From: an uncultured Verrucomicrobia subdivision 3 bacterium
Lineage (GTDB): Bacteria > Verrucomicrobiota > Verrucomicrobiia > Limisphaerales > UBA11358
Direction of reading: 5' to 3'
Length of the DNA stretch: 64,000 nucleotides
NCBI GenBank assembly: GCA_903872345.1
Contig: CAIQKM010000159.1
Location: 1 to 64,000, forward strand
Shown here: piece by piece, positions 1-64,000 of the stretch
How positions within the stretch are numbered: the first letter of the stretch is position 1
How the letters are laid out: each line of letters starts with the position of its first letter
The notes under the pieces: generated by a model
Seen by the model: the letters and a program-made list of their open reading frames with translations, nothing else
What the model was told of the DNA's origin: nothing
Databases searched by the model: none
Translations under genes and position numbers: made by a program

Positions 1-105
1 ATGCGCCAGCGGCGACTGGTGCGGGATTACGAAACCACCGAGTCCAGTGCCGAGGCTTGGATCTATATCGCCATGATCCGAATCCAACTCCGCCGTCTGG
101 CTTGA
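1..105 (+). pseudogene. IS5-family transposase, C-terminal fragment (cut by window edge)
   Basis: Frame 1 reads 34 residues to a TGA at 103-105. It begins RRLVRDYE a few residues in and ends AMIRIQLRRLA. This is the usual end of IS5-type DDE transposases (pattern R-R-L-x-x-D-Y-E ... A-M-I-x-x-x-L-R-R-L-A). Whether the gene is whole cannot be judged, because the rest lies left of the window. The fragment gives the identity of the element that interrupts the ATPase to its right. Confidence 0.6.
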
Positions 106-139
106 TCCCTCAGCATTCATGATTTTTCAGACGCACTCT
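1..139 (+). mobile_element. Right end of an IS5-family-like insertion sequence
   Basis: The window opens inside an insertion sequence. The first 105 nt encode a transposase C-terminus, and the following stretch ends in gatttttcagacgcactct (121-139), which has the look of a terminal inverted repeat. Immediately beyond it an ATPase reading frame resumes in mid-gene, which places the element boundary near 139/140. The left end and any target duplication lie outside the window, so boundary and family are inferred. Confidence 0.6.
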
Positions 140-1562
140 AAAAGAAAATGCTGAGGAGGAAACAGGTAGGTTAAGATTCAAAGGGACTCAGGTCGACCTT
201 GGCAGCTACTCTGCGTTTGTTTCAGAAAATAATGTTGAAAAAAATATCACTTTGGGTTTTAGAATTAAAGATGTTTTTCCTACCCAAATGGTCACTTTTT
301 TAAAGTACATTAAATCCAATCAGAAGGGAGAATACTTATTTAGTGAGGATCCGGGGCCATCTATAGATTATGATTTAGATTGTAGCTATGAATTTACAGC
401 GGAGATTAAAAAGTCGGCAGGAAATAACAAAAGCGGAAGCGCTTTATCGGCGGCTGGAGTGCTAAATAAGGCGGAATTTTCAATAATAGTTGAAGGAGAA
501 AATGTTTTCGCTTTGTCATTAAATAGGACAAGTGAGGTCGAAGGAAATGTGCCCTTATATAAATTAACTTTTCCACGACGCTATTTTGAAGAATGTGGCA
601 TGTCTCGTGTAGTTATGCCACAATCAGATGAGGAAGTTGATAAAGTTGCATTCGTATGTCTTTTGAAGGGACTGTTACCATCTGTAATAATTGCTGAAGC
701 TGTACCAAAGGAGAATGAAAAACGTTCAGAAAACCAGCATGAGTGGCAACGGTGGCCCATACCACCTATTTTAGAACTTGTTTTTAAAGACTGGCGTAAC
801 GCCTTATTTAATATTCATTATGTTGCTCCTTTAAGAACTCCTGGGAAACGTTTTTACGTCGCTGACCTAGATGTTACGCCTGGAATGGATCCTACGGGGG
901 AATTTCTTCCTTATATTTTGAGAGATAAGCACGATTCAATTGTTGCAAATTGTTTGCCCATTGAATTGGGCAAGCAAATTGATCAGACATTATCTGTTGC
1001 ATTAGGAGGGTGGCTTGAATATTTCAGAACAGGCAAATTTGATGGCATAAGGCAGGAGCAATTTGAATATGAATTGGCGGGTGATAGTATATTGCTGGAG
1101 CTAAAACTGAAGTCAGTATATGGAAACACCAAACATTCCTTGGCGGATTCTGGTTTTGGTTATTCACAAATTGTTCCTGTTATCGTCCGGGGATTGTTGT
1201 TGCCGGTTGATGGCACATTGGTAGTTGAACAACCAGAATTGCACTTGCACCCGGCATTACAAGTTCGGATTGCAGACTTCTTTTTAGCGATGATATCTAT
1301 TGGGAAGCAGGTCATCATAGAAACACACAGTGAACATTTGGTAAATGCCTTTCGTGTTCGTATTGCTGAAGATGATGTCAATTCGATACAAAATGATTGT
1401 AAAATATACTTTCTTGAAGCTCGGGAAGGGAAAACCACTGTGCATGATTTATCTGTCAAGGAGGATGGTACACTGACCGACTGGCCTGTTTGTTTTTTTG
1501 GTGAGGCATTGGAACTCACCGGGAGAATGCTTCGTGCGCAAAAGCGGTTTAAAAAAATCTAA
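140..1562 (+). pseudogene. AAA-family ATPase (DUF3696/OLD-like), 5' end removed by the IS element
   Basis: The readable protein has Walker B-like VVEQPELHLHP (near residue 318 counted from the TTG at 252), then ETHSEHLVNAFR, the usual Walker B/H-loop arrangement of SMC-like and OLD-like AAA_21 ATPases. The C-terminus (GxLxDWP...FFGE) resembles DUF3696. The frame stays open upstream of 252 to a stop at 120-122, and residues from about 150 on (ENAEEETGRLRFKGTQVDLG) read like family sequence. Coding therefore continues up to the IS boundary, and the true N-terminus with the Walker A P-loop is missing. The TTG at 252 would not restore it. Such ATPases often pair with a downstream effector in defence loci. 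The next gene starts 8 nt later and is probably its partner. The stretch is AT-richer than the rest of the window, suggesting transfer. Confidence 0.75.
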
Positions 1563-1570
1563 CCCGTAAT

Positions 1571-2401
1571 ATGCCCGCTTTAATTTGCTTATCGCCAGTC
1601 CTCTCTGATCAGACTTTCCCGCGAAATGAATACGAATTATATTCTGTTTCAGAAGCATTGGGGGAAATTTCTCAGTTAGTTGAGGATGGGAAAATAAAAA
1701 TTGTATGTTCAGATTTTTTTATTTTTTTGCTGGAAAACTTTGAGTGGCAAAATCATCCAATTAAGTTAAAGCGGGAAATATATAATTTGCTGAGTGCTTG
1801 GTTTTTGATGGGAAAATCGGTCTCTGTTTCATTTCCAGGAACTAATGTGCAAATAAGCCATCCAATTCCAAATGGGTGCCAAAGGTGCGGTGGACTTGCT
1901 GATCTTTGGGCAGAAGAAATGGGCAAGCTGTTATGCAAGCACGAATCAGTAAAGGATGGAAACGAATTTTTTATTGGAGTTGCATGTGAAAATGGTTTTG
2001 CTGGAAAACCTATTAACCGATATGAAGACCATCAATTACCGAGAACTTTTCCACTCGTTGGAAAGTCCACTTGTGATTGTACACAACAAAATTCTGTATT
2101 GAGTGATGCATATGAGTACGTAGTGCCTCGAAATATTGAAATGTGCAATATTTCGTTTGCTGAGGCATATGCAAATTGCGCCTGTTTGGGTAATTGCACC
2201 ATTGACAACCCTAATGGCGGCAGCCATTACATGGTCAGATTTCCAGGTAAACGCCCATGGCCTTTGGACATAAACCATACTGTTATAATTGATCGCATAT
2301 TGAAAGAACTGGAACCCATTACCGGTTACCCTTTACCTGCGATCAAATATGCGCTTAAAAATGGTAAGATTCCAGCTAAGCAACTAAAGCTCAATCGCTA
2401 G
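1571..2401 (+). CDS. Uncharacterised partner of the AAA ATPase (276 aa)
   Basis: I do not recognise the family. The ATG lies 8 nt after the ATPase stop, so the two were probably one operon. The protein has no signal peptide or membrane segment. Visible features are cysteine pairs CQRCGG (about residue 98) and CDC (about 171), a cluster CACLGNC (about 206-212), and a C-terminal basic region containing G-S-H-Y-M-V-R-F and W-P-L-D-I-N-H. Histidines plus paired cysteines could bind metal, and the context (OLD-like ATPase, IS next door, AT-rich DNA) fits an effector of a two-gene defence module, but that is inference. The frame is intact although its ATPase partner is broken. Confidence 0.75.
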   Translation: MPALICLSPVLSDQTFPRNEYELYSVSEALGEISQLVEDGKIKIVCSDFFIFLLENFEWQNHPIKLKREIYNLLSAWFLMGKSVSVSFPGTNVQISHPIPNGCQRCGGLADLWAEEMGKLLCKHESVKDGNEFFIGVACENGFAGKPINRYEDHQLPRTFPLVGKSTCDCTQQNSVLSDAYEYVVPRNIEMCNISFAEAYANCACLGNCTIDNPNGGSHYMVRFPGKRPWPLDINHTVIIDRILKELEPITGYPLPAIKYALKNGKIPAKQLKLNR

Positions 2402-2583
2402 TCAGCCAAGGTGGATAAAGATGCCCCAAAGGAGCGAACAATTTGAACCACCGCTTCTTCGGTGCTAATTGGCCGCTTCAATTCAGGTAACACCTTCATT
2501 TTTGCGTTTTTAAACTCCAAAACAGGAGGATGAAAATACTGGATTTTCTCTTGCGAGTTTGGAATTTGCATTTCGTTTTTCAT
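2398..2583 (-). CDS. Small hypothetical protein (61 aa)
   Basis: A short frame on the minus strand converges on the preceding gene, and their stop codons overlap. The ATG at 2583 is preferred to the GTG at 2604. No Shine-Dalgarno is evident. The sequence is not low-complexity and ends with a plausible amphipathic stretch (STEEAVVQIVRSFGASLSTL). No family is recognised. It could be a fortuitous frame. Confidence 0.3.
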   Translation of the reverse strand: MKNEMQIPNSQEKIQYFHPPVLEFKNAKMKVLPELKRPISTEEAVVQIVRSFGASLSTLAD

Positions 2584-2697
2584 GAAACTGTAAGAAATAG
2601 ACACTCACTCAGCTAATCCGTCAAGCCTCAATATTAATCTGGATTCAGATGCAAGGGTTCTAAAAATTCCATAGTTGATGATCATCTGACCTCAATT

Positions 2698-3453
2698 TTA
2701 ACTATCCCCCCACCATTGGCGCTCGAAAAAATCCCGGTCAATCCGCACCGGCACCAGGCAGCGGGGATCGTCCACTTTGGGGCTGTTCACGCTGTCGCTT
2801 ACCGGATAAATCTTCAACGGCTCGTTCAGCGGATGGCCCAGCGCCATCAGATGGGCTTCGCTTGACGGATTGGTGTCATTCAGCCACCAGGCAAAATGTT
2901 CCGGCGCGATCAGCACGGGCATTCGTTCATGCAGCGGGGCCATGGCGGCATTGGCCGGCTGGGTGATGATGGTGAAGGATTCAATCGTCTCGCTGGGCGG
3001 GGCTTCCGCCAGGTCGGAATCGTAATTGGCCCGCGAGGGCGGCCGGATCCAGCGGTCCCACAGCCCGGCAAAGCAAAAGGGTGCGCCGCTCTTGAGCATC
3101 ACCCGGAAGGGCTGGCGCTTGCCGGCGCGCTCCTGCCATTCATAAAAACTGTCCGCCGGAATCAGGCAGCGCCGCTGCTTGAATGGTTCCCGGAAGGCCG
3201 CCCGGCTGCCCAGAGATTCGGACCGGGCATTGATCAGCGCGTTGCCCACGCTGACATCCTTGGCCCACGAGGGAATCAGTCCCCAGCGCATGAGGCGGAC
3301 CGCCGGCTGGTGATTTTCCTGACAGATGACCGGCGCGGTTTGCGTGGGCGCGATATTGTAGCGCGGGGCGAAAAACGGCACCCGCGCCATCACCACCCCG
3401 ATCAATCGAAGCAGTTCCCCAAAATCTTTCGCCGCCGTATAACGTCCACACAT
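2698..3453 (-). CDS. yedK: SOS response-associated peptidase (SRAP/YedK/HMCES family)
   Basis: SRAP proteins cross-link abasic sites in single-stranded DNA through the N-terminal cysteine exposed after Met removal. The protein starts MCGRYT, giving Cys2, and shows the family's other catalytic elements: NARSES (about residue 76), FYEW with the active-site Glu (about 104) and the HERMP histidine motif (about 174). Its 251 aa is close to the family's usual 220-250. It stands alone, with a hairpin-type repeat upstream at 3521-3687 and no SOS-type operator that I could see. Confidence 0.92.
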   Translation of the reverse strand: MCGRYTAAKDFGELLRLIGVVMARVPFFAPRYNIAPTQTAPVICQENHQPAVRLMRWGLIPSWAKDVSVGNALINARSESLGSRAAFREPFKQRRCLIPADSFYEWQERAGKRQPFRVMLKSGAPFCFAGLWDRWIRPPSRANYDSDLAEAPPSETIESFTIITQPANAAMAPLHERMPVLIAPEHFAWWLNDTNPSSEAHLMALGHPLNEPLKIYPVSDSVNSPKVDDPRCLVPVRIDRDFFERQWWGDS

Positions 3454-3520
3454 GCCGCTAGAGTATCAGGGAAGGTGGACACTGGCTGTCCAGCCAAAAG
3501 AAACCGCCGGACAGTTCCAT

Positions 3521-3687
3521 TGAACCACGAATGGACACGAATTAACACGAATCAGCAGGCAGATGAGCAGGGGGCTGGCAAGTTCGCACAGACATGTATC
3601 GGCGACAACCGCAGTTAATTGATCGTTGCCACGCGGGGGAGCCGACTGGCTGCCCCTTCGTGTTTATTTGTGTCAATTCGTGGTTAA
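3521..3687. repeat. REPIN-like inverted pair of the AACCACGAATGGACACGAAT repeat
   Basis: A forward copy (3521-3552) and an inverted copy (3659-3687) of the same roughly 29-nt word face each other across about 106 nt. Single-strand DNA or RNA here could fold into a long hairpin. The same word recurs as a pair at 6715-6912 and as a single arm at 14874-14904. No coding potential is supported in between. Confidence 0.75.
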
Positions 3688-3694
3688 CCCGGAT

Positions 3695-4933
3695 TCACTG
3701 CCGGTCAAAAATCAACTGGTTCCGGCCGTCCTTCAGCGTCATGCGCAGGGCGTCAGCGGGACCGCTGTAAAACTTGTCCTGATCGTTGATCTTCAAATCC
3801 AGGTCATAGCCGGCGTCGCTCTTGGTCCAGTGGCCTTGCACATCCATCAAGTCGGTGGTCGGGGCTTTGCCGGCTTCCGTTTTGGGCACCGGAAAATTTT
3901 TGATGAAAATTTCGCCCTCGCCGGTCGCGAGCAGGGTGGTCTTGCCATACGCCTGCGAATACCAGGCGCGGGCGGCGCGCATTTCGTTCGCCGTCATCTT
4001 GGGACGATCCTGCCGCATCCACGCCAGGGTCACATTGATGTTTACCGTCCAGTTGCCCAGGATTTTCTCGCCGTCGTACTTCGCGGATTTGCCGGTCTGG
4101 AGATAGCTCACCATATCATCATAATTCGTCGTAAATTCGCCGGTGACCAACTGCCGCAGTCCGGCATCGCCAAAAAACTGCTGCACCGGCCCCGAATTCC
4201 AGAGATCGCCCACCGAGCCGCCCGTGGAAATCAGGTTGGTGAAGTTTTCGTCGGCCAGGTATGACTGGATGTCCGGCCGTTGAAAAAACGAAGTGAGCCC
4301 AGGGTACGACTGCAAACGCGGGCCCACCTGCGGGTTTTGCAGCAGAAAACCGGTCAGATCCGCATCGCGATAAAAATCCGCCGGCAGTTTGCCCACGCCC
4401 TGCGCCACCCGGGCCAGCCCGGTGGTTTCCAGATCGCTGCCCAACTGATTCACCAGCCGTACCGCGAAGGGCTGGTTGGTCGAGGCCCCCACTTGGGTGG
4501 TCCAGTAGCTGAGGTTGAAGATCACGAAGCAGATCAGGATGAAATACGCCGTGCCATTGAGCAGCCCCAGGCACAGCCCGAGCCGGCTGTTGAGGCGCGT
4601 CCAGAGCGACAATTCCAGCTCGCTGGCCTTGTGTTTGTAATAGACGTCGCGGTTCCGATGTACATGAAACGCCCCGTATTTGACCAGCGCCTGCACCAGC
4701 CAGAAACCCAGGAACGGCCCGAGCGCCCAGATAAGCACCGGGTTTTTCACTCCAAACCACGGCAGCAGCGGCTTGAACAGGCCGGCGAGCGGCACCGCCA
4801 GCAACGTGGCCAAGATGATGGCCACAAACGAGAACGCCACGCGGATGGCCCCCTGCCGGAAGCCCAGCGCGCCCAGGCAGGCCATTAATACAAAAGCGAG
4901 TATCCAAATGCTCATCCCCACATTAAAAATCAT
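3695..4933 (-). CDS. CvpA-family inner-membrane protein
   Basis: The N-terminal part carries four hydrophobic segments within the first 165 residues, including the G-x-x-R-G-A-I-R-V type turn (LGFRQGAIRVAFS) after the first helix, typical of CvpA (colicin V production) domains. The long C-terminal half (residues 170-412) is soluble, presumably periplasmic, and is not recognised. The start at 4933 is chosen because it directly precedes the first membrane helix; an upstream ATG at 4984 and a downstream one at 4915 are alternatives. The gene is divergent from ilvH with about 150 nt between them. CvpA proteins are variously linked to envelope integrity and bile resistance, and no specific role can be read here. 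Confidence 0.75.
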   Translation of the reverse strand: MIFNVGMSIWILAFVLMACLGALGFRQGAIRVAFSFVAIILATLLAVPLAGLFKPLLPWFGVKNPVLIWALGPFLGFWLVQALVKYGAFHVHRNRDVYYKHKASELELSLWTRLNSRLGLCLGLLNGTAYFILICFVIFNLSYWTTQVGASTNQPFAVRLVNQLGSDLETTGLARVAQGVGKLPADFYRDADLTGFLLQNPQVGPRLQSYPGLTSFFQRPDIQSYLADENFTNLISTGGSVGDLWNSGPVQQFFGDAGLRQLVTGEFTTNYDDMVSYLQTGKSAKYDGEKILGNWTVNINVTLAWMRQDRPKMTANEMRAARAWYSQAYGKTTLLATGEGEIFIKNFPVPKTEAGKAPTTDLMDVQGHWTKSDAGYDLDLKINDQDKFYSGPADALRMTLKDGRNQLIFDRQ

Positions 4934-5079
4934 CCCCTGAAAAAAGCACGACCAAAATTGCAGGGCGAGCGGGACCGGCCACATGCTTCAGGCTGCCCTC
5001 CCGCAAAAACGGTTCATTTGCAAATTGACCCCCATCCTTCCGGTTGCTAGAATTTTCGTCCGTTCCTGACGGTTTTTTT

Positions 5080-5553
5080 ATGCGACACACCATTTCAGTT
5101 TTGGTCGAGAACAAGTTCGGCGTGCTCACGCGCGTGGCCGGACTGTTCAGCGGCCGCGGCTATAATATCGACACCCTCAATGTCGGGCCGACCCATGATT
5201 CCGAACTCTCGCGCATGACGATTGTCACCCATGGTGACGAAGCCACCATCGAGCAGATCATCAAGCAGCTCAACAAGCTGCCCGATGTGATCAAGGTGGA
5301 GGATTTCCTCGCCGGCGAGGCCGTGGACCGCGAACTGGTATTGGTCAAGGTGGGCGTGGACTCCAAGTCCCGCGCCGAAGTGATGCAGATCACCGACATT
5401 TTCCGCGCCAAAATCGTGGACGTGCAGCCGAAGTCGCTGACCATTGAAGTGACCGGCAACGAGAGCAAAGTGGAGAAGTTCATCAATCTGATGAATTCCT
5501 TCGGCGTGCAGGAAATCACCCGCACCGGCAAAGTGGCGCTGCCCCGCAAGTGA
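5080..5553 (+). CDS. ilvH: Acetolactate synthase small (regulatory) subunit
   Basis: This is the regulatory subunit that binds the large subunit of acetolactate/acetohydroxyacid synthase and gives valine feedback control in branched-chain amino-acid synthesis. The 157-aa protein has an N-terminal ACT domain (ENKFGVLTRVAGLFSGRGYN, about residues 10-29) and a C-terminal domain ending ALPRK, at the usual length. The ATG at 5080 (MRHTISVL) fits the family start. An in-frame ATG at 5044 would add 12 unsupported residues. A run of seven T precedes the ATG in place of a ribosome-binding site. ilvC follows after 60 nt. No large subunit (ilvB) is adjacent. Confidence 0.93.
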   Translation: MRHTISVLVENKFGVLTRVAGLFSGRGYNIDTLNVGPTHDSELSRMTIVTHGDEATIEQIIKQLNKLPDVIKVEDFLAGEAVDRELVLVKVGVDSKSRAEVMQITDIFRAKIVDVQPKSLTIEVTGNESKVEKFINLMNSFGVQEITRTGKVALPRK

Positions 5554-5613
5554 CGGGCCGCATCAAAAACAGTCATCCGTTTTAAAACCGCAATCCCAGT
5601 TAATCATTATTTT

Positions 5614-6636
5614 ATGGCAAAAGTCTATACCGACAAAGACGCCGACCTCGGCGTGTTGAAAAACAAAACCCTCGCCGTGCTCGGCTTTGGCTCCCAAGGC
5701 CACGCCCACGCGCTGAACCTCAAGGAAAGCGGCCTCAAGGTCATCATCGGCCTGTATGAAGGCAGCAAGTCCATCGCCGTGGCGAAGGAAAAGGGTTTTG
5801 AAGTATTCACCACCGCCGAAGCGGTGAAGCGCGCCGACGTCATTATGGTCGCACTGCCCGACACCAAGCAGGCCGCCGCGTTCATCAAGGACATCGAGCC
5901 GAATCTGGCCAAGGGCAAGACCCTGGTGTTCTCGCACGGCTTCTCGATTCATTTCAAGACCATCGTGCCGCCGAAGAACGTGAACGTGATCATGGTCGCC
6001 CCCAAGGGTCCCGGCCACATCGTCCGCCGCCAGTACACCGAAGGCAAGGGCGTACCGAGCCTGATCGCCGTGTACCAGAACCCCGGCAAGGATGCGAAGA
6101 AGATCGCGCTCGCCTGGGCCAAGGGCATCGGCGGCACCCGCGCGGGTGTCATCGAAACCGATTTCAAGGAAGAAACCGAAACCGACCTGTTCGGTGAACA
6201 GACCGTCCTCTGCGGCGGCGCGAGCGCGCTGGTGCAGTATGGTTTCGAAACTTTGGTCGAAGCCGGCTACTCCCCCGAGATGGCCTATTTCGAATGTTTG
6301 CACGAGCTGAAGCTGATCGTTGACCTGATGAACGAAGCGGGCATCAGCGGCATGCGCTTCTCCATCTCCGAAACCGCCAAGTGGGGCGACGTGACGGTGG
6401 GCCCGAAGATCATTGACGCGAGCGTCAAGAAACGCATGAAGGCCGCGCTCAAGGACATCCAGTCCGGCAAGTTTGCCAAGGAATGGGTCAAGGAATACCA
6501 GACCGGCTACAAGAAGTATAACGCGCTGCTCAAGAAGGGTGAAAACCACCCGATTGAAAAGACCGGTGCCAAGCTCCGCGCGCTCATGCCGTGGATGCAA
6601 AAGCGCTCCATCAAGGGCGCCCAGGCCGCTTACTGA
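5614..6636 (+). CDS. ilvC: Ketol-acid reductoisomerase, class I
   Basis: The enzyme converts 2-acetolactate and 2-aceto-2-hydroxybutyrate to the dihydroxy acids using NADPH and Mg2+. The 340-aa length is that of the short class I form. The Rossmann motif [13 protein letters not shown] (about residues 24-36), the [10 protein letters not shown] segment, and metal-binding acidic residues in ETDLFGEQ (about 189-196) and [11 protein letters not shown] (about 229) are all present. It is the second gene of an ilvH-ilvC unit and is followed by a strong intrinsic terminator at 6661-6694. Confidence 0.96.
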
Positions 6637-6660
6637 GCCCCGGACGAGTATTACTCTCAC

Positions 6661-6694
6661 AACTGCCGCAGAACTTTTCTGCGGCAGTTTTTTT
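6661..6694 (+). terminator. Rho-independent terminator of ilvHC
   Basis: A perfect 12-bp stem (aactgccgcaga / tctgcggcagtt) with a 5-nt loop is followed by a T-run, 24 nt after the ilvC stop codon. Confidence 0.93.
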
Positions 6695-6714
6695 GTGGGC
6701 AGAAAGGGGAGGTT

Positions 6715-6912
6715 TAACCACTAATGGACACGAATAAACACGAATGGGAGAGGGAAAGCAGATGATGTGACGGAGCGCGGCTGGGACAGCCGCGGTCCGC
6801 CGATGGTGGACTTCGCCTGGCGAACGGGCGGAGCCTCAAGTCATGCCATATTTCACAGTAGATTTATTCTTCCAGTGCCGGGATTCGTGTTTATTCGTGT
6901 CCGTTCGTGGTT
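6715..6912. repeat. REPIN-like inverted pair, second copy of the AACCACGAATGGACACGAAT family
   Basis: The forward arm at 6715-6745 and the inverted arm at 6883-6912 enclose about 137 nt. Inside it, 6771-6793 (ggagcgcggctgggacagcc and on) resembles the arm of the other hairpin repeat at 10988-11096, so one element may have landed in another. Nothing in the stretch looks coding. Confidence 0.75.
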
Positions 6913-6971
6913 TTTTTTCGCAACCAAAAATGGCAGTTGGTGTTTATTCAACCATCAGCTATATTTTTCAC

Positions 6972-7751
6972 ATGAAGCGGTTCGGAAAAGTGTCCATGTG
7001 TCTTGTCGGCAGCCTGGCTTGCAGCCTGGCGGTGCAGGCGCAGGACAAGACGTCCACGGACAAGGCGTCGCCCGACAATCCCTACGCCGGCATCGTGGCC
7101 CGGAATGTATTTGGTCTGGTGCCCCCGCCGCCGCCGCCGCTGCCGCAAGAGGCACCCAAAGATCCGCCGCCGAAGATCACCCCGAACGGTATTATGAATA
7201 TGTTCGGTACCCTTCAGGTGCTGTTCAAGGTGGCCCCAATCAACAAGCCCGGTCAGCCGCCGGGCAAGGAAGAGTCTTACACCATGTCGCAGGGGGACTC
7301 CCAGGATGACATTGAAGTGGTGAAGATTGACGAAAAGGCGGAGACGATCACTTTTAACAATCACGGAACGGTTCAGGAACTGCCGCTCGCACCGCCGCCA
7401 GCGTTGACTGGCCCGGCACCCGGGCCCGGTGGTCCGGGCGGTCCCGGCGGCGGCGCGCGCCCGCCGGGATTTTTCCCGGGTCGTCGTATGCAGCCCGGTA
7501 TGGGCATGGGCGTAGCTGGCAATAACCAAAATCCGCAGAACAATCCCGGCATGGGACCGGGTGGTTCGGGCGGTTCGGGCGAGAATGTTATCCTGACCCC
7601 GGAAGCGCAGGTCATCATGATGGAAAAACAGCGGGCTGAATTTATCCAAAGCGGCAACCCGGCGGCAGTAATCCTGCCGCCCACGGCATTGACCCAGCAA
7701 TTATTGGGGGATCAGTTGCCGCAATCGGCTCCGCCGGAACCGAGAAGGTAA
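6972..7751 (+). CDS. Secreted GspC/PulC-like protein with proline- and glycine-rich segments
   Basis: After a signal peptide (MKRFGKVS... to VQAQ, about residues 1-23) comes N-P-Y-A-x-I-V-x-R-N-V-F-G-L (about 37-50), a run of seven prolines, and then a 75-residue segment with the pattern of GspC/PilP homology regions (I-T-P-N-G-I-x-N ... SYTMSQGDSQDDIEVVKID ... VQELPL). GspC links inner and outer membrane parts of type II secretion machines. The C-terminal 110 residues are Gly/Pro/Gln-rich. The ATG at 6972 is chosen because it begins the signal peptide; the frame upstream is repeat DNA. No other secretion genes are adjacent, so assignment to a machine is inference. Confidence 0.6.
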   Translation: MKRFGKVSMCLVGSLACSLAVQAQDKTSTDKASPDNPYAGIVARNVFGLVPPPPPPLPQEAPKDPPPKITPNGIMNMFGTLQVLFKVAPINKPGQPPGKEESYTMSQGDSQDDIEVVKIDEKAETITFNNHGTVQELPLAPPPALTGPAPGPGGPGGPGGGARPPGFFPGRRMQPGMGMGVAGNNQNPQNNPGMGPGGSGGSGENVILTPEAQVIMMEKQRAEFIQSGNPAAVILPPTALTQQLLGDQLPQSAPPEPRR

Positions 7752-8009
7752 CCGGTTCAGCCGGTGAGCCGGCTGTTTGATCCGGTTTGCCTGGCACAAG
7801 TTCGCATTCCACCGCAATTCAAAGACGGCCGGCAACCCGTGCCGGAACGGCCGGGGTTGGCATTGTTTTCTTGCCCGTTTTTCTGTTTCCCGATTGCTTA
7901 TAAGTTTGGTGTGCTGGGGTTTGAAACCCGCGCGCGTGCATTCGCCAATTTCGGCAATTGAAAATTGTCAATTCGCACCGATTCAGGCATACTGGCTGGC
8001 CTGCTTCCC

Positions 8010-10910
8010 GTGAATATTTTTAAACCCATATTGGTGGCCATGATGGCCGGGTGGACGATCGGCTGTCCGTTGTTCGCGCAAGACGTTGATCCGCGCGGTC
8101 CGGTGAATTATCCCGGCATGACGGTGACGGTGGGTGGTCAAGGTGTTCAGACACGCGATTACCAGTTTCAGAACACCGTGGCAAAGCCCGCCCCCTGGTC
8201 GGCGCACTGGATCTGGACGGCCAGTGAAACCTCGGCCGCTTCCGGCCCGGCGGCGGCCATGTTTCGGAAGGAAATCATCCTGGCGCAGCCCCCAAAATCC
8301 GTATCGGCCTGGCTGACGGCGGATATGGTTTACCGGCTGTATGTGAACGGCCGGCTCGTGTCGCGCGGGCCCGTGGATATGGGGCGCGATTATCAGGGCG
8401 GGAGCACACACCGGTGGTTTTACGATACGCGCGATTTGTCGGCTTGCTTTACGGCGGGCACCAATGTGATTGCGGCGGAGGTGTTCAGCCAGTCGCCCAT
8501 CAGTTTCACGGTTTCCCGCGGGCACTCCGGGTTTTTGTTTGAAGCAGCCATTGCCGGCGCGGACGGGCGGGTGACCACGGTGACTTCGGATGCGACCTGG
8601 CATGCCTTGCCGGCGTGGCAGTTTCCGCGCTCCACCATCTTTGACGCCGCCAAGGAACCGGCCGGCTGGCGGTCGTCCGGGTTTGATGATTCCGCCTGGC
8701 CCAACTGTTTGGAAGTGCCGGATGTCTGGGAACAGCTCATCCCCTCCGAACTGCCGCCGCGCATGGAAACCCGCTATTTGGCGAGGCGGATCGAAGGCAT
8801 GCCGGTCAGCCGCACGTTTACGAACGACGGCAATTTCAAGGTGGTGTATGACCGCGTGTTGAGCGCGTATCCCACCCTGGTGGTGCGCGGCGGGGCGGGG
8901 GCGGAACTGAGCTTCAAAGCGCACAGCGAGAACCGGGTGAAGCTCGACGGCCGGGAACTGCGCTTTGAGTTTCCGTTCCTGACGGAGATCGCGCCGACGC
9001 TGACCATTGACTTGAAGCATGTCACGTCCCCGGTGGAAATCGTGGATGTGGGCGCGAATTTCACGTCGCAGCCGCTGGCCTACCGGGGCGAGTTTGCGTG
9101 CAGTGATGACAAATTGACCCGGCTTTGGGAAGTGTCGCGCTGGGCGGTGCAAATCTGTTTGCAGACGCATCATCTGGACTCGCCCAATCATCAGGAGCCG
9201 ATCAGCGATCCGGGCGATTATTTGATCGAATCCATGGTGAATCACTACGCGTTTGCCCAGCCCTGGCTGGCCCGCCAGGATCTGCGGAAATTTGCCTGGC
9301 TGCTCCAGGATGAACATTACCATAATTTTCATACGAGCTATTCCATCGCCTGGCTGCAAATGCTGATGGATTACTATGACTACACCGGCGATGAATCCCT
9401 GGTGCGGGAGCTGACGCCCTATGTTCACGGTTTGCTTGATACCTACGCCGGCTGGCGCGGCACCAACGGCATTTTGTCCGAAGCGCCAAATTACATGTTC
9501 ATGGACTGGGTGAACATTGCCGGCATTCCGTGCCATCATCCGCCAGCCGTGATCGGGCAGGGCTACCTCACGGCGTTTTACTATCACGGCCTGGAACTGG
9601 GCGCGCGCGTGGCGGCCCTGAATGGCGACACCCGGAGGGTGCAGCAATATACCAATCAGCGGCGCGAACTCGCGGCGGCTTTCAACCGCGAACTCTGGGT
9701 GCCGGACAAGGGGCTTTACCGCGATGGCAAGCCGTTTCAGACGCATGTGAAACCCGGCCGATGGCTGCCGGCGGACAAGGACATCGAGACTTTCAGTCCG
9801 CACGTGAATCTACTCGCGGTGCTGTATGATCTGGCCCCCCGGGAACAGCAGACGGCCATCGTGGAAAAGGTGCTGCTGGAAAAACCGCTGAACACGCAGC
9901 CTTGGTTCATGCACTGGGTGTTTGCCGCGATCGATCATGCCGGCCTGTTTGATGCCTGCGGCACGGCCCAGTTGCGGCGCTGGCAGATTGTCCCCGAAAC
10001 TCAATCTTTCCGCGAAATGTGGGACAGCGGTGATCTCAGCCATGGCTGGTGTTCCACGCCGCTGGTGCAGATGTCCGCCCGCATCCTGGGCGTAACGCCG
10101 GCTTCCCCGGGCTTTAAAACCATTGCCATCCGGCCGGCCCTCTGCGATTTGCAATGGGCCCGGGGTCATGTCCCCACGCCGCATGGTGACGTGGCGGTGG
10201 CATGGAAACTGGGCGCCAATCAACTGGATCTGGATGTGACCGTGCCGGCGGAGACGAGCGCGGAAGTGGCGGTGCCGCTGTCCCGCTTTGAGCAGTCGGC
10301 CATTACCCTCGATGGCCATGCGGCGGCAGCGGTTGCAACGGTTGCCCCGGGGCGGCATCATTTTGTGGTCACGGGGAAATTGAAACCGCTGCCCGCCGCC
10401 CCGGCGGATGACGCCGCGCCCGGCTTTGAGGCGGATGTGGTGAAGGATGACCTGCTGCATGGCCTGCTGGCGCAGGCCGAGGATCATTGCAGCCATACCG
10501 GTGGCGGGGCGAATCCCGGCGCGGTGTTCAACGGCACCACGCGCAATGGTGCCGGCGGCCGGGAAACCCTGGACGATGGCAAGACCTTTCGCGGCTACGG
10601 CGACGGGGACTGGCTGGTCTTTCATTTCAAGCAACCGTGCAATCTCACGGAAATCCGCAGCTTCGCGGCCCATCCGGATGACCGGGCCGGCCAGAACTAC
10701 ACGGTGCTCGCCGCGTTTGCCGCCGCGCCGGATAAATTTGTTTCGCTCGGCAGCGTGGCCCGCAAGTCCACCGGGGGCGAAACGGAAGCGCGCCTGCCGG
10801 TGAAGGCGGAGGGCGTGGTGGCCGTCCGCTTCGAATTTCAGGCCGGGCCGTCGGGCTTCGATGTCTATCGCGAGTTCAACGTGCTGGGATCGGCGGCCGC
10901 CGGTAAATAG
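8010..10910 (+). CDS. Secreted alpha-L-rhamnosidase-like glycoside hydrolase (GH78 type)
   Basis: GH78 enzymes release terminal alpha-L-rhamnose from pectic or bacterial polysaccharides with inversion. The 966-aa protein has a signal peptide ending near LFAQ, a beta-sandwich region with the WxxxGFDDSxWP jelly-roll motif (about residues 211-224), then an (alpha/alpha)6 barrel. In the barrel, DSPNHQEPISDPGDY corresponds to the family's D-x-P-x-R-x-E-R-x-G-W-x-G-D site, and EAPNYMFMDWV and GxLSHGWCSTP follow. A C-terminal discoidin-like domain (about 815-966) may bind carbohydrate. A GTG at 8010 is preferred because it starts a good signal peptide; a TTG at 7965 is also in frame. The 258 nt upstream hold no gene. 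The gene is monocistronic, followed by hairpin repeats. Confidence 0.82.
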   Translation: MNIFKPILVAMMAGWTIGCPLFAQDVDPRGPVNYPGMTVTVGGQGVQTRDYQFQNTVAKPAPWSAHWIWTASETSAASGPAAAMFRKEIILAQPPKSVSAWLTADMVYRLYVNGRLVSRGPVDMGRDYQGGSTHRWFYDTRDLSACFTAGTNVIAAEVFSQSPISFTVSRGHSGFLFEAAIAGADGRVTTVTSDATWHALPAWQFPRSTIFDAAKEPAGWRSSGFDDSAWPNCLEVPDVWEQLIPSELPPRMETRYLARRIEGMPVSRTFTNDGNFKVVYDRVLSAYPTLVVRGGAGAELSFKAHSENRVKLDGRELRFEFPFLTEIAPTLTIDLKHVTSPVEIVDVGANFTSQPLAYRGEFACSDDKLTRLWEVSRWAVQICLQTHHLDSPNHQEPISDPGDYLIESMVNHYAFAQPWLARQDLRKFAWLLQDEHYHNFHTSYSIAWLQMLMDYYDYTGDESLVRELTPYVHGLLDTYAGWRGTNGILSEAPNYMFMDWVNIAGIPCHHPPAVIGQGYLTAFYYHGLELGARVAALNGDTRRVQQYTNQRRELAAAFNRELWVPDKGLYRDGKPFQTHVKPGRWLPADKDIETFSPHVNLLAVLYDLAPREQQTAIVEKVLLEKPLNTQPWFMHWVFAAIDHAGLFDACGTAQLRRWQIVPETQSFREMWDSGDLSHGWCSTPLVQMSARILGVTPASPGFKTIAIRPALCDLQWARGHVPTPHGDVAVAWKLGANQLDLDVTVPAETSAEVAVPLSRFEQSAITLDGHAAAAVATVAPGRHHFVVTGKLKPLPAAPADDAAPGFEADVVKDDLLHGLLAQAEDHCSHTGGGANPGAVFNGTTRNGAGGRETLDDGKTFRGYGDGDWLVFHFKQPCNLTEIRSFAAHPDDRAGQNYTVLAAFAAAPDKFVSLGSVARKSTGGETEARLPVKAEGVVAVRFEFQAGPSGFDVYREFNVLGSAAAGK

Positions 10911-10987
10911 GCGGGCGGCATCTTCCGGAGCTTGGGGCGCATCTTGCCAATGCCCCGGAAAAGGCAGGCACACTGTGCCTGGCCAGC

Positions 10988-11096
10988 GGAGCGCGGGTCT
11001 GCGACCCGCAGCCACTTGGCCAGACAACCGGCGGGTTAAGCCAAGGTGGCAACGCTGGGAATTCGCCAATTGCTGCGGATCACAGAGCCGCGCTCC
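10988..11096. repeat. REPIN-like inverted repeat, GGAGCGCGG family
   Basis: The left arm 10988-11012 (ggagcgcgggtctgcgaccc...) and right arm 11072-11096 match as reverse complements at 22 of 25 positions and enclose 59 nt. The intergenic stretch 10911-11223 otherwise holds only the terminator at 11132-11158. Confidence 0.7.
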
Positions 11097-11131
11097 GGAG
11101 GGCAAACGGCGGGATGCGCCCGGTGATCCGG

Positions 11132-11158
11132 CAACTGTCTGACCGCAGTTGTTTTTTT
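11132..11158 (+). terminator. Intrinsic terminator downstream of the GH78 gene
   Basis: A 6-bp stem (caactg/cagttg) with an 8-nt loop is followed by seven T. The stem is short, but the T-run is clear. Confidence 0.6.
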
Positions 11159-11223
11159 GCGCATCTTCGGCTATAATTCCCCTCGCTTCGGAGTGAAGCG
11201 AAAACCAACTTTTTAATAAATAT

Positions 11224-11934
11224 ATGAGTAATCCATTTTTAACGCGGGGTCTGGACGAAGTGCGCGAAGTCAGCCGGCCCATGACCTTGGAAGGCACGAT
11301 CAACCGGACTGGCGTGTTGCTGGTTCTGTGCATTCTGGCGGGTGATTACGCCTGGACCCATGCCTTTGAAGGCGGCGCCATCATGGGGGCGGTGCTGGGC
11401 GGGTTCATCATCGCCATGATCGGCATGTTCAAGGCGGAGTGGACGCCGGTGTTGGCGCCCGTTTATGCCGTGCTGGAAGGTCTCGCTTTGGGCGGCATCG
11501 CGATGTTTTTCAACGCCCGCTACCCGGGCATTGCCCTGAACGCGGGCATGTTGACGGCGGCGGTTTTGTTCGTGCTGCTGGGGCTCTACGCCACGCGCAT
11601 CATCCGGGTGACGGATGGTTTGGTCACGGGCATTGTCGCGGCCACGGCGGCCGTGGCGGTGGTTTATCTGGTGCAGATGGTGCTTTCGCTGTTTGGTGTC
11701 CATCTGCCGTTTATTCATCAGGGCGGCATGTTGGGCATTGGCATCAGTCTGGTCACCACCGGCATCGCGGCGGCGAACCTGCTGATTGATTTCCGCCTGA
11801 TTGAAGACGGCGTGCGCGCGCAGCGGCCCAAGTTCATGGAATGGTATTGCGCCATGGGCCTGCTGATTACCCTCGTCTGGCTGTATCTGGAACTGCTCCG
11901 CCTGCTCAGCAAGCTGAACAGCTCGAACCGGTAA
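11224..11934 (+). CDS. Bax inhibitor-1/YccA family membrane protein
   Basis: The protein begins MSNPFLTRGLDE and consists of about seven hydrophobic helices in 236 residues. The family signature P-V-Y-A-V-L-E-G-L-A-L-G-G-I (about residues 79-92) links helices 2 and 3, and a conserved acidic/Arg region near the end (LIDFRLIEDGV) matches the family's pH-sensing aspartate region. Members act as calcium-leak channels or FtsH modulators; the substrate here is not known. The start ATG follows an AT-rich leader. A terminator at 11955-11996 follows. Confidence 0.88.
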   Translation: MSNPFLTRGLDEVREVSRPMTLEGTINRTGVLLVLCILAGDYAWTHAFEGGAIMGAVLGGFIIAMIGMFKAEWTPVLAPVYAVLEGLALGGIAMFFNARYPGIALNAGMLTAAVLFVLLGLYATRIIRVTDGLVTGIVAATAAVAVVYLVQMVLSLFGVHLPFIHQGGMLGIGISLVTTGIAAANLLIDFRLIEDGVRAQRPKFMEWYCAMGLLITLVWLYLELLRLLSKLNSSNR

Positions 11935-11954
11935 TCCAATATATTAATAATCTC

Positions 11955-11996
11955 AGCGGCGGATGGCCAACCGGCTGTCCGCCGCTTCGTTTTTTT
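11955..11996 (+). terminator. Intrinsic terminator between convergent Bax-inhibitor and hflX genes
   Basis: The stem agcggcgga (11955-11963) pairs with tccgccgct (11978-11986) and is followed by a run of seven T. Confidence 0.85.
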
Positions 11997-12005
11997 AGGC
12001 CCGGG

Positions 12006-13286
12006 TCATTTCTCCACCACAAACGGCGTGAATTCCTCGAGTAAATGCGGCGGGATGCGGACTTTGAAACGGGCGTGCTTCCCGGTGTAACGGCTTTCGA
12101 CCACCTGGCCGATGGCGTGGATGCGGGCGATGATGGCGGCTTTTTCCAGCGGCACGCGGAGGTCCAGAAATTCCCGGATGGGGCGCAACTGGGTGCCGAT
12201 TTCCGCCAGCAACGGTTCGATGCCCTCGCCCGAGCGGGCGGAGATGGCGACGGACTGGGGATATTTTTCGCGCAGCGCGGCGGGGATGCCGCCGGGGAGT
12301 TGGTCAATTTTGTTGAAAATCATCAGGGTCGGCTTGTTGCCGGCTTCAATTTCGCCGAGCACGGTGTTCACGGCGTCAATCTGCTCGAAGGCTTGCGGAT
12401 GGCTGACATCCACGACGTGCAATAGCAGGTCGGCTTGGACAACTTCTTCCAGTGTGGCTTTGAAGGCTTCGACGAGGCCGTGCGGCAGTTTTTTGATGAA
12501 GCCCACCGTGTCGGTCAGCAGCACGTTTTGGTTCGTGGGCAGCTTCAGCCGCCGGGTGGTGGGGTCCAGCGTGGCAAATAATTTGTCCATGGCCAGCACC
12601 TCGGCGCCGGTGAGCTGGTTGAGCAGGGTGGATTTGCCGGCGTTGGTGTAGCCCACGATGGAGGCGAGGGGCCAGTTGGAACGCTGGCGGCCGGCGCGCT
12701 GGGTCTCGCGCTGGCGGCGGACGGATTCGAGGTCGCGGATGATGCGGTCAATGCGCTCCTGGGTTTTCCGGCGGTCGGCTTCGAGCTGGGACTCGCCTTC
12801 GCCGCCGCGCATGCCGATGCCGCCTTTCTGGCGGGAAAGATGCGTCCAGAACCGGGTCAGGCGGGGGAGCAAATGCTGCAACTGGGCGAGCTCAATCTGC
12901 AACTTGCCTTCGCGGGTGCGGGCGCGCTGGGAGAAAATGTCGAGAATCAGCGCCGTGCGGTCGAGAATCTTACACTCGAATATTTTTTCCAGGTTGCGGG
13001 TCTGGGCGGGAGAAAGCTCGTCGTCAAAAATGACGGTGTCCACATCGCTTTCGCGGCAGGAGACGGACAGTTCCTCGGCCTTGCCCTTGCCGATGTAAGT
13101 GGCGGCGTTCGGCGTATCGAGCTTTTGGGTGGCGTGGCCGATGATTTCCCCGCCGGCGGTCAGGGCCAGTTCGGCCAGTTCCTCCAGGGATTCCCGCACG
13201 TCGGCGGCCTCGCGCGATTTCAGTTCCACGCCGATCAGAAAGACGCGTTCGGAACGGGTATCGCGGGTTTGAATGAGCGATTTCAA
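12006..13286 (-). CDS. hflX: GTPase HflX
   Basis: HflX is a ribosome-associated GTPase that splits stalled or heat-damaged 70S ribosomes. The 426-aa protein has the N-terminal HflX domain (residues about 10-110, with ATYIGKGKAEEL), the GMRGGEGESQLE linker (158-169), and then a G domain with P-loop GYTNAGKST (212-220), switch II DTVGF (259-263) and NKID. It is complete. It runs towards the Bax-inhibitor gene and shares no operon with neighbours. Upstream is a repeat-filled spacer. Confidence 0.96.
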   Translation of the reverse strand: MKSLIQTRDTRSERVFLIGVELKSREAADVRESLEELAELALTAGGEIIGHATQKLDTPNAATYIGKGKAEELSVSCRESDVDTVIFDDELSPAQTRNLEKIFECKILDRTALILDIFSQRARTREGKLQIELAQLQHLLPRLTRFWTHLSRQKGGIGMRGGEGESQLEADRRKTQERIDRIIRDLESVRRQRETQRAGRQRSNWPLASIVGYTNAGKSTLLNQLTGAEVLAMDKLFATLDPTTRRLKLPTNQNVLLTDTVGFIKKLPHGLVEAFKATLEEVVQADLLLHVVDVSHPQAFEQIDAVNTVLGEIEAGNKPTLMIFNKIDQLPGGIPAALREKYPQSVAISARSGEGIEPLLAEIGTQLRPIREFLDLRVPLEKAAIIARIHAIGQVVESRYTGKHARFKVRIPPHLLEEFTPFVVEK

Positions 13287-13467
13287 TGTTTGTTGCCATC
13301 GAGCATAGCAAAACCCCGGAAGACGAAAAGCCGGAAGTCCGCGACAGCCGGAAGTCCGGGCCTTGGAAACCGCCCACGCGGCACGATTCGCAAATTGGTT
13401 TGATTTGGTTTGATTTCAACGCAAAGGCGCTGAGAAAGGGACATAAGGGACGAAAGGGGAACCGCAC

Positions 13468-13509
13468 CAAAACATCCAACAACCAACATCGAACGCCCAA
13501 CATCCAATG
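13468..13509. repeat. Dispersed AACATCCAACATCGAACGCC repeat
   Basis: The word recurs at 53258-53293 and, partly, near 14552-14567. On its complement it yields spurious MLDVRC/MLGVGC-like translations, a sign of non-coding repeat DNA. Confidence 0.65.
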
Positions 13510-13538
13510 AACCGGTTCGGTTGGTTGCAAACGGGAAC

Positions 13539-13672
13539 AAAACGCAGAGACTCAGAGGGCGCAGAGGAACGCCAAGATGGAACCGGTGAATCTCAACCGG
13601 TTGGGGCGCCACGCCGTCCGTCTGGGAATGGTTTTTTCGCGCGGATCTGTGCGGCTCGGCGTCTCTGCGTTT
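13539..13672. repeat. Inverted pair of the AAACGCAGAGAC repeat
   Basis: The left arm aaaacgcagagactcagagg (13539-13558) faces the inverted arm ctcggcgtctctgcgttt (13655-13672). A related word, aacgcaaaggcgctgagaa, lies at 13419-13437. It has the same doublet architecture as the other hairpin families of this window. Confidence 0.6.
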
Positions 13673-13740
13673 ATTTCCTGCCCCTGGTTTTTATTTTAGC
13701 AACCAATCGGATAAGCCGTGGCGGTTGATTTCGGGTTCTA

Positions 13741-13812
13741 ATTCGGTTTGATTTGGTTTGATTTGGTTTGATTTGGTTTGATTTGGTTTGATTTGGTTTG
13801 ATTTGGTTTGAT
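13741..13812. repeat. Tandem 10-bp repeat, unit atttggtttg
   Basis: There are six exact units, flanked by a 5' variant (attcggtttg) and a 3' variant (atttaccctg). A two-unit relic lies about 340 nt to the left. The array sits 12 nt beyond the stop of the leftward gene 13824-14516. There is no spacer diversity, so it is not CRISPR. Confidence 0.9.
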
Positions 13813-13823
13813 TTACCCTGATT

Positions 13824-14516
13824 TCAAGGTTTTTGATAGAAGCCGGCGAGGATGGGGGACGTCTTGGGGCGGGGCGGGGTGGCCAGCGGGGGGAGGATGG
13901 TGGGCGTTGGGCTGGCGGAGGGGTGCGGCGACGGGTGCGTGGCCGGCACCTTCTGCGACGAGGCGCCGCTACCACTTTTTTGCGACGGGGGCGTCGCGGC
14001 CACGGGGGGCGGGGCGGGTTGCGATTTGCGTTCGGCTTGGGCTTCGGCGAGGCGGTCTTTCCGGGCTTGGAGGGCGCGGCGCTGGACTTGGAACGTCATG
14101 CGATGGAGGCGGAGCAGGAGGTTGTACTGGGCGAGGACGTCGGGCGGGATGGGGCCGTCGAGGGGCATTTTATTCAGGAGGACGGCGTAGCGGGCGGTGA
14201 TGGTGTGGGCAAGGCAGTCGGCGAGGTGGCCGTCGGTGAAGCCGGGGAGTTGGGCGGCGTCGGCGGCGAATTCACGGGCGGATTCGAGGAGATCCTGGAT
14301 GGCGAGCCAGTCGAGGAAGCCGCCGTTGTTCCATTCGGAGAGGTTTTGGGGGCTGATGGGGACGCCGTTGAAGTGTTCGGCGAGGAGGGCTTGGACTTCG
14401 GGGAGGGCGTTGAGCCACTTAATGAGTTCCACGCCGGGTTCGCCGTTGTAGAGGCGTTGGTTGAGTTGGTCGCGGAGTTGGTGCGGGAGACGGGCGATTT
14501 TGCCGGTGCGTTTCAT
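13824..14516 (-). CDS. Putative DNA-binding/terminase-small-subunit-like protein with a Pro/Ser/Thr-rich tail
   Basis: The 230-aa protein starts MKRTGKIARLP, followed by a predicted helical domain (RDQLNQRLYNGEPGVELIKWLNALPEVQ, about residues 15-42) and PISPQNLSEWNNGGFxDWL. This pattern resembles small-terminase or DUF3486-like helix-turn-helix proteins and a family I recall as multicopy in Verrucomicrobia. The latter is memory rather than a search. From about residue 155 the protein is a low-complexity tail (APPPVAATPPSQ...). Part of that tail is duplicated in non-coding form at about 14640-14740. There is no phage gene nearby. It could act in DNA binding, but the role is unknown. Confidence 0.65.
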   Translation of the reverse strand: MKRTGKIARLPHQLRDQLNQRLYNGEPGVELIKWLNALPEVQALLAEHFNGVPISPQNLSEWNNGGFLDWLAIQDLLESAREFAADAAQLPGFTDGHLADCLAHTITARYAVLLNKMPLDGPIPPDVLAQYNLLLRLHRMTFQVQRRALQARKDRLAEAQAERKSQPAPPPVAATPPSQKSGSGASSQKVPATHPSPHPSASPTPTILPPLATPPRPKTSPILAGFYQKP

Positions 14517-15146
14517 GATATATGAGGGGGTTGAGGGTTAAAATTGGGGAAACATCCAACATTCAACAGTCCTTGCGGACGGCCACCACACCCAGCATCC
14601 AATGACGGAGGAAGAGGCGCGGGTAAGGGTGGCGGGCGTTGGACTGGCGGAGTGGAGCGGCGACGGAGGCGTCGCCGACACCCTCTGCGACGGGGGCGTC
14701 GCAGCCACGGGGGACGGTTGGTGTTGGTTCATGTTTTTTTTGAGGACATCATGGCAGAGGGGTTGGACATTGGCGGTCCAGGTGCGGGGTGGGCATGAAA
14801 AAATGTGAAAGCCCCATGGAGTCCCGGCTTTTGCTACGGATGATGCCGGGCCTGAAGCCCTAACCATTCAGTTGAACCACGAATGGACACCAATAAACAC
14901 GAATCAAGACGCGGAGAAGCGGGGTGTTGGCGAGTTCTCGCTGGCCCGGATCCGGTCAACCGTTTGGTGGGGAAATAATCGTGGGACGAAGGTGTTCGGC
15001 GGGAAGCCAAACACGGCACGCGAGACGCATGCGCTCCCCTGTTAACTGCATGGTTCGGGCTGCAGCGGGGAATTATCGAGGCTCCTTGGCGGAATCAAAA
15101 CAGAATAGCGCAAAAACATTGACTGACCCTTTTGGCCTCTTTTCGG
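14517..15146. other. Non-coding region with degenerate duplications
   Basis: These 630 nt hold no supported gene. Present are an AACATCCAAC-type fragment (about 14552-14567), a stretch (about 14640-14740) that repeats the 3' tail of the adjacent gene in diverged form, a 54-nt repeat (14751-14804), and a single arm of the AACCACGAATGGACACGAAT family (14874-14904). Confidence 0.6.
14751..14804. repeat. 54-nt dispersed repeat, copy 1
   Basis: It runs from atggcagagg through ttggacattggcggtccagg to gcatgaaaaaat. It matches 16039-16092 in the same orientation with only a few differences. The function is unknown. Confidence 0.75.
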
Positions 15147-15328
15147 CTAGAGCATATCAAGAAATACTGTAGCCATTCGGTCAGGTAGAAATAGCAGCGG
15201 TCTTTTTGCTGGCTGGCTTCGTTTCGGCTCAGTCACAGGTCCAAGTGGACATGCTCCTTCGCCAAAGCCTCGCCAGCCAGCAAAAATCCTCGCTCCGAAC
15301 GGCTACACTATTTCTTGATATGCTCTAG
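15147..15328. mobile_element. MITE-like palindromic element (about 182 bp)
   Basis: The ends ctagagcatatcaagaaat (15147-15165) and its complement at 15310-15328 are the outermost parts of arms of about 33 bp that differ at two positions. Inner arms also match: tttttgctggctggc near 15201-15215 against its complement near 15273-15287. The element has no coding capacity. The outermost ctag would give a TA target duplication, as seen with IS630/Tc1-mariner elements (inference). Its right end abuts the hicA stop codon. Confidence 0.8.
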
Positions 15329-15554
15329 TCAGCGGCGGGCAAGAAATTCTTCCATGGTCAGGCCGATATCGCGGGCGATCTGCCGGAGCAAAGGCGGGGC
15401 AATGTCGCGGCCCTTGTGCATGGGCACGGTCGTGCCCCGGCCATCGGCATGGCGATATTGGGCATGGGAACCGCGCTGGCGCACGAGCGCAAAGCCGAGG
15501 CGTTCAAGGGAGGCGGCAGACTTCGGCGGGTTTGAGGACGGGGACGGAACCCAT
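15329..15554 (-). pseudogene. hicA: HicA-family mRNA-interferase toxin, frameshifted
   Basis: HicA toxins are small double-stranded-RNA-binding-fold ribonucleases that cleave mRNA. Starting at the ATG at 15554 the frame reads MGSVPVLKPAEV and then hits TGA. Skipping one base near 15517 restores a typical HicA: AASLERLGFALVRQRGSH, with the catalytic His in G-S-H, then RGTTVPMHKGRDI and IARDIGLTMEEFLARR up to the TGA at 15329. The gene therefore looks like a 75-codon toxin with a single-base insertion (or an assembly error). It starts 2 nt after hicB ends. A MITE touches its 3' end. Confidence 0.85.
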
Positions 15555-15556
15555 GT

Positions 15557-15766
15557 TCAGGCCACCGCCACGTTTTGAGTTCCAATAAATTCGGCGTTGA
15601 GCTGCGGTTCGCCATCTTCGAGCAGCATGGCGATGACTTCGCGCAGATTGGCGTTTAGCTCGTCGAGCGTTTCCGCCTGCGAGTGCGCCCCCGGAAAACC
15701 CGGCACATATCCGACCAGCAGGCGCGTGACCGGGTCGCGCTCAATCACGGCGGTAAATGTCTTCAT
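15557..15766 (-). CDS. hicB: HicB-family antitoxin
   Basis: The 69-aa protein has the HicB pseudo-RNase-H fold pattern: F-T-A-V-I-E-R-D, then GYVPGFPGAHSQAETLDELNANLREVIAMLLED. It lacks a C-terminal helix-turn-helix or ribbon-helix-helix domain, as in the short HicB class. HicB binds and neutralises HicA. Here antitoxin precedes toxin, with a 2-nt gap, so the pair was co-transcribed. The antitoxin frame is intact while its toxin frame is broken. Confidence 0.88.
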   Translation of the reverse strand: MKTFTAVIERDPVTRLLVGYVPGFPGAHSQAETLDELNANLREVIAMLLEDGEPQLNAEFIGTQNVAVA

Positions 15767-16159
15767 GACGTTATTCTTTCACATCCCGGCCAATAGTCAA
15801 ACTGGTTGGAAAACCCGCCCCGTCCACGAACTGATCGGCCGAACGGAGGGGCGGATACGGGAACGGGGCGCGGATTTCGGGTTGGGGCAGGGCGGGGGAT
15901 CGGGTCTCTCCCGGGGGGGGCTTGAATTGCAATTTTACAGAAGTCCAACAAAGGCAACGAAGGTGTTTGACGCACGGGTGGGCGGAGGGTGCGGGCATGG
16001 CCGGCCGGGTTGAAATGTGAATTTTCAATCTGCCCATTATGGCAGAGGAGGTGGACATTGGCGGTCCAGGTGCAGTGTGGGGATGAAAAAATCCTGTCAC
16101 CATGTTGGCGAACGACACCAACGCCTTGACGCCTAAAGATTTTCCGGCAACATCGTTTC
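15767..16159. other. Intergenic region between hicB and the restriction gene
   Basis: The 393 nt hold no supported gene. They include the promoter region for leftward hicBA, presumably that of the rightward restriction gene, and copy 2 of the 54-nt repeat (16039-16092). Confidence 0.6.
16039..16092. repeat. 54-nt dispersed repeat, copy 2
   Basis: This is a same-orientation match to 14751-14804. It lies 68 nt before the start of the restriction-modification gene. Confidence 0.75.
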
Positions 16160-19100
16160 ATGCCGACCAAGTTTGACGACGCCTTTGCCAGAGTTCAAAA
16201 GCTCGTGGCAATTTTTGAGTCCGGCAAAGACCGCTATCTCTCGTCCGACTATCAGGAGGCGGAAGTCCGCAAAGATTTCATTGATAAATTTTTCACGGCC
16301 CTGGGCTGGGATGTGAACCACGACGAGCAGACCAATCCCTACGCGCAAGAGGTGAAGGTGGAACGCGGCGTGAACGAAGGTTCCTCCCGCAAGCGGGCGG
16401 ATTACGCGTTTCATCTCGCGCCGAATTTCCGCGACGTGCGCTTTTATGTGGAAGCCAAGCGGCCCTCCAAAGATTTTGGTTCCTCGGACAATTGCCATCA
16501 GGCCATCCGCTATGGCTGGTTCACCAAACGCACCTCGCCCTTCGCGGTGCTGACCAGTTTTGAGGACTTTTTCATCCTCGACTGCCGCCTCAAGCCGAAC
16601 ATCAACGACACCTTGAGCCGGATTGTTGAGCGTTTCACCTACGCCGATTATGTTGATTCGGAAAAATTTGCGCGCATCTACTGGCTCTTTTCCCGGGAAG
16701 CCGTCGCCGATGGTTCGCTGGAGAAATTCGCCGAGAGCCGGCCGGTGGCCCGCGGCAAGCGATTCCAGCGCGGTCTGTTCAAGGGCGGCGACACCCAGCC
16801 CGATGAGGATTTCCTGGAAGAACTGGACGGCTACCGGCAGCAGTTGGCGCAGGCGTTTAAGCGGGCCAATCCCGATCTTGATGGCGAGACGCTCACCGAA
16901 GTCACGCAACGCACGCTCGACCGCCTCGTCTTCACGCGCTTTCTGGAAGACAAAGGCATTGAGTCGCCGGTGATTGAAAACTTCGGCAAGGCGGACGGCC
17001 TCTGGGAAGATTTCATCGCCGCCTCGCTGCGGCTGGACCGCAAATACAACGGCGTCGTCTTCAAATTCCATCCGCGCCTCGATGCGCCGGGTTTCAAGCC
17101 GGATGAAAAAGTCTTTGCCCGGATCTGCGAGGAACTGACGGACCCGACTTCGCCGTACAATTTCAACGTCATTCCGATCCACATTCTCGGCAGCATTTAC
17201 GAGCGTTTCCTGGGCAAGGTCATTTCCGACGGCGCGAAAGTGGTGGAGAAGCCGGAAGTCCGCAAGGCCGGAGGCGTTTATTACACGCCGGAATACATCG
17301 TCCGCTACATCGTGGAAAACACCGTGGGCAAAATGATCGAGGGCAAGACGCCGGAGGAAATCTCCAAACTCAAGTTTGCCGACATTGCCTGCGGCAGCGG
17401 TTCATTCCTGCTGGGCATCTATGACGTGCTGTTGAAATACCACGCCGAGTATTACTCCAAAAATCCCGGCAAGGTGCGCAAGGGCGACTGCGTGCGGCGC
17501 GATGGCACGCTGCATCTCTCCCTGCAAAAGAAGCGCGACATCCTGACCAACAGCATCTATGGCGTGGACATTGACCGGCAGGCGGTTGAGGTCGCTCAGC
17601 TCTCGCTTTATTTAAAACTGCTGGAAGATGAGACCGTGGGCACGACCAGCGAGTATCAGGATGAATTTCATTTCACGCTGCTGCCTTCGCTGGATAAAAA
17701 CATCGTGTGCGGCAACTCGCTCATCGGGCCGGACATTGCGGATGGCGGCAAGCTGACCGACGAGGAGGAAAAGAAGATCAACCCGCTGGACTACGCGCAA
17801 CGCTTCCCCACAATTTTCCGCCGCAAGGCTTCCGGCGGCGAATTGCGCGAGCCCGCGCCCGGCGAGGTGATGCCCCACAATGTTCCCGGCGGCGAACCAC
17901 TGCACGGCAACTACCCCAAGGGCAAAAAGTTCAAGGCCGCGCCGCCGCGCCTGCCGGAACCCGAAAACGAAGGCGGCTTTGATGCGATTGTCGGCAATCC
18001 GCCGTATGTGCGAATCCAAGGATTTCCACGGCTACAATTAGATTATTTCTCAAGCCATTATCAGTCAGCTTGCGGCAACTTTGATCTTTATGTGAACTTC
18101 ATAGAACGTGGCTACAAGCTTCTTAAAGCTGGTGGATTGCTTGGGCAAATCGTTCCAAACAAATTTTTCAAAACAGACTACGGCGAGGGTTTGCGCAAAC
18201 TTATCATAACGAATGCCGCGCTTGAAAATGTTGTGGATTTTGGCTCGAGCCAGGTTTTCGACGCGACTACATACACCTGCCTTTTGTTCCTGGCAAAGAA
18301 AACGCAGCCGAAATTTATTTATGCGCTAACGGAAGCCAATCCAAAGTCATTATCCAATTTACACTTCAGTGATTTTTTATCAGAAACCTTAACCCCAAAG
18401 TCTTGGACTTTCGGAGTCAAAGGCGCAAATTCCATTTTGGATAAAATCAAACAAGATTCGGCCCGTCTGATTGACTTGCCAGTCGAAATAAGTCGTGGAA
18501 GCAGCACCGGAAACGATGATGTGTTCATGGTGGATACCATGGGGTGCAATCTTGAGCCGGCAATTTTACGCATTCCTCTTTTTGCTTCTGATTTTTCGCG
18601 CTATAATTTTCATCCTGCCGACAAGTGGCGAGTCATTTTTCCTTACAAGGTTGAAAACGGGAAAAGCGAATTGATGGCTGAAAAGGAATTTCAAAAATTA
18701 TATCCGAAGGCTTTTGAAATTTTGCAGTTGCGAAAAGGCGCGCTACTAAAACGCAAACAGTTTTCAAAATGGTTTGGCTACAGTGCGCCGCGAAATTTAC
18801 CAGTTCACTAGCGGGCACAGATTTGTATTCCGCTTTTGGCAGATCGCGGGTCGTTCGCTTTAATTCCACCAAACACGCGCGGGAAACTTTGCCCGATGGC
18901 AAGCGGTGGTTTTACGATAGCACTTACCAATTCGGTAAAATTGAAGCCCGAATATATTCTGGGTTTGCTGAATTCAAGTTTGCTTTTCTGGCACCTCCGG
19001 CAAATCAGCAATGTCTTTCGCGGTGGATGGATTACTTGCACGAAGCAGTATTTTGGTGAACTGCCAATCCACAAAATTGACTTTTCCAACCCCGCCGACA

Positions 19101-19300
19101 AGTCTTGTCACGACCGGCTGGTGGAATTAGTGGAGCAGATGCTGGCGGCCAAGGCCAAGCTGCCCACGGCCAAGACGGAGCGCGACCGCGAGTTTTACGA
19201 GAACAAATGCGCCACGCTGGATCAGCAAATCGACGCGCTGGTCTATCAGCTCTACGGATTGACCGAGGCAGAAATCAAACTGGTGGAGGGCCACGCATGA
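16160..19300 (+). pseudogene. Type IIG (Eco57I-like) restriction-modification enzyme, interrupted by an in-frame TAG
   Basis: Single-chain enzymes of this type carry nuclease, adenine methyltransferase and specificity domains. The N-terminus shows a PD-(D/E)xK-like site (RADYAF ... VEAKRP, about residues 78-100). The methyltransferase has motif I ADIACGSGSF (about 408-417) and motif IV NPPY (about 613-616). The specificity part has SSQVFDATTYTCLLFL and SRGSSTGNDDVFMV. Translation stops at TAG 18809-18811 (883 codons), but the same frame continues to 19300 with clear family sequence (GGFTIALTNS, YILGLLNSSLLFWHL, then a coiled coil and LVYQLYGLTEAEI). The intact protein would be about 1,046 aa. 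This is either a nonsense mutation truncating the target-recognition region, or an assembly error. Confidence 0.88.
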
Positions 19301-19339
19301 GCTTCGCCGCCCCTGAATCCCAAAGGGATTCCGGCCCCA

Positions 19340-19540
19340 AGCCCAGGGTTGGCGAGCTTGCGAGCCTACCCTGGGAAATGCGTTTGGTTTTTTCACAACC
19401 CCAACGGGGTGGCGTCACCCCGGCAACAAAACGACGCAACCCCGTTGGGGTTGAAAATTATTTCAAATTGTTCACCCAGGGTAGTCGCTGCGCTCCAACC
19501 CCGGGCTGGATGACGTTACCCCGTCGGGGTAAGGCGGCCA
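19340..19540. repeat. Cluster of CCCAGGGT / CAACCCCAACGGGGT palindromic repeats
   Basis: 19340-19374 is a hairpin cccagggttggcg ... cctaccctggg. 19397-19454 pairs caaccccaacggggt with cgcaaccccgttggggttg. 19472-19530 carries a further cccagggtagtcgc and accccgtcggggt. Such palindromes are common dispersed repeats in environmental genomes (recollection). The frame crossing them from the ATG at 19297 is rejected as coding. Confidence 0.75.
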
Positions 19541-19604
19541 CGGCGGACACGAAACAATTTGCCTCGGACAACCTTTGTCCCACCGCCTTGATTAAATTGC
19601 GCGT

Positions 19605-20078
19605 ATGAAACAACTGGAAAACCAATGTGCGCGGCCGGAAATGGACCGGCACACGGGCATTGACCCCGTCCACGCCGCCGATGTGACGCTGCACGAACTG
19701 CGAACTTTTTTCCGTACGGAACTGCCGGCGGATTTTGAAACGAAACTGGTGCGGCGGATGGAACAGGCCTTCGCCCGCCACGCCCGCTGGCGTGACCGTG
19801 CGGGGCAGGCGGAAGAGCCGGATTTTGTCCGGTTATTTTTCCGGCGCTGGCTGGCGGAGCTGCTTTTCAAGGAGCGGCGGGATTTATTCTGGCAGTTGCC
19901 GCCGGGTTACCGCTACGGCGTGCCGGAGTGGCAAGAACCCGCAGCGCCAAAACCGGCGCCGGCAAAAACATTGCGGAAACCGTCCATGGTCGAACCGGTG
20001 GAAATCATCCGGCCATTGACCCAAACCGTCCGCCAATCCCTGCCGTTCGTCCACGGCGCGGAGTTACTGGCAATTTGA
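19605..20078 (+). CDS. Hypothetical protein (157 aa)
   Basis: No family is recognised. The protein is soluble and highly charged. Its middle part is helical and rich in aromatic and Arg residues (ETKLVRRMEQAFARHARW; FVRLFFRRWLAELLFKERR, about residues 45-100), followed by PPGYRYGVPEW and a Pro/Ala-rich linker. It starts 304 nt after the restriction frame, across the palindromic repeats, on the same strand. The codon use looks like that of the surrounding GC-rich genes, and no other frame here is better. Confidence 0.5.
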   Translation: MKQLENQCARPEMDRHTGIDPVHAADVTLHELRTFFRTELPADFETKLVRRMEQAFARHARWRDRAGQAEEPDFVRLFFRRWLAELLFKERRDLFWQLPPGYRYGVPEWQEPAAPKPAPAKTLRKPSMVEPVEIIRPLTQTVRQSLPFVHGAELLAI

Positions 20079-20192
20079 CCGTAAAGTGATCCATGTTTCG
20101 GCAACTAAAAACTGTCCTTATTTCCCCCCCTCGCCTGCCCCGAGGTTGGGATGGCCAAGGTGAAGAAGCCAATGATTTTACCGGCTCAAATC

Positions 20193-20236
20193 CCCTCACC
20201 CTGGCCCTCTCCCCGCTTGGGCGGGGAGAGGGAGCA
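20193..20236. repeat. CCCTCACCCTGGCCCTCTCCCC hairpin repeat
   Basis: A perfect 12-bp stem ccctctccccgc / gcggggagaggg with loop ttgg lies at 20205-20232, preceded by cccctcaccctgg. A second copy is at 57989-58036. There is no T-run, so it is a repeat rather than a terminator. Confidence 0.75.
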
Positions 20237-20324
20237 AGGACAGTGGCCAGATGCACCCGGTCGAGACCCGGCTTACACTTGCAACTCGCCTTTCGCCCCG
20301 GGGATTTGGTAAGTTTTGACAGTC

Positions 20325-21518
20325 ATGAGCGAATCCTTGGATCTAACCATAATGATGCCCTGCCTGAACGAGGCGGAGACCATCGCCCGTTGCATTGAGA
20401 AAGCCAAGCTCGGCTTGCAGCGCTCCGGCGTGACCGGCGAGATTTTGATTGCCGACAACGGCAGCACCGACGGGTCGCAGGCGATTGCCGAGAAGCTCGG
20501 CGCGCGGGTGGTGCAGGTGGCTTTGAAAGGCTACGGCAATGCCTTGCGCGGCGGCATCGAGGCGGCGCGGGGCAAATGGATCATCATGGGGGATTCGGAT
20601 GACAGTTACGATTTTTCGGAGGCGGACCGGTTCGTGAAGAAAATGCAGGAGGGCTATGACGTGGTGATGGGGTGTCGCCTGCCGAGCGGGGGCGGGGTGA
20701 TCATGCCGGGGGCGATGCCGTGGAAGAACCGGTGGCTGGGGAATCCGGTGCTGACGACGATTGGCCGGGTGTTTTTCAATTGTCCGGCGCGGGATTTTCA
20801 TTGCGGTTTGCGCGCGTTCTCCCGAAAAGCCTATTTGGAGATGAATCTCCAGACCACGGGGATGGAATTTGCGTCCGAGATGGTGATCAAGGCGACATTC
20901 AAGGGCCACCGGATTTCGGAGGTGCCGATTACGCTGCACAAGGACGGGCGTTCCCGTCCGCCGCATTTGAAGCCGTGGCGCGACGGCTGGCGGCATCTGC
21001 GGTTCATGCTGCTCTATTCGCCGCGCTGGCTGTTTCTGGTGCCGGGGCTGGTGCTCGGTCTGCTGGGTCTGGTGCTGGGCGTGACGCTTTCCGTGGGGAA
21101 TCTTAAAGTGGGCGGGGTGACGCTGGACGTCGGGACGCTCATGATTGCGAGTCTCGCCTTGGTGGTGGGGTTTCAGTTGGTGGCGTTTGCCTTTTACACC
21201 AAAATTTTTGCGATCGGCGAAGGCTTGCTGCCGGAGGATCCCAAGCTGTCCCGCCTGTTCAAGGTGCTGACGCTGGAGACCGGGCTGGTGGCGAGCTTGG
21301 TGGTATTATTTGCGGGGTTGGTATTTCTCGGCTACGGCGTGTGGGTGTGGAAGTCCATGCACTTCGGCCCGCTGCCTTCCACGGAGGATAATCTGCGCCG
21401 GGTGATTCCGGCGGCCACGCTGATTCTGCTCGGCATACAGGGGGTTTTCTCGAGCTTTTTCATGAGCGTGCTGGGGCTGCGCACGGTGAAGCGCAAACCG
21501 CCGGAATCGGCGGGTTGA
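20325..21518 (+). CDS. Glycosyltransferase family 2 with C-terminal membrane helices
   Basis: The enzyme probably moves a sugar from a nucleotide sugar to polyprenyl phosphate, or polymerises, at the inner face of the membrane. The GT-A domain has P-C-L-N-E-A-E-T, DNGSTDGS (about residues 42-49), the DxD-type GDSDDSYDF (about 85-93), and a conserved C-G-L-R-A-F region. Four hydrophobic segments follow after residue 230. The ATG at 20325 is preferred over a TTG at 20316. It is convergent with the polysaccharide operon (17 nt between stops) and probably serves it. Confidence 0.88.
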   Translation: MSESLDLTIMMPCLNEAETIARCIEKAKLGLQRSGVTGEILIADNGSTDGSQAIAEKLGARVVQVALKGYGNALRGGIEAARGKWIIMGDSDDSYDFSEADRFVKKMQEGYDVVMGCRLPSGGGVIMPGAMPWKNRWLGNPVLTTIGRVFFNCPARDFHCGLRAFSRKAYLEMNLQTTGMEFASEMVIKATFKGHRISEVPITLHKDGRSRPPHLKPWRDGWRHLRFMLLYSPRWLFLVPGLVLGLLGLVLGVTLSVGNLKVGGVTLDVGTLMIASLALVVGFQLVAFAFYTKIFAIGEGLLPEDPKLSRLFKVLTLETGLVASLVVLFAGLVFLGYGVWVWKSMHFGPLPSTEDNLRRVIPAATLILLGIQGVFSSFFMSVLGLRTVKRKPPESAG

Positions 21519-21535
21519 CCTGAACCAAACCCCGC

Positions 21536-22543
21536 TTACGGCAGCGGGCCGCCGGCCGGAGGGAGGGGCGGCACCTGATTTGCCGTCAAGCCCAGCGCGG
21601 TCTGAATGATCCAGCGAGGGCGTTGTTTCACTTCATTGTAGATGCGGCTGATGAATTCGCCCATCACGCCGAGAATCAGGAACTGCATGCCGCTCAAAAA
21701 CAGGATCAGACAGATCATGGAGGTCCAGCCGGGCACTTCGGAGGGATAATGGCCGAACAGCCGGAAGCCCAAAGTTTTCCACAGGATCACAAACACCGCC
21801 GCGCCCACGGAGAGCAGGAGGCTGCCAAAACCCACGTAGGTGGCCACCCGCAAGGGCAGGGGAGAGAAGGCAAAGACGCCGTCCATGGCCAGTTTGACGA
21901 GTTTGCGGAACGGATATTTGGTTTCGCCGGCGGCGCGGGCGGCGCGTTCGTATTCAATGCCGATCTGCCGGAAGCCGCTCCAGGCGCGCAGGCCGCGCAC
22001 AAAGACATCCCGCTCGGGCATGCCGCGCAGCACGGTCACCACGCATTGGCGCATCACGCAAAAATCCCCGGAGTCGAGGGGGATTTCCACCTCGGCAATG
22101 GATTTGAGCAGGCGGTAGAAGGCGGCATAACAGGTGCGCTTGAAAATATTTTCCTTCCGCTGGCGGCGGACGGCGTACACCACATCGTACCCGGTCTTCA
22201 GCTTTTCGATGCAGGTGGCGACGAATTCCGGCGGGTCCTGGAGGTCCGCATCCATCACGGCCACAAAATTGCCGGTGGCATGGAACAGGCCGGCAAAGAC
22301 GGCGGTCTGATGGCCAAAATTGCGCGAGAAGGACAGCACCTTGAAGCGGGGTTCCGCGGCATGCATGGCGGCGAGCTGCGCGAAGGTGTTGTCACGCGAG
22401 CCGTCGTTGATGAGGATCACTTCCCAGGTCACGCCCATGGCGCCGAGGCTTGTTACCAGGCGATCCCGCAGCAGGGGCAGCATTTCCCCCTCATTGTAGC
22501 AGGGAATGACGAGACTCAGTTCGGGCGGTGGGAGGGTGTTCAT
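21536..22543 (-). CDS. Polyprenyl-phosphate glycosyltransferase, GtrB/ArnC/DPM1 type (GT2)
   Basis: The 335-aa protein has the GT2 start L-S-L-V-I-P-C-Y-N-E, NDGSRDNT (about residues 46-53), DADLQDPP (about 97-104), and FKRTCYAAFYRLLKSIA, the signature region of undecaprenyl-phosphate sugar transferases. Two C-terminal membrane helices follow (about 232-310). Such enzymes load a sugar onto undecaprenyl phosphate for later periplasmic transfer by a GT-C partner, and a GT-C-like gene overlaps it by 4 nt (ATGA). It is the last gene of the leftward operon. Confidence 0.9.
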   Translation of the reverse strand: MNTLPPPELSLVIPCYNEGEMLPLLRDRLVTSLGAMGVTWEVILINDGSRDNTFAQLAAMHAAEPRFKVLSFSRNFGHQTAVFAGLFHATGNFVAVMDADLQDPPEFVATCIEKLKTGYDVVYAVRRQRKENIFKRTCYAAFYRLLKSIAEVEIPLDSGDFCVMRQCVVTVLRGMPERDVFVRGLRAWSGFRQIGIEYERAARAAGETKYPFRKLVKLAMDGVFAFSPLPLRVATYVGFGSLLLSVGAAVFVILWKTLGFRLFGHYPSEVPGWTSMICLILFLSGMQFLILGVMGEFISRIYNEVKQRPRWIIQTALGLTANQVPPLPPAGGPLP

Positions 22544-24051
22544 CGGGCCGGATATTCGTACAGATAATAATTGTCGGCAAAATCCAGTTTATCCCCGGCC
22601 CGGCGGTGGGCAATGGTCCGGCTGTACCACGCCAGCATTTTTTCCATGAGCGGCGAACCGCCGGTGGCCTGGCTGCGGGCGATCAAATGGCCGGCTGGCG
22701 GGCTTGCCACGGCCGTCAATAAAACGATCGGCGCGGGCGCATTGGTTTTGATGTTGGCGGGAATGACATTGCGGTCAAACAGTTCGGGCAGGCGGAGTTC
22801 GATCATGGTGGCCAGCTCGGGGTCCGTGTCCGGGTTGATGGCAATGGTGGTGGCGCGGGAGGTTTGGGCGCGGAGGAACTTGGTCAGGTTGATTTCGGCG
22901 GCGTTATGGATGTGGTAAAACTCCAGCACGGCGGAACCGTAAAGCAGCAGGCCCGCGAGCGCGGCGATTTGCCAGGGCAATTTGACCGGTTGGGCGGCTT
23001 TGTCCGGCTGGCCCGTCTGGTTGGCCTGCCAGGTGACGATGGCCAGCACCAGTCCCAGCAGCACGAAGTTGCAGGACATCCACGGGTGATGGCCGAAATA
23101 ATTGCGCAAGGCGGTCATTTCCAGGAGCGGGACGACCAGGGGCACCAGGAACAGCAGTCCAATCTTGGAACGGCGGAAGGCGTTCTTCCGCCAGACCAGC
23201 CAGCCCAGCAACATCAGCACGGGCAACAGGCCCATGAGGTTCACGGCGGTGAGGCGCATGATCGCCGTTTTCGTCGTCAAGTCCGCGCCATAACCCTGAT
23301 TGCCCCAGCAATAGCTTTGGAACAGGGAGGAGGGCGGAGCGTGCTGGCCGGCGGCATTGGTCATTTTGCTGGCCACACTGGCGCTCAATACCAGCAGGCC
23401 CACCGTGGCGGCCACGCTGGCGTAAGCCAGCAGGTTGCGGCGGGAGACGCGGGGATGGAGCAGCAGGGCCATAAACAGCATGGCATGAACAAAAGCGGCC
23501 GACCAGTTGATGGCGGAATATAATGCGGTGGCGGCGCCGAGCAGGAGCCATTCCGCCGGTTTCAGCCGGGATTTTTGGAGCAGGGCAAAAGCCACCACGC
23601 TGAACGGGTAGCCCCACATGACGGCGGCGAGATTGGGGTCCTGCGTGGTTTGCCAGCGGATGTAACCGGGTGACAGGATGAGGGTGACCGCGAACCAGAA
23701 GGCGATGGGGCCGCGCCCCAGGAGTTGCCAGATGGAAAGAGACACCACCGCCGCCACGATCAGATAGAAAGGCAGGAAGTCCAGGTTCAACCCGCCGGTC
23801 AGGTGGTGGATAAAGTAGAGCGGATACAGGCTCGCCGGCCGGTGGCCCGCATAGTATTGGGGATGGGTGACGGCTTCGTAGCCGCCCGGATTGACGACCA
23901 ATTTCCCGTGGAGGTTCGAAAATCCATATTGTTCCCAATTGCGGGTGACGTTGGCGGTCCAATCCAGACCCAGCCCGTCATCCACCAGGGTGGTGAGCCA
24001 GGTGGTGCCCAAGAGGGCAGTGAGCAGAATTAAAATGTGGGCCGGGCGCAT
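22540..24051 (-). CDS. Polytopic membrane protein, possible GT-C glycosyltransferase
   Basis: The 503-aa protein has about ten hydrophobic helices. An acidic loop after the first helix (TTLVDDGLGLDW, about residues 20-31) is where GT-C enzymes place their catalytic aspartates. A periplasmic C-terminal part (about 390-503) follows the last helix. No named family was recognised with certainty. The 4-nt overlap with the GtrB/ArnC-like gene supports use of its lipid-linked sugar. The start at 24051 begins the first membrane helix directly. Confidence 0.6.
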   Translation of the reverse strand: MRPAHILILLTALLGTTWLTTLVDDGLGLDWTANVTRNWEQYGFSNLHGKLVVNPGGYEAVTHPQYYAGHRPASLYPLYFIHHLTGGLNLDFLPFYLIVAAVVSLSIWQLLGRGPIAFWFAVTLILSPGYIRWQTTQDPNLAAVMWGYPFSVVAFALLQKSRLKPAEWLLLGAATALYSAINWSAAFVHAMLFMALLLHPRVSRRNLLAYASVAATVGLLVLSASVASKMTNAAGQHAPPSSLFQSYCWGNQGYGADLTTKTAIMRLTAVNLMGLLPVLMLLGWLVWRKNAFRRSKIGLLFLVPLVVPLLEMTALRNYFGHHPWMSCNFVLLGLVLAIVTWQANQTGQPDKAAQPVKLPWQIAALAGLLLYGSAVLEFYHIHNAAEINLTKFLRAQTSRATTIAINPDTDPELATMIELRLPELFDRNVIPANIKTNAPAPIVLLTAVASPPAGHLIARSQATGGSPLMEKMLAWYSRTIAHRRAGDKLDFADNYYLYEYPAR

Positions 24052-24176
24052 GGTTGATGGTTCCTCATTTCTATTTTAAAAAAACACCGTTAAATGACAA
24101 TGAAAAACGTCGATTTTAAAGGTGTTTTGGGGGGCGGCCGGCCTTTGAATGTTCGGCTATTGGTTGGTGTATTGGT

Positions 24177-24929
24177 TCAGGGCGCGCCGGTAATACGCCA
24201 GACCGGCTGGTTGGTCAGGGTTTCCGTCAGGCACCGGTAAGTTTCCGGGCGCAAGTGCAGGGTGTCGCGGTATGTTTCCGAACTGGGATGAAGGCCGGCC
24301 AAGGCAAACAAATCAACAACTTGGAGATCGGGAGGAACAGCGGAGGCCAGCAGACGCCGGTTCAGGCGATTGACGGATTGCGAGATGGCGGCATTCCAGA
24401 CGAACTGACGCCGCCAGTCAGGCTGATCCGGCGGCCAGACCGGCAGCAGAATGACCGGACAATGGCGAGTCAGACTCTGGCCGGCCAGATTGGTCAGATT
24501 GTTGAAGGTCAGGGCGATGATTTCATCGGCGCGACTGGGTTCCAAGCCGATGTATTTGAGGTCGTTAATGCCGGCTTCAATCAGGACGAGGTTGGGTTTG
24601 AAGGAGTCCAGCCAGCCGGGCAGTTGCGGCAGAATTTGCGCGGTGGTGGCGCGGCGGATGCCGGCGTTGACCAGCCGGGTTCCGGGCGGCGCCGGGAGCG
24701 GCCATTCCGCCATGCGCGAATCTCCCACCAGCAGAATCGTGCGGGTAAAACCGTTGGTGACGCCGGTGATGACGGGATGATCGCCCGCAGCAGCGGGCCA
24801 GATTTGGGCGGCTAACTGCTGCTGGTAATATTGGCGCAGGGCGCCGGCCAGAAAACAGTTCAAACCGAGGGAGACGGCCAATCCGGCCAGCAACAGCCAA
24901 CTCCATCCGCGCCAGCCCGGATTTTTCAT
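24177..24929 (-). CDS. Membrane-anchored SGNH/GDSL hydrolase
   Basis: An N-terminal membrane anchor (residues 9-32) is followed by an SGNH domain: GDSRMAEW with the nucleophilic Ser (about residues 69-76), block III GINDL (about 118-122) and the catalytic D-x-x-H in RDTLHL (about 220-225). Such periplasmic esterases modify or transfer O-acyl groups on polysaccharides. Its start overlaps the end of the acyltransferase-3 gene by 4 nt, so the two probably form a split version of the fused OafA-type AT3-SGNH acyltransferases. Confidence 0.82.
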   Translation of the reverse strand: MKNPGWRGWSWLLLAGLAVSLGLNCFLAGALRQYYQQQLAAQIWPAAAGDHPVITGVTNGFTRTILLVGDSRMAEWPLPAPPGTRLVNAGIRRATTAQILPQLPGWLDSFKPNLVLIEAGINDLKYIGLEPSRADEIIALTFNNLTNLAGQSLTRHCPVILLPVWPPDQPDWRRQFVWNAAISQSVNRLNRRLLASAVPPDLQVVDLFALAGLHPSSETYRDTLHLRPETYRCLTETLTNQPVWRITGAP

Positions 24930-25987
24930 GTTTCCCGGATGATTTGTTTCCGGCTGACGCTGAGGAACGGCTGCTCAAACCACCGGAACCAGAGGGCACC
25001 CAAAAAGACGGCAACAATGGCGCCCGCCGGCCACCAGACAATGGGCAAAAAGCCGCAAATGGTCAGGGGTTGCTGCCACAGGTAGATGGAATAGGTGCGT
25101 TCCCCCAGCCATTTCAACACCCGACCGGCTCCGGCCGGCACGGGCCAGCCCCGCTCATAGGCGAGCAGGCAGGGGGCGAGCAGCAGGGCGCCCAGCGCGA
25201 TGACGGGCATTTTCATTTTTGGTCCCAAAAACATCAGGGGCGTGCCCAGCAGGCAAACTAACAAAATGCTCCAATAAACGGTTTTGATCCAGCGCGTCGG
25301 CAGTTGTTTGATCCAGTCCCGCCGGTATTCGCAGAAGAACCCCGCCATCATCGGCCAGACGGCAAATTCAAAGTGGTATTTTTGACCTTCGGAAGGGTTG
25401 GCAAAAATGAACGGTTCGGACACGCCCAAGCCGGCGAGCAGGAACAGGCAGACGCCAAACACAAAATGCCGCCGCCGGGAATCCGTACCGCCCAGGAAAA
25501 AAATGAGGGGAGCGACCAGATAAAACTGCATTTCACAACTCAAGCTCCACAGATGGCCAAGCGACAGGGGCGGCAAATGAAAATAGTTTTCAAAATAGAG
25601 CAGGGCGGCGGGGGCGGTGCGCAGGCAGTTGGCAAAGGATGAGAAAGCAGGAATTCCGGGAATGTTTTGCAGCCAGTATTGGGCAATGACGATGACAAAG
25701 ACATAAGCCAGCAGGGCGGGATAGAGCCGCCGCAAGCGGCGGTACCAAAAACTGGTGATGACTTTCCCCGGCTCGGGTTGCCGGGAGCCTGACAGGGAAC
25801 GGAATACGAGGATGCCGGAAATAAAAAAGAAGAGGTTGACGCCCACCCGGCCCAACCCGTCCATTCGCCCGGTCTCGTGCAAGGCATGAGCGAGTACCAC
25901 GAGCACCAAGGCCAGCCCGCGCCATTGATCCAAGGCAACGGTGCCGGCGTGCGCGGGGGAATCCTGCTGGCGGGCCGGTTGGTTCAT
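24926..25987 (-). CDS. Acyltransferase 3 family (OafA/YrhL-like) membrane protein
   Basis: AT3 proteins pass acyl groups across the membrane for O-acylation of surface glycans. The 353-aa protein has about ten helices, with the R-G-L-A motif in LDQWRGLALVLVVLAHALHE (about residues 22-41), catalytic His in the first helix and FFxSGxLxF (FFFISGILVFRS). It lacks its own SGNH domain; one is encoded by the overlapping next gene. Its ATG overlaps the stop of the GT9 gene (ATGA). Confidence 0.9.
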   Translation of the reverse strand: MNQPARQQDSPAHAGTVALDQWRGLALVLVVLAHALHETGRMDGLGRVGVNLFFFISGILVFRSLSGSRQPEPGKVITSFWYRRLRRLYPALLAYVFVIVIAQYWLQNIPGIPAFSSFANCLRTAPAALLYFENYFHLPPLSLGHLWSLSCEMQFYLVAPLIFFLGGTDSRRRHFVFGVCLFLLAGLGVSEPFIFANPSEGQKYHFEFAVWPMMAGFFCEYRRDWIKQLPTRWIKTVYWSILLVCLLGTPLMFLGPKMKMPVIALGALLLAPCLLAYERGWPVPAGAGRVLKWLGERTYSIYLWQQPLTICGFLPIVWWPAGAIVAVFLGALWFRWFEQPFLSVSRKQIIRET

Positions 25988-27009
25988 GTTCGGATAGATT
26001 CAACAATTCCCGTCCGGGCTAGTTGGGGTGTCCGGGAATTGGCCGACAACCGGTTCAGAAACGGTGTCAGGCGCTTCCAAGTCACATCCACGGTCAAACC
26101 GGTGAGACAGCGGGGTTCGGAAAAATGACAGTAATCCGAGCAAGGCCGGTAGGGACAGGCCGGACCCTCGACAAATTCCGCCAGCGGGTGGAGGGGCAGA
26201 AACCATTCCGGAAGCGACGGTCCGAAGAGGGTGAAGGTGGGTAGCCCGATGATGGCGGCCAGATGTCCCGGTCCAGAACAATTGCCGATGAAGGCGTCGC
26301 CGGTATCAAGCTGATTGCATAAACTGGCGACCGAGTCCGGCGCGCTGGCCGTTTCCCCGGCCTGCTGCCACCAATTTAACTGATTGGCGTCGCATAGAAC
26401 CTGCACGGTTTGTCCGCTTGCCCGCAGCCGGTTCACGAGGATGCGGTAATTTTCCAAAGGCCAGACCCGGGCGGAGAGGCGTGCCCCGCTGTGAACGATC
26501 AGCCGGCCCCGAGGTGTCCTTTGGGCGAGCGGCAAGGTCTCACGGCCAGGCAGAGGAATGCCCAGTTCAACACCCAGCTTCCGCCAGAATTCGTAACGGT
26601 GTTCGGTGGCCGGGGGTTTGGGCAGCGGGTCGGTCAGGAACCGGCGGCTGCCGGCTCGGGGAAACCCCAAGCGCCGGGTTATTTCCCCCAGCTTAAGCAA
26701 GAGATGATCGCGGGGGTCCCAGCGGGCGGATGCGCCGGCGTCAAACCGTTCGGCGGCGATGCGGGTGCGCAATTTCAACATTTCGCCCAGGGGCCATTTC
26801 CAGACGTGATATTTATTGTGAAATACCGTCCAGGGAGCGTCAAAGGGAATAACCGTTACCCCCGGCCAGAAGCGCGGCTGCAGATCCAGCGCAAAGGGTT
26901 TGGCCAGCAAAGTGACCGAATAATGTTTTGTGGCCGCTTGAATAAGCGGTGTGGCGATAACCAGATCCCCCACTCCCCAGAGTTCAACAATCAGCAACTT
27001 CGGTTTCAC
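25984..27009 (-). CDS. Glycosyltransferase family 9 (heptosyltransferase-like)
   Basis: The GT-B protein begins VVKPKLLIVELWGVGDLVIATPLIQ, the usual N-terminal Rossmann start of ADP-heptose:LPS transferases. It carries HSGARLSARVWPLENYRIL and the C-terminal nucleotide-sugar region FIGNCSGPGHLAAIIGLPTFTLFGP (about residues 240-264). The C-terminus has several cysteines (CPYRPCSDYC, RCL) also seen in other GT9 proteins. A GTG at 27009 overlapping the upstream stop (GTGA) is preferred; the longer frame to 27117 would run 112 nt into the previous gene. The product is about 341 aa. Confidence 0.85.
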   Translation of the reverse strand: MKPKLLIVELWGVGDLVIATPLIQAATKHYSVTLLAKPFALDLQPRFWPGVTVIPFDAPWTVFHNKYHVWKWPLGEMLKLRTRIAAERFDAGASARWDPRDHLLLKLGEITRRLGFPRAGSRRFLTDPLPKPPATEHRYEFWRKLGVELGIPLPGRETLPLAQRTPRGRLIVHSGARLSARVWPLENYRILVNRLRASGQTVQVLCDANQLNWWQQAGETASAPDSVASLCNQLDTGDAFIGNCSGPGHLAAIIGLPTFTLFGPSLPEWFLPLHPLAEFVEGPACPYRPCSDYCHFSEPRCLTGLTVDVTWKRLTPFLNRLSANSRTPQLARTGIVESIRT

Positions 27010-28592
27010 GACGGATGGGCGGATGATAACGGCGCAGCGGCCGTCAATGGGCGCTTGAATTTGATGGGCTGGTGGTATTCGTTCGGGTTCAGCTGGTTCA
27101 CCGGCCGCAGCCGGCATACGCCGTTGTTAAAGGCGATGCTCAGTCCTATATAAGCTGAAAACAGGTAGATATCCCCCTGCAGCGCTCCAAAGACGGTGAA
27201 GAAGATGAGGCATTTCACCAGAAAGGCGACCAGCAGGAAACGATTTAAAATCAGCAGCGCCGGAATGCCGGATTTATAGTTTCGTAAGAGCACCCAAAAG
27301 CCGGCACCTAGAAACCAAAGGAAAGCAATTGTGCCCCAGACACCAAACGGCAGGATCACCGATAGGGGGCCATTGTGAAAGTCGGATGACAAGGAGAGCG
27401 ATTGCTGGGTGCTATCCACCTGTTTACTCATACTCAGGGAGCCATTGTCCATCATTTCAGAAAATGTTTCCGGCGTAATAGCATATCCCTTTCCGAGCAG
27501 CAGATGGTGGGGGACCTCTGGCAGCAGAGAAGTCCACAAATCTATCCGCCAGTCCGAACTGGCCTTGGCTTCGGCCACCGCTTCGGGATTAAACTCCAAA
27601 GGCAGGAAATAAAGTCCGCGCTGAATGACGAACGGGAGTTTGTGGGCCAGCGGCACCACGGCCAGGGAGAGCAAGGCCCCGGCCAAAATAAAAATGAAAA
27701 CCAGCGGGGAACGGTGAAGCCGCTCCATGAAAAAAAGCAGGGCAAAGAGGGCGACGGCCTGCAAGATGAATGAGCGGTAGCCGCCCATGCCGATTAAAAC
27801 AAAGGATACCAGGAACAACAGGATGCGGCTGAGCCGGCCGGTCAGAAAAATCCCCCGGATGCCATAGCGGGCCAACATCCACATATAAAATGAGATGGCG
27901 GCAAAACTGACGCCCGACAGGCGGCTGACCCCCAGTTCGAGATTGTCGTAATTTCCCATGTCATCCATGCCGGCACTGCTGGCCGGAATAATCATATAGA
28001 TAAACCGCAGGCCATTGGGGGTGATGGCCGCCAGATCGGAAAGGGCGGAAGGGAGGCAGCTTAACAGAAACAACCCCATATAAAAGTCTGCTTTTTCCGG
28101 TGGTATTTGCCGGGCAGTGAGGGCAAAGAAACAGGCAATTCCTGCGAATAGAAATGCATATTTTTTGCCGCCATATACATCACTGCCCAAGGCATGAAAT
28201 CCCATGCCGCCCGTCAATTCGGCCGTGAAAAACGCCACCAAGACGAGGATGACCAAAGGCGCGGACACCTGCGGTACGGAGATAAACCGCTTTTGCTGGC
28301 CGGTCGAACGTTCAATCATTGAAATTCCCAAGCTGAGGAACAGCATGATCATCCACAAGGGAGGAGCACCTTTGAAAAAGAACAAATTAACGGGGGTCAG
28401 CAGGGAAAACACCATCATCGGGTAGTGCCAGCGCATTAAAAGCGGAAAGACGAGCAGAAAGGCCATCGCTAAAAGCAAAAACGCGGTGGTATAATCCAAG
28501 GGCCGGGCCAGCAGGTAAGCGAGCAATGCCGCCATGGCCGCACATATGCCAAACGGCATGAACGGACGGAGCAAGGCCAGCACTTCTCTCAT
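27006..28592 (-). CDS. Wzy/O-antigen-ligase-like polytopic membrane protein, paralogue 2
   Basis: The 528-aa protein has about twelve hydrophobic segments and no soluble domain. Shared with the gene upstream are G-S-D-V-Y-G-G-K-K-Y-A-F, LGVSRLSGVSFAA, G-G-Y-R-S and a large loop motif SSDFHNGPLSVxxPFGVWG (about residues 385-403). The last resembles the His-containing H-N motif of Wzy polymerases and WaaL ligases. The likely role is polymerisation or ligation of lipid-linked glycan at the outer face of the inner membrane. It overlaps the GT9 gene by GTGA. Confidence 0.65.
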   Translation of the reverse strand: MREVLALLRPFMPFGICAAMAALLAYLLARPLDYTTAFLLLAMAFLLVFPLLMRWHYPMMVFSLLTPVNLFFFKGAPPLWMIMLFLSLGISMIERSTGQQKRFISVPQVSAPLVILVLVAFFTAELTGGMGFHALGSDVYGGKKYAFLFAGIACFFALTARQIPPEKADFYMGLFLLSCLPSALSDLAAITPNGLRFIYMIIPASSAGMDDMGNYDNLELGVSRLSGVSFAAISFYMWMLARYGIRGIFLTGRLSRILLFLVSFVLIGMGGYRSFILQAVALFALLFFMERLHRSPLVFIFILAGALLSLAVVPLAHKLPFVIQRGLYFLPLEFNPEAVAEAKASSDWRIDLWTSLLPEVPHHLLLGKGYAITPETFSEMMDNGSLSMSKQVDSTQQSLSLSSDFHNGPLSVILPFGVWGTIAFLWFLGAGFWVLLRNYKSGIPALLILNRFLLVAFLVKCLIFFTVFGALQGDIYLFSAYIGLSIAFNNGVCRLRPVNQLNPNEYHQPIKFKRPLTAAAPLSSAHPS

Positions 28593-28745
28593 AATGTTAA
28601 ATCAGCTACTACTTAATGCCCTATGTGGTTGGTTGTGACTCTAAAAGGACCAACCAGGCTGCTTTGATTTTTTATTAAAAGTGCCCGCTGATCGAGACAT
28701 TTCAGTGATGGTTTTCAAGTCGGGAAAATGGTAATGGTGAAATTT

Positions 28746-30356
28746 TCATCCTTGTGGCTGACGGGCCAGTACCGGCCGCGGACGCAACAACATCCGGCTA
28801 GGCGGCGGGTTGGTGACGACGGGTTGTGGCAGCGGCTGGCCACCGGCTTTGGCAACCCCGTAATTCAGGGCTATGCTTAAACCAATAAAGCTGAGGAATG
28901 TCCCCAAGTCGCCTTGAAAAGCGCCAAATACGGTCATAAAAATCAAGAATTTGGAAACAAAGATGGCCAGCAAATACCGATTGGTTTTTTTTAATTCCAG
29001 CCGGCCATAACGGTAATTGCGGTACAGGATCCAAGTGCCCACCCCCATGATCCAGATGAACGCAAACACGCCCCAAACACCAAATGGAATGATCACGGAT
29101 AGCGGGCCGTTGTGGAAATCGCTCGACAAGGCGAGGTTGTCGTTCTCCCCGCCCAAGCCGCTGCTGGCGGCCGCGCTTTGAATATTTGACCAATCTTCCA
29201 AGCTGATCGCATAGCCTTTGCCCACAAAGAAATATTTGGGAATCTGTTCCGCCATGCCCGTCCACAGCTTAATACGCCAGTCGCTGCTGGCCTCGGCGGA
29301 AGCGATGGCCTCCTGGTTGAAATCCAGCGGCAGAAAGGAAAGGCCGCGCTGCATGACGAACGGCAGCCGGGAGGCAAAGGGGATGACCAAGCCCACCGCC
29401 ACCACCCCCAATAGAAGGAAAATAAACATCAAGGGTGACCGATGCATTTTCTCCATGAAAAACAGAATGAGGAAGACGCCCAAGGCCAGCATGATCAAAC
29501 TGCGATATCCCCCCAATCCGATCATTACAAAGGCCAGGCCAAACAGTCCCACCCGCCAGATTTTGCCGGTCATAAAGATTCCCCGGACTCCGTAAAATGC
29601 CAGCATCCACAGATAGAATATGGAGGCGGCAAAACTAACGCCAGATAGCCGGCTTACCCCCAGTTCAAGGCTTTCATAGTTGCCCAAGCTGTCCACCCCG
29701 GCACCCGAAGGGGGAATAAATAAATAAATAAACCGGAGACCATTGGGCACCAGGGGCACCAAGTCGCTGACGGCGCAGAGCACTCCGCCCAGCAGGTACA
29801 TGCTGACATATAGAGTGGCTTTTTCCGCCGGGATGGGACGAGCGGTAAAGGCAAAGTATCCAATGATTCCTACGATGAGGAATGCGTATTTTTTACCGCC
29901 ATAAACATCAGAACCTAAAGACTTTAACCCGAAACCGCCGGTAACTTCGGCTGTAAAAAAGACAATCGCCACCAAGGCTACCAGCGGCACGGTCATTTCC
30001 GGTACCGAGATAAAGTGAGATCGCCGACTCAAAATACGGTCAAAAATGGAGATGCTCAGGCTGACCATGATCATGACCATGCCGATGGAAGGATTGGTTT
30101 TTACGAAAAACAGGTTGATCGGCAGGTTGTAACACAGAAACAGCAACGGATGGTGAAAACGGGCGATGATCGGGAAGATCAAGATGATCACGATCATGGA
30201 ATAAAACGCGGCCGCTGAGTAATCCAGCGGCTTTGTCAGCATATAGCCGATGATCGCCGCCAAGGGAATACACACAGCGTAGGTAATTATCGACCTAACC
30301 AGCGCATTAATATTATTCATTAATCGAGCTTGCTGAAGGAGCTCAGAAACCTTCAT
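28746..30356 (-). CDS. Wzy/O-antigen-ligase-like polytopic membrane protein, paralogue 1
   Basis: The 536-aa protein is clearly homologous along its whole length to the next gene (27006-28592). It shares GSDVYGGKKYAF, LGVSRLSGVSFAA, QRGLSFLPLDFN and SSDFHNGPLSVIIPFGVWG. The ATG at 30356 (MKVSELLQQ) is preferred to 30416 since the first membrane helix follows. The C-terminus is a Pro/Arg-rich tail. The pair arose by tandem duplication and is separated by 153 nt containing a small inverted repeat (tggttggt/accaacca near 28629-28658). Confidence 0.65.
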   Translation of the reverse strand: MKVSELLQQARLMNNINALVRSIITYAVCIPLAAIIGYMLTKPLDYSAAAFYSMIVIILIFPIIARFHHPLLFLCYNLPINLFFVKTNPSIGMVMIMVSLSISIFDRILSRRSHFISVPEMTVPLVALVAIVFFTAEVTGGFGLKSLGSDVYGGKKYAFLIVGIIGYFAFTARPIPAEKATLYVSMYLLGGVLCAVSDLVPLVPNGLRFIYLFIPPSGAGVDSLGNYESLELGVSRLSGVSFAASIFYLWMLAFYGVRGIFMTGKIWRVGLFGLAFVMIGLGGYRSLIMLALGVFLILFFMEKMHRSPLMFIFLLLGVVAVGLVIPFASRLPFVMQRGLSFLPLDFNQEAIASAEASSDWRIKLWTGMAEQIPKYFFVGKGYAISLEDWSNIQSAAASSGLGGENDNLALSSDFHNGPLSVIIPFGVWGVFAFIWIMGVGTWILYRNYRYGRLELKKTNRYLLAIFVSKFLIFMTVFGAFQGDLGTFLSFIGLSIALNYGVAKAGGQPLPQPVVTNPPPSRMLLRPRPVLARQPQG

Positions 30357-30545
30357 GGCACAATTGTAACCGCTCGTTCTAATTGTCGCAATTAGAATTC
30401 CGGCCTCCAGCAACATTAAATCCTACTTTAGTTGCATCCGCGACTCAATCTTTTATGGACAAATTTACCCAACGGATTTACTTAACTGCTCCGATCTCAA
30501 TCAATGCGCGTTGCCGATACCAGCCGGAGGGTTCCGGCCGGTGTT

Positions 30546-31415
30546 TCAGAGCCGGAGTTTGTCCATTTCAAAGGGCCGGCACACCAGCCCGGCGGCCGCG
30601 TTGGGCGAAAAATCCGGGGCCGGATTCTGGTACATCAGGCTCACCAGACTGTCGCTGCGAAAATTCAGCCGCAGCCCGGCAGTTTCCGCCCCCTTTAATC
30701 CGGCCCAGACCAGCCGCCAGGGCAGGGGGATGAACTTCGGGTTCCGGCCCAGCCCGCGGGCGATTTGTTGGAGCAGTTTTTTGAACGGCCAGGGCTGGTC
30801 GTTGGCCGCCGTGATGAGTCGCGGTTCGGGCGTGAGCGTTTCCGCCGCATATTTTTCGGCAAAGGCGCCCAGCTCCGCTTCATGCACCAGATACTGAATC
30901 TGCGAGCCATCGCCAATCATGGGAATAATGTTTGATTTTTGAATTTGCGCCGCAAGTTTGCCAAACATGCCGCCCGGACCGCTGCCATAAACCAGCCCTG
31001 GCCGGATCACCAGGGCGTCATGCTTTTGGGCCGACTGCTCGATTTCCAGCTTCGCCCGCCCATAAAGTGAGCGGCAGCCCTCGTAGGCGCTGATGGTGGA
31101 AATGCAAATGATCCGGCGGACCCCGGCCGCGCGCGCGGCCTGAAACAGTTTTTCCGTGCCCGCCACGTTGACTGCCTGCAGCTCCGCCCATTTGAGCGGT
31201 TTAAAATCATACGCGCAATGCACCAGCGCGGTGACGCCCGCCAGCGCGGCGGCGGAAATGTCCCCGCCCAGGTGAAACGTCACCGCGCGGGTGCCTGGCT
31301 TCGGCTGGCGCGTCAGCTCCAGCACGTCCCAGCCGCGGGCAATAAAATGTTGCTTCAAGCAGCCGCCAACATAGCCGTTGCTGCCGGTGATGGCACAGAG
31401 TGGTTTTGCGTTCAT
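30546..31415 (-). CDS. NAD-dependent epimerase/dehydratase (extended SDR)
   Basis: The N-terminal Rossmann motif ITGSNGYVGG (about residues 9-18) binds NAD(P). The catalytic region has S-T-I-S-A-Y and S-L-Y-G-R-A-K (Tyr and Lys of the Y-x-x-x-K site, about 117-122), then VIRPGLVYGSG. At 289 aa it is somewhat short for a nucleotide-sugar epimerase but intact. It overlaps the GMC oxidoreductase gene by 4 nt and is part of the polysaccharide operon. The substrate is unknown; an oxidised sugar is likely, given the oxidoreductase next to it. Confidence 0.85.
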   Translation of the reverse strand: MNAKPLCAITGSNGYVGGCLKQHFIARGWDVLELTRQPKPGTRAVTFHLGGDISAAALAGVTALVHCAYDFKPLKWAELQAVNVAGTEKLFQAARAAGVRRIICISTISAYEGCRSLYGRAKLEIEQSAQKHDALVIRPGLVYGSGPGGMFGKLAAQIQKSNIIPMIGDGSQIQYLVHEAELGAFAEKYAAETLTPEPRLITAANDQPWPFKKLLQQIARGLGRNPKFIPLPWRLVWAGLKGAETAGLRLNFRSDSLVSLMYQNPAPDFSPNAAAGLVCRPFEMDKLRL

Positions 31416-33004
31416 GCAGAGGATTCCCAGCCAATGCGATGGGCGTTGGCCATGGCGGAAAAAGTAATGGTCGTGGCCGGAATGCTGGGCAGAACCGAGG
31501 CATCCACCAGATGAATATGCTGCCAGCCGGGCAACCGCCCCTGCCGGTCGGTTTCCAGTTCGCCGGGGGTGTCGCGCATGGGAAAGGATCCACCGTTGTG
31601 AAATCCCCGTCCGGGCCCGGCAATCTGCAACATCGGCGGCAGCGCCACGCCGCCCAAGGCGCGGGTTTGACGCAACAGTTCGCGCAACACCCGCTTGATG
31701 GCCGGACGCGGATTTGGTCCCGGCAAGACTTGCAGGTCCAGCCGGTCCCGGTCGCCCTCCCGCCGCAGGGTCATCCCAATGGAACGCGATTCGTCCGAAT
31801 GCAGGTAACCTTGGAACACCAGCATTCGTTCCTCCATCCCGCGCGCCACCCGCTCCAGCGGCCCGGCCAGCGGTCCAAACGTTTTGCGCAGCGCCTGGCC
31901 GATGATGTCGCTGTAACTGTAAACTTGCAAATGTACCGTGTGCGGACTAATTTCCGGCCGCTGCAGTTCAATGAACGCTTGGCTCAGCGTGTAAAGCGGT
32001 TCCCGGGCTACCCGCCCCGCCCCCTTGGCCAGCAGCAGCGGGAACAGAAAATACTGGCTGTCGCGTAAGATCACGGACCGGTCATAAGCAGCGCGGGAAC
32101 GCAGCACAATCTGCGCCGTCGGCATCACCCCGGCCGCCAGATACACCCGGCTCACCGGCAAGTTCAGCGCCTCTCCGTTGACCATGTCTCGCGCTTCCAC
32201 GGCGGCTCCCGCCGGCGCGTCGTTCACGCGGGTCACCACCACGCCCTTGCGCAGCGTGAACAGGGGATTGCGTTGCAGTTCCCGAACCGTGTTCGCACTG
32301 TTGTAAATCGCCCCATACGGACAGCCGTACATGCATAATCCGCAATAATTGCAGCCCGCGCCGCGTTCGCCGGCCTGCACCCGCACCGCCACGCGGGAAC
32401 GCCCGAACCGCCAGCCCCGTGCGCGCAGCGCCGTCCGGCGACGCTGGAGATTGCCCAGTAATATCTCCGCCTGCCGACTCGGCCGCAGCACCGAAAAATC
32501 CTCGCCGGGCAGCGGAAACCATTCCGCCAGATCATCCACTTGGGCGGACAGCCCCGTAAACCGCGCCACCGCCCGGTAATGCTCCGCCAGCTCCCGGTTT
32601 TTCACCGGCCAGCCCGCCATGTCCTCATCCCGGTAGGGCAACATGGCCGAACCCCAGACGTTGCTTAACCCGCCCAAGGCCAGCGAAGGTTTCAACTCCG
32701 CACCCTGGCTGGACCACGGAATCCACTTCTGCGTGTCGCGATAGGGAAAATCCGAACCAAACAGCAGTTTTAGCGGCACCCCGCCCGCCCCGGCATCCAT
32801 GCCGGCTTTGATCTGCGCCAGCCCGGCCACCGACCATTCGGCCGGTTGCTGTCCCGCCATGGTTGCGACCAGCGCCGCCCGTTCCGGCTCCAGTTCCAGC
32901 CCCGCATCCAGCATCAACACCTGCCGGCCACGCGCCAACAAGCCCGTTGCGCACGCGATGCCCGCCGGACCGGATCCGATGACACAATGGATATCCCTCT
33001 GCAT
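31412..33004 (-). CDS. GMC-type FAD-dependent oxidoreductase with a cysteine cluster
   Basis: The 530-aa protein begins with the FAD-binding motif IGSGPAGIACATGLL (about residues 8-22) and ends with the GMC C-terminal signature (HLVDASVLPSIPATTITFSAMANAHRIG, given from about 495). In the middle lies a C-x2-C-x2-C-x3-C-P cluster (CNYCGLCMYGCPYGA, about 228-242), like a ferredoxin 4Fe-4S site, as in some GMC dehydrogenases. There is no signal peptide. It is the first gene of the leftward polysaccharide operon and may oxidise a sugar or polyol for the SDR it overlaps. It could instead be an unrelated alcohol dehydrogenase. Confidence 0.82.
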   Translation of the reverse strand: MQRDIHCVIGSGPAGIACATGLLARGRQVLMLDAGLELEPERAALVATMAGQQPAEWSVAGLAQIKAGMDAGAGGVPLKLLFGSDFPYRDTQKWIPWSSQGAELKPSLALGGLSNVWGSAMLPYRDEDMAGWPVKNRELAEHYRAVARFTGLSAQVDDLAEWFPLPGEDFSVLRPSRQAEILLGNLQRRRTALRARGWRFGRSRVAVRVQAGERGAGCNYCGLCMYGCPYGAIYNSANTVRELQRNPLFTLRKGVVVTRVNDAPAGAAVEARDMVNGEALNLPVSRVYLAAGVMPTAQIVLRSRAAYDRSVILRDSQYFLFPLLLAKGAGRVAREPLYTLSQAFIELQRPEISPHTVHLQVYSYSDIIGQALRKTFGPLAGPLERVARGMEERMLVFQGYLHSDESRSIGMTLRREGDRDRLDLQVLPGPNPRPAIKRVLRELLRQTRALGGVALPPMLQIAGPGRGFHNGGSFPMRDTPGELETDRQGRLPGWQHIHLVDASVLPSIPATTITFSAMANAHRIGWESSA

Positions 33005-33340
33005 GATGACGGATAGATGAAAGCAAACTTTGGCAATATCTCAAGGTGATTTTCGCGCCATTAAAGGAAAATAAAGGAATCGAAATTTCTATGCCTGAAG
33101 AATTGGTCGAGCCATTTTGGATTCGTCTACTTTGGTTTAAAACCAATTTTTTGGAAGGCATGTTTCCTTCGTCATGCTGCTGATTTTTTCCATAATCGCC
33201 TCTTTTTTGCGGTTGTCCTGATTGAAAAACCGGCGGATCGCATACGGTATAGAATCCGGGATATACGAGGCTGGCTAAATCCTGATATGTGCTTCGTCTG
33301 CAAACATCCACCTTGCTTTATTAATTAGGAACCATCTTGA
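33005..33340. other. Intergenic region upstream of the polysaccharide operon
   Basis: The 336 nt are AT-richer than the flanks and hold no recognisable gene or repeat. The leftward operon promoter presumably lies here, but no clear -35/-10 pair could be assigned. Confidence 0.5.
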
Positions 33341-33868
33341 CTATGAGCTTGGCTGCGTCTCCAGATTCGGACCAAGTGTAGTGCCAGCCGGATCCCAATA
33401 ACGGATGGCGCGGATGGTGCCGGCCGGAGTCAGCTCCAGGATGGTGATTTTTTCCGGCTGGTGCGGGAAGGGGGCGAGCAGGGTGGGGGGTTCCGCCAGA
33501 ACGATGCGGTGGGGGTATTTGCGCATTTTGGGCAGGGCGAATAGCCGTGCCACGGCGGGCATGGTGTGGATATCCAGCACATAGACGGACCCATGCTGTT
33601 CCAGCCAGCCGGGACCGAGGTCGGCGAATTTATGATTGGCCAGTTTGCCGGCATTCATGTCGAAGCCCACCAGCAAAAAATGCTGGCCGGGGGTAAACTT
33701 GAATTCCTTGCCAAACTGGTCCTTGGCGGCGAAGGGCGGCACGGCCCCGCCCACCGCGAGCGGATCGGCCCAGGCCGGGGCGGCACAACCGATCAGGATG
33801 AAAATGGCGGCCAGCCCGCGCCGGCAGGCGGCAACGGGAAAGGTTCGGCGGATGATCGCCTGGAATTG
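33341..33868 (-). CDS. Secreted thioredoxin-fold-like protein lacking catalytic cysteines
   Basis: The start at 33868 (MQFQAIIRR) is chosen because a signal peptide follows, ending near AWA. The mature part reads PPFAAKDQFGKEFKFTPGQHFLLVGFDM, close to the strand-loop-strand opening of redoxin/AhpC-TSA domains, but there is no C-x-x-C or peroxidatic Cys. The later part (VYVLDIHTMPAVARLFALPKMRKYPHRIVLAE) fits the same fold. The family is not known to me. It is divergent from the DUF6067-like hydrolase gene, 134 nt away. In-frame alternatives at 33919 would put charged residues before the signal. Confidence 0.6.
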   Translation of the reverse strand, partial: QFQAIIRRTFPVAACRRGLAAIFILIGCAAPAWADPLAVGGAVPPFAAKDQFGKEFKFTPGQHFLLVGFDMNAGKLANHKFADLGPGWLEQHGSVYVLDIHTMPAVARLFALPKMRKYPHRIVLAEPPTLLAPFPHQPEKITILELTPAGTIRAIRYWDPAGTTLGPNLETQPSS

Positions 33869-34002
33869 CATACGGTGTACCATAGCATGAATGGCGTGGT
33901 CGCAAAGCGGAATGCGCACTTTGGAATCCGCAAAAAACGGCGGTTCTCCCCCGAATGTGGGATTTTACAACCTTCCCCGATCTTCCAAGCTGTTAACCAA
34001 TA

Positions 34003-37000
34003 ATGGAGAAGATTCATCTGTTGCGGCGGGCGGCCATAATGCTGTCTGTGTTTCAACTGGGCATCCCGGGCATCCTTGCGGCGGCGGATGCCCCGGTCGG
34101 GCCGGGCTCGCTGCCGCCGGAGGTGACCTATGGCGTAGGCTCTTGGGATCCTTCATCGCTGGGCAATCATCGCGCGGTGCTCGTCGTGTCCGCCCCGGCT
34201 GACGCGGTCCGGGCGCAAATACCGTGGCGTCGCGACGATGCCGCCCCGGAAAAGAAAAATGTCATTGTGGTGTCGGCGGACACCGGTTTGCCGCTGACGA
34301 ATGTGATGCTGGCAATCGTTACCGCGCCGCTCGGCGACATCGTGTTTCAAGCGCCGTCCGCCGGGACCTATTACGCCTACTATCTGCCCAGCGTTTCCCG
34401 GGGGCGGAATTATCCCACGTCCTCCTACCAACCGCCGGTGAATCATGCGGAGGCCGACTGGCTGGCAAAAAACGGGCTGGTGCTGGGCGACCCGCTGATC
34501 GCCACCCTCAATCGCCTGCCGGTGGCCAAAGTGACCGCTTTGGAGGCGATTGATGATTTCAACCGCTTTGATCCGATGGAAATCGCCGCAACGGCGGACG
34601 AAGAAAAGCAGTTGGTTGCCGTGCATGCGGGTGAATCGTTCCTGCTGTTTCCCGAGGACCGCATGCGGCCTATTCGCATGACGGATCATTTGCCCGTGAG
34701 CTGGATTAAGACCGGGCCGAAAACGGAGTTCGCCGGTACGGCGGCACCGGGGGAATTTTACGCGTTTCAGGTGGGAGTGTATGCCGTGGCCGATCTTACC
34801 GATCTGGCGGTTCTCTTCGATGATTTGCATTCCGCCGATGGTCGGGCAATTCCCGCCGCGGCGCTGCGCTGCATCAATACCGGCGGGACCAATTGGTTGG
34901 GCGCGGCTTTCACCAAACATGTTTCAGTGGCGGCTGGCCGCGTGCAGGCGCTTTGGTGCGGGGTGCAGATTCCCGATGACGCCGCGCCCGGAACTTTTAC
35001 CGGGCACGTCACGGTTCAACCGGCCGGTTTACCCGCGCAAACCGTTAATCTCACCGTCACGGTGGCGGGCGCTCCGCTGGCCGATCACGGCGACAGCGTG
35101 CCGCAGCAACAATCCCGTCTGCGCTGGCTCGACTCCACCTTGGCGCAGGATGATGAGGTGGTGCAGCCGTTTATTCCCGTGCATCGCACCAATGACACCG
35201 TCTCCATTTTGGGGCGGCAACTGACCGTCGGCCCCGCCGGGTTGCCCGGCCAAATTGTGAGTTATTTTTGCCCGGAAGGCACCCATCTGGAAGCAACCGG
35301 CACCGCCCTGCTGACCTCGCCCATGGAACTGGTGGCCGAGGAAACGAATGGCCTGCGGCGCGTCTGGAGCAACGGTCCCTGTACGTTTACCAAGGAAACC
35401 GATGGCGGGGTGGACTGGGTTGCCACCAGCACCGCCGGGTCGCTGAAATTGGAAGTGCGCGGACACTTGGAATTCGATGGCTTTGGCTCGTTCAAGGTTA
35501 CCGTCAGTTCGGATGAGGCGGTGGACCTGCGCGACCTGCGGCTGGAATTGCCCATGGTCAAAGCCAAGGCCCGCTATTTGATGGGGCTGGGCTTTCAAGG
35601 CGCGCGGCGTCCGAGTAGCTTCGATTGGAACTGGAATCTCAAGCTGCATCAGGACAGCGCCTGGCTGGGTGATACGGATGCCGGTCTGCGTTTTGAATTG
35701 AAGGGTGAAAATTTCGAGCCGCCGCTGCTGACAAATTTTTACGAAGACAAACCGCTGAACATGCCACCCGCCTGGTATAACGGCGGCAAAGGCGGCATCA
35801 CCTTGCGCGAGACGAACGACACGTTGCTGGTGAGCTGCTTCGGCGGCGCGCGGCGATTGGAAGCCGGACAGCAACTGCATTTTGATTTCGATCTGTTGCT
35901 CACGCCCTTCAAGCCGCTGAATACGCAAAAACAGTGGAGCCGCCGATTCTTTCACAGTTATCAGCCCGTGGCGGAGGTCGTGAAATCCGGCGCGAATACC
36001 ATCAATATTCATCACGCCTCGGACCCGAATCCCTACATCAATTATCCCTTCCTGCACGTGAAACAGATGCGTGATTATGTGGCGGAGGCGCACGCGCAGA
36101 ATCTGAAGGTGAAAATTTATTACACCATCCGCGAACTTTCCAATCACGCGGCCGAGCTGCCGGCGCTGCTGAGTCTGGGCGATGAAATTTTCCCCGTCGG
36201 CAAAGGCGGCGGCGATGCGTGGTTGCAGGAACATGTCCGTACCAACTATCTGCCCGGCTGGTTCGTGCCGCAGTGGAAGGACGCGGCACTCATTGACAAG
36301 GGCAGTTCCCGCTGGGACAACTATTATGTCGAAGGTCTCGCGTGGCTCGTGAAAAATGTGGGCATCGACGGTCTCTACATTGATGACCTTGCCTACGACC
36401 GTACCACCATGAAGCGCGTGCGCAAGGTGCTGGACCGCGGCAACCCCGGTTCGCTGATTGATTTTCACTCCGCCAACCAATACGACCCGCACGATGGTTT
36501 CGGCAGTTGCGCCAACGTGTACATGGAACAGTTTCCCTATCTGGACCGGCTTTGGTTCGGCGAATATTTCAATCCCGACATGCCGCCGGATTTTTGGTTG
36601 GTCGAAATGTCCGGCATACCGTTCGGCATGATGGGCGAAATGTTGCAGGATGGCGGGAATCGCTGGCGCGGCATGCTCTATGGCATGACCAGTCGCATTC
36701 CGTATCAGGGCAGCGATCCCTCGCCCATTTGGAAAGTCTGGGACGAGTTCAAAATTCAGGACGCCCAAATGTATGGCTACTGGTCGCCGCGTTGTCCGGT
36801 GCACACGGATAGCACGAACATTCTGGCCACGGCGTATGTGGGCAAGGGCAAGACGCTGCTCTCGGTCGCCAGTTGGGCACCGGCGGATGCGCCGGTGCAG
36901 CTTACCTTCAACTGGTCAGCCTTGGGCATTGATCCGGCCAAGGCTGTGCTGATCGCGCCTGAAATCGCCGGTTTTCAATCGGCCGCCCAATTCAAGCCCA

Positions 37001-37059
37001 CGGATGCCATTCCCGTCGCCAAGGGCAAAGGGTGGTTATTCTATGTGATGGAGCAATGA
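34003..37059 (+). CDS. Large secreted glycoside-hydrolase-like protein (DUF6067/GH123-like)
   Basis: A signal peptide (residues 1-27, ending LAAAD) is followed by beta-rich N-terminal domains, including a DUF4091-like segment (FYAFQVGVYAVADLTDL; LWCGVQIPDDAAPGTFTGHVTV). Next comes a TIM-barrel-like catalytic half with NIHHASDPNPYINYPF, VKIYYTIRELSNHA and G-I-D-G-L-Y-I-D-D-L-A-Y (about residues 788-799). Asp-Asp there is typical of the catalytic strand in this clan. At 1,018 aa it fits the DUF6067 group. The substrate is unknown. The downstream genes (DUF5107-TPR, M60 peptidase) are on the same strand with short gaps, suggesting one utilisation operon. Confidence 0.65.
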   Translation: MEKIHLLRRAAIMLSVFQLGIPGILAAADAPVGPGSLPPEVTYGVGSWDPSSLGNHRAVLVVSAPADAVRAQIPWRRDDAAPEKKNVIVVSADTGLPLTNVMLAIVTAPLGDIVFQAPSAGTYYAYYLPSVSRGRNYPTSSYQPPVNHAEADWLAKNGLVLGDPLIATLNRLPVAKVTALEAIDDFNRFDPMEIAATADEEKQLVAVHAGESFLLFPEDRMRPIRMTDHLPVSWIKTGPKTEFAGTAAPGEFYAFQVGVYAVADLTDLAVLFDDLHSADGRAIPAAALRCINTGGTNWLGAAFTKHVSVAAGRVQALWCGVQIPDDAAPGTFTGHVTVQPAGLPAQTVNLTVTVAGAPLADHGDSVPQQQSRLRWLDSTLAQDDEVVQPFIPVHRTNDTVSILGRQLTVGPAGLPGQIVSYFCPEGTHLEATGTALLTSPMELVAEETNGLRRVWSNGPCTFTKETDGGVDWVATSTAGSLKLEVRGHLEFDGFGSFKVTVSSDEAVDLRDLRLELPMVKAKARYLMGLGFQGARRPSSFDWNWNLKLHQDSAWLGDTDAGLRFELKGENFEPPLLTNFYEDKPLNMPPAWYNGGKGGITLRETNDTLLVSCFGGARRLEAGQQLHFDFDLLLTPFKPLNTQKQWSRRFFHSYQPVAEVVKSGANTINIHHASDPNPYINYPFLHVKQMRDYVAEAHAQNLKVKIYYTIRELSNHAAELPALLSLGDEIFPVGKGGGDAWLQEHVRTNYLPGWFVPQWKDAALIDKGSSRWDNYYVEGLAWLVKNVGIDGLYIDDLAYDRTTMKRVRKVLDRGNPGSLIDFHSANQYDPHDGFGSCANVYMEQFPYLDRLWFGEYFNPDMPPDFWLVEMSGIPFGMMGEMLQDGGNRWRGMLYGMTSRIPYQGSDPSPIWKVWDEFKIQDAQMYGYWSPRCPVHTDSTNILATAYVGKGKTLLSVASWAPADAPVQLTFNWSALGIDPAKAVLIAPEIAGFQSAAQFKPTDAIPVAKGKGWLFYVMEQ

Positions 37060-37090
37060 TGCATTGTTTGTACCCGTAACCCGCCGCCCC

Positions 37091-40000
37091 ATGATGAATC
37101 GAAAAACTTGCGCATTGAGCACCGCGCTCTTGCTGCCGCTGCTGTGGGCAACGGGGGCGTCGGCATCGCCGTTTTCCAGTTCCGCCACGGTGAAAGAATA
37201 TGAACAAACATTTACCACCTATCCGTATTCCGATCCCGATCCGGTGCCGGCCATGACCCGCTATTATCCGTACTTCCGTTACGACGGGTTTACGGATAAG
37301 CCGATTCAGAAAAAATGGAAGGTGGTGGAACTCTCCAATGATTATCTGCAACTGCTGATTCTCCCCGAGGTCGGCGGCAAGGTCTGGGCGGCGATTGAGA
37401 AATCCACCGGCCGTTCGTTTCTCTATTACAACCACGTCGTGAAATTCCGCGATGTCTCCATGCGCGGCCCGTGGACCAGCGGCGGCATGGAGGCGAACTA
37501 CGGGATCATCGGCCACACGCCGAATTGTTTTTCGCCGGTGGATTACACCACGCGTCACAATCCGGACGGCAGCGTCAGTTGCATCATCGGCACGCTGGAT
37601 TTGCTCACGCGCACGAGCTGGCGGCTGGAAATCAATCTGCCCGCCGGGCAGGCTGGCTTTACCACGCGCTCCTTTTGGCATAATTCTTCCGGTGCGGGCC
37701 AGCCCTATTACACGTGGATGAATGTGGGCATCAAGGCCGCCGGCAACTTGCAATTTATCAATCCCGGGACACGCTATCTGGGGCACGATGGCAAGGTCTT
37801 TGACTGGCCGGTGAATCCGGAGAACGGCCACGATATTTCCTGGTACGACCGCAATGATTTCGGACCGTACAAGTCCTATCACGTCTTCGGCCGGCTCTCG
37901 GAATTTTTTGGCGGCTACTATCACGACGATGATTTTGGCATGGCGCACTCGGCGAATTATGGCGACAAGCCCGGCCGCAAGGTGTGGATTTGGGGCCTGT
38001 CGCGCCAGGGCATGATTTGGGAAAACCTGCTCTCCGACACCAATGGCCAGTACGTGGAAGTTCAGTCCGGTCGCCTCTTCAATCAGACCGCCGATGAAAG
38101 CACGGAGACACCCTTCAAGCACGAGCAATTTCCACCCTACGCCACGGACACGTGGACGGAGCACTGGCAGCCGGTCAAGGGCATCAAAGGTTTTGTGAGC
38201 GCCAGTCCGTGGGGCGCGTTGAATGTCACCCCGGTCAACGGCCGGTTGGTCATTCGCATTTCTCCCAGCCGCGTCTTGAATGACCGGCTGGAAGTATTCG
38301 ATGGCACGAATCGGCTCTGGTCGCAGGCGGTTGCGCTCAAACCAATGCAGCCTGTGGAAAAAGTGGTGCCTCTCGCCGTCGAACCCAAGGCCCTGCGTGT
38401 CTGTCTGGGCGGCAACAAACTTCAATACAATGCGGGTGATGACGACGTGTTGAGCCGCCCCACGGCCGCTCCGGCCAACTTCGATTGGAACACCGACTAT
38501 GGGTTCTATCTCAAGGGCCGGGAAAATCTGTGCGAACGCGCCTATCTCGCCGCCGCCACCAATTTTGCCGCGTGCCTGAACATCAATTCCAATTACGCGC
38601 CCGCGCTGGTGGAACTGGCGGGCTTGGCGAATCGTCGCGGCGACTGGGGCGCCGCCGCCGAGTTGGCCCGTCATGCCTTGAGCATTGATACTTACGATCC
38701 GGGTGCCAATTACCAGTTCGGCCTCGCCAGCGCGGCGCTAGGCAAGAAAGCGGATGCCAAGGACGCCTTCAGCATCGCGCAACTCTCCATGGCCTGGCGC
38801 AGCGCCGCCGACACGGAACTGGCCAAAGAATATCTGCGCGAAAAACAATACGACCGCGCCCTCGCCAGCGCCACGGCCAGTCTGGACTATGATCGTCAGA
38901 ATGAGGACGCCATCCAGCTCCAGGCCTGTATTGCGCGGCTCACCGGTGACCGCGTTGCCGCTGCCACCGCCTGTCAAACGTTGTTGAACCTGGATTCACT
39001 CAACCACTTTGCGCGGTTCGAAAACTATTTGCGCGGGCAGGGGAATGCCGCCGATTTCACCGGTCAATTGCGCAACGAATTGCCGCAGGAAACCTGTCTG
39101 GAACTCGCGGCGTGGTACCGGAATGTGGGGCTGGATGCGGATGCCCTGCGCGTGTTGGAACTTTCGCCGGTCAACGCGGAGGTGCTTTATTGGCAGGCGT
39201 ATTTGCGACGGGACACGAATCTGCTCGCCCGCGCCGAAGCCGCGTCCCCGGCGTTTGTCTTTCCGTTCCGCGTGGAATCCGCACCGGTATTTGAGTGGGC
39301 CAATCAAGTGAGCACCGCTTGGCAATCCCGCTACTATCTGGCTTTGTTGCGCTGGAGTCAGGGTGAACTTACGGCAGCTCGTGAACTCCTGCTGGCCTGT
39401 GGCGAGCAACCCCAGTTCGGTCCCTTTTACGCCGCCCGCGCCCAAGTGGTCGAGGAAACCGCCGCGCGTGATCTGAACCGCGCTGCCGAACTCGATCCCG
39501 GCCAGTGGCGCTACGGCGCGATGCTGACCAAACTGTACCTGAAACAAAATGATCCCGTCGCCGCGCTGAACATGGTCGCCAGTTACGCCGAACGTTTTCC
39601 CGGCAACACCGTGCTGGCTTTGCTCGACGCCAAATCATTATTTCTCACCAGCCAATATCAGGCCGCCTTGGACCATCTCGAAGGACTCGATGTGCTCCCC
39701 TGCGAAGGCAGCACCGAAGCCCGGGCCACCCGCCGGGAAGCCTGCCTGATGCTCGCTTTGGAGCAAATGCGTCAAGGTGCGGTGGCCGCCGCGCTCCCGT
39801 TCATCGCCAAGGCCCGTGAATGGCCGGAAAACCTTGGTGCGGGCCGTCCCTACGATGCCGATCTGGATGAACGCCTCGAAGACTGGCTGGCGTATCAATG
39901 CTACCAAACGCAAAAGGATTCGCCCCACGCTCAGGCGATGCTTTCAAAAATCCTGTCCGCCCATCCGCCAGCTTCAGCGGGCAGTGCCGGCACGTTATTG

Positions 40001-40204
40001 CGCGCACTGGCCCTGCGCGAAAGTGGCCGCACACCTGAAGCCGAACAACTCTTGCAACAATGGCAGACTCAGCCGGCTGAGGCAGATGCCGCCGGTTGGG
40101 GAATCGCCTTGTTTCATGGCCAACAGCCACCCGTACCCGCCACGCTTTCCGATGGCGGTTTCCGCGTCCTGTCCGCATGGCTAAAGTTAGAGCCGACGCC
40201 GTAA
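37091..40204 (+). CDS. Secreted DUF5107 domain protein with C-terminal TPR repeats
   Basis: The start is taken at the double ATG (37091). A signal peptide ends near ASASP. Residues about 35-400 form the DUF5107 domain (beta-supersandwich, galactose-mutarotase-like), with PEVGGKVWAAIEKSTGRSF and KVWIWGLSRQGM. From about residue 450 on the protein is alpha-helical, with at least six tetratricopeptide-like repeats (ALVELAGLANRRGDWGAAAE; DPGANYQFGLASAALGKK; DAFSIAQLS). DUF5107-TPR proteins are frequent in Verrucomicrobia and Bacteroidetes near glycoside hydrolases; the biochemical role is unclear. Only 31 nt separate it from the hydrolase. Confidence 0.8.
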   Translation: MMNRKTCALSTALLLPLLWATGASASPFSSSATVKEYEQTFTTYPYSDPDPVPAMTRYYPYFRYDGFTDKPIQKKWKVVELSNDYLQLLILPEVGGKVWAAIEKSTGRSFLYYNHVVKFRDVSMRGPWTSGGMEANYGIIGHTPNCFSPVDYTTRHNPDGSVSCIIGTLDLLTRTSWRLEINLPAGQAGFTTRSFWHNSSGAGQPYYTWMNVGIKAAGNLQFINPGTRYLGHDGKVFDWPVNPENGHDISWYDRNDFGPYKSYHVFGRLSEFFGGYYHDDDFGMAHSANYGDKPGRKVWIWGLSRQGMIWENLLSDTNGQYVEVQSGRLFNQTADESTETPFKHEQFPPYATDTWTEHWQPVKGIKGFVSASPWGALNVTPVNGRLVIRISPSRVLNDRLEVFDGTNRLWSQAVALKPMQPVEKVVPLAVEPKALRVCLGGNKLQYNAGDDDVLSRPTAAPANFDWNTDYGFYLKGRENLCERAYLAAATNFAACLNINSNYAPALVELAGLANRRGDWGAAAELARHALSIDTYDPGANYQFGLASAALGKKADAKDAFSIAQLSMAWRSAADTELAKEYLREKQYDRALASATASLDYDRQNEDAIQLQACIARLTGDRVAAATACQTLLNLDSLNHFARFENYLRGQGNAADFTGQLRNELPQETCLELAAWYRNVGLDADALRVLELSPVNAEVLYWQAYLRRDTNLLARAEAASPAFVFPFRVESAPVFEWANQVSTAWQSRYYLALLRWSQGELTAARELLLACGEQPQFGPFYAARAQVVEETAARDLNRAAELDPGQWRYGAMLTKLYLKQNDPVAALNMVASYAERFPGNTVLALLDAKSLFLTSQYQAALDHLEGLDVLPCEGSTEARATRREACLMLALEQMRQGAVAAALPFIAKAREWPENLGAGRPYDADLDERLEDWLAYQCYQTQKDSPHAQAMLSKILSAHPPASAGSAGTLLRALALRESGRTPEAEQLLQQWQTQPAEADAAGWGIALFHGQQPPVPATLSDGGFRVLSAWLKLEPTP

Positions 40205-40246
40205 TTTTCCCAGCATTCCATTTTACCCATCCTAAAAAACCAAAGC

Positions 40247-41770
40247 ATGAACCTCAAACTCACCTGCCTCGCGCTGGGCCTGCTCTGCGGCCTCCCGGCG
40301 TTCGCCGACACCGTCACCAATGCCCCGGCCGCCGACCCGGACACCATTATTATCAGCACCGCCCATCCGCTGCCGGTGAAGGAGAAAAAGCTGCGGCAGG
40401 CCGTCTTCGATCGTTGCCAGGAAATGCTGAACGCTCCCGCCGGCAAATTCGGCGCGCATCCGTCCGCCGCCGTGTTTCCCGGACCCGTCGCGCCCGGCAC
40501 CCCGCGCATCAGCAAAACAATTACCCTCAGCCATGTGCCGCCCAGCGACGCCATGTTGCGCCTGATTTCGCCGCTCGATTTTTCGGATCCCTTCGCCCCC
40601 ACGATGTACTCCACCGGCCTCTACGCCGCCCCCGGCGAAGTGATCGCCGTGGATGTCCCGGCGGAATTGGCTGGCAAACTGCAAGTGAAGATCGGCTGTC
40701 ACGAGGACAATCTGAACGAGTGGGTTGCCGCCACCGAAGCCTGGCGTCGCCTGCCCTTGCTCGTGAATGACACGGCCCTCAAGACTACCCACACGCTCGC
40801 CTCGAATCCGTTTGGCGGATTGATTTACATCACCTGTCCCACCAAGGAAGCGGCGTGGACGGCGGACATCACCATTTCCAACGCCGTCATGTCTCCGCAA
40901 TACGTACTGGGCCGAACCACGGACAAGGAATGGGAAAAGATGCTGGCCGACTCCGGCGCGCCCTGGGGCGAAATGGGTTCGAGCAAAATCATCATCATGC
41001 TGCCCACTGCGGTGCTGAAGAAAATCCATGACCCGGCCCGGCGCATGGAACTGTGGAACAATGTCATCGGCGCGGAAATGGATCTCGCGCAACTGCCCAT
41101 GCCCTTTTACCGCGCGCAACGGCTGGTGACGGATGTCCACATCGGCGGCGGTTTCATGCACAGCGGTTATCCTATCATGGTGCATCATTGCCCGGAGCTG
41201 GGCATGTCCACCGAGGATTTCATTTCCAACCCGGAGCAGTTTGCCGCCCCGGCCAATGGCGGTCCGAACTGGGGCTTCTTCCACGAGATCGGCCACAACA
41301 TGCAAAATCAGGACTGGGTCTTCGACGGCACCACCGAAGTGACCGTAAACCTCTTTTCCCTCTACTGCTTTGACAAGATTGCCGCCGGACGCGATAACGC
41401 CCACCCCGGCGTATCCAACGCCGGCACCCAGAAAATGCTGGCCAAATATTTCAGCAAGAAAGCGGATTTCAAGAAGTGGCAGTCCGATCCGTTCCTGGCG
41501 CTGACCACCTTCCGCCTGATCCAGAATGATTTCGGCTGGGACCTCTACAAGCGCACCTTCGTGCGTTACCACGCCCTGAGCGATGCTGAACGCCCGAAGG
41601 ACGATCAACAGAAGCGCGACCTCTTCGTCCGCTACCTGTCCGAAACCGCCGGCCGCAACTTTGCCCCGTACTTTGAAACCTGGGGCATCTCGCTTTCCCG
41701 CGACCTCCGGCAGGAACTTAAAAAATATCCCGACTGGATGCCGTACAACTTCCCGCCGAAGAAGATTTGA
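40247..41770 (+). CDS. Secreted M60-family zinc metallopeptidase (enhancin-like)
   Basis: M60 peptidases cleave heavily O-glycosylated proteins such as mucins. The 507-aa protein has a signal peptide (to FADT), an N-terminal beta domain (APGEVIAVDVP), and the zinc site H-E-x-x-H in FFHEIGHNMQ (about residues 345-354), followed by the downstream Glu in TTEVTVNLFSLY. No carbohydrate-binding module is visible. It is the third gene of the hydrolase/DUF5107 cluster, 42 nt downstream. A hairpin at 41819-41850 probably terminates it. Confidence 0.85.
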   Translation: MNLKLTCLALGLLCGLPAFADTVTNAPAADPDTIIISTAHPLPVKEKKLRQAVFDRCQEMLNAPAGKFGAHPSAAVFPGPVAPGTPRISKTITLSHVPPSDAMLRLISPLDFSDPFAPTMYSTGLYAAPGEVIAVDVPAELAGKLQVKIGCHEDNLNEWVAATEAWRRLPLLVNDTALKTTHTLASNPFGGLIYITCPTKEAAWTADITISNAVMSPQYVLGRTTDKEWEKMLADSGAPWGEMGSSKIIIMLPTAVLKKIHDPARRMELWNNVIGAEMDLAQLPMPFYRAQRLVTDVHIGGGFMHSGYPIMVHHCPELGMSTEDFISNPEQFAAPANGGPNWGFFHEIGHNMQNQDWVFDGTTEVTVNLFSLYCFDKIAAGRDNAHPGVSNAGTQKMLAKYFSKKADFKKWQSDPFLALTTFRLIQNDFGWDLYKRTFVRYHALSDAERPKDDQQKRDLFVRYLSETAGRNFAPYFETWGISLSRDLRQELKKYPDWMPYNFPPKKI

Positions 41771-41818
41771 AGCGGATTTGCCTGGCGGTTTTTCAAACGA
41801 GGATGGCGGATTGAAAAT

Positions 41819-41850
41819 GGAGGATGGTGAAAACGGCTTTTTCCATCCTC
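41819..41850. terminator. Likely bidirectional terminator/inverted repeat between convergent genes
   Basis: gaggatggtgaaaa and tttttccatcctc can pair (8 perfect bp plus weaker A-T pairs), with A- and T-rich flanks suited to both directions. It lies in a wider imperfect inverted repeat of the GGAGGATGG word (41799-41871), which recurs at 53221-53249. Confidence 0.5.
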
Positions 41851-41874
41851 AATCCTCCATCTTCCATTCTCGTT

Positions 41875-43077
41875 TCAGTCGCGCGAAGGCTTGAGCTTGT
41901 TGGCAATAAACCATTTCCCCGCCGCAATGCTGGGCAGTTCCACGAACCGGTAATAACCCCAGGCGAGCAGCAGGATGGGGCCCAGGGCGACCAGGCATAG
42001 TGCGAAATTGAGCAGCGGATGCGCCGGCTGACCATGGTTCAGTTTGGTGGCCAGGTGCGGCACCAGATAGAGCAGGGGTTGGTGCAGCAAATAGAGGCTA
42101 TAACTGGTGAGGCCAATGAAATCAAAGGCGCGCGCGATGGGGCCGCGTCCGGTTCCCGGTGCCGTCGTCTGGCGGTTCAGCAGCAACCCGACGATGGAGA
42201 CCGTGGCCAGGGCTTCGATGGTAAACGTGAATTCCTCCAGCGGCTTGAAAAAGAACGCCACCACCAGCAGGCCGGTGAACAGAAGGGCGGATTTTTTGGC
42301 CAAGCCGAACGGCCGCCCGTTCAGGAAGGCATCCGCCGCCGCCGCACCCAGCGACCAGCTAAACCAGAAATAAAACGGCGAGAACGCCAGCCAGTTGGGC
42401 ACTACGATGCCATGGTTCACGCAGTAAGTGGTGATGGCACGCTCCGTGCATTCCAGGACCGCCAGCAGGATCAACGTGCGGCCCCACGTCAGTTTTCGCA
42501 CCAAGAACAGCAGCAGCGGATAGATCAGATAAAGCTGGCACTCTACGGACAGCGTCCAAAAGGCGCCGTTGATGGCATACAGCGTGTGGGCGTTATAATT
42601 TTGCAGCAGGAACAGATGCGTGATCACCTGCCAGCCATTGCTCACGGTTCCGGCTTCGGCCACGTGGGAAAGGTGATCGCCAAACGCGTGCGCGGGATAG
42701 ACGAAACTCGTGAAGCTGAATCCCAGCAGCGCCAGCAGATACGGCGGATAAATGCGGAAAAACCGCCGGCTGAAAAACGTGGGCCAATCCTTCCGGCTCG
42801 ACCGCTGGTGCGCAATGTGAATGCAGATGCCGCTGACGACAAAGAATATCGCGACGCCCATGGTGCCGTAGGTGAGGGGGCATAGCGCCAGATAGGCGGG
42901 GCGCTCCGAAAAATCATGGAACCATCCGTTCCATTTCAAATAACCGTAGCCAAATGAAGTGGTGAGACTGTGGTAAAGAAAAACCGCCAGAATGGCCAGA
43001 CCCCGGATCTGGTCCAAAAAATCCAGTCGCGCAGTTCTCCCCCCGGATTGTCCTTGAGATTGCCCCTGAGATTGCAT
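41875..43077 (-). CDS. Acyltransferase 3 family membrane protein
   Basis: The 400-aa protein has ten to eleven helices. It shows LDFLDQIRGLAILAVFLYHSL (first helix with R-G-L and catalytic His), FFVVSGICIHIAH and FFSRRFFRIYPPYLLAL, the AT3 signature. The ATG at 43077 (MQSQGQ) is preferred; the frame extends upstream to 43218 without family sequence and over a neighbouring gene. It probably O-acylates a surface glycan. It stands alone and is distinct from the AT3 gene at 24926-25987. Confidence 0.87.
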   Translation of the reverse strand: MQSQGQSQGQSGGRTARLDFLDQIRGLAILAVFLYHSLTTSFGYGYLKWNGWFHDFSERPAYLALCPLTYGTMGVAIFFVVSGICIHIAHQRSSRKDWPTFFSRRFFRIYPPYLLALLGFSFTSFVYPAHAFGDHLSHVAEAGTVSNGWQVITHLFLLQNYNAHTLYAINGAFWTLSVECQLYLIYPLLLFLVRKLTWGRTLILLAVLECTERAITTYCVNHGIVVPNWLAFSPFYFWFSWSLGAAAADAFLNGRPFGLAKKSALLFTGLLVVAFFFKPLEEFTFTIEALATVSIVGLLLNRQTTAPGTGRGPIARAFDFIGLTSYSLYLLHQPLLYLVPHLATKLNHGQPAHPLLNFALCLVALGPILLLAWGYYRFVELPSIAAGKWFIANKLKPSRD

Positions 43078-43109
43078 TGCGGGCGATTCTAGCCGGTTAA
43101 GTGCATGTG

Positions 43110-43645
43110 TCAATGGTTGGGCGGGGCCGGGAGGTGAATGGCCCATTTGGCCGCCGTCCGGAGCACCGGCAGTTCCGTACGCACGTCGCGCAGGATGGTT
43201 TCGCGCAGTTCGATGCACTGGTGCAACACCCGCCAGGCATCCTCGCCCATTTCGCGACCGGAAAACAATTCGGGCAACTGGTCGCTGAAATCCAGGCCCG
43301 GCTGGAGTTCGCGGCCATTGAGCGGAATGCCCAGATCAAAATGGCTCAGCAGCAGCCGGCGTTCCCGGTGGCCGGGCCGGCCGCAGGCATCCAGAAACCA
43401 CGCGGACTGCCGGACGCTTCCACATGGAGCAGCAGCAACAACTTTTTCTCCAGACTCCAAAGGTCGCGCAAGGTTTCTTCACTGATGCCAAAGCTGCGGA
43501 GATAGACGATGGTGCGCAGAAATTCCAGATAGGCGTCCGCATAGATGCCATCCGGCGGGGTGGGCAGTTCAAACCGCTTTTGCAAACCGGCAAGCGCAAT
43601 CACCGGCCGGTTCAATACCGCAGCCATGTCAGCCAAGGTAGGCAT
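43110..43645 (-). pseudogene. MerR-like/helix-turn-helix protein split by a frameshift
   Basis: From the ATG at 43645 one frame gives LADMAAVLNRPVIALAGLQKRFELP, then FLRTIVYLRSFGISEETLRDLWSLEKKLL, which looks like a MerR-type recognition region plus helix. Near 43403 the sense passes to another frame: SAWFLDACGRPGHRERRLLLSHFDLG ... GREMGEDAWRVLHQCIELRETILRDV, ending at 43110. One missing base (S-P-A-W-F-L-D) joins both parts into about 178 aa. The function is unrecognised. It is either a real frameshift or a sequencing error. Confidence 0.7.
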
Positions 43646-43730
43646 AACGCGAAGATGCGCCGACTCGGCGCAGACTGCAAGCTCAAGGCATTTTTCCCGG
43701 CGTAAATTGATTCACCGGTCAGCTCACTTA

Positions 43731-45683
43731 TCAATATATCTGCACGTTCACCAAAATCCCGTTCGTGTACGTGAGCACCAGTCCGCCTACAATGACATTC
43801 GTCGTCAGTCCCGTGATCGTGGACGGCGAGCCGGTTGGCAGATTGGTCAGCCCGCTGCCGTCCCCGGTAAAGGTGCCGCTGAGCGCGCCATTCAAGGTGA
43901 CGCCGGTTTGATTGTTCGTCACCACGGCGGTCGGCAACACACTGAGGGGCAGGGTGCCCGTCAGGCTGGCGGTGTTCAGATTGGTGAGGTTGCCGCCGTT
44001 GCCGGTGAAGTTGCCCTGGAAGGTGGCGCGCATGATTGCGGCATTGGTTAAAATCGTCAGGGTGCTGGAGCCGAAATTGGCCGAGATCAAATCCGGCCGG
44101 CCGTCCCGGTTCACATCCGCCACTGCGACGCAGCGGGGTGAGTTGCCGGTCGTCAGCGTGGCATAAAGGCCGAACGCGCCGCCGCCATTGTTGGTCAGCA
44201 CCGTCAGCGAACTGCCGCCGCTGTTGGCCACAATCAAATCCACCTTGCCGTCGCCATTGACGTCGCCCGCCGCTACCGAATATGGCTGGTTGCCGGCAAC
44301 GTAGTTCGACACCGCGCCGAAGCCGGCGCTGCCATTGTTCCAAAACACGGAAATGTTGGCGGACCCGTAATTGGCAGTGACCAGATCCGGGCGGCCGTCG
44401 CCATTCACATCCACCGCCAATACACAATATGGCTGGTAGTTGGCGTAGAGGGTGGCATTGGTGACAAAACCGCCGTTGCCATTATTGGTGAAAATGGTCA
44501 CGGGATAATTGGCGTTGTAATTGGCGGTAATCAAATCCGGCCGGCCGTCGCCATTCACATCCGCCACCGTGAGCCAGACCGGTTGCCAGGCGGTCACGGT
44601 GGTATTGGAACCAAATCCGCCGCTGCCATTATTGGTCAGGATCGTCACCCCGCCGGCGGAATTGTAACCCGCGCTGAGCAGATCCACTTTGCCATCGCCA
44701 TTGACATCGGCGGCCACCACGCAGTACGGCGGGTAGGCCACGGTCAGCGGCGGATTTTTAAGCGTAAACAGGCCGTTGCCGTTGTTGGTGAATATGGACA
44801 GGGTGTTGCCGCTGTTGCCGCAGATCAAATCCACTTTGCCATCCCCGTTAACGTCCGCAGCCGTCAAACAGCGGGGACCGCTGAGTCCGTACAGGGTTGT
44901 TTCCGCGGCGAACCCGCCATTGCCGTTATTGGTGAGCACCGTGAGCGTGCCGCTGCCATAATTGGCGCTGATTAAATCCACATAACCGTCGCCATTCACA
45001 TCCGCCGCCACCACGCCGTAGGGTGAACTGCCCGTAAACGGCGACGAGGCAAGGGTAAAGGTCCCGCCGGAAAGGGTGCCGCTGATGGCTCCGCCCGTGT
45101 TGAGCGAGAAAAGATTCACGCCCGCAATTCCCGCGCCATTGCCGCTGAATGTGCCATTCAGATTCACCGCATTGGCCCCGTTTACCACCACCGACCCGGG
45201 GACCTGGGCCGGCGCGATCACGCCCGTGACATTCGCCACCGGAATCGTGCCGCTCAATTGCGAAGCGGGCAGGGTGCCCAACAGGTTGCTGGCGTTGTTG
45301 GCCAGGATGGCATACGGCGCGGGCAAGACCGCCTGCCGGGGCGCCAGGGTTACAAAACCGGTCCCGCCATTCGTCTCCACGCCCAGTTCCAGCCAATAAC
45401 CGGTGCCGTTGAATACTCCCGAGCCGAAGTCGAGCGAGGTCATGAACAATCCATTGGTCACCGCCGTGGCGCTGTTGGTGATGGGGCCCGCCACCGCCGT
45501 GCCCCCGCTGTTCGTGCTGAACAGCGTAAAGGTCAGGTCATAGTTGCCCGTCGCGGGCTGTCCGCCATCGCTGAGCGAACCCTGATAGAGGAACGCCGTA
45601 CCCTGCGCCTGGCAGTTGGCCCATGCGGGAGCGAAGATTGGCAGCAGCAGCCAGACGGTTGTCAGTTTAAACAGGGTTTTCAT
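43731..45683 (-). CDS. Secreted VCBS/FG-GAP repeat protein
   Basis: After a signal peptide (MKTLFKLTT... to ANCQAQ), the N-terminal domain (FLYQGSLSDGGQPATGNYDLTFTLF...) is the one common at the start of Verrucomicrobial surface proteins. Then come seven tandem units of about 52 residues, each with a calcium-type loop D-V-N-G-D-G-x-x-D-L (one has D-V-N-R-D-G), expected to fold as a seven-bladed propeller. Short N-G-T/G-L-T-N-L repeats flank the propeller on both sides. The ATG at 45683 is chosen for the signal peptide. It is divergent from the GH43 gene. It might be an adhesin or glycan-binding surface protein; no catalytic motif is seen. Confidence 0.8.
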   Translation of the reverse strand: MKTLFKLTTVWLLLPIFAPAWANCQAQGTAFLYQGSLSDGGQPATGNYDLTFTLFSTNSGGTAVAGPITNSATAVTNGLFMTSLDFGSGVFNGTGYWLELGVETNGGTGFVTLAPRQAVLPAPYAILANNASNLLGTLPASQLSGTIPVANVTGVIAPAQVPGSVVVNGANAVNLNGTFSGNGAGIAGVNLFSLNTGGAISGTLSGGTFTLASSPFTGSSPYGVVAADVNGDGYVDLISANYGSGTLTVLTNNGNGGFAAETTLYGLSGPRCLTAADVNGDGKVDLICGNSGNTLSIFTNNGNGLFTLKNPPLTVAYPPYCVVAADVNGDGKVDLLSAGYNSAGGVTILTNNGSGGFGSNTTVTAWQPVWLTVADVNGDGRPDLITANYNANYPVTIFTNNGNGGFVTNATLYANYQPYCVLAVDVNGDGRPDLVTANYGSANISVFWNNGSAGFGAVSNYVAGNQPYSVAAGDVNGDGKVDLIVANSGGSSLTVLTNNGGGAFGLYATLTTGNSPRCVAVADVNRDGRPDLISANFGSSTLTILTNAAIMRATFQGNFTGNGGNLTNLNTASLTGTLPLSVLPTAVVTNNQTGVTLNGALSGTFTGDGSGLTNLPTGSPSTITGLTTNVIVGGLVLTYTNGILVNVQIY

Positions 45684-46046
45684 ACGGCGGGTGATGGGCA
45701 AACGGTTTGAATCCTGTCGTTTGTCCCAAAAAATCTCCGGGCTGTCAAAGTAAAACCGGTCCGACGTTCCTCCCAAGCGGACGCAATGTGATTTTTGTCG
45801 GGATTTCGTCCGATAAAGCGCATTACTTGGTATCAGCTTGCTTTTTGGAAAGGCATCGGCTGCCTTTGCCGCCGGCGGGCGAAACAAGCGTCACCGAGGT
45901 GCCGATTTTGCAACCTGTTGACGGATTGTGTTTTATCTGCCATTGGGGCGGATTTGTTGGGACGAACCGCATGGGCGTCGTGTAACCGGCCTCATGCGGT
46001 TTATTCTCGCCCGGGGCGGGCGGGCCAATGCAGACTCACTTTATTA
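45684..46046. promoter_or_regulatory. Divergent promoter region between the VCBS protein and GH43 genes
   Basis: The 363 nt hold no supported gene: the frames that cross it are extensions of the two flanking genes without family sequence. Both promoters must lie here. I could not assign operator or -10 sites with confidence. Confidence 0.45.
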
Positions 46047-48488
46047 ATGAATTGCTTGGGCCGTATTTGGTTGACCCTGCTCGCGAGTGCCCTCTGGCTC
46101 GGCGGGTCGGCCGTTGCTCGCGCCCAATTGCCATTCTACGGTTATTATTACCTGCACGATCCTTCCACCCTGATCAAAAACGGCTCCAGCTATTTTATTT
46201 ATGGCGACGGCCAGGGGATCAGCGGTCTGACCTCCACCGACCTGCGCAACTGGTCCGCCGTGAACCCCGTGTTTTCGGGGAATCCGCCCGCCTGGACCAC
46301 CAATGCCGTCAGCGGTTTCACCGGTTATTTTTGGGCGCCGGACATCGCCTATTTCAACGGCCGATATAACCTGTATTACGCGTGTTCCTCGTGGGGGACT
46401 ATCAACTCTGCCATCGGGCTCGTCACCTCCCCTTCGCTGACCTCGCCGGTTTGGACGGATCAGGGCAAAGTGATCCAGTCCAATGCCAGCGGTCAGATCA
46501 CGACCAATACCGACCTCACCGCCTACAACTGCATCGATCCCGGCATCATGGTGGATACCAACGGTTCGGTCTGGATGTCCTTCGGCTCCTATTCCGACGG
46601 CATCCTCATTATGCAGTTGGATCCCGCCACCGGCAAACGCATCGCGCCCAATTCCCCGATCTACCGCGTCTCCAATAATGGCCCCACCTTTTTCAGCAAT
46701 ACCGAGGAAGGCTCCTACCTGTATCAGCATGGCGGATATTATTACCTGTTCGTGAATTTTGGCGGCTGCTGCGCCGGTGTGAACAGCACTTACAACATTC
46801 GGGTGGGCCGCAGCACCAATGTCTTTGGACCTTATTTTGACCATGCCGGCATCAATATGACCAATGGCGGCGGCACCATGTTTCTGGAGAGCAACGCCCG
46901 TTACATCGGCCCCGGCCACGCGGCCATCATGAATGACAATGGCACCAACTGGTTCACCTTTCATTATTACGATGGCAACAACAACGGCGCGGCCACGGTC
47001 GGCCTGATGCAACTGAACTGGACCGCCGACAATTGGCCGACCCTGACCAATGATTGGAGCGCGTTCTATCCTTTCCATGTAGATGCCCGCGAACATCGCG
47101 GACTTTACAACGGCACCCTGCGCAATAACGCGGTGATCACGAACGACGCCTCGCGCGGGAGCGTTTTAAATCTGGATGGCAATACCAACTTTGCCGTCCT
47201 CGCCGCGCCGGTGGCCAATTGCAGCACCATTGCCACCTGGGTGAAATGGAATGGCGGCGCCGCGTGGCAGCGGATTTTTGATTTCGGCGCCAGCACCACC
47301 AATTACTTCTTTCTGACTCCGGCCGCGAATGACGGCCGGATGCGCTTTGCCATCACCACCGGCGGCGGTGGCGGGGAACAACAGATCAAGGCGCCCGCCG
47401 CCCTGCCAACGGGTTCATGGTGCCACGTCGCCGTCACGCTCGATGGCGCGACGGGCGTGCTTTATCTCAACGGTGCCGCCATCGCCACCAATACCAGCAT
47501 CACCATCCGCCCCTGGCAGATATTGGCCGCGAGTAATTACGTGGGCAAAAGCCAGTTTCCGGCCGATCCCCTGTTCAATGGTCGCGTCGGTTCCCTTCGC
47601 ATTTTTGGCCGCGCCCTGTCCGCCGCCGAGATTCTGATGCTCGCCGATGCCAATCCATCGCTCGCCCACCGTTACAGTTTTACCAGCAATGTCTGGGACA
47701 CCGTCGGCATGGCCCACGGCTCTCTCACCGGCAACGCCTCGATCACCAATGGGGCGCTCGTTCTCACCGGCACCACCGGCGGCTATGCGAATCTCCCCGG
47801 CGGCCTCGTCTCCGGCTCGGCGGCGGTGACCGTGGAATGCTGGGCCACCTTCGGTGCCAATGGCAATTGGGCGCGCGTGTTTGACTTCGGCAATATCAGC
47901 GGCAGCTCCGGCCAGAACTACCTGTTCTACAGTCCGCATACTTCTCTGACGGGGCAGCGCCTCAGCCTGGGCACGTCTGCCACGGTGAATTTCGATACCC
48001 CCGGCATTCTGGACAATCGCACCGTGCACGTGGTTTGCATGGTGGATCCGACCAACAACTACTGCGCGATTTACACCAATGCCGTCCTGCAAAGCCAGCT
48101 TACCGCCACGCTGCCCGCGCTGTCCGGGGTGAGCACCGCCTGGTCGTTCATTGGCCGTTCTCTCTTCAGTGCCGATGCCTGGCTCAACGCCACCATCACC
48201 GAGTTGCGGATTTATGATGGCCGGCTGACCCCGGCGGAAATCACCGCCAATGATAAGGCCGGGCCTGATGCCCTGGCCTTGCCGGTTTCACTCAGCAGTT
48301 CCAACAGTCCGTCCAGTCTCGCCCTCTCCTGGCCCTCGTGGGCCGTGGGGTATGGCGTGCAATCCACCACCAACCTGGCCGGCGGCAACTGGACTCCGGT
48401 CACCGCAACCGCCACGTTATCCGGCGATCAATGGTGGCTGAATCTGCCGCTCACCAACGGCGCCAAATTTTTCCGGCTCCAACGATAA
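46047..48488 (+). CDS. Secreted GH43 endo-arabinanase-like enzyme with two LamG domains
   Basis: The catalytic five-bladed propeller begins HDPSTLIKNGSSYFIYGDG (catalytic-base Asp), with GYFWAPDIAYFNGRYNLYYA, IDPGIMVDTNGSVWMSFGS (pKa-modulating Asp) and EEGSYLYQHGGYYYLFVNFGGCC (acid Glu), the pattern of arabinan endo-1,5-alpha-L-arabinosidases. Two concanavalin-like LamG domains follow (about residues 355-535 and 545-735), then a short C-terminal strand domain ending FFRLQR. The ATG at 46047 begins the signal peptide (ends ARAQ). The GH51 gene follows after 10 nt, so both act on arabinan. Confidence 0.87.
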   Translation: MNCLGRIWLTLLASALWLGGSAVARAQLPFYGYYYLHDPSTLIKNGSSYFIYGDGQGISGLTSTDLRNWSAVNPVFSGNPPAWTTNAVSGFTGYFWAPDIAYFNGRYNLYYACSSWGTINSAIGLVTSPSLTSPVWTDQGKVIQSNASGQITTNTDLTAYNCIDPGIMVDTNGSVWMSFGSYSDGILIMQLDPATGKRIAPNSPIYRVSNNGPTFFSNTEEGSYLYQHGGYYYLFVNFGGCCAGVNSTYNIRVGRSTNVFGPYFDHAGINMTNGGGTMFLESNARYIGPGHAAIMNDNGTNWFTFHYYDGNNNGAATVGLMQLNWTADNWPTLTNDWSAFYPFHVDAREHRGLYNGTLRNNAVITNDASRGSVLNLDGNTNFAVLAAPVANCSTIATWVKWNGGAAWQRIFDFGASTTNYFFLTPAANDGRMRFAITTGGGGGEQQIKAPAALPTGSWCHVAVTLDGATGVLYLNGAAIATNTSITIRPWQILAASNYVGKSQFPADPLFNGRVGSLRIFGRALSAAEILMLADANPSLAHRYSFTSNVWDTVGMAHGSLTGNASITNGALVLTGTTGGYANLPGGLVSGSAAVTVECWATFGANGNWARVFDFGNISGSSGQNYLFYSPHTSLTGQRLSLGTSATVNFDTPGILDNRTVHVVCMVDPTNNYCAIYTNAVLQSQLTATLPALSGVSTAWSFIGRSLFSADAWLNATITELRIYDGRLTPAEITANDKAGPDALALPVSLSSSNSPSSLALSWPSWAVGYGVQSTTNLAGGNWTPVTATATLSGDQWWLNLPLTNGAKFFRLQR

Positions 48489-48498
48489 TCATCATCCT

Positions 48499-50469
48499 AT
48501 GAACCTAAAATCCTGTCTGGCCGCTCTGACCACCGCCTTGCTGGCCTGCCGCGCCGCCGCCGATCCGGCCATTACCATTCACGCCGATCAGCCCGGCGCC
48601 GCCATCAACCCCGCCATGTGGGGCGCGTTTTTCGAGGACATCAATTTCGGGGCCGATGGCGGGCTTTATGCCGAGCTGGTTAAAAATCGCGGCTTCGAAT
48701 TTCCCGATCCGCTCATGGGCTGGACCAAAATCAGCCCCTCGCTCGCCAAGGGCGAACTCTCCGTCCGCACCGATGGTCCGTTTGATGCGAAGAACCCCCA
48801 TTACGTCCGTCTGCAATCCGCCGGTTCCGCGCCCTTCGGCCTTTCCAATGAAGGCTTTCGCGGCATGGGCGTGACCAGGGATGAAACCTATGATTTCTCC
48901 GCGCGCGTGCGCTTGGTGGACGGCAACCCGACCCTTCGCCTGCAATTGTACGGTGGCGACGGTTCGCTGCTGGATTCCGTGGATGTGACCAACCTCGCCG
49001 GCGGCTGGCAGAAATACACCGCCGTGCTGCACCCGAACGACACCGATCCCAAGGCGCGGCTGGCCGTGCTGGTGTTGGGCAGCGGCACCGTGGATGTGGA
49101 CTTCATCTCGCTCTTTCCCCGGCACACCTGGAAGAACCGCCCCGGCGGTCTGCGCGCGGACATGGTGCAGGCGCTCGCCGATTTGCATCCCGGGTTCCTC
49201 CGCTTTCCCGGCGGCTGCATTGTGGAAGGCAGCGTGCTGGAACGTCGCTACCAGTGGAAGAACACCATCGGCCCCGTGGAAGAACGTCCGCTCCTCATCA
49301 ACCGCTGGAACTATGAATTTCTCCACCGGCCCACGCCGGATTATTTCCAGTCCTTCGGCCTCGGCTTCTTTGAATTCTTTCAGATGTGCGAAGACATCGG
49401 TTCCCAGCCGCTGCCCATCCTGAATTGCGGCATGGCCTGTCAGTTCAACTCCGGCGAACTCTGTCCCGTGGACCAGTTGGAACCTTACATTCAGGACGCC
49501 CTCGATCTCATCGAATTTGCCAACGGCCCCGTGGACTCCGTCTGGGGCGCCAAACGCGCCGCCCTCGGTCATCCCGAACCGTTCCATCTCAAGTTGCTCG
49601 GCGTGGGTAATGAACAGTGGGGTCAGCAATATATTGATCGCTACACGAAATTCGCCGCCGCCATCAAGGCCAAGTATCCCGAAGTGCAACTCGTCTCCGC
49701 CGCCGGTCCCGACCCCGGCGACAAACGCTTCAAGTTCGCCTGGGCCAAACTGCGCGAACTTCACGCCGACATCATCGACGAACATTGCTACGCCAAGCCC
49801 GAATGGTTTTTCGAGAATACCCATCGCTACGACAAATACGATCGCACCGGCCCCAAGGTGTTCATGGGCGAATACGCCGCGCAAAGCGTGGCCATCGTCA
49901 GCACCAAAAACCGGAACACCCTCCAATGCGCCCTCTCCGAAGCCGCCTATCTCACCGGCCTCGAGCGCAACGGTGACGTCGTCCGCATGGCTTCCTACGC
50001 GCCGCTCTATGCCAACACCGAGGCCTGGCAATGGACCCCCGACCTCATCTGGGTGGACAGCCTGAACGTCTGCCGCACCGCCAATTACTATGTCCAACAA
50101 CTCTACAGCTGCAACCGGGGCGACGTGGTCCTTCCCGTGAATTGCGACGGCGTGACCCGCAGTTCCGCCGGTGCCGAAAGCCTCTACGCCAGCGCCACCC
50201 GCGACAATACCGCCGGCGAAATTATCCTCAAAGTCGTGAACCCCGGCGCCGCCGCCGCCACCGTAGGCATCCACCTCGACGGCGTCGCGCAAGTGGATCC
50301 CGCCGCCATCGCGACTGTCGTGACCGGCCACAGCAGCGATGATTTCAACACCATCAACCATAAGGAAAAAGTCACCCCCGTGACTTCTCAACTGGATAAT
50401 GCCGCCGCCAATTTTTCGTACCCGTTCGCACCGCGCTCCGTCACGGTATTGCGGATCAAGGCGCATTAA
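48499..50469 (+). CDS. Secreted alpha-L-arabinofuranosidase (GH51)
   Basis: The enzyme releases arabinofuranosyl residues with retention. The 656-aa protein has a signal peptide (to RAAADP), a short segment typical of GH51 (AMWGAFFEDINFGADGGLYAELVKNRGFE), an inserted CBM4-like domain (about residues 75-210), then the barrel with F-L-R-F-P-G-G-C, acid/base Glu in GVGNEQWG and nucleophile Glu in FMGEYAAQS. A C-terminal beta domain completes it. It is co-transcribed with the upstream GH43: arabinan is cut internally, then debranched. Confidence 0.92.
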   Translation: MNLKSCLAALTTALLACRAAADPAITIHADQPGAAINPAMWGAFFEDINFGADGGLYAELVKNRGFEFPDPLMGWTKISPSLAKGELSVRTDGPFDAKNPHYVRLQSAGSAPFGLSNEGFRGMGVTRDETYDFSARVRLVDGNPTLRLQLYGGDGSLLDSVDVTNLAGGWQKYTAVLHPNDTDPKARLAVLVLGSGTVDVDFISLFPRHTWKNRPGGLRADMVQALADLHPGFLRFPGGCIVEGSVLERRYQWKNTIGPVEERPLLINRWNYEFLHRPTPDYFQSFGLGFFEFFQMCEDIGSQPLPILNCGMACQFNSGELCPVDQLEPYIQDALDLIEFANGPVDSVWGAKRAALGHPEPFHLKLLGVGNEQWGQQYIDRYTKFAAAIKAKYPEVQLVSAAGPDPGDKRFKFAWAKLRELHADIIDEHCYAKPEWFFENTHRYDKYDRTGPKVFMGEYAAQSVAIVSTKNRNTLQCALSEAAYLTGLERNGDVVRMASYAPLYANTEAWQWTPDLIWVDSLNVCRTANYYVQQLYSCNRGDVVLPVNCDGVTRSSAGAESLYASATRDNTAGEIILKVVNPGAAAATVGIHLDGVAQVDPAAIATVVTGHSSDDFNTINHKEKVTPVTSQLDNAAANFSYPFAPRSVTVLRIKAH

Positions 50470-50721
50470 AATTTGAACAGAAGGTTGCGAAGGGAACGAA
50501 GCAGCTTCGGGGGAATTACAATAACCTGAATATAATAAGCTCCCTTGCCATTTGATGCGTTTTTATCCCAAGTATCAACCATGATTTGATGCTCTGGCCA
50601 AGATCTGTCCGCTCGTGAATGGGGCATGAAGATGGCATTGGAATTCGTTCATTTCCATCTCTTTCCCTTTCGCTCAGTAGAGCGGGGTGGAAATCAGGGG
50701 GAAGACGAGAAAAATACTATG

Positions 50722-51294
50722 CTATCGACCGGTCTCTTCGCCTTCCAATCGCCTGGTAATAATTTCTGTCACCGTAAATGGACCCTCTTGCCTATTGGGA
50801 ATAAAGTATCCACAGGTTAAATCATTTGTTCCCCCGAAGCCGGTTAAAAAGGGTGCTGCATTGGCAACCTGTTCGAGTGCATATTTTTTTGTTTGAGGTG
50901 AATTATTAGCAATTAAATCCGCTATGCGACAGCTTGCGTAAAACCTTACGTTGCCTGTCTGATTATCATTGATTGCAATCTTAACGGCTTCTTTCAGACT
51001 AACCGAAAAGCAATTTTTATAAATAGCCTCGGCTTGCAAATTGTTTTCTGAATCGAGTGACGTCAGTGCATACGCCTCTTTGGCGGTTACAGTAAAGTAG
51101 GCGATCCAAATCACAAATGGCAGAGAAAGGAGGAAATAGATTGCCCTGCGTTGAGATGCATCATTTTTACCCCATTTTCCAAACTTCAACCATATTCCAA
51201 TTAACATCAAAACGAGAATGCTGAAGGCAAATGATTTGTAATAATAAACTGCCAAGGCAAACCATTCGGAAATGTCAGGTACATCATCTTTCAC
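50722..51294 (-). CDS. Hypothetical membrane protein (190 aa) in AT-rich DNA
   Basis: The N-terminus has two membrane helices (about residues 17-36 and 49-68, SFAFSILVLMLIGIWL and IYFLLSLPFVIWIAYF). The remainder is a soluble domain with an alpha-helical repeat flavour (LKEAVKIAINDNQTGNVRFYASCRIADLIANNSPQTKKYALEQ, broken here from about residue 97), similar to HEAT/ARM helices. No family is recognised. Base use is visibly AT-richer than in neighbours, and imperfect direct repeats lie on both sides (50548-50616; 51341-51420), suggesting acquisition. Confidence 0.6.
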   Translation of the reverse strand: MKDDVPDISEWFALAVYYYKSFAFSILVLMLIGIWLKFGKWGKNDASQRRAIYFLLSLPFVIWIAYFTVTAKEAYALTSLDSENNLQAEAIYKNCFSVSLKEAVKIAINDNQTGNVRFYASCRIADLIANNSPQTKKYALEQVANAAPFLTGFGGTNDLTCGYFIPNRQEGPFTVTEIITRRLEGEETGR

Positions 51295-51636
51295 GGTAAT
51301 AGTTGTAAGCCAGGGTCCCGAGTTTCACCATTTAACGCTTTCATTTGATGCGACCCTACCAAGAGCAGTTTGAGGTTGTCCACCATGAATTTATGCCTTG
51401 GCTAAGACTTGCGCGTCCGGCTGGTGCCGATCCCAAGCCCCGGTTCCCCCCAGGCGCTAAATTATTGACTCCTGCCCGTTCGGAGTTCCGCTTTTAAGCG
51501 GCGGGGCGGCGGGTGGAAAAATAATATGGAGCCTTGTTACCTCGGCTGCTACAGAGGGGCTATGCTTATACGCAAGGGACGTTCACCGGATTGTTACACT
51601 TTCACAGTTGATTTCCGGGGGCAAAACCGGAATTGT
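51295..51636. other. Intergenic region with an imperfect direct repeat copy
   Basis: The 342 nt hold no supported gene; 51341-51420 resembles 50548-50616. The phosphodiesterase frame extends back to 51526 but without family sequence. Confidence 0.5.
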
Positions 51637-53217
51637 ATGGGGATGATGAGAGCATTTTACCCATTTATCTCGTGCTTAATTGTTTTGCTGGGGCTGGGCG
51701 CGCCGGTGCCGGCCATGGCGGCGGGGCGCGCGAAGTATTTTATCCTAGTGGTGTGGGACGGGATGCGTCCTGATTTTGTTTCGGCGGAACTGACGCCGAC
51801 CTTGGACGGTCTGCGGCATCAGGGAGTGTGGTTTGCCAATCATCATTCGGTTTACCCGACCTCCACAGAGGTGAACGGGACGGTGCTGGCGACGGGGGCG
51901 TTTCCGGAGCACAACCACATTTCGGCGAACAGTGAATATCGGCGTTCCATCGATCCGTTACAGCCGTACGGGTCGCAATCGTTGCGGGCGGTGCGGCTGG
52001 GGGATTCCCAGACGGATGGCCATTATATCGGGGTGCCGACGTTGGCGGAGCAGGTGCAGGCGCAGGATTTGCACACGGCGGTGGTGGGGGCCAAGCCGGT
52101 GGCGCTGCTGCATGATCGCAAGGTGCGGAATGATGATTCCCCCAACCCGGTCTGGTATGCGGAGGGCAGTCTGCCGGCGTCACGGCTGGCGGGGCTGACG
52201 AATTTACTGGGAGTGTTTCCGGAGGCGACGTCGCCGAACGTGGGGCGGGATCAATGGGCGGCGCGGTGTTTGACGGAGTCATTCTGGTCGGGCGGGGAGT
52301 TGCCGCGCTATTCGGTGTTGTGGTTGAGCGAGCCGGATTTTTCGCAACATGCCCACGGACCGGGTTCGCCGGAGGCCTTGGCGGCGATTCGCAATTGCGA
52401 TGACCGGCTGGCGACGGTGCTGCACGAGCTGGACCGGCGCGGGGTGCGCGAGCAGACGGATATCATCGTGGTTTCGGACCACGGGTTTTCGACGATTGGC
52501 GCGAATTGTGATATTGGCGAAAGTCTCCGGGCCGCCGGTCTGAATGCCAAAACCACCTGGGAACAGCCGCCGCAGGACGGCGATGTGGTGGTGGTGGGCA
52601 ATGGCGGGTCGGTGATGCTTTACGTGGTGGGGCAATCGCCCACGGTGACGGCGCAGGTGGTGGCGGCGCTGCAACAGCAGGCATTTGCGGGCGTGATTTT
52701 CACAAAGGCGGGTCTGCCGGGCACGTTCCCGCTGTCCGAGGTGCATGTGGGCGGGGCGACGGCGCCGGACGTGATTGTGTCCACGCGTTGGAACCGCATT
52801 CCGGCGACGAACGAGCATCCGCACATTGAAGTGTTCAACGATGGCTATCATGAATATTCGGCGGGCTGCGGGATGCACGTGACGCTGAGTCCCACGGATC
52901 TGCACAACACCTGCGCGGCGGCGGGCCCGGATTTCCGGTCGGGCGTGGTGGATCCGCTGCCTTCGGGCAACATTGACGTGGTGCCGACGTTGCTGTGGCT
53001 GATGGATGTGAAGCCGGCGCAGCCGCTGGATGGCCGGGTGCTGAGCGAGGCGCTGGCGGGGTCGGGGCCGCCGTTGCAAACGGTGCAACTGGAACATCGC
53101 GAGGCGCACGGAACGGTGGCGGGTGGGACGTGGGATCAGTATTTGAACTTTACGGAGCTGAACGGGGTGCGGTATCTGGATGAAGGAAATGGGAAGTGGA
53201 CCGGGGCGGGGAAGTAG
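51637..53217 (+). CDS. Secreted alkaline-phosphatase-superfamily phosphodiesterase (NPP-like)
   Basis: The protein has the metal site VWDGMRPDFV (about residues 38-47), the nucleophile threonine in YPTSTEVNGT (about 73-82), the second metal ligands in SEPDFSQHAHGPGS and VSDHGF, and a final HIEVFNDGYHEYSAGCGMH. This is the order of nucleotide pyrophosphatase/phosphodiesterase enzymes. The start at 51637 (MGMMRAF) begins the signal peptide ending AMAA; ATGs at 51643 and 51646 are equally possible. The substrate (phosphodiester or sulphate) is undetermined. It stands alone. A terminator-like hairpin lies at 53350-53380. Confidence 0.83.
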   Translation: MGMMRAFYPFISCLIVLLGLGAPVPAMAAGRAKYFILVVWDGMRPDFVSAELTPTLDGLRHQGVWFANHHSVYPTSTEVNGTVLATGAFPEHNHISANSEYRRSIDPLQPYGSQSLRAVRLGDSQTDGHYIGVPTLAEQVQAQDLHTAVVGAKPVALLHDRKVRNDDSPNPVWYAEGSLPASRLAGLTNLLGVFPEATSPNVGRDQWAARCLTESFWSGGELPRYSVLWLSEPDFSQHAHGPGSPEALAAIRNCDDRLATVLHELDRRGVREQTDIIVVSDHGFSTIGANCDIGESLRAAGLNAKTTWEQPPQDGDVVVVGNGGSVMLYVVGQSPTVTAQVVAALQQQAFAGVIFTKAGLPGTFPLSEVHVGGATAPDVIVSTRWNRIPATNEHPHIEVFNDGYHEYSAGCGMHVTLSPTDLHNTCAAAGPDFRSGVVDPLPSGNIDVVPTLLWLMDVKPAQPLDGRVLSEALAGSGPPLQTVQLEHREAHGTVAGGTWDQYLNFTELNGVRYLDEGNGKWTGAGK

Positions 53218-53257
53218 GGCGAGGATGGAAGGTTGAGGATGGAGGATGGATTTAAAA

Positions 53258-53293
53258 AACATCCAACATCCAACGCCCAACATCGAACATCCA
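53258..53293. repeat. Dispersed AACATCCAACATCCAACGCC repeat
   Basis: It is the same family as 13468-13509 and is preceded by the GGAGGATGG-type word at 53221-53249. Confidence 0.65.
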
Positions 53294-53349
53294 GAACTGC
53301 CGCCAGGCGGTGGCGGCTGGCGAGGGTGGCAAATAAATTATAAGAAATG

Positions 53350-53380
53350 AAAAGGTGCGGCCGGGTGGCTGCGCCTTTTT
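53350..53380 (+). terminator. Terminator-like hairpin
   Basis: aaaaggtgcggcc pairs with ggctgcgccttttt (G-U pairs included) over a 4-nt loop, with a T-run. It would serve the phosphodiesterase gene or the spacer transcript. Confidence 0.6.
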
Positions 53381-53719
53381 CAATTCTTGCGCCGGAGGTG
53401 GAATTAAAAGCGGTGTGTATGCAAGTGACAGGGCGCCTTTGATCGGCAGTGGGACAGTATTTTTTGGTTTTTGCAGGAGGCGGGCAGCAAAAAAAGCTTT
53501 AGAAAGGGCGGATTTGGGTTGCTCCAAACATTAATGGAATTAACCAACTGATCCTTCCAATATCAGTTTAATAAGGACTTCCGGGTGGTTTTAAGGGTGA
53601 TTTATCAAGATATGCCAAGTCTTGAACAAGATCGGGTTAGTCGAAACCGGCGGGTCGGCAAGAATGAGGTTGAACAGGGCGCAGAGGCGCCAACAACAAA
53701 ATAACCAATGGATCAGACG
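53381..53719. other. Upstream region of the cytochrome cluster
   Basis: The 339 nt have no supported gene. The likely promoter of the cytochrome cluster lies in the AT-rich part 53525-53630, but no clear box was assigned. Confidence 0.45.
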
Positions 53720-54049
53720 ATGAAAAAGATACTCATTCTAGCAGCAGTGTTCGGTTTCGCGGCGGCTTACACGGCCGGTGCGGCGGAAGCCAAGGAAAAC
53801 TGGGACAATCTTTGCGCGAAGTGCCACGGGGCGGACGGCGCGGGCCAGACCAAGATGGGCGCCAAGCTCGGGTGCAAGGATTTCACCGACGCGAAAGTCC
53901 AGGCGGACATCAAGGACGACGCGGCGTTCAAGGCGTTGAAAGAAGGCCTGAAGAACGACGACGGCAAGACGCTGATGAAGCCGTTTGACGCGCTCTCCGA
54001 CGACGAGATCAAGGCGCTCGTGGCGTATGTCCACACGCTAAAGAAGTAA
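53720..54049 (+). CDS. Periplasmic monohaem cytochrome c (class I, c6-like)
   Basis: The ATG at 53720 (MKKILIL) begins a signal peptide ending GAAEA. An upstream ATG at 53708 adds only four residues. The mature protein is about 85 aa, with haem site CAKCH (residues 34-38) and a probable distal Met ligand in TLMKPF (about 85-90), followed by the usual C-terminal helix LSDDEIKALVAYVHTL. It would carry single electrons in the periplasm between the quinol-oxidising cytochromes downstream and an acceptor. It opens the eight-gene electron-transfer cluster, 110 nt before the next gene. Confidence 0.9.
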   Translation: MKKILILAAVFGFAAAYTAGAAEAKENWDNLCAKCHGADGAGQTKMGAKLGCKDFTDAKVQADIKDDAAFKALKEGLKNDDGKTLMKPFDALSDDEIKALVAYVHTLKK

Positions 54050-54159
54050 CCGTTTCGGTTGCCGGCCGGAATCAGTCCGGGCCCAATCTATCCTGGGCCG
54101 GGACGAAAGTTTCCCCACTGCCGGCCGGCAACCTTCCTTTTCCCAATTAATCCGCTGAC

Positions 54160-55620
54160 ATGAATAACGAACCTAAAAACTCCGCCCCGTCGCTCTTCCG
54201 AAACTGGATCAGTTTCGTGGGCCTGATCGTGGGCGTGGGCGCCCTCTTTTCCTTTTTGCTGCTGTTCACCCTGGACGCGCTGTCGAAATTTTCCAACCCG
54301 TATGTCAGCCTGCTGACGTACATGGGGGTGCCGGGTTTTCTGATCAGCGGCATTGCGCTCTTTCTGGGCGGGGCCTGGCTGGAACGCCGTCGCCGCACCA
54401 AGGGGGCGGGGATTTCGACGCTGCGGCTGGACTTGAACCGGCCGGGCGACCGCCGGGTGCTGATCACGTTCATTTCGGGCGGGGTGGTGTTTCTGCTGCT
54501 GTCGGCGGTGGGGTCGTACCATGCCTTTAATTTCACGGAGTCGCCGTCGTTCTGCGGCGAGGTCTGCCACAAGGTGATGAAGCCGGAGAAGGTGACGCAC
54601 GACCACGGTCCGCATGCGCGGGTGGCGTGCGTGGAATGTCACGTGGGCAAGGGTGTGTCATGGTTTGTAAAGTCGAAGATTTCGGGCTCGTACCAGTTGT
54701 ACTCGGTGGCGTTCAAAAAGTATCCCACGCCGATCGGCACGCCGATCAAGAACCTGCGTCCGTCGCGCGACACGTGCGAGGAATGCCACTGGCCGCAGCA
54801 ATTTGTGGGCAACCTGGACCGGACGTTCACCTATTACCAGAGCGATGCGACGAACACGCCGTATTCGATCCGGCTGCTGCTGAAGATTGGCGGGAGCGAT
54901 CCGACGCGCGGGCCGGTGGGCGGCATTCACTGGCACAATCTGCCGGGCAACAACGTGGAATATGTGGCGACGGACGCCGCGCGCCAGAAGATTCCCTGGG
55001 TGCGCGTGACGGACGCCACGGGCAAGGTGACGGTGTTCAAGGACAAGAATTTTACGAATGACGTGTCCCAGATGGAAATTCGCAAGATGGACTGCATGGA
55101 CTGCCACAACCGGCCGTCGCATCGCTATCTCTCGCCGGAGCGCGCGGTGAACCAGGCGATGGCGTTGAAGAAGATTGACCCGGGCATGCCGTGGATCAAG
55201 ACGAACGCGATGTATGCGCTGACCCGCACCTACACGAATGATGTGCAGGCGCAGGTGACCATCACGAATCTGCTGACGGCGCGGTACCCGAACGATCCGC
55301 GCCTGCCGGACGCGGTGGCGGCGGTGGAGCAGATTTACGCGGACAACTTCTTCCCGGAGATGAAGGCGAACTGGAGTTCGTATCCGGACAATGTGGGCCA
55401 CATGATCTGGCCGGGCTGTTTCCGCTGCCATGACGGCCAGCACAAGACCGAGGACCGCAAGCTGAGCATCAAGGCGAACGATTGCAACGCGTGCCATACC
55501 ATCCTGGCGCAGGGCGCGGGGGCGGAACTGGACAAGCTCGCGCCGGCGGGCCAGAAGTTCCTCCATCCGGGCGGCGACTACGACGGATCTTGCACTGACT
55601 GCCACAACGGCGGGCCGTAG
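54160..55620 (+). CDS. NapC/NirT-family heptahaem membrane cytochrome c (ImcH-like)
   Basis: The 486-aa protein has three membrane helices (about residues 16-40, 50-72 and 98-120) and a periplasmic multihaem domain. Haem sites in order are CGEVCH (a C-x3-C-H site), CVECH, CEECH, CMDCH, CFRCH, CNACH and CTDCH, seven in all. The first two lie in NapC/NirT-like sequence (FTESPSFCGEVCHKVMKP; HARVACVECHVGKG). Three helices, seven haems and a NapC-like start match Geobacter ImcH, which passes quinol electrons to the periplasm for high-potential extracellular acceptors. That equivalence is inferred. It is followed by a 15-bp inverted repeat and then the CbcL-like gene. Confidence 0.85.
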   Translation: MNNEPKNSAPSLFRNWISFVGLIVGVGALFSFLLLFTLDALSKFSNPYVSLLTYMGVPGFLISGIALFLGGAWLERRRRTKGAGISTLRLDLNRPGDRRVLITFISGGVVFLLLSAVGSYHAFNFTESPSFCGEVCHKVMKPEKVTHDHGPHARVACVECHVGKGVSWFVKSKISGSYQLYSVAFKKYPTPIGTPIKNLRPSRDTCEECHWPQQFVGNLDRTFTYYQSDATNTPYSIRLLLKIGGSDPTRGPVGGIHWHNLPGNNVEYVATDAARQKIPWVRVTDATGKVTVFKDKNFTNDVSQMEIRKMDCMDCHNRPSHRYLSPERAVNQAMALKKIDPGMPWIKTNAMYALTRTYTNDVQAQVTITNLLTARYPNDPRLPDAVAAVEQIYADNFFPEMKANWSSYPDNVGHMIWPGCFRCHDGQHKTEDRKLSIKANDCNACHTILAQGAGAELDKLAPAGQKFLHPGGDYDGSCTDCHNGGP

Positions 55621-55633
55621 TCAGATTCACTTC

Positions 55634-55690
55634 ACCGGTCCTTGCGCAGGCGATGCAGCTAAAAATGCCAAGCAATGCGCAAGGACCGGT
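55634..55690 (+). promoter_or_regulatory. Perfect 15-bp inverted repeat between the ImcH-like and CbcL-like genes
   Basis: accggtccttgcgca (55634-55648) and its exact complement (55676-55690) are separated by 27 nt and start 13 nt after the stop codon. There is no T-run, so this could be an mRNA stabiliser, a Rho-dependent or attenuating hairpin, or an operator. Confidence 0.65.
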
Positions 55691-55727
55691 AAGCAGCTTT
55701 CCCGGTTTCCCCCGATTGTGTGGGTGT

Positions 55728-57881
55728 ATGAGTTCCACTTACCAATCAAACAGACTGTCAGTTTTCCTGCTAATTTTGTCGGCAGTGCTTATCGGAAGCG
55801 TGCCGACGGCTTCGGCGGCTTCCCCGGCGACCAATGCGGCGCCCAAATTTGCCAGTTCGGATTGTCTCGATTGCCATACCGATCCGGCCAACAAGCGGAT
55901 GGTGAACGGCCATTCGGCCCCGCTGGCGCTGTTTCCCACGAACGGTTTTGCGGCGTCGGTGCATAGCGCGCTGGATTGCGTGGACTGCCATGACGGGATC
56001 AAGGAGCTGGTGCATGCCAAGATTCCGGCGCCGAACTGCGGCGGGTGCCATGACAAGGAACAGAAGCTTTACGAGACGAGCATCCACGGGATGAGCCATT
56101 CGATGGGGGCCTCGGGCGCGGCGCAATGCTGGGACTGCCACGGTTCGCACGAAATTCTGCCGGTGAAGAATACCGAGAGCCCGGTGTACAAGCTGAACCT
56201 GCCGGCCACGTGCGCGAAATGCCACAGCAACACGAATCTTACCAAGGAATACCAGATTGAATTTCCGGAGGCGGCGTCGCAGTACATGGACAGCATCCAC
56301 GGGCGGGCGCTGCTGAAGATGGGTTTGATCGTGGCGCCGTCGTGCAACGACTGCCATGGTTCGCATGCGATCAAACGCAATGTGGACCGGGATTCGCCCA
56401 TTAACCATATCAACGTGGCCAAGACCTGTGGGAAGTGCCATGTGAAGGTGGAGGGCATCTATAATAAGAGCGTGCACGGGCAGTTGCTGGTGAAGGGCGA
56501 CGGCCGGGGGCCGGTCTGCACGGACTGCCACAGCTCGCATCAGATCGAGCCGCCGAACAGCGGCCATTTCAAACAGCTTAGCGACGAGCGCTGCGGCAAG
56601 TGCCATCAGGACCGGCTGGAACATTACCGGGAGACGTATCACGGGAAGTCGATGGCGCTGGGCAAGCCGAATGTGGCGTCGGAAGTGGCGGCCTGTTATG
56701 ACTGCCACGGTTACCATGATGTGCTGCCGCCTTCCAATCCGGCCTCGCATCTTTCGGCCACGAACATTTTGGCGACGTGCCAGAAGTGTCATCCGGGCGC
56801 GACGGCGAAGTTCACGCAATTTCAGCCGCATGCGAATCCGATGGACCAGGTGCATTATCCGCTGCTGCACGTGGTGTTCCTGGCGATGACGGGCCTGTTG
56901 ATCGGCACGTTCAGCTTCTTCGGCCTGCACACGCTGTCGTGGCTGTTCCGCGCGGTGTACCTGTATATGCGGGACTCGAAGACGTTCCGCGAGGCGAAAT
57001 TCAAAACCCAGGACGATGACGAATGGTTCACGCGCTTTGTGCCGTTCGAACGGTTCCTGCATTTCCTGGTGGTGTCGAGCTTCCTGCTGCTGGTGGTCAC
57101 GGGCATGCCGCTGAAGTTCTATTACACGGACTGGGCGAAGGTGATCTTTGCGATCATTGGCGGACCGGAAACGGCGCGCATCCTGCACCGGTTTGGCGCG
57201 GTGATCACGTTCTTCTACTTCACGCTGCACCTGGTGTCGCTGACCGCCAAGGCGTGGCGCGGGCGCAAGAAACTGCACGGGGCGGATGGCAAGTTCACCT
57301 TCAAACAACTGTGGGCGGTGCTGTTCGGTCCGGACTCGATGTTCCCGAACTGGCAGGATTTGCGCGACCTGGTGGACCACAACAAATGGTTCTTCGGCAA
57401 GGGCCCGAAGCCGCAGTTTGACCGCTGGACGTATTGGGAGAAGTTCGATTACTTCGCGGTGTTCTGGGGCGTGGCGATCATCGGCATCTCGGGGCTGATC
57501 ATGTGGTTCCCGGAATTCTTCACGCGCTTCCTGCCGGGCTGGGCGATCAACATCGCGCTCATCCTGCATTCGGACGAGGCGCTGCTGGCGGCGGGATTCA
57601 TCTTCTCGATCCACTTTTTCAACACGCATTTCCGGATTGAGAAATTCCCGATGGACACGGTGATCTTCTCCGGCCGCGTCTCGAAAACGGAAATGTTGTA
57701 CGAGCGGAAACGCTGGTACGACCGCCTGGTGAAGGAGGGCCGTTTGGATGAGCACCGCGTGCGGGATGAATGGTTCCGCTGGAAAAACATTGCGCGGACG
57801 TTCGGCTACGTCGCCTTCGGCCTGGGCCTGGTGCTGCTGGGGCTGATCATCTATGCGATGACCTCGCGGCTGGGGCACTGA
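55728..57881 (+). CDS. Fusion of an 11-haem cytochrome c with a membrane cytochrome b (CbcL-like)
   Basis: A signal/anchor sequence is followed by eleven C-x-x-C-H sites (CLDCH, CVDCH, CGGCH, CWDCH, CAKCH, CNDCH, CGKCH, CTDCH, CGKCH, CYDCH, CQKCH; residues about 45-370). The C-terminal third has four to five helices with histidines placed as in HydC/FdnI diheme cytochromes b (FERFLHFLVV; RILHRFGAV and FTLHLVSL; IHFFNTHF). This architecture is that of Geobacter CbcL, a quinol oxidase for low-potential acceptors, with more c-haems than I recall for CbcL. The ATG at 55728 is preferred; the 55653 extension has no signal character. Confidence 0.85.
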   Translation: MSSTYQSNRLSVFLLILSAVLIGSVPTASAASPATNAAPKFASSDCLDCHTDPANKRMVNGHSAPLALFPTNGFAASVHSALDCVDCHDGIKELVHAKIPAPNCGGCHDKEQKLYETSIHGMSHSMGASGAAQCWDCHGSHEILPVKNTESPVYKLNLPATCAKCHSNTNLTKEYQIEFPEAASQYMDSIHGRALLKMGLIVAPSCNDCHGSHAIKRNVDRDSPINHINVAKTCGKCHVKVEGIYNKSVHGQLLVKGDGRGPVCTDCHSSHQIEPPNSGHFKQLSDERCGKCHQDRLEHYRETYHGKSMALGKPNVASEVAACYDCHGYHDVLPPSNPASHLSATNILATCQKCHPGATAKFTQFQPHANPMDQVHYPLLHVVFLAMTGLLIGTFSFFGLHTLSWLFRAVYLYMRDSKTFREAKFKTQDDDEWFTRFVPFERFLHFLVVSSFLLLVVTGMPLKFYYTDWAKVIFAIIGGPETARILHRFGAVITFFYFTLHLVSLTAKAWRGRKKLHGADGKFTFKQLWAVLFGPDSMFPNWQDLRDLVDHNKWFFGKGPKPQFDRWTYWEKFDYFAVFWGVAIIGISGLIMWFPEFFTRFLPGWAINIALILHSDEALLAAGFIFSIHFFNTHFRIEKFPMDTVIFSGRVSKTEMLYERKRWYDRLVKEGRLDEHRVRDEWFRWKNIARTFGYVAFGLGLVLLGLIIYAMTSRLGH

Positions 57882-58335
57882 GCGGTTTACCACAGCTATT
57901 CAAATGCGCAACGAAGCGATGAGGGAGAATCGAGGGTGGAAGGGGCATAGCCTGACGCTGATGCCAGTGGCTGAAGATATGAGCGCCACCTCACCCCGGC
58001 CCTCTCCCCCATTTATCAATGGCGGAGAGGGGGAAAAACCCGCCGTGCGATCACGCGGCGGCGGGCGGGCGGCGTTGGTGCCTTACGGGGCGGCGGCAAC
58101 TCGTGGCCGGGTAAACATCGGACTTTTCGCAGGCCGGCAACCGGCGGTTGAGATATGCACCAAAATTGGCGGAAATTGGCCGGATGTGGCGGGCGAAGCT
58201 GCAATAATTGTTAAGCCTTCCGCAAGGAATGGTGAGCAGGGTGGGGTGGGTAAATTTAGTCTACTCATGTCGAAAGTCCCACATCATTAGAAATTGTAGA
58301 TGTGGTTGCAAAATCAGGTTGGCCTTGGAATTGTT
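57882..58335. other. Intergenic region with a hairpin repeat, upstream of hemA
   Basis: The 454 nt hold no supported gene. The hairpin repeat at 57989-58036 lies inside. An AT-rich stretch just before hemA (58200-58335) may hold its promoter. Confidence 0.5.
57989..58036. repeat. CCTCACCCCGGCCCTCTCCCCC hairpin repeat, second copy
   Basis: The stem ccctctcc (58000-58007) pairs with ggagaggg (58024-58031). The unit matches 20193-20236 apart from the loop (atttatcaatggc). Confidence 0.7.
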
Positions 58336-59430
58336 ATGAAATTATTTGTTGCAGGACTGAGTTACAAGACGGCGCCGGTGGAATTGCGGGAGAAGCTGGC
58401 GGTGCACCGGTCACGGCTCCAATGCAGCGGCTGCCGCCTGAAATTGCGCGGCGGGCTTTCCGAGGTGGTGCTGCTTTCCACCTGCAACCGGGTGGAAATC
58501 TACGGCGTGACGGAACGCAGCAGCGCCAGCATTCCCCGGCTCTTTCAGGAACTGGCCGAAGACACGGGCCTGGATTTCACCCCCTACCTCTACGTGCACG
58601 AAGGGCTGGATGCGGCGAAGCACCTTTTCTCGGTGGCCAGCGGGCTGGACTCGCTGGTGATCGGCGAAACCGAAATTACGGGCCAGGTCAAGCACGCCTA
58701 TCAATCCGCCCAGGCGGCGAAGCTCACAGGCAAGCGGCTGAACCGGGCGTTCCAATCGGCGTTGCAGGTGGCCAAGCTGGTGCGCACGGAAACGGGCATC
58801 GGCCGCGGCGCGACCTCGGTGGGCAGCGTGGCCGTGGAACTGGCCGAAAAAGTTTTTGACGCCGACCTGAGCGAAAAGACGGTGATGATCATTGGCGCGG
58901 GCAAGATGGGCGAGGCCTGCGTGAAGCATCTGGCCAAGCGCGGCGCGAAGTCGGTGCTGGTTTCCAACCGTTCGCTGGAACGGGCGGAGAAGCTGGCGGC
59001 GGAATTTGGCGGCCGGGCGGTGGGGATGGGCGAATCCCGCCGGGCTTTGATTGCGGCGGACATCGTGGTGACCTCCACCAGTTCGCCGGACTATGTGCTG
59101 AAATCGGCGGACATCGCCGACATCCTGCCGGAGCGCGGGAACCGCCCGCTGATCCTGGTGGACATTGCGGTGCCGCGCGACGTGGATCCCGCGATTCAGC
59201 AACTCCCCAACGTTTTCCTCTACGACATTGACGATCTCGAAGCGATTGTGCGCGAGAACACCAAGCATCGCGAGCATGAGCTGGCCCGCTGCCAGGCGAT
59301 CATCGCCGGGCGCGCGGCGGAACTGCTCGCGAAAATCACCGCGGCCCCGGGCCGGCTGCCCGCGCCGCCGATCCCGGCCATGCCGGGCTGGCTGCAGCCG
59401 GAGCCCGCCGGGATGCTGGCGGCGGCGTAA
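58336..59430 (+). CDS. hemA: Glutamyl-tRNA reductase
   Basis: This is the first enzyme of C5 haem biosynthesis, reducing glutamyl-tRNA to glutamate-1-semialdehyde with NADPH. The ATG at 58336 gives MKLFVAGLSYKTAPVELRE. The catalytic Cys lies in LSTCNRVEIYG (about residues 46-56). GETEITGQVK and the Rossmann motif MIIGAGKMGEACVKHL (about 181-196) follow. The product is 364 aa. The C-terminal dimerisation domain is almost absent (the protein ends soon after EHELARCQAIIAG with a Pro-rich tail), where many homologues reach about 420 aa. Its place in the cytochrome cluster suggests coupling of haem supply to multihaem cytochrome production. Confidence 0.93.
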   Translation: MKLFVAGLSYKTAPVELREKLAVHRSRLQCSGCRLKLRGGLSEVVLLSTCNRVEIYGVTERSSASIPRLFQELAEDTGLDFTPYLYVHEGLDAAKHLFSVASGLDSLVIGETEITGQVKHAYQSAQAAKLTGKRLNRAFQSALQVAKLVRTETGIGRGATSVGSVAVELAEKVFDADLSEKTVMIIGAGKMGEACVKHLAKRGAKSVLVSNRSLERAEKLAAEFGGRAVGMGESRRALIAADIVVTSTSSPDYVLKSADIADILPERGNRPLILVDIAVPRDVDPAIQQLPNVFLYDIDDLEAIVRENTKHREHELARCQAIIAGRAAELLAKITAAPGRLPAPPIPAMPGWLQPEPAGMLAAA

Positions 59431-59574
59431 CGAGGATTTGCCACCATGCAAAACACACTTTCAACGAAAAATCGGGCCATGATCTCATTGCGCGATGTTT
59501 CGCTGGAATGGTCCGGCATCGGCCGGTGCCGGATACATATCAAAAAACAAACCAAGCACGTGCAGTAAACTAAT

Positions 59575-60294
59575 ATGAAAAAAATAACAACAGTCCTGGC
59601 CTTGGGGGCCGTGATGGCCTTTGTGTCATCCACCAGCAAGGCAAGCATCGTGGGCAGTGGCCACGATTTCACCTCCACCGGCGGCTACAGCGCCGTCACC
59701 AACCTCGGCGTCGCCACCTTCACCTGGGGCGGCGAAACCAACAAGTATCAAAACCCCTGCCAAGTGTGCCATATTCCGCACAAAGCGCAGGATCCCACGG
59801 TCTCCCACGCTCCGTTGTGGAACCACGCCCTTTCCGGCAACACCTATCTGACGTACGACAAGGCGGGCAGCGCCACGTTTAACGCCCTCGGTCTGTCGGT
59901 CTCGCTGGGTTCCTCCGTGGCCTGCTTGAGCTGCCATGACGGCTCGGTGGCCATCAATGAAACGGCCGGTTACACCGGCAAGGGTGCGACCAATGGCAAT
60001 GCCGGCGCGGCGGTGTTTGCGCCCAGCTTCGCGGTGGAAGCCATCGGTGGTACGGACCTGACCAAGATGCACCCAATCGGTGTGAGCTACACGGCGGCCG
60101 CTTCGGCTGATCCCGACCTGCAACCGGTCAGCGGCACGCTGATGCCGCGCATGTTGCAAGGCGCCACCAAGACGGTGGAATGCGCCTCCTGCCATGACAT
60201 TCACCGCACGATCGGTGCGTCCGCCACGGTCAGCCATGAGCTGATTGTGGATTTGAACGGCGGCCAGCTCTGCCTGACCTGCCATAACAAGTAA
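59575..60294 (+). CDS. Secreted tetrahaem cytochrome c
   Basis: A signal peptide (MKKITTVLALG... to SKAS) is followed by 215 residues with four C-x-x-C-H sites: CQVCH (with PCQVCHIPHKAQ), CLSCH (VACLSCHDGSVA), CASCH (CASCHDIHR) and CLTCH at the very end. The spacing and C-x-x-C-H-x-P/D-x-H contexts resemble doubled-CxxCH domain cytochromes. It probably shuttles electrons across the periplasm, or serves outside the cell. It starts 144 nt after hemA and is followed by a strong terminator, so the first part of the cluster may end here. Confidence 0.86.
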   Translation: MKKITTVLALGAVMAFVSSTSKASIVGSGHDFTSTGGYSAVTNLGVATFTWGGETNKYQNPCQVCHIPHKAQDPTVSHAPLWNHALSGNTYLTYDKAGSATFNALGLSVSLGSSVACLSCHDGSVAINETAGYTGKGATNGNAGAAVFAPSFAVEAIGGTDLTKMHPIGVSYTAAASADPDLQPVSGTLMPRMLQGATKTVECASCHDIHRTIGASATVSHELIVDLNGGQLCLTCHNK

Positions 60295-60316
60295 GCGTAA
60301 TCCGGCCTTGACGGCC

Positions 60317-60352
60317 AGCGAGGCTCCGGATTTCGGAGCCTCGCTTTTTTTT
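60317..60352 (+). terminator. Strong intrinsic terminator after the tetrahaem cytochrome
   Basis: A perfect 12-bp stem (agcgaggctccg/cggagcctcgct) with a 5-nt loop is followed by seven T. It separates the downstream lipoprotein/porin genes into their own transcript. Confidence 0.93.
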
Positions 60353-60518
60353 AAGCAGCGGGGGCGGTTATTCGGGTGATGGGGCGGATAAGCTAAAAAA
60401 TGCGAACACTAGGACAAAATACGTGTAGTTGGGCCAGGTGGTTTGGCGCAGACTGATGGCATGATTCACGGTGGCAACACCAAATAAACATACTCAAGAC
60501 AATCTTTTTTACCGACTT

Positions 60519-61610
60519 ATGAAAAACACCCCTCTCCTCCGAACGTTTTGCACCGTCTTGCTGACGGGCGCCGTCCTCGCCCTGGCGGCGGGGTGCGCGA
60601 GTTCGTCCAAAACCGCCAAAACCGCCTACTACTTCTTTCCCGCACCGCCGGATGAGCCGCATTTCCAGTATTTGACCTCCTTCAGTTCGGAGACGGATTT
60701 GAATGGCGCCGCGAACCGGTCGTTCGTGAGCTACCTGACGGGCGCGCAGACGCTGCGGCGGGAACTGGCCAAGCCTTATGGCATTGCGTCCCATGGCCAC
60801 ACGCTTTACATCTGCGACACGGAATTGGGTTCGGTGGTGCTGGTGGACATGCCGACCAAGCGGATGCGGGTGATGGCCGCCCAAGGCGAGGGGGCTTTGA
60901 AAATGCCGCTGAACCTGACGCTGGACACGGATGGCAACGCCTACGTGGCGGATTCGCTGCGCGACCAGGTGGTGATCTTTGACCGGTCGGAGAATTTTAC
61001 CGCTTCGCTGGGCAAGCTGGATGAAATGAAGCCGCGCGACGTGGCGGTGAGCGCGGATCGGATTTATGTGGCGGATTTGAAGGGGCATTGCGTGCGGGTA
61101 TTTGACAAAGTCACGCGCGCGCCCCTGTTCAGCATTCCGCGCGGCGACGACGCCAAGCAGCACTCGCGCCAAATTTTTACCCCCACGAACCTGGGTTTGG
61201 ATTCCAAGGGCCGGCTGTATGTGGGCGACACGGGGGCGTTTCGTGTGCAGGTTTATGATGCCGACGGCAAGTATCTGCGGTCGGTGGGCAGTTTCGGCGA
61301 CGGGCCGGGACAGTTTGCCCGGCTGAAGGGCATCGCCCTGGACCGGGAGGATCGTTTGTACACGGTGGACGCGATGTCGCAGGTGATCCAGGTATTTGAC
61401 GACCAGGGGCGGTTGCTGACGTGGTTTGCCGATCCGACCGCAGGCAAGGCTACCCAGAACCTGCCGGCCAAAGTCATGGTGGATTATGACGACGTGAGCG
61501 CTTTCGCGAGTTATGCCGCGCCCGGTTTCAAGATCGAGTACCTGGTGTTTGTCGTGAACCAACTGGGCCCGCACAAGGTGGGGGTCTATGGGTACGGCAG
61601 CAAAAAATAA
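60519..61610 (+). CDS. NHL/six-bladed beta-propeller lipoprotein
   Basis: The start at 60519 (MKNTPLLRTF) yields a signal peptide with lipobox LAAGC (Cys about residue 24). The body has NHL-like propeller repeats (PYGIASHGHTLYICDTELGSVVLVDM; LTLDTDGNAYVADSLRDQVVIFD; LGLDSKGRLYVGDTGAFRVQVYD; IALDREDRLYTVDAMSQVIQVFD). No haem site is present. NHL proteins are often found beside multihaem cytochrome and porin genes and may scaffold them. It lies 27 nt upstream of the 13-haem lipoprotein gene, so one transcript is likely. Confidence 0.85.
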   Translation: MKNTPLLRTFCTVLLTGAVLALAAGCASSSKTAKTAYYFFPAPPDEPHFQYLTSFSSETDLNGAANRSFVSYLTGAQTLRRELAKPYGIASHGHTLYICDTELGSVVLVDMPTKRMRVMAAQGEGALKMPLNLTLDTDGNAYVADSLRDQVVIFDRSENFTASLGKLDEMKPRDVAVSADRIYVADLKGHCVRVFDKVTRAPLFSIPRGDDAKQHSRQIFTPTNLGLDSKGRLYVGDTGAFRVQVYDADGKYLRSVGSFGDGPGQFARLKGIALDREDRLYTVDAMSQVIQVFDDQGRLLTWFADPTAGKATQNLPAKVMVDYDDVSAFASYAAPGFKIEYLVFVVNQLGPHKVGVYGYGSKK

Positions 61611-61637
61611 CCACCAACGGCTGCCACCACCAATATC

Positions 61638-62789
61638 ATGAAGCTAGACCGGCCTTATCAATGGTTCCTTGTTGCCGTCGCCGCCGCCGTGGTGTTGACG
61701 AGCGGTTGCAGCCAGGTAACCAAACGGAAGTGGCTGGTTTTTTTCTTCGATGGTGTGCCGGCGGAGGTGTCGGCCACCAACCGGGTGGCGACGGCGAACG
61801 CAGCGGGCAAAGGCGGGGCGGCCCCGGCGGCCCCGGCTCCCCAGCCGGTGCGGCCGAAGCCGCCGGAACCCAAACTGCATCCGCCCTACGCGGCCAACCA
61901 ATGCACCCGGTGCCATGAATCCACGTTTGCCATGCAATTGGTGAAGCCGGCACCCGGGCTGTGCTTCGATTGCCACAAGGATTTTTTGACGGGCCGCAAG
62001 GCGCAGCATCAGCCGGTGGCGAGCGGAGAATGCATGAGCTGTCATGATCCGCATCAGTCCACCAACCCCAAACTGCTGCTGAAAACCGGCACGGCGTTAT
62101 GCCTGACCTGCCATGACAATCCGCTGGAGGCGGGAAAATTTACCCACCAGGCGGTGGAAGCGGGCGAGTGCCTGGACTGCCATTCGCCGCACGCGACGAA
62201 TTTCAAGGGCTTGCTGATCAAATCGGTCAAGGACACCTGCGCCGACTGCCATGCCGACCTGACGGCCAAGAAAAAAGTAGTGCATCAGCCGGTGGGTGAT
62301 GGCGACTGCCTGGAATGCCATACGCCGCACGCCGGGAAGATCAAAGGTCTGTTGAAAAAGCCGGTGAAGGCCACCTGCGCGGACTGCCATGACGACATTC
62401 CGGGCAAGGGCATGAAGTCGGTGCACCAGCCGGTGGACGACGGCGACTGCCTGGCGTGTCACAATCCCCATGCGACGAACACCAAGGGGCTGGTCAAAAA
62501 GACCGCGCCGGCCCTGTGCTGGGATTGCCACGACAATTTTCTGGAGAAGGCAAAATTCAAACATGACGTGGTGGAAGATTGCACCTCGTGCCACAACCCG
62601 CACCAGGCGAAAGAAGCTGCACTGCTGCTGAAAAACGTGGTGAAACTCTGCGGCGACTGCCATGACGACAAGGACTTGCAAGCGGTGAAAGGCCACGCGG
62701 GCGCGGCGGGCAAGAGCTGCACCGTCTGTCACGATCCGCATGTTGGCACGGACAAGAACCTGCTAAAGCCGGCCGCCCGGCCCAAATAA
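61638..62789 (+). CDS. 13-haem lipoprotein cytochrome c (MtrA/DmsE-like repeats)
   Basis: Lipobox LTSGC (Cys about residue 24) ends the signal peptide. An Ala/Pro-rich linker (about 48-80) leads to a chain of thirteen C-x-x-C-H sites over 290 residues: CTRCH, CFDCH, CMSCH, CLTCH, CLDCH, CADCH, CLECH, CADCH, CLACH, CWDCH, CTSCH, CGDCH, CTVCH. They form paired units (GECxxCHxPHAT, then xxxCxxCHD) with a conserved His in H-Q-P-V before each pair, as in MtrA/DmsE decahaem wires that sit inside an outer-membrane barrel. The barrel gene follows after 4 nt. It could lie on either face of the outer membrane. Confidence 0.88.
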   Translation: MKLDRPYQWFLVAVAAAVVLTSGCSQVTKRKWLVFFFDGVPAEVSATNRVATANAAGKGGAAPAAPAPQPVRPKPPEPKLHPPYAANQCTRCHESTFAMQLVKPAPGLCFDCHKDFLTGRKAQHQPVASGECMSCHDPHQSTNPKLLLKTGTALCLTCHDNPLEAGKFTHQAVEAGECLDCHSPHATNFKGLLIKSVKDTCADCHADLTAKKKVVHQPVGDGDCLECHTPHAGKIKGLLKKPVKATCADCHDDIPGKGMKSVHQPVDDGDCLACHNPHATNTKGLVKKTAPALCWDCHDNFLEKAKFKHDVVEDCTSCHNPHQAKEAALLLKNVVKLCGDCHDDKDLQAVKGHAGAAGKSCTVCHDPHVGTDKNLLKPAARPK

Positions 62790-62793
62790 AGCC

Positions 62794-64000
62794 ATGGCAT
62801 ATCCCTTCTCCAAAAAGAATTTCCGGCTGCCGCTGGCCCTGGCCACGGCGGCGATGGCGGCCCAGGCGACGCGGTCGGTCGCGCAGACGGTTTATGCCGA
62901 CCAATTGGAAGTGCCGGACCTGACCCTGCCGCAGGTGCGGTATCTTAAGATGGATCTGGAGGACGAGCAGGACAAATACACGTCCAAGCAGGCCAATACC
63001 GCGTCGCTGAACAATTCGCGGCTGTATCTGGCGCCGGGGGTGGGCATTGGCTGGGACTATTTTCTCTACCATCCGGATTTGCTGGCCTTTTCGCTGCTGG
63101 CCGAGCCGGGTTATAATTTGCAGCAGTACAGTGGGAATGGAACATCCAGCAGCAACGATGCGCTGCTCTTGAACGGCACGCTGACCGGGCAGTTGCTCCG
63201 GGAAAAAGACTACGCGACCACGCTGAACTACACCCGCACGCACGACGACTACCACTACGATTATTTCAATTCCGCCACGGTGGACACGCAGGGCTGGGGG
63301 GCATCCTCGGGCTACCGGACGGGGCCGGTGCCGGTGAGTGTGTCGGTTTCCCAGACGCATACGGATACGCAAGGCGCCACACAGGATACGGTGATGGATC
63401 AGACCACGGTGAATTTGCACGCGCGGAATGAGCGGAAAGACCTGGATGCCACCGACCTGAACTACCAGTTCAGCCAGTTGAATTACAACACGGCGTACCA
63501 GCTTTCCAGTTACGCCAACGACAATACCTACAACCGGGTGGCGTTGACGGATGCGGAGCATTTTCAGAAAAGCACGCTGACTTCGACGCTGCTCTATTAC
63601 AATATCAACTCGACGGAACAGGATTCCTCCGATTTGAACCTGGGGCTGGACTACCATCGCGTTCTCACGTCAACGCTGAGCGCTTTTGGCAATTACAGTT
63701 TGTCGGACTACTCCGCCACCGGCCTGGACTCGCTCCAGAATTTCGGGACGGCGGGGCTTTCGCACCAGCTATATGAGAGTTTGAGTTCGAGCGTAAATGT
63801 TCATGCTTCCACCCTGAACACCACCGGCATTACCGGCAACCAGGATTCAACGACCATCGGGGCCGGCTATGGGGAAAGTTACACGAAACGGCTGGGCGAG
63901 GGCATGCGGCTGTCGCTTGGCAACGACCTGAATTATGACCTGGTGAACCAGTCGGTTTCCGGGTCGGAAATCTACATTGCCAACGAGGGGTACACGGTGC
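62794..64000 (+). CDS. Outer-membrane beta-barrel protein (MtrB/porin-like), 3' end beyond the window
   Basis: An open frame from ATG 62794 runs to the window edge (at least 402 codons) with no stop. It starts MAYPFSKKN, followed by a signal-like segment (LPLALATAAMAAQATRSVAQ). The rest has alternating hydrophobic and polar residues and many aromatic-rich strands (LAPGVGIGWDYFLYHP; TTLNYTRTHDDYHYDYF; YNLQQYSG), consistent with a large barrel, and no C-x-x-C motif. The 4-nt spacing from the 13-haem lipoprotein gene suggests the barrel that houses it, as MtrB does for MtrA. Membership of a named family cannot be confirmed from a partial sequence. Confidence 0.75.
   Translation, partial: MAYPFSKKNFRLPLALATAAMAAQATRSVAQTVYADQLEVPDLTLPQVRYLKMDLEDEQDKYTSKQANTASLNNSRLYLAPGVGIGWDYFLYHPDLLAFSLLAEPGYNLQQYSGNGTSSSNDALLLNGTLTGQLLREKDYATTLNYTRTHDDYHYDYFNSATVDTQGWGASSGYRTGPVPVSVSVSQTHTDTQGATQDTVMDQTTVNLHARNERKDLDATDLNYQFSQLNYNTAYQLSSYANDNTYNRVALTDAEHFQKSTLTSTLLYYNINSTEQDSSDLNLGLDYHRVLTSTLSAFGNYSLSDYSATGLDSLQNFGTAGLSHQLYESLSSSVNVHASTLNTTGITGNQDSTTIGAGYGESYTKRLGEGMRLSLGNDLNYDLVNQSVSGSEIYIANEGYTV

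Follow-up and report, generated by a model that had tools for sequence, protein, structure and literature searches.

A multihaem cytochrome cluster in Verrucomicrobiota encodes a putative outer-membrane electron conduit beside a relative of the nanowire subunit OmcE

The window analysed here, that is, the whole stretch of 64,000 nucleotides from an uncultured Verrucomicrobiota bacterium (contig CAIQKM010000159.1), ends within a cluster of multihaem cytochrome genes. The whole cluster comprises ten genes with 48 haem-binding sites and extends two genes beyond the 64-kb window. Eight genes belong to the window part, all on the + strand and in the order given by a first-pass annotation made from the letters, whose estimate of about 36 haem sites agrees with our count (1+7+11+4+13 = 36). 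The genes are as follows.

53708..54049, + strand: monohaem cytochrome c, a possible periplasmic shuttle (Pfam PF00034, 2.5e-11; one CXXCH)
54160..55620, + strand: ImcH-like inner-membrane heptahaem quinol oxidase (Pfam PF03264, 1.9e-12; three TM, one CX3CH, six CX2CH)
55653..57881, + strand: CbcL-like fusion of 11 c-haems (11 CXXCH) and a C-terminal cytochrome b domain (cytochrome b / formate dehydrogenase gamma matches below curated cut-offs)
58300..59430, + strand: hemA, glutamyl-tRNA reductase (Pfam, 9e-47)
59575..60294, + strand: OmcE-type tetrahaem secreted cytochrome, candidate filament subunit (9yuq, 1.8e-17)
60471..61610, + strand: NHL propeller lipoprotein 1 (PF01436, 1.8e-17; lipobox LAAGC seen in the sequence)
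61638..62789, + strand: MtrA/DmsE-like lipoprotein with 13 haems, a candidate wire through barrel and periplasm (PDB 6r2q_A, 5.3e-14; lipobox LTSGC)
62794..64815, + strand, crossing the window end at 64000: outer-membrane beta-barrel of 673 aa (28 or 29 long strands predicted)
64818-65840, + strand, past the window on the same contig: NHL lipoprotein 2, tightly packed behind the barrel
65837-67615, + strand, past the window on the same contig: 12-haem cytochrome, an OmcE-like N-domain (residues 33-226) followed by an 8-haem part

Pfam assigned every window gene of the cluster except the barrel, which had no match, and agreed gene by gene with the first reading; the 12-haem gene is of the type that reading had proposed to look for past position 64000, an extracellular multihaem cytochrome. 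The window contains four open frames of at least 100 aa with at least four CXXCH motifs (maximum 13), and none of 20 triplet shuffles contained any such frame (maximum one CXXCH), so the haem-rich frames are not a product of chance. A 128-aa frame at 57904-58290 is, in our reading, not a gene. The last four genes are closely spaced, with 4, 2 and -4 bases separating the 13-haem, barrel, NHL2 and 12-haem genes in turn. The 13-haem protein also matched the DmsE family at 7.2e-43, which is below the family's own cut-off, and chain A of 6r2q, its PDB match, is MtrA, although the table of matches gives it another name. A crude lipobox scan of relatives was positive for 26 of 43 NHL1 proteins, 21 of 37 n-haem proteins and 18 of 41 NHL2 proteins. 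The cluster hemA is one of two GlutR_N genes in the genome.

Profile comparison relates the tetrahaem protein over its full length to the nanowire subunit OmcE of Geobacter. A profile of 31 tetrahaem relatives matched both 9yuq (9.8e-26) and OmcE (7tfs, 4.5e-16; positions 9-249 of 249) end to end, and when the window sequence was used singly 9yuq was the sole PDB match at E <=0.01. Four CX2CH motifs and four distal histidines, in the order of OmcE, were present in all 37 tetrahaem rows, which, like the 12-haem rows below, had been picked by profile and haem count. The AlphaFold model of the protein was unusable (pLDDT 38.6), so that its fold is assigned from sequence. The first-pass annotation had regarded this protein as an ordinary carrier; its family is instead related to a filament subunit. 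A second OmcE-like domain opens the 12-haem protein, and among 42 rows of this type the N-domain retained the four distal histidines and three of the motifs in every case and the fourth motif in 41.

In OmcE-type polymerisation, a haem of one subunit is bound by a histidine of the next (PMC9473688), and the tetrahaem protein may form filaments in the same way. A serious, if less probable, reading is that the outer-membrane conduit is real and the tetrahaem protein acts as a single diffusible or surface-bound cytochrome that builds no filament. The filament is predicted here from homology, and the tetrahaem family possesses an extra conserved histidine (LWNH), absent from OmcE and 9yuq, owing to which its packing may differ from that of OmcE. 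On the other hand, all eight OmcE haem ligands are retained, free-standing tetrahaem proteins cluster with OmcE in the tree (with weak support), and the entry of the closest solved relative, 9yuq, contains 16 chains, all of which argue for a filament-forming protein.

Comparison with known systems identified the Uet (undecahaem electron transfer) complex of Ca. Tenderia electrophaga and Gallionella as the closest described system by parts list. As described in PMC10734462, Uet includes an extracellular tetrahaem cytochrome (UetA), a beta-barrel (UetC), two NHL proteins (UetHI), an 11-12-haem cytochrome (UetJ), three trihaem cytochromes and a peptidyl-prolyl isomerase. Within a single locus, both systems combine a tetrahaem protein and a barrel with two NHL proteins and a cytochrome of 11-12 haems, whereas the present cluster has a 13-haem MtrA-like protein beside the barrel and includes quinol oxidases and hemA. 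No frame with two or three CXXCH, as expected for the small Uet-type cytochromes, was found in contig positions 50001-70000, and Pfam revealed no peptidyl-prolyl isomerase among the ten cluster genes, although genes for both kinds of protein could be located in other parts of the genome. Among the 120 records listed, of at least 7747 family members found with a Pseudomonadota 12-haem relative, none was named Tenderia or Geobacter. With the OmcE filament of Geobacter sulfurreducens (7tfs) the cluster shares four haems, four distal histidines and a full-length profile match; it differs in its barrel cassette, the extra conserved histidine and the second OmcE-like domain fused to an 8-haem part. 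MtrCAB of Shewanella (6r2q) likewise has a large barrel adjoining an MtrA-related multihaem protein, together with an outer multihaem cytochrome, but here there are 13 haems instead of 10, the barrel is unrelated by sequence at the sensitivity used, and in place of MtrC there is an outer cytochrome of the OmcE/12-haem kind. In freshwater members of the same phylum, He et al. (2017; PMC5615132) described a novel porin-multihaem cytochrome cluster, for which humic acceptors were proposed. By that description, it also places a porin next to periplasmic multihaem cytochromes, joined in several cases by extracellular ones, whereas its periplasmic cytochrome has 8 haem sites compared with 13 here. 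A barrel conduit encoded next to putative filament cytochromes is also described for OetABI in syntrophic sulfate reducers (PMC10553843) and for the operon of PMC5539420, with a six-bladed propeller protein in the operon; there the filament genes are of the OmcS/OmcX type and the large cytochromes carry 16 and 26 haems. The first-pass annotation had been aware of no precedent for the arrangement; precedents are the very similar outer-membrane parts list of Uet and the Verrucomicrobia cluster published in 2017.

On the basis of these data, the cluster is probably a route carrying respiratory electrons out of the cell. The first-pass proposal of a complete quinol-to-outside conduit was sound in that the parts of a quinol oxidase, a conduit cytochrome, a barrel and an outer cytochrome can all be recognised; its placing of the tetrahaem protein among ordinary carriers was not. 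In the proposed scheme, the ImcH-like and CbcL-like proteins would be two alternative inner-membrane quinol oxidases that pass electrons to the monohaem shuttle and the 13-haem MtrA-like lipoprotein, which would extend through the large outer-membrane barrel. Outside, electrons would be taken over by the 12-haem cytochrome and led on to a mineral, humic or cellular acceptor along a filament polymerised from the OmcE-type tetrahaem protein. Both NHL propellers may be outer-membrane lipoproteins that aid placement or export of the outer parts.

The inner-membrane components bear on the direction of electron flow. The heptahaem protein (486 aa) has TM-like segments at 12-30, 51-69 and 100-118, a CX3CH at 132 and six CX2CH, and judged against the published description it has the features of ImcH, namely three N-terminal TM helices, an adjoining CX3CH, six CX2CH and about 500 aa (PMC6295460). 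The same source reported the ImcH family in Fe(III) reducers only, within a 2018 survey. The yardstick for the CbcL/MtrH/MtoC type was N-terminal c-haems followed by a dihaem cytochrome b with six TM helices at the C-terminus, and against it the 11-haem fusion showed five C-terminal hydrophobic segments above threshold. A further CbcL-type quinol oxidase is encoded elsewhere in the same genome, so the cluster is not the sole electron entry. A PF09699 match on contig C119 belongs to a 9-haem gene. No Calvin-cycle RuBisCO was found in the genome, whose single RuBisCO-like gene best matches OiaX of sugar degradation. With an ImcH-like protein in the cluster and no such RuBisCO, outward electron flow is likely. 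It is rather unlikely that the same machine runs in reverse, with Fe(II), reduced humics or a partner as the donor and the quinone pool and oxygen at the receiving end. Inward flow is conceivable because the related Uet, whose parts list is the nearest among named systems, is known from iron-oxidising Gallionellaceae and a cathode oxidiser and because this genome carries three haem-copper oxidase genes; moreover, both electron directions are reported for quinone enzymes of the CbcL/MtoC type (PMC6295460). The same three oxidase genes deprive of weight the first-pass argument that the lack of an oxygen enzyme in the window indicates an external acceptor.

In the model of the barrel, 28 or 29 long strands are seen, together with a small insert at about 400-470; the first-pass annotation had looked for about 22-28 strands, and MtrB has 26. 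Its sequence matched nothing in Pfam (E <=1), NCBIfam (0.01) or PDB sequences (1). In structure searches 6r2q_B ranked second in both lists, tied with TonB-type and LptD barrels, and its alignment of 451 residues was the longest among the 50 VIA matches listed; since TonB-type and LptD barrels score alongside MtrB, family membership goes beyond what the fold search can settle. Gene context adds to this picture. Several phyla share the gene order tetrahaem, NHL, n-haem, barrel, NHL, 12-haem: a strict script found all six outer genes in order at 27 of 45 loci, and reading of the gene strings at 31, in Verrucomicrobiota, Lentisphaerota, Nitrospirota, Planctomycetota, Pseudomonadota and Sumerlaeota. 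The MtrA-like gene was missing between propeller and barrel at three of the 45 loci (L061, L068 and L069). Among 293 genomes of the host's order, 42 had the barrel, 43 had an OmcE-like protein and 42 had both, leaving one in which they occurred apart. Thirteen of 96 OmcE-like places had no barrel place within 10 kb, most of them lying on other contigs. An unrelated transporter (TonB-type or substrate porin) set among cytochromes by chance is very improbable: the barrel does lack a sequence match to porin-cytochrome barrel families, and structure searches score TonB-dependent and LptD barrels no differently, but no N-terminal plug domain appears in its predicted secondary structure, it has more long strands than the 16-22 of substrate porins and TonB barrels, all 48 typed barrel places have an OmcE-like domain within 10 kb, and only a few bases separate it from its neighbours. 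Thus, neither doubt raised by the first-pass annotation, that the barrel might be an unrelated transporter or that relatives might lack cytochrome-barrel synteny, was borne out, given the strand number, MtrB among the best fold matches and a gene order kept in relatives.

As far as our searches show, three features are new: a conduit linked to an OmcE-type subunit, a 12-haem protein fused to an OmcE-like domain, and the exchange of the tetrahaem-to-barrel block (see below). No description of OmcE-type genes in Verrucomicrobiota, or of an OmcE-fused 12-haem cytochrome, was found among the titles and abstract openings of the literature matches listed. A review reports OmcE homologues across bacteria and archaea, citing Baquero 2023, Gu 2023 and Portela 2024 (PMC12307469), and homologues in Verrucomicrobiota may already be listed in one of these studies. 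Our data add OmcE-type genes to a phylum in which the 2017 survey reported outer cytochromes homologous to those of Geobacter to be absent from 19 genomes (PMC5615132). In Geobacter, the passage of electrons between cytochrome filaments and the cell interior is described as not well understood (PMC10553843). Here, an OmcE relative is coded beside a single barrel conduit, an association seen in nearly all OmcE-bearing genomes sampled, and the 12-haem protein with its OmcE-like head is a concrete candidate connector within a small cassette that could be moved to a laboratory host. The cluster could therefore allow tests of how conducting threads plug into the cell.

Finally, comparison of the window with the related locus L010 revealed 51-62% DNA identity in the tetrahaem-to-barrel block and 82-96% in its flanks. 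AU tests rejected a sister grouping of window and L010 for the tetrahaem protein (p 5e-5), NHL1 (3e-78) and the barrel (1e-5) but not for the 13-haem protein (p 0.15), with trees of a quick kind and with p values weakened by the choice of this pair after its identities had been seen. Rapid evolution in place of exchange was set aside on account of these three rejections. As judged from identities and trees, the block has been exchanged as a unit between two close chromosomes, and outer conduit parts can thus pass as a block between close relatives. We tentatively suggest, as a speculation we hold to be somewhat doubtful, that an OmcE-type nanowire has its missing root in the 12-haem protein: the N-domain would attach to the last tetrahaem subunit through the histidine contact that links subunits within the filament, and the 8-haem part would dock on the barrel. 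Wire and conduit would then be one built-in assembly older than the phyla sharing it, and its exposed half (tetrahaem, propeller and barrel) would be swapped between strains by recombination, like an attacked surface antigen or a plug changed for another acceptor. The hemA, NHL2 and 12-haem proteins keep the sister grouping of window and L010.

The contig carrying the window (C159) is 114730 bases long, of which the window is the first 64000, and belongs to a draft genome of 6.5 Mb that is 94.6% complete. Most of the relatives whose barrels are most similar carry the name Verrucomicrobia, several being specified as subdivision 3 or Limisphaerales, and therefore the phylum proposed in the first-pass annotation stands. 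The eight genes described there as a conduit from quinol to the outside, their strands and their motif counts were likewise recovered, with 36 haem sites within the window. One open frame of the window has 13 CXXCH, whereas the open frames of 20 triplet-shuffled versions never contained more than a single one. Past the window edge, the barrel gene reaches its stop at 64815, and after it lie genes for a second NHL protein (NHL2) and a 12-haem cytochrome; the gaps from the 13-haem through the 12-haem genes are 4, 2 and -4 bases. The full cluster comprises ten genes and 48 haem sites: monohaem c, heptahaem, 11-haem plus cytochrome b fusion and hemA, followed by a cassette of six outer genes (tetrahaem, NHL1, MtrA-like 13-haem, barrel, NHL2 and 12-haem). 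Among 12 doubled-CXXCH matches in the whole genome, 11 were in the cluster and the remaining one was on contig C119. The cluster is a real, complete-looking conduit, foreshadowed in part by the electron-uptake outer-membrane complex Uet and by a 2017 report on Verrucomicrobia, but it also includes an OmcE-type subunit and a candidate connector protein. In the gap upstream of hemA, a 128-residue frame (57904-58290; SPRPSPP...NGGEGE) looks like a dispersed intergenic repeat rather than a gene.

A scan of genome contigs with a single barrel pattern yielded 33 loci, and a search of the window's order added more; conservation of the cassette was analyzed in the 45 loci left after removal of duplicates. 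The six-gene order was complete in 27 of the 45 by a strict script and in 31 by reading of gene strings, which added L013, L020, L030 and L072. For 11 of the other 14 loci, the contig ends no more than about 2.6 kb from where the missing gene would be expected. No MtrA-like gene was found before the barrel in three of the 45 loci (L061, L068 and L069), and a further locus outside this set, L047, showed a partial fit. The protein before the barrel had 5 or 9 haems in loci of Nitrospirota, Planctomycetota, Pseudomonadota, Neomarinimicrobiota, Bacteroidales and some Verrucomicrobiota. A second class of cassette (L017, L019, L021, L022, L024, L025, L026, L028 and L059) is distinguished by an additional multihaem protein, 788-1107 residues long and with 7-9 CXXCH, encoded between the tetrahaem and NHL genes.

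Among 293 genomes of the order, 42 had the barrel (10 insert-only genomes excluded and one partial contig-end match included), 43 had an OmcE-like protein (counting the OmcE-like domain of 12-haem proteins), 42 had both and 250 had neither (Fisher p 3e-50, kinship ignored). In the single genome with an OmcE-like protein and no barrel (G206), the match was at a contig end. Of 96 OmcE-like places, 13 had no barrel place within 10 kb. The insert at about residues 386-486 of the barrel (63949-64251) occurs alone in other open frames of 286-4251 residues in ten genomes of the order.

Searched alone against the PDB, the tetrahaem protein matched 9yuq at 1.8e-17, and a profile of 31 relatives matched both 9yuq (9.8e-26) and 7tfs (4.5e-16), identified as OmcE (PMC12954529), end to end. 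The four CX2CH motifs and distal histidines 30, 69, 166 and 210 were conserved in all 37 tetrahaem rows, which were selected by profile and haem count. In the N-domain of 42 12-haem-type proteins (including one 8-haem and one 13-haem protein), the four distal histidines were present in every row, and 41 rows retained the fourth haem motif. In the filament cytochromes OmcE and OmcS, a haem is described as ligated by a histidine of the neighbouring subunit (PMC9473688). In a quick tree, tetrahaem proteins formed one group and 12-haem N-domains another, with weak support and apart from L031, one very long row; OmcE fell with the tetrahaem group, again with weak support; a single clade of 12-haem domains was not rejected (p 0.70). 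Given these two groups, both kinds seem to predate the phyla in which they occur. An extra histidine, His84 of the tetrahaem protein (LWNH; 59824-59826), was conserved in 34 of the 37 tetrahaem proteins and in 28 of the 42 12-haem N-domains, whereas OmcE and 9yuq have Arg there. The 12-haem family (for example, L032 10187-11944) is very large, with at least 7747 members (7747 of 8000 scored candidates at E 0.001).

With regard to the inner membrane, the heptahaem protein (486 residues) has three N-terminal hydrophobic segments, a CX3CH directly after the third and six CX2CH. These are the published features defining ImcH, which the survey describing them saw in Fe(III)-reducing bacteria only (PMC6295460); the protein is ImcH-like by these described features. 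The 11-haem protein is consistent with the CbcL/MtrH/MtoC type, a family given as having 3-23 c-haems, nine in CbcL (PMC6295460), although only five of the six expected C-terminal helices were above the threshold used. The doubled-CXXCH match on C119 belongs to a 595-residue frame (L042 9277-11061, minus strand) that combines nine CXXCH with a cytochrome b domain. It is 28% identical to the window's 11-haem protein and 60-67% identical to the nine-haem genes that 13 other loci have close to the cassette, mostly immediately upstream of hemA. In the window's genome it lies away from the cassette and adjoins a monohaem cytochrome that closely resembles the gene at 53708. Together with the heptahaem and 11-haem proteins, it therefore gives the genome at least three candidate quinol oxidases. 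One of the two hemA copies adjoins the cassette and the other a frame that appears to encode a cytochrome c assembly protein. Of the 27 loci that the strict script counted as complete, 20 have hemA upstream of the tetrahaem gene at a distance of 1.5 kb or less. In a Sumerlaeota locus (L030 5429-7528), the cassette itself includes an 11-haem protein, encoded between the 5-haem and 15-haem genes, that shares 37% identity with the window's fusion.

The lack of oxygen enzymes in the window had been taken to fit an external acceptor. This lack is uninformative, because the host genome has three COX1-family genes, which appear from neighbouring frames to belong to aa3-type, cbb3-type and alternative-complex-III clusters. 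The only RuBisCO-like gene was nearest to OiaX, a sugar-degradation enzyme, and under the cut-off of that model for the scanned piece. Outward flow is favoured because an ImcH-like protein is present and no Calvin RuBisCO was found, though the hosts of Uet counsel caution.

Finally, the nearest locus to the window by hemA, L010 (genome G235, same genus), differed sharply in part of the cassette. DNA identity was 82-96% over 53.4-59.4 kb and 51-62% over most of the tetrahaem, NHL1, 13-haem and barrel genes. It climbed again to 65-81% in the NHL2 and 12-haem genes and reached 86-92% farther on. The proteins followed the same course: hemA 97%, heptahaem 99% and 11-haem 97% upstream; tetrahaem 47-49%, NHL1 50%, 13-haem 54-55% and barrel 40-42% in the block; NHL2 64% and 12-haem 75-77% downstream. 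Trees of 19-21 rows point to exchange, and not mere speed, as the source of the divergence of the tetrahaem, NHL1 and barrel genes; for the 13-haem gene, a sister grouping of the window and L010 was not rejected. Raised mutation rates and exchange have been described for multihaem cytochromes of Geobacter in a 2026 study, whose abstract does not mention a barrel and its filament gene being exchanged together as a block at a single site (PMC12977616). Other pairs, such as L009 and L022 (hemA 90%, barrel 33%), looked similar, and a sister grouping of L009 and L022 was likewise rejected for the barrel; since the hemA tree also fails to make them sisters, only the pairing of the window with L010 gives a clean case of exchange.
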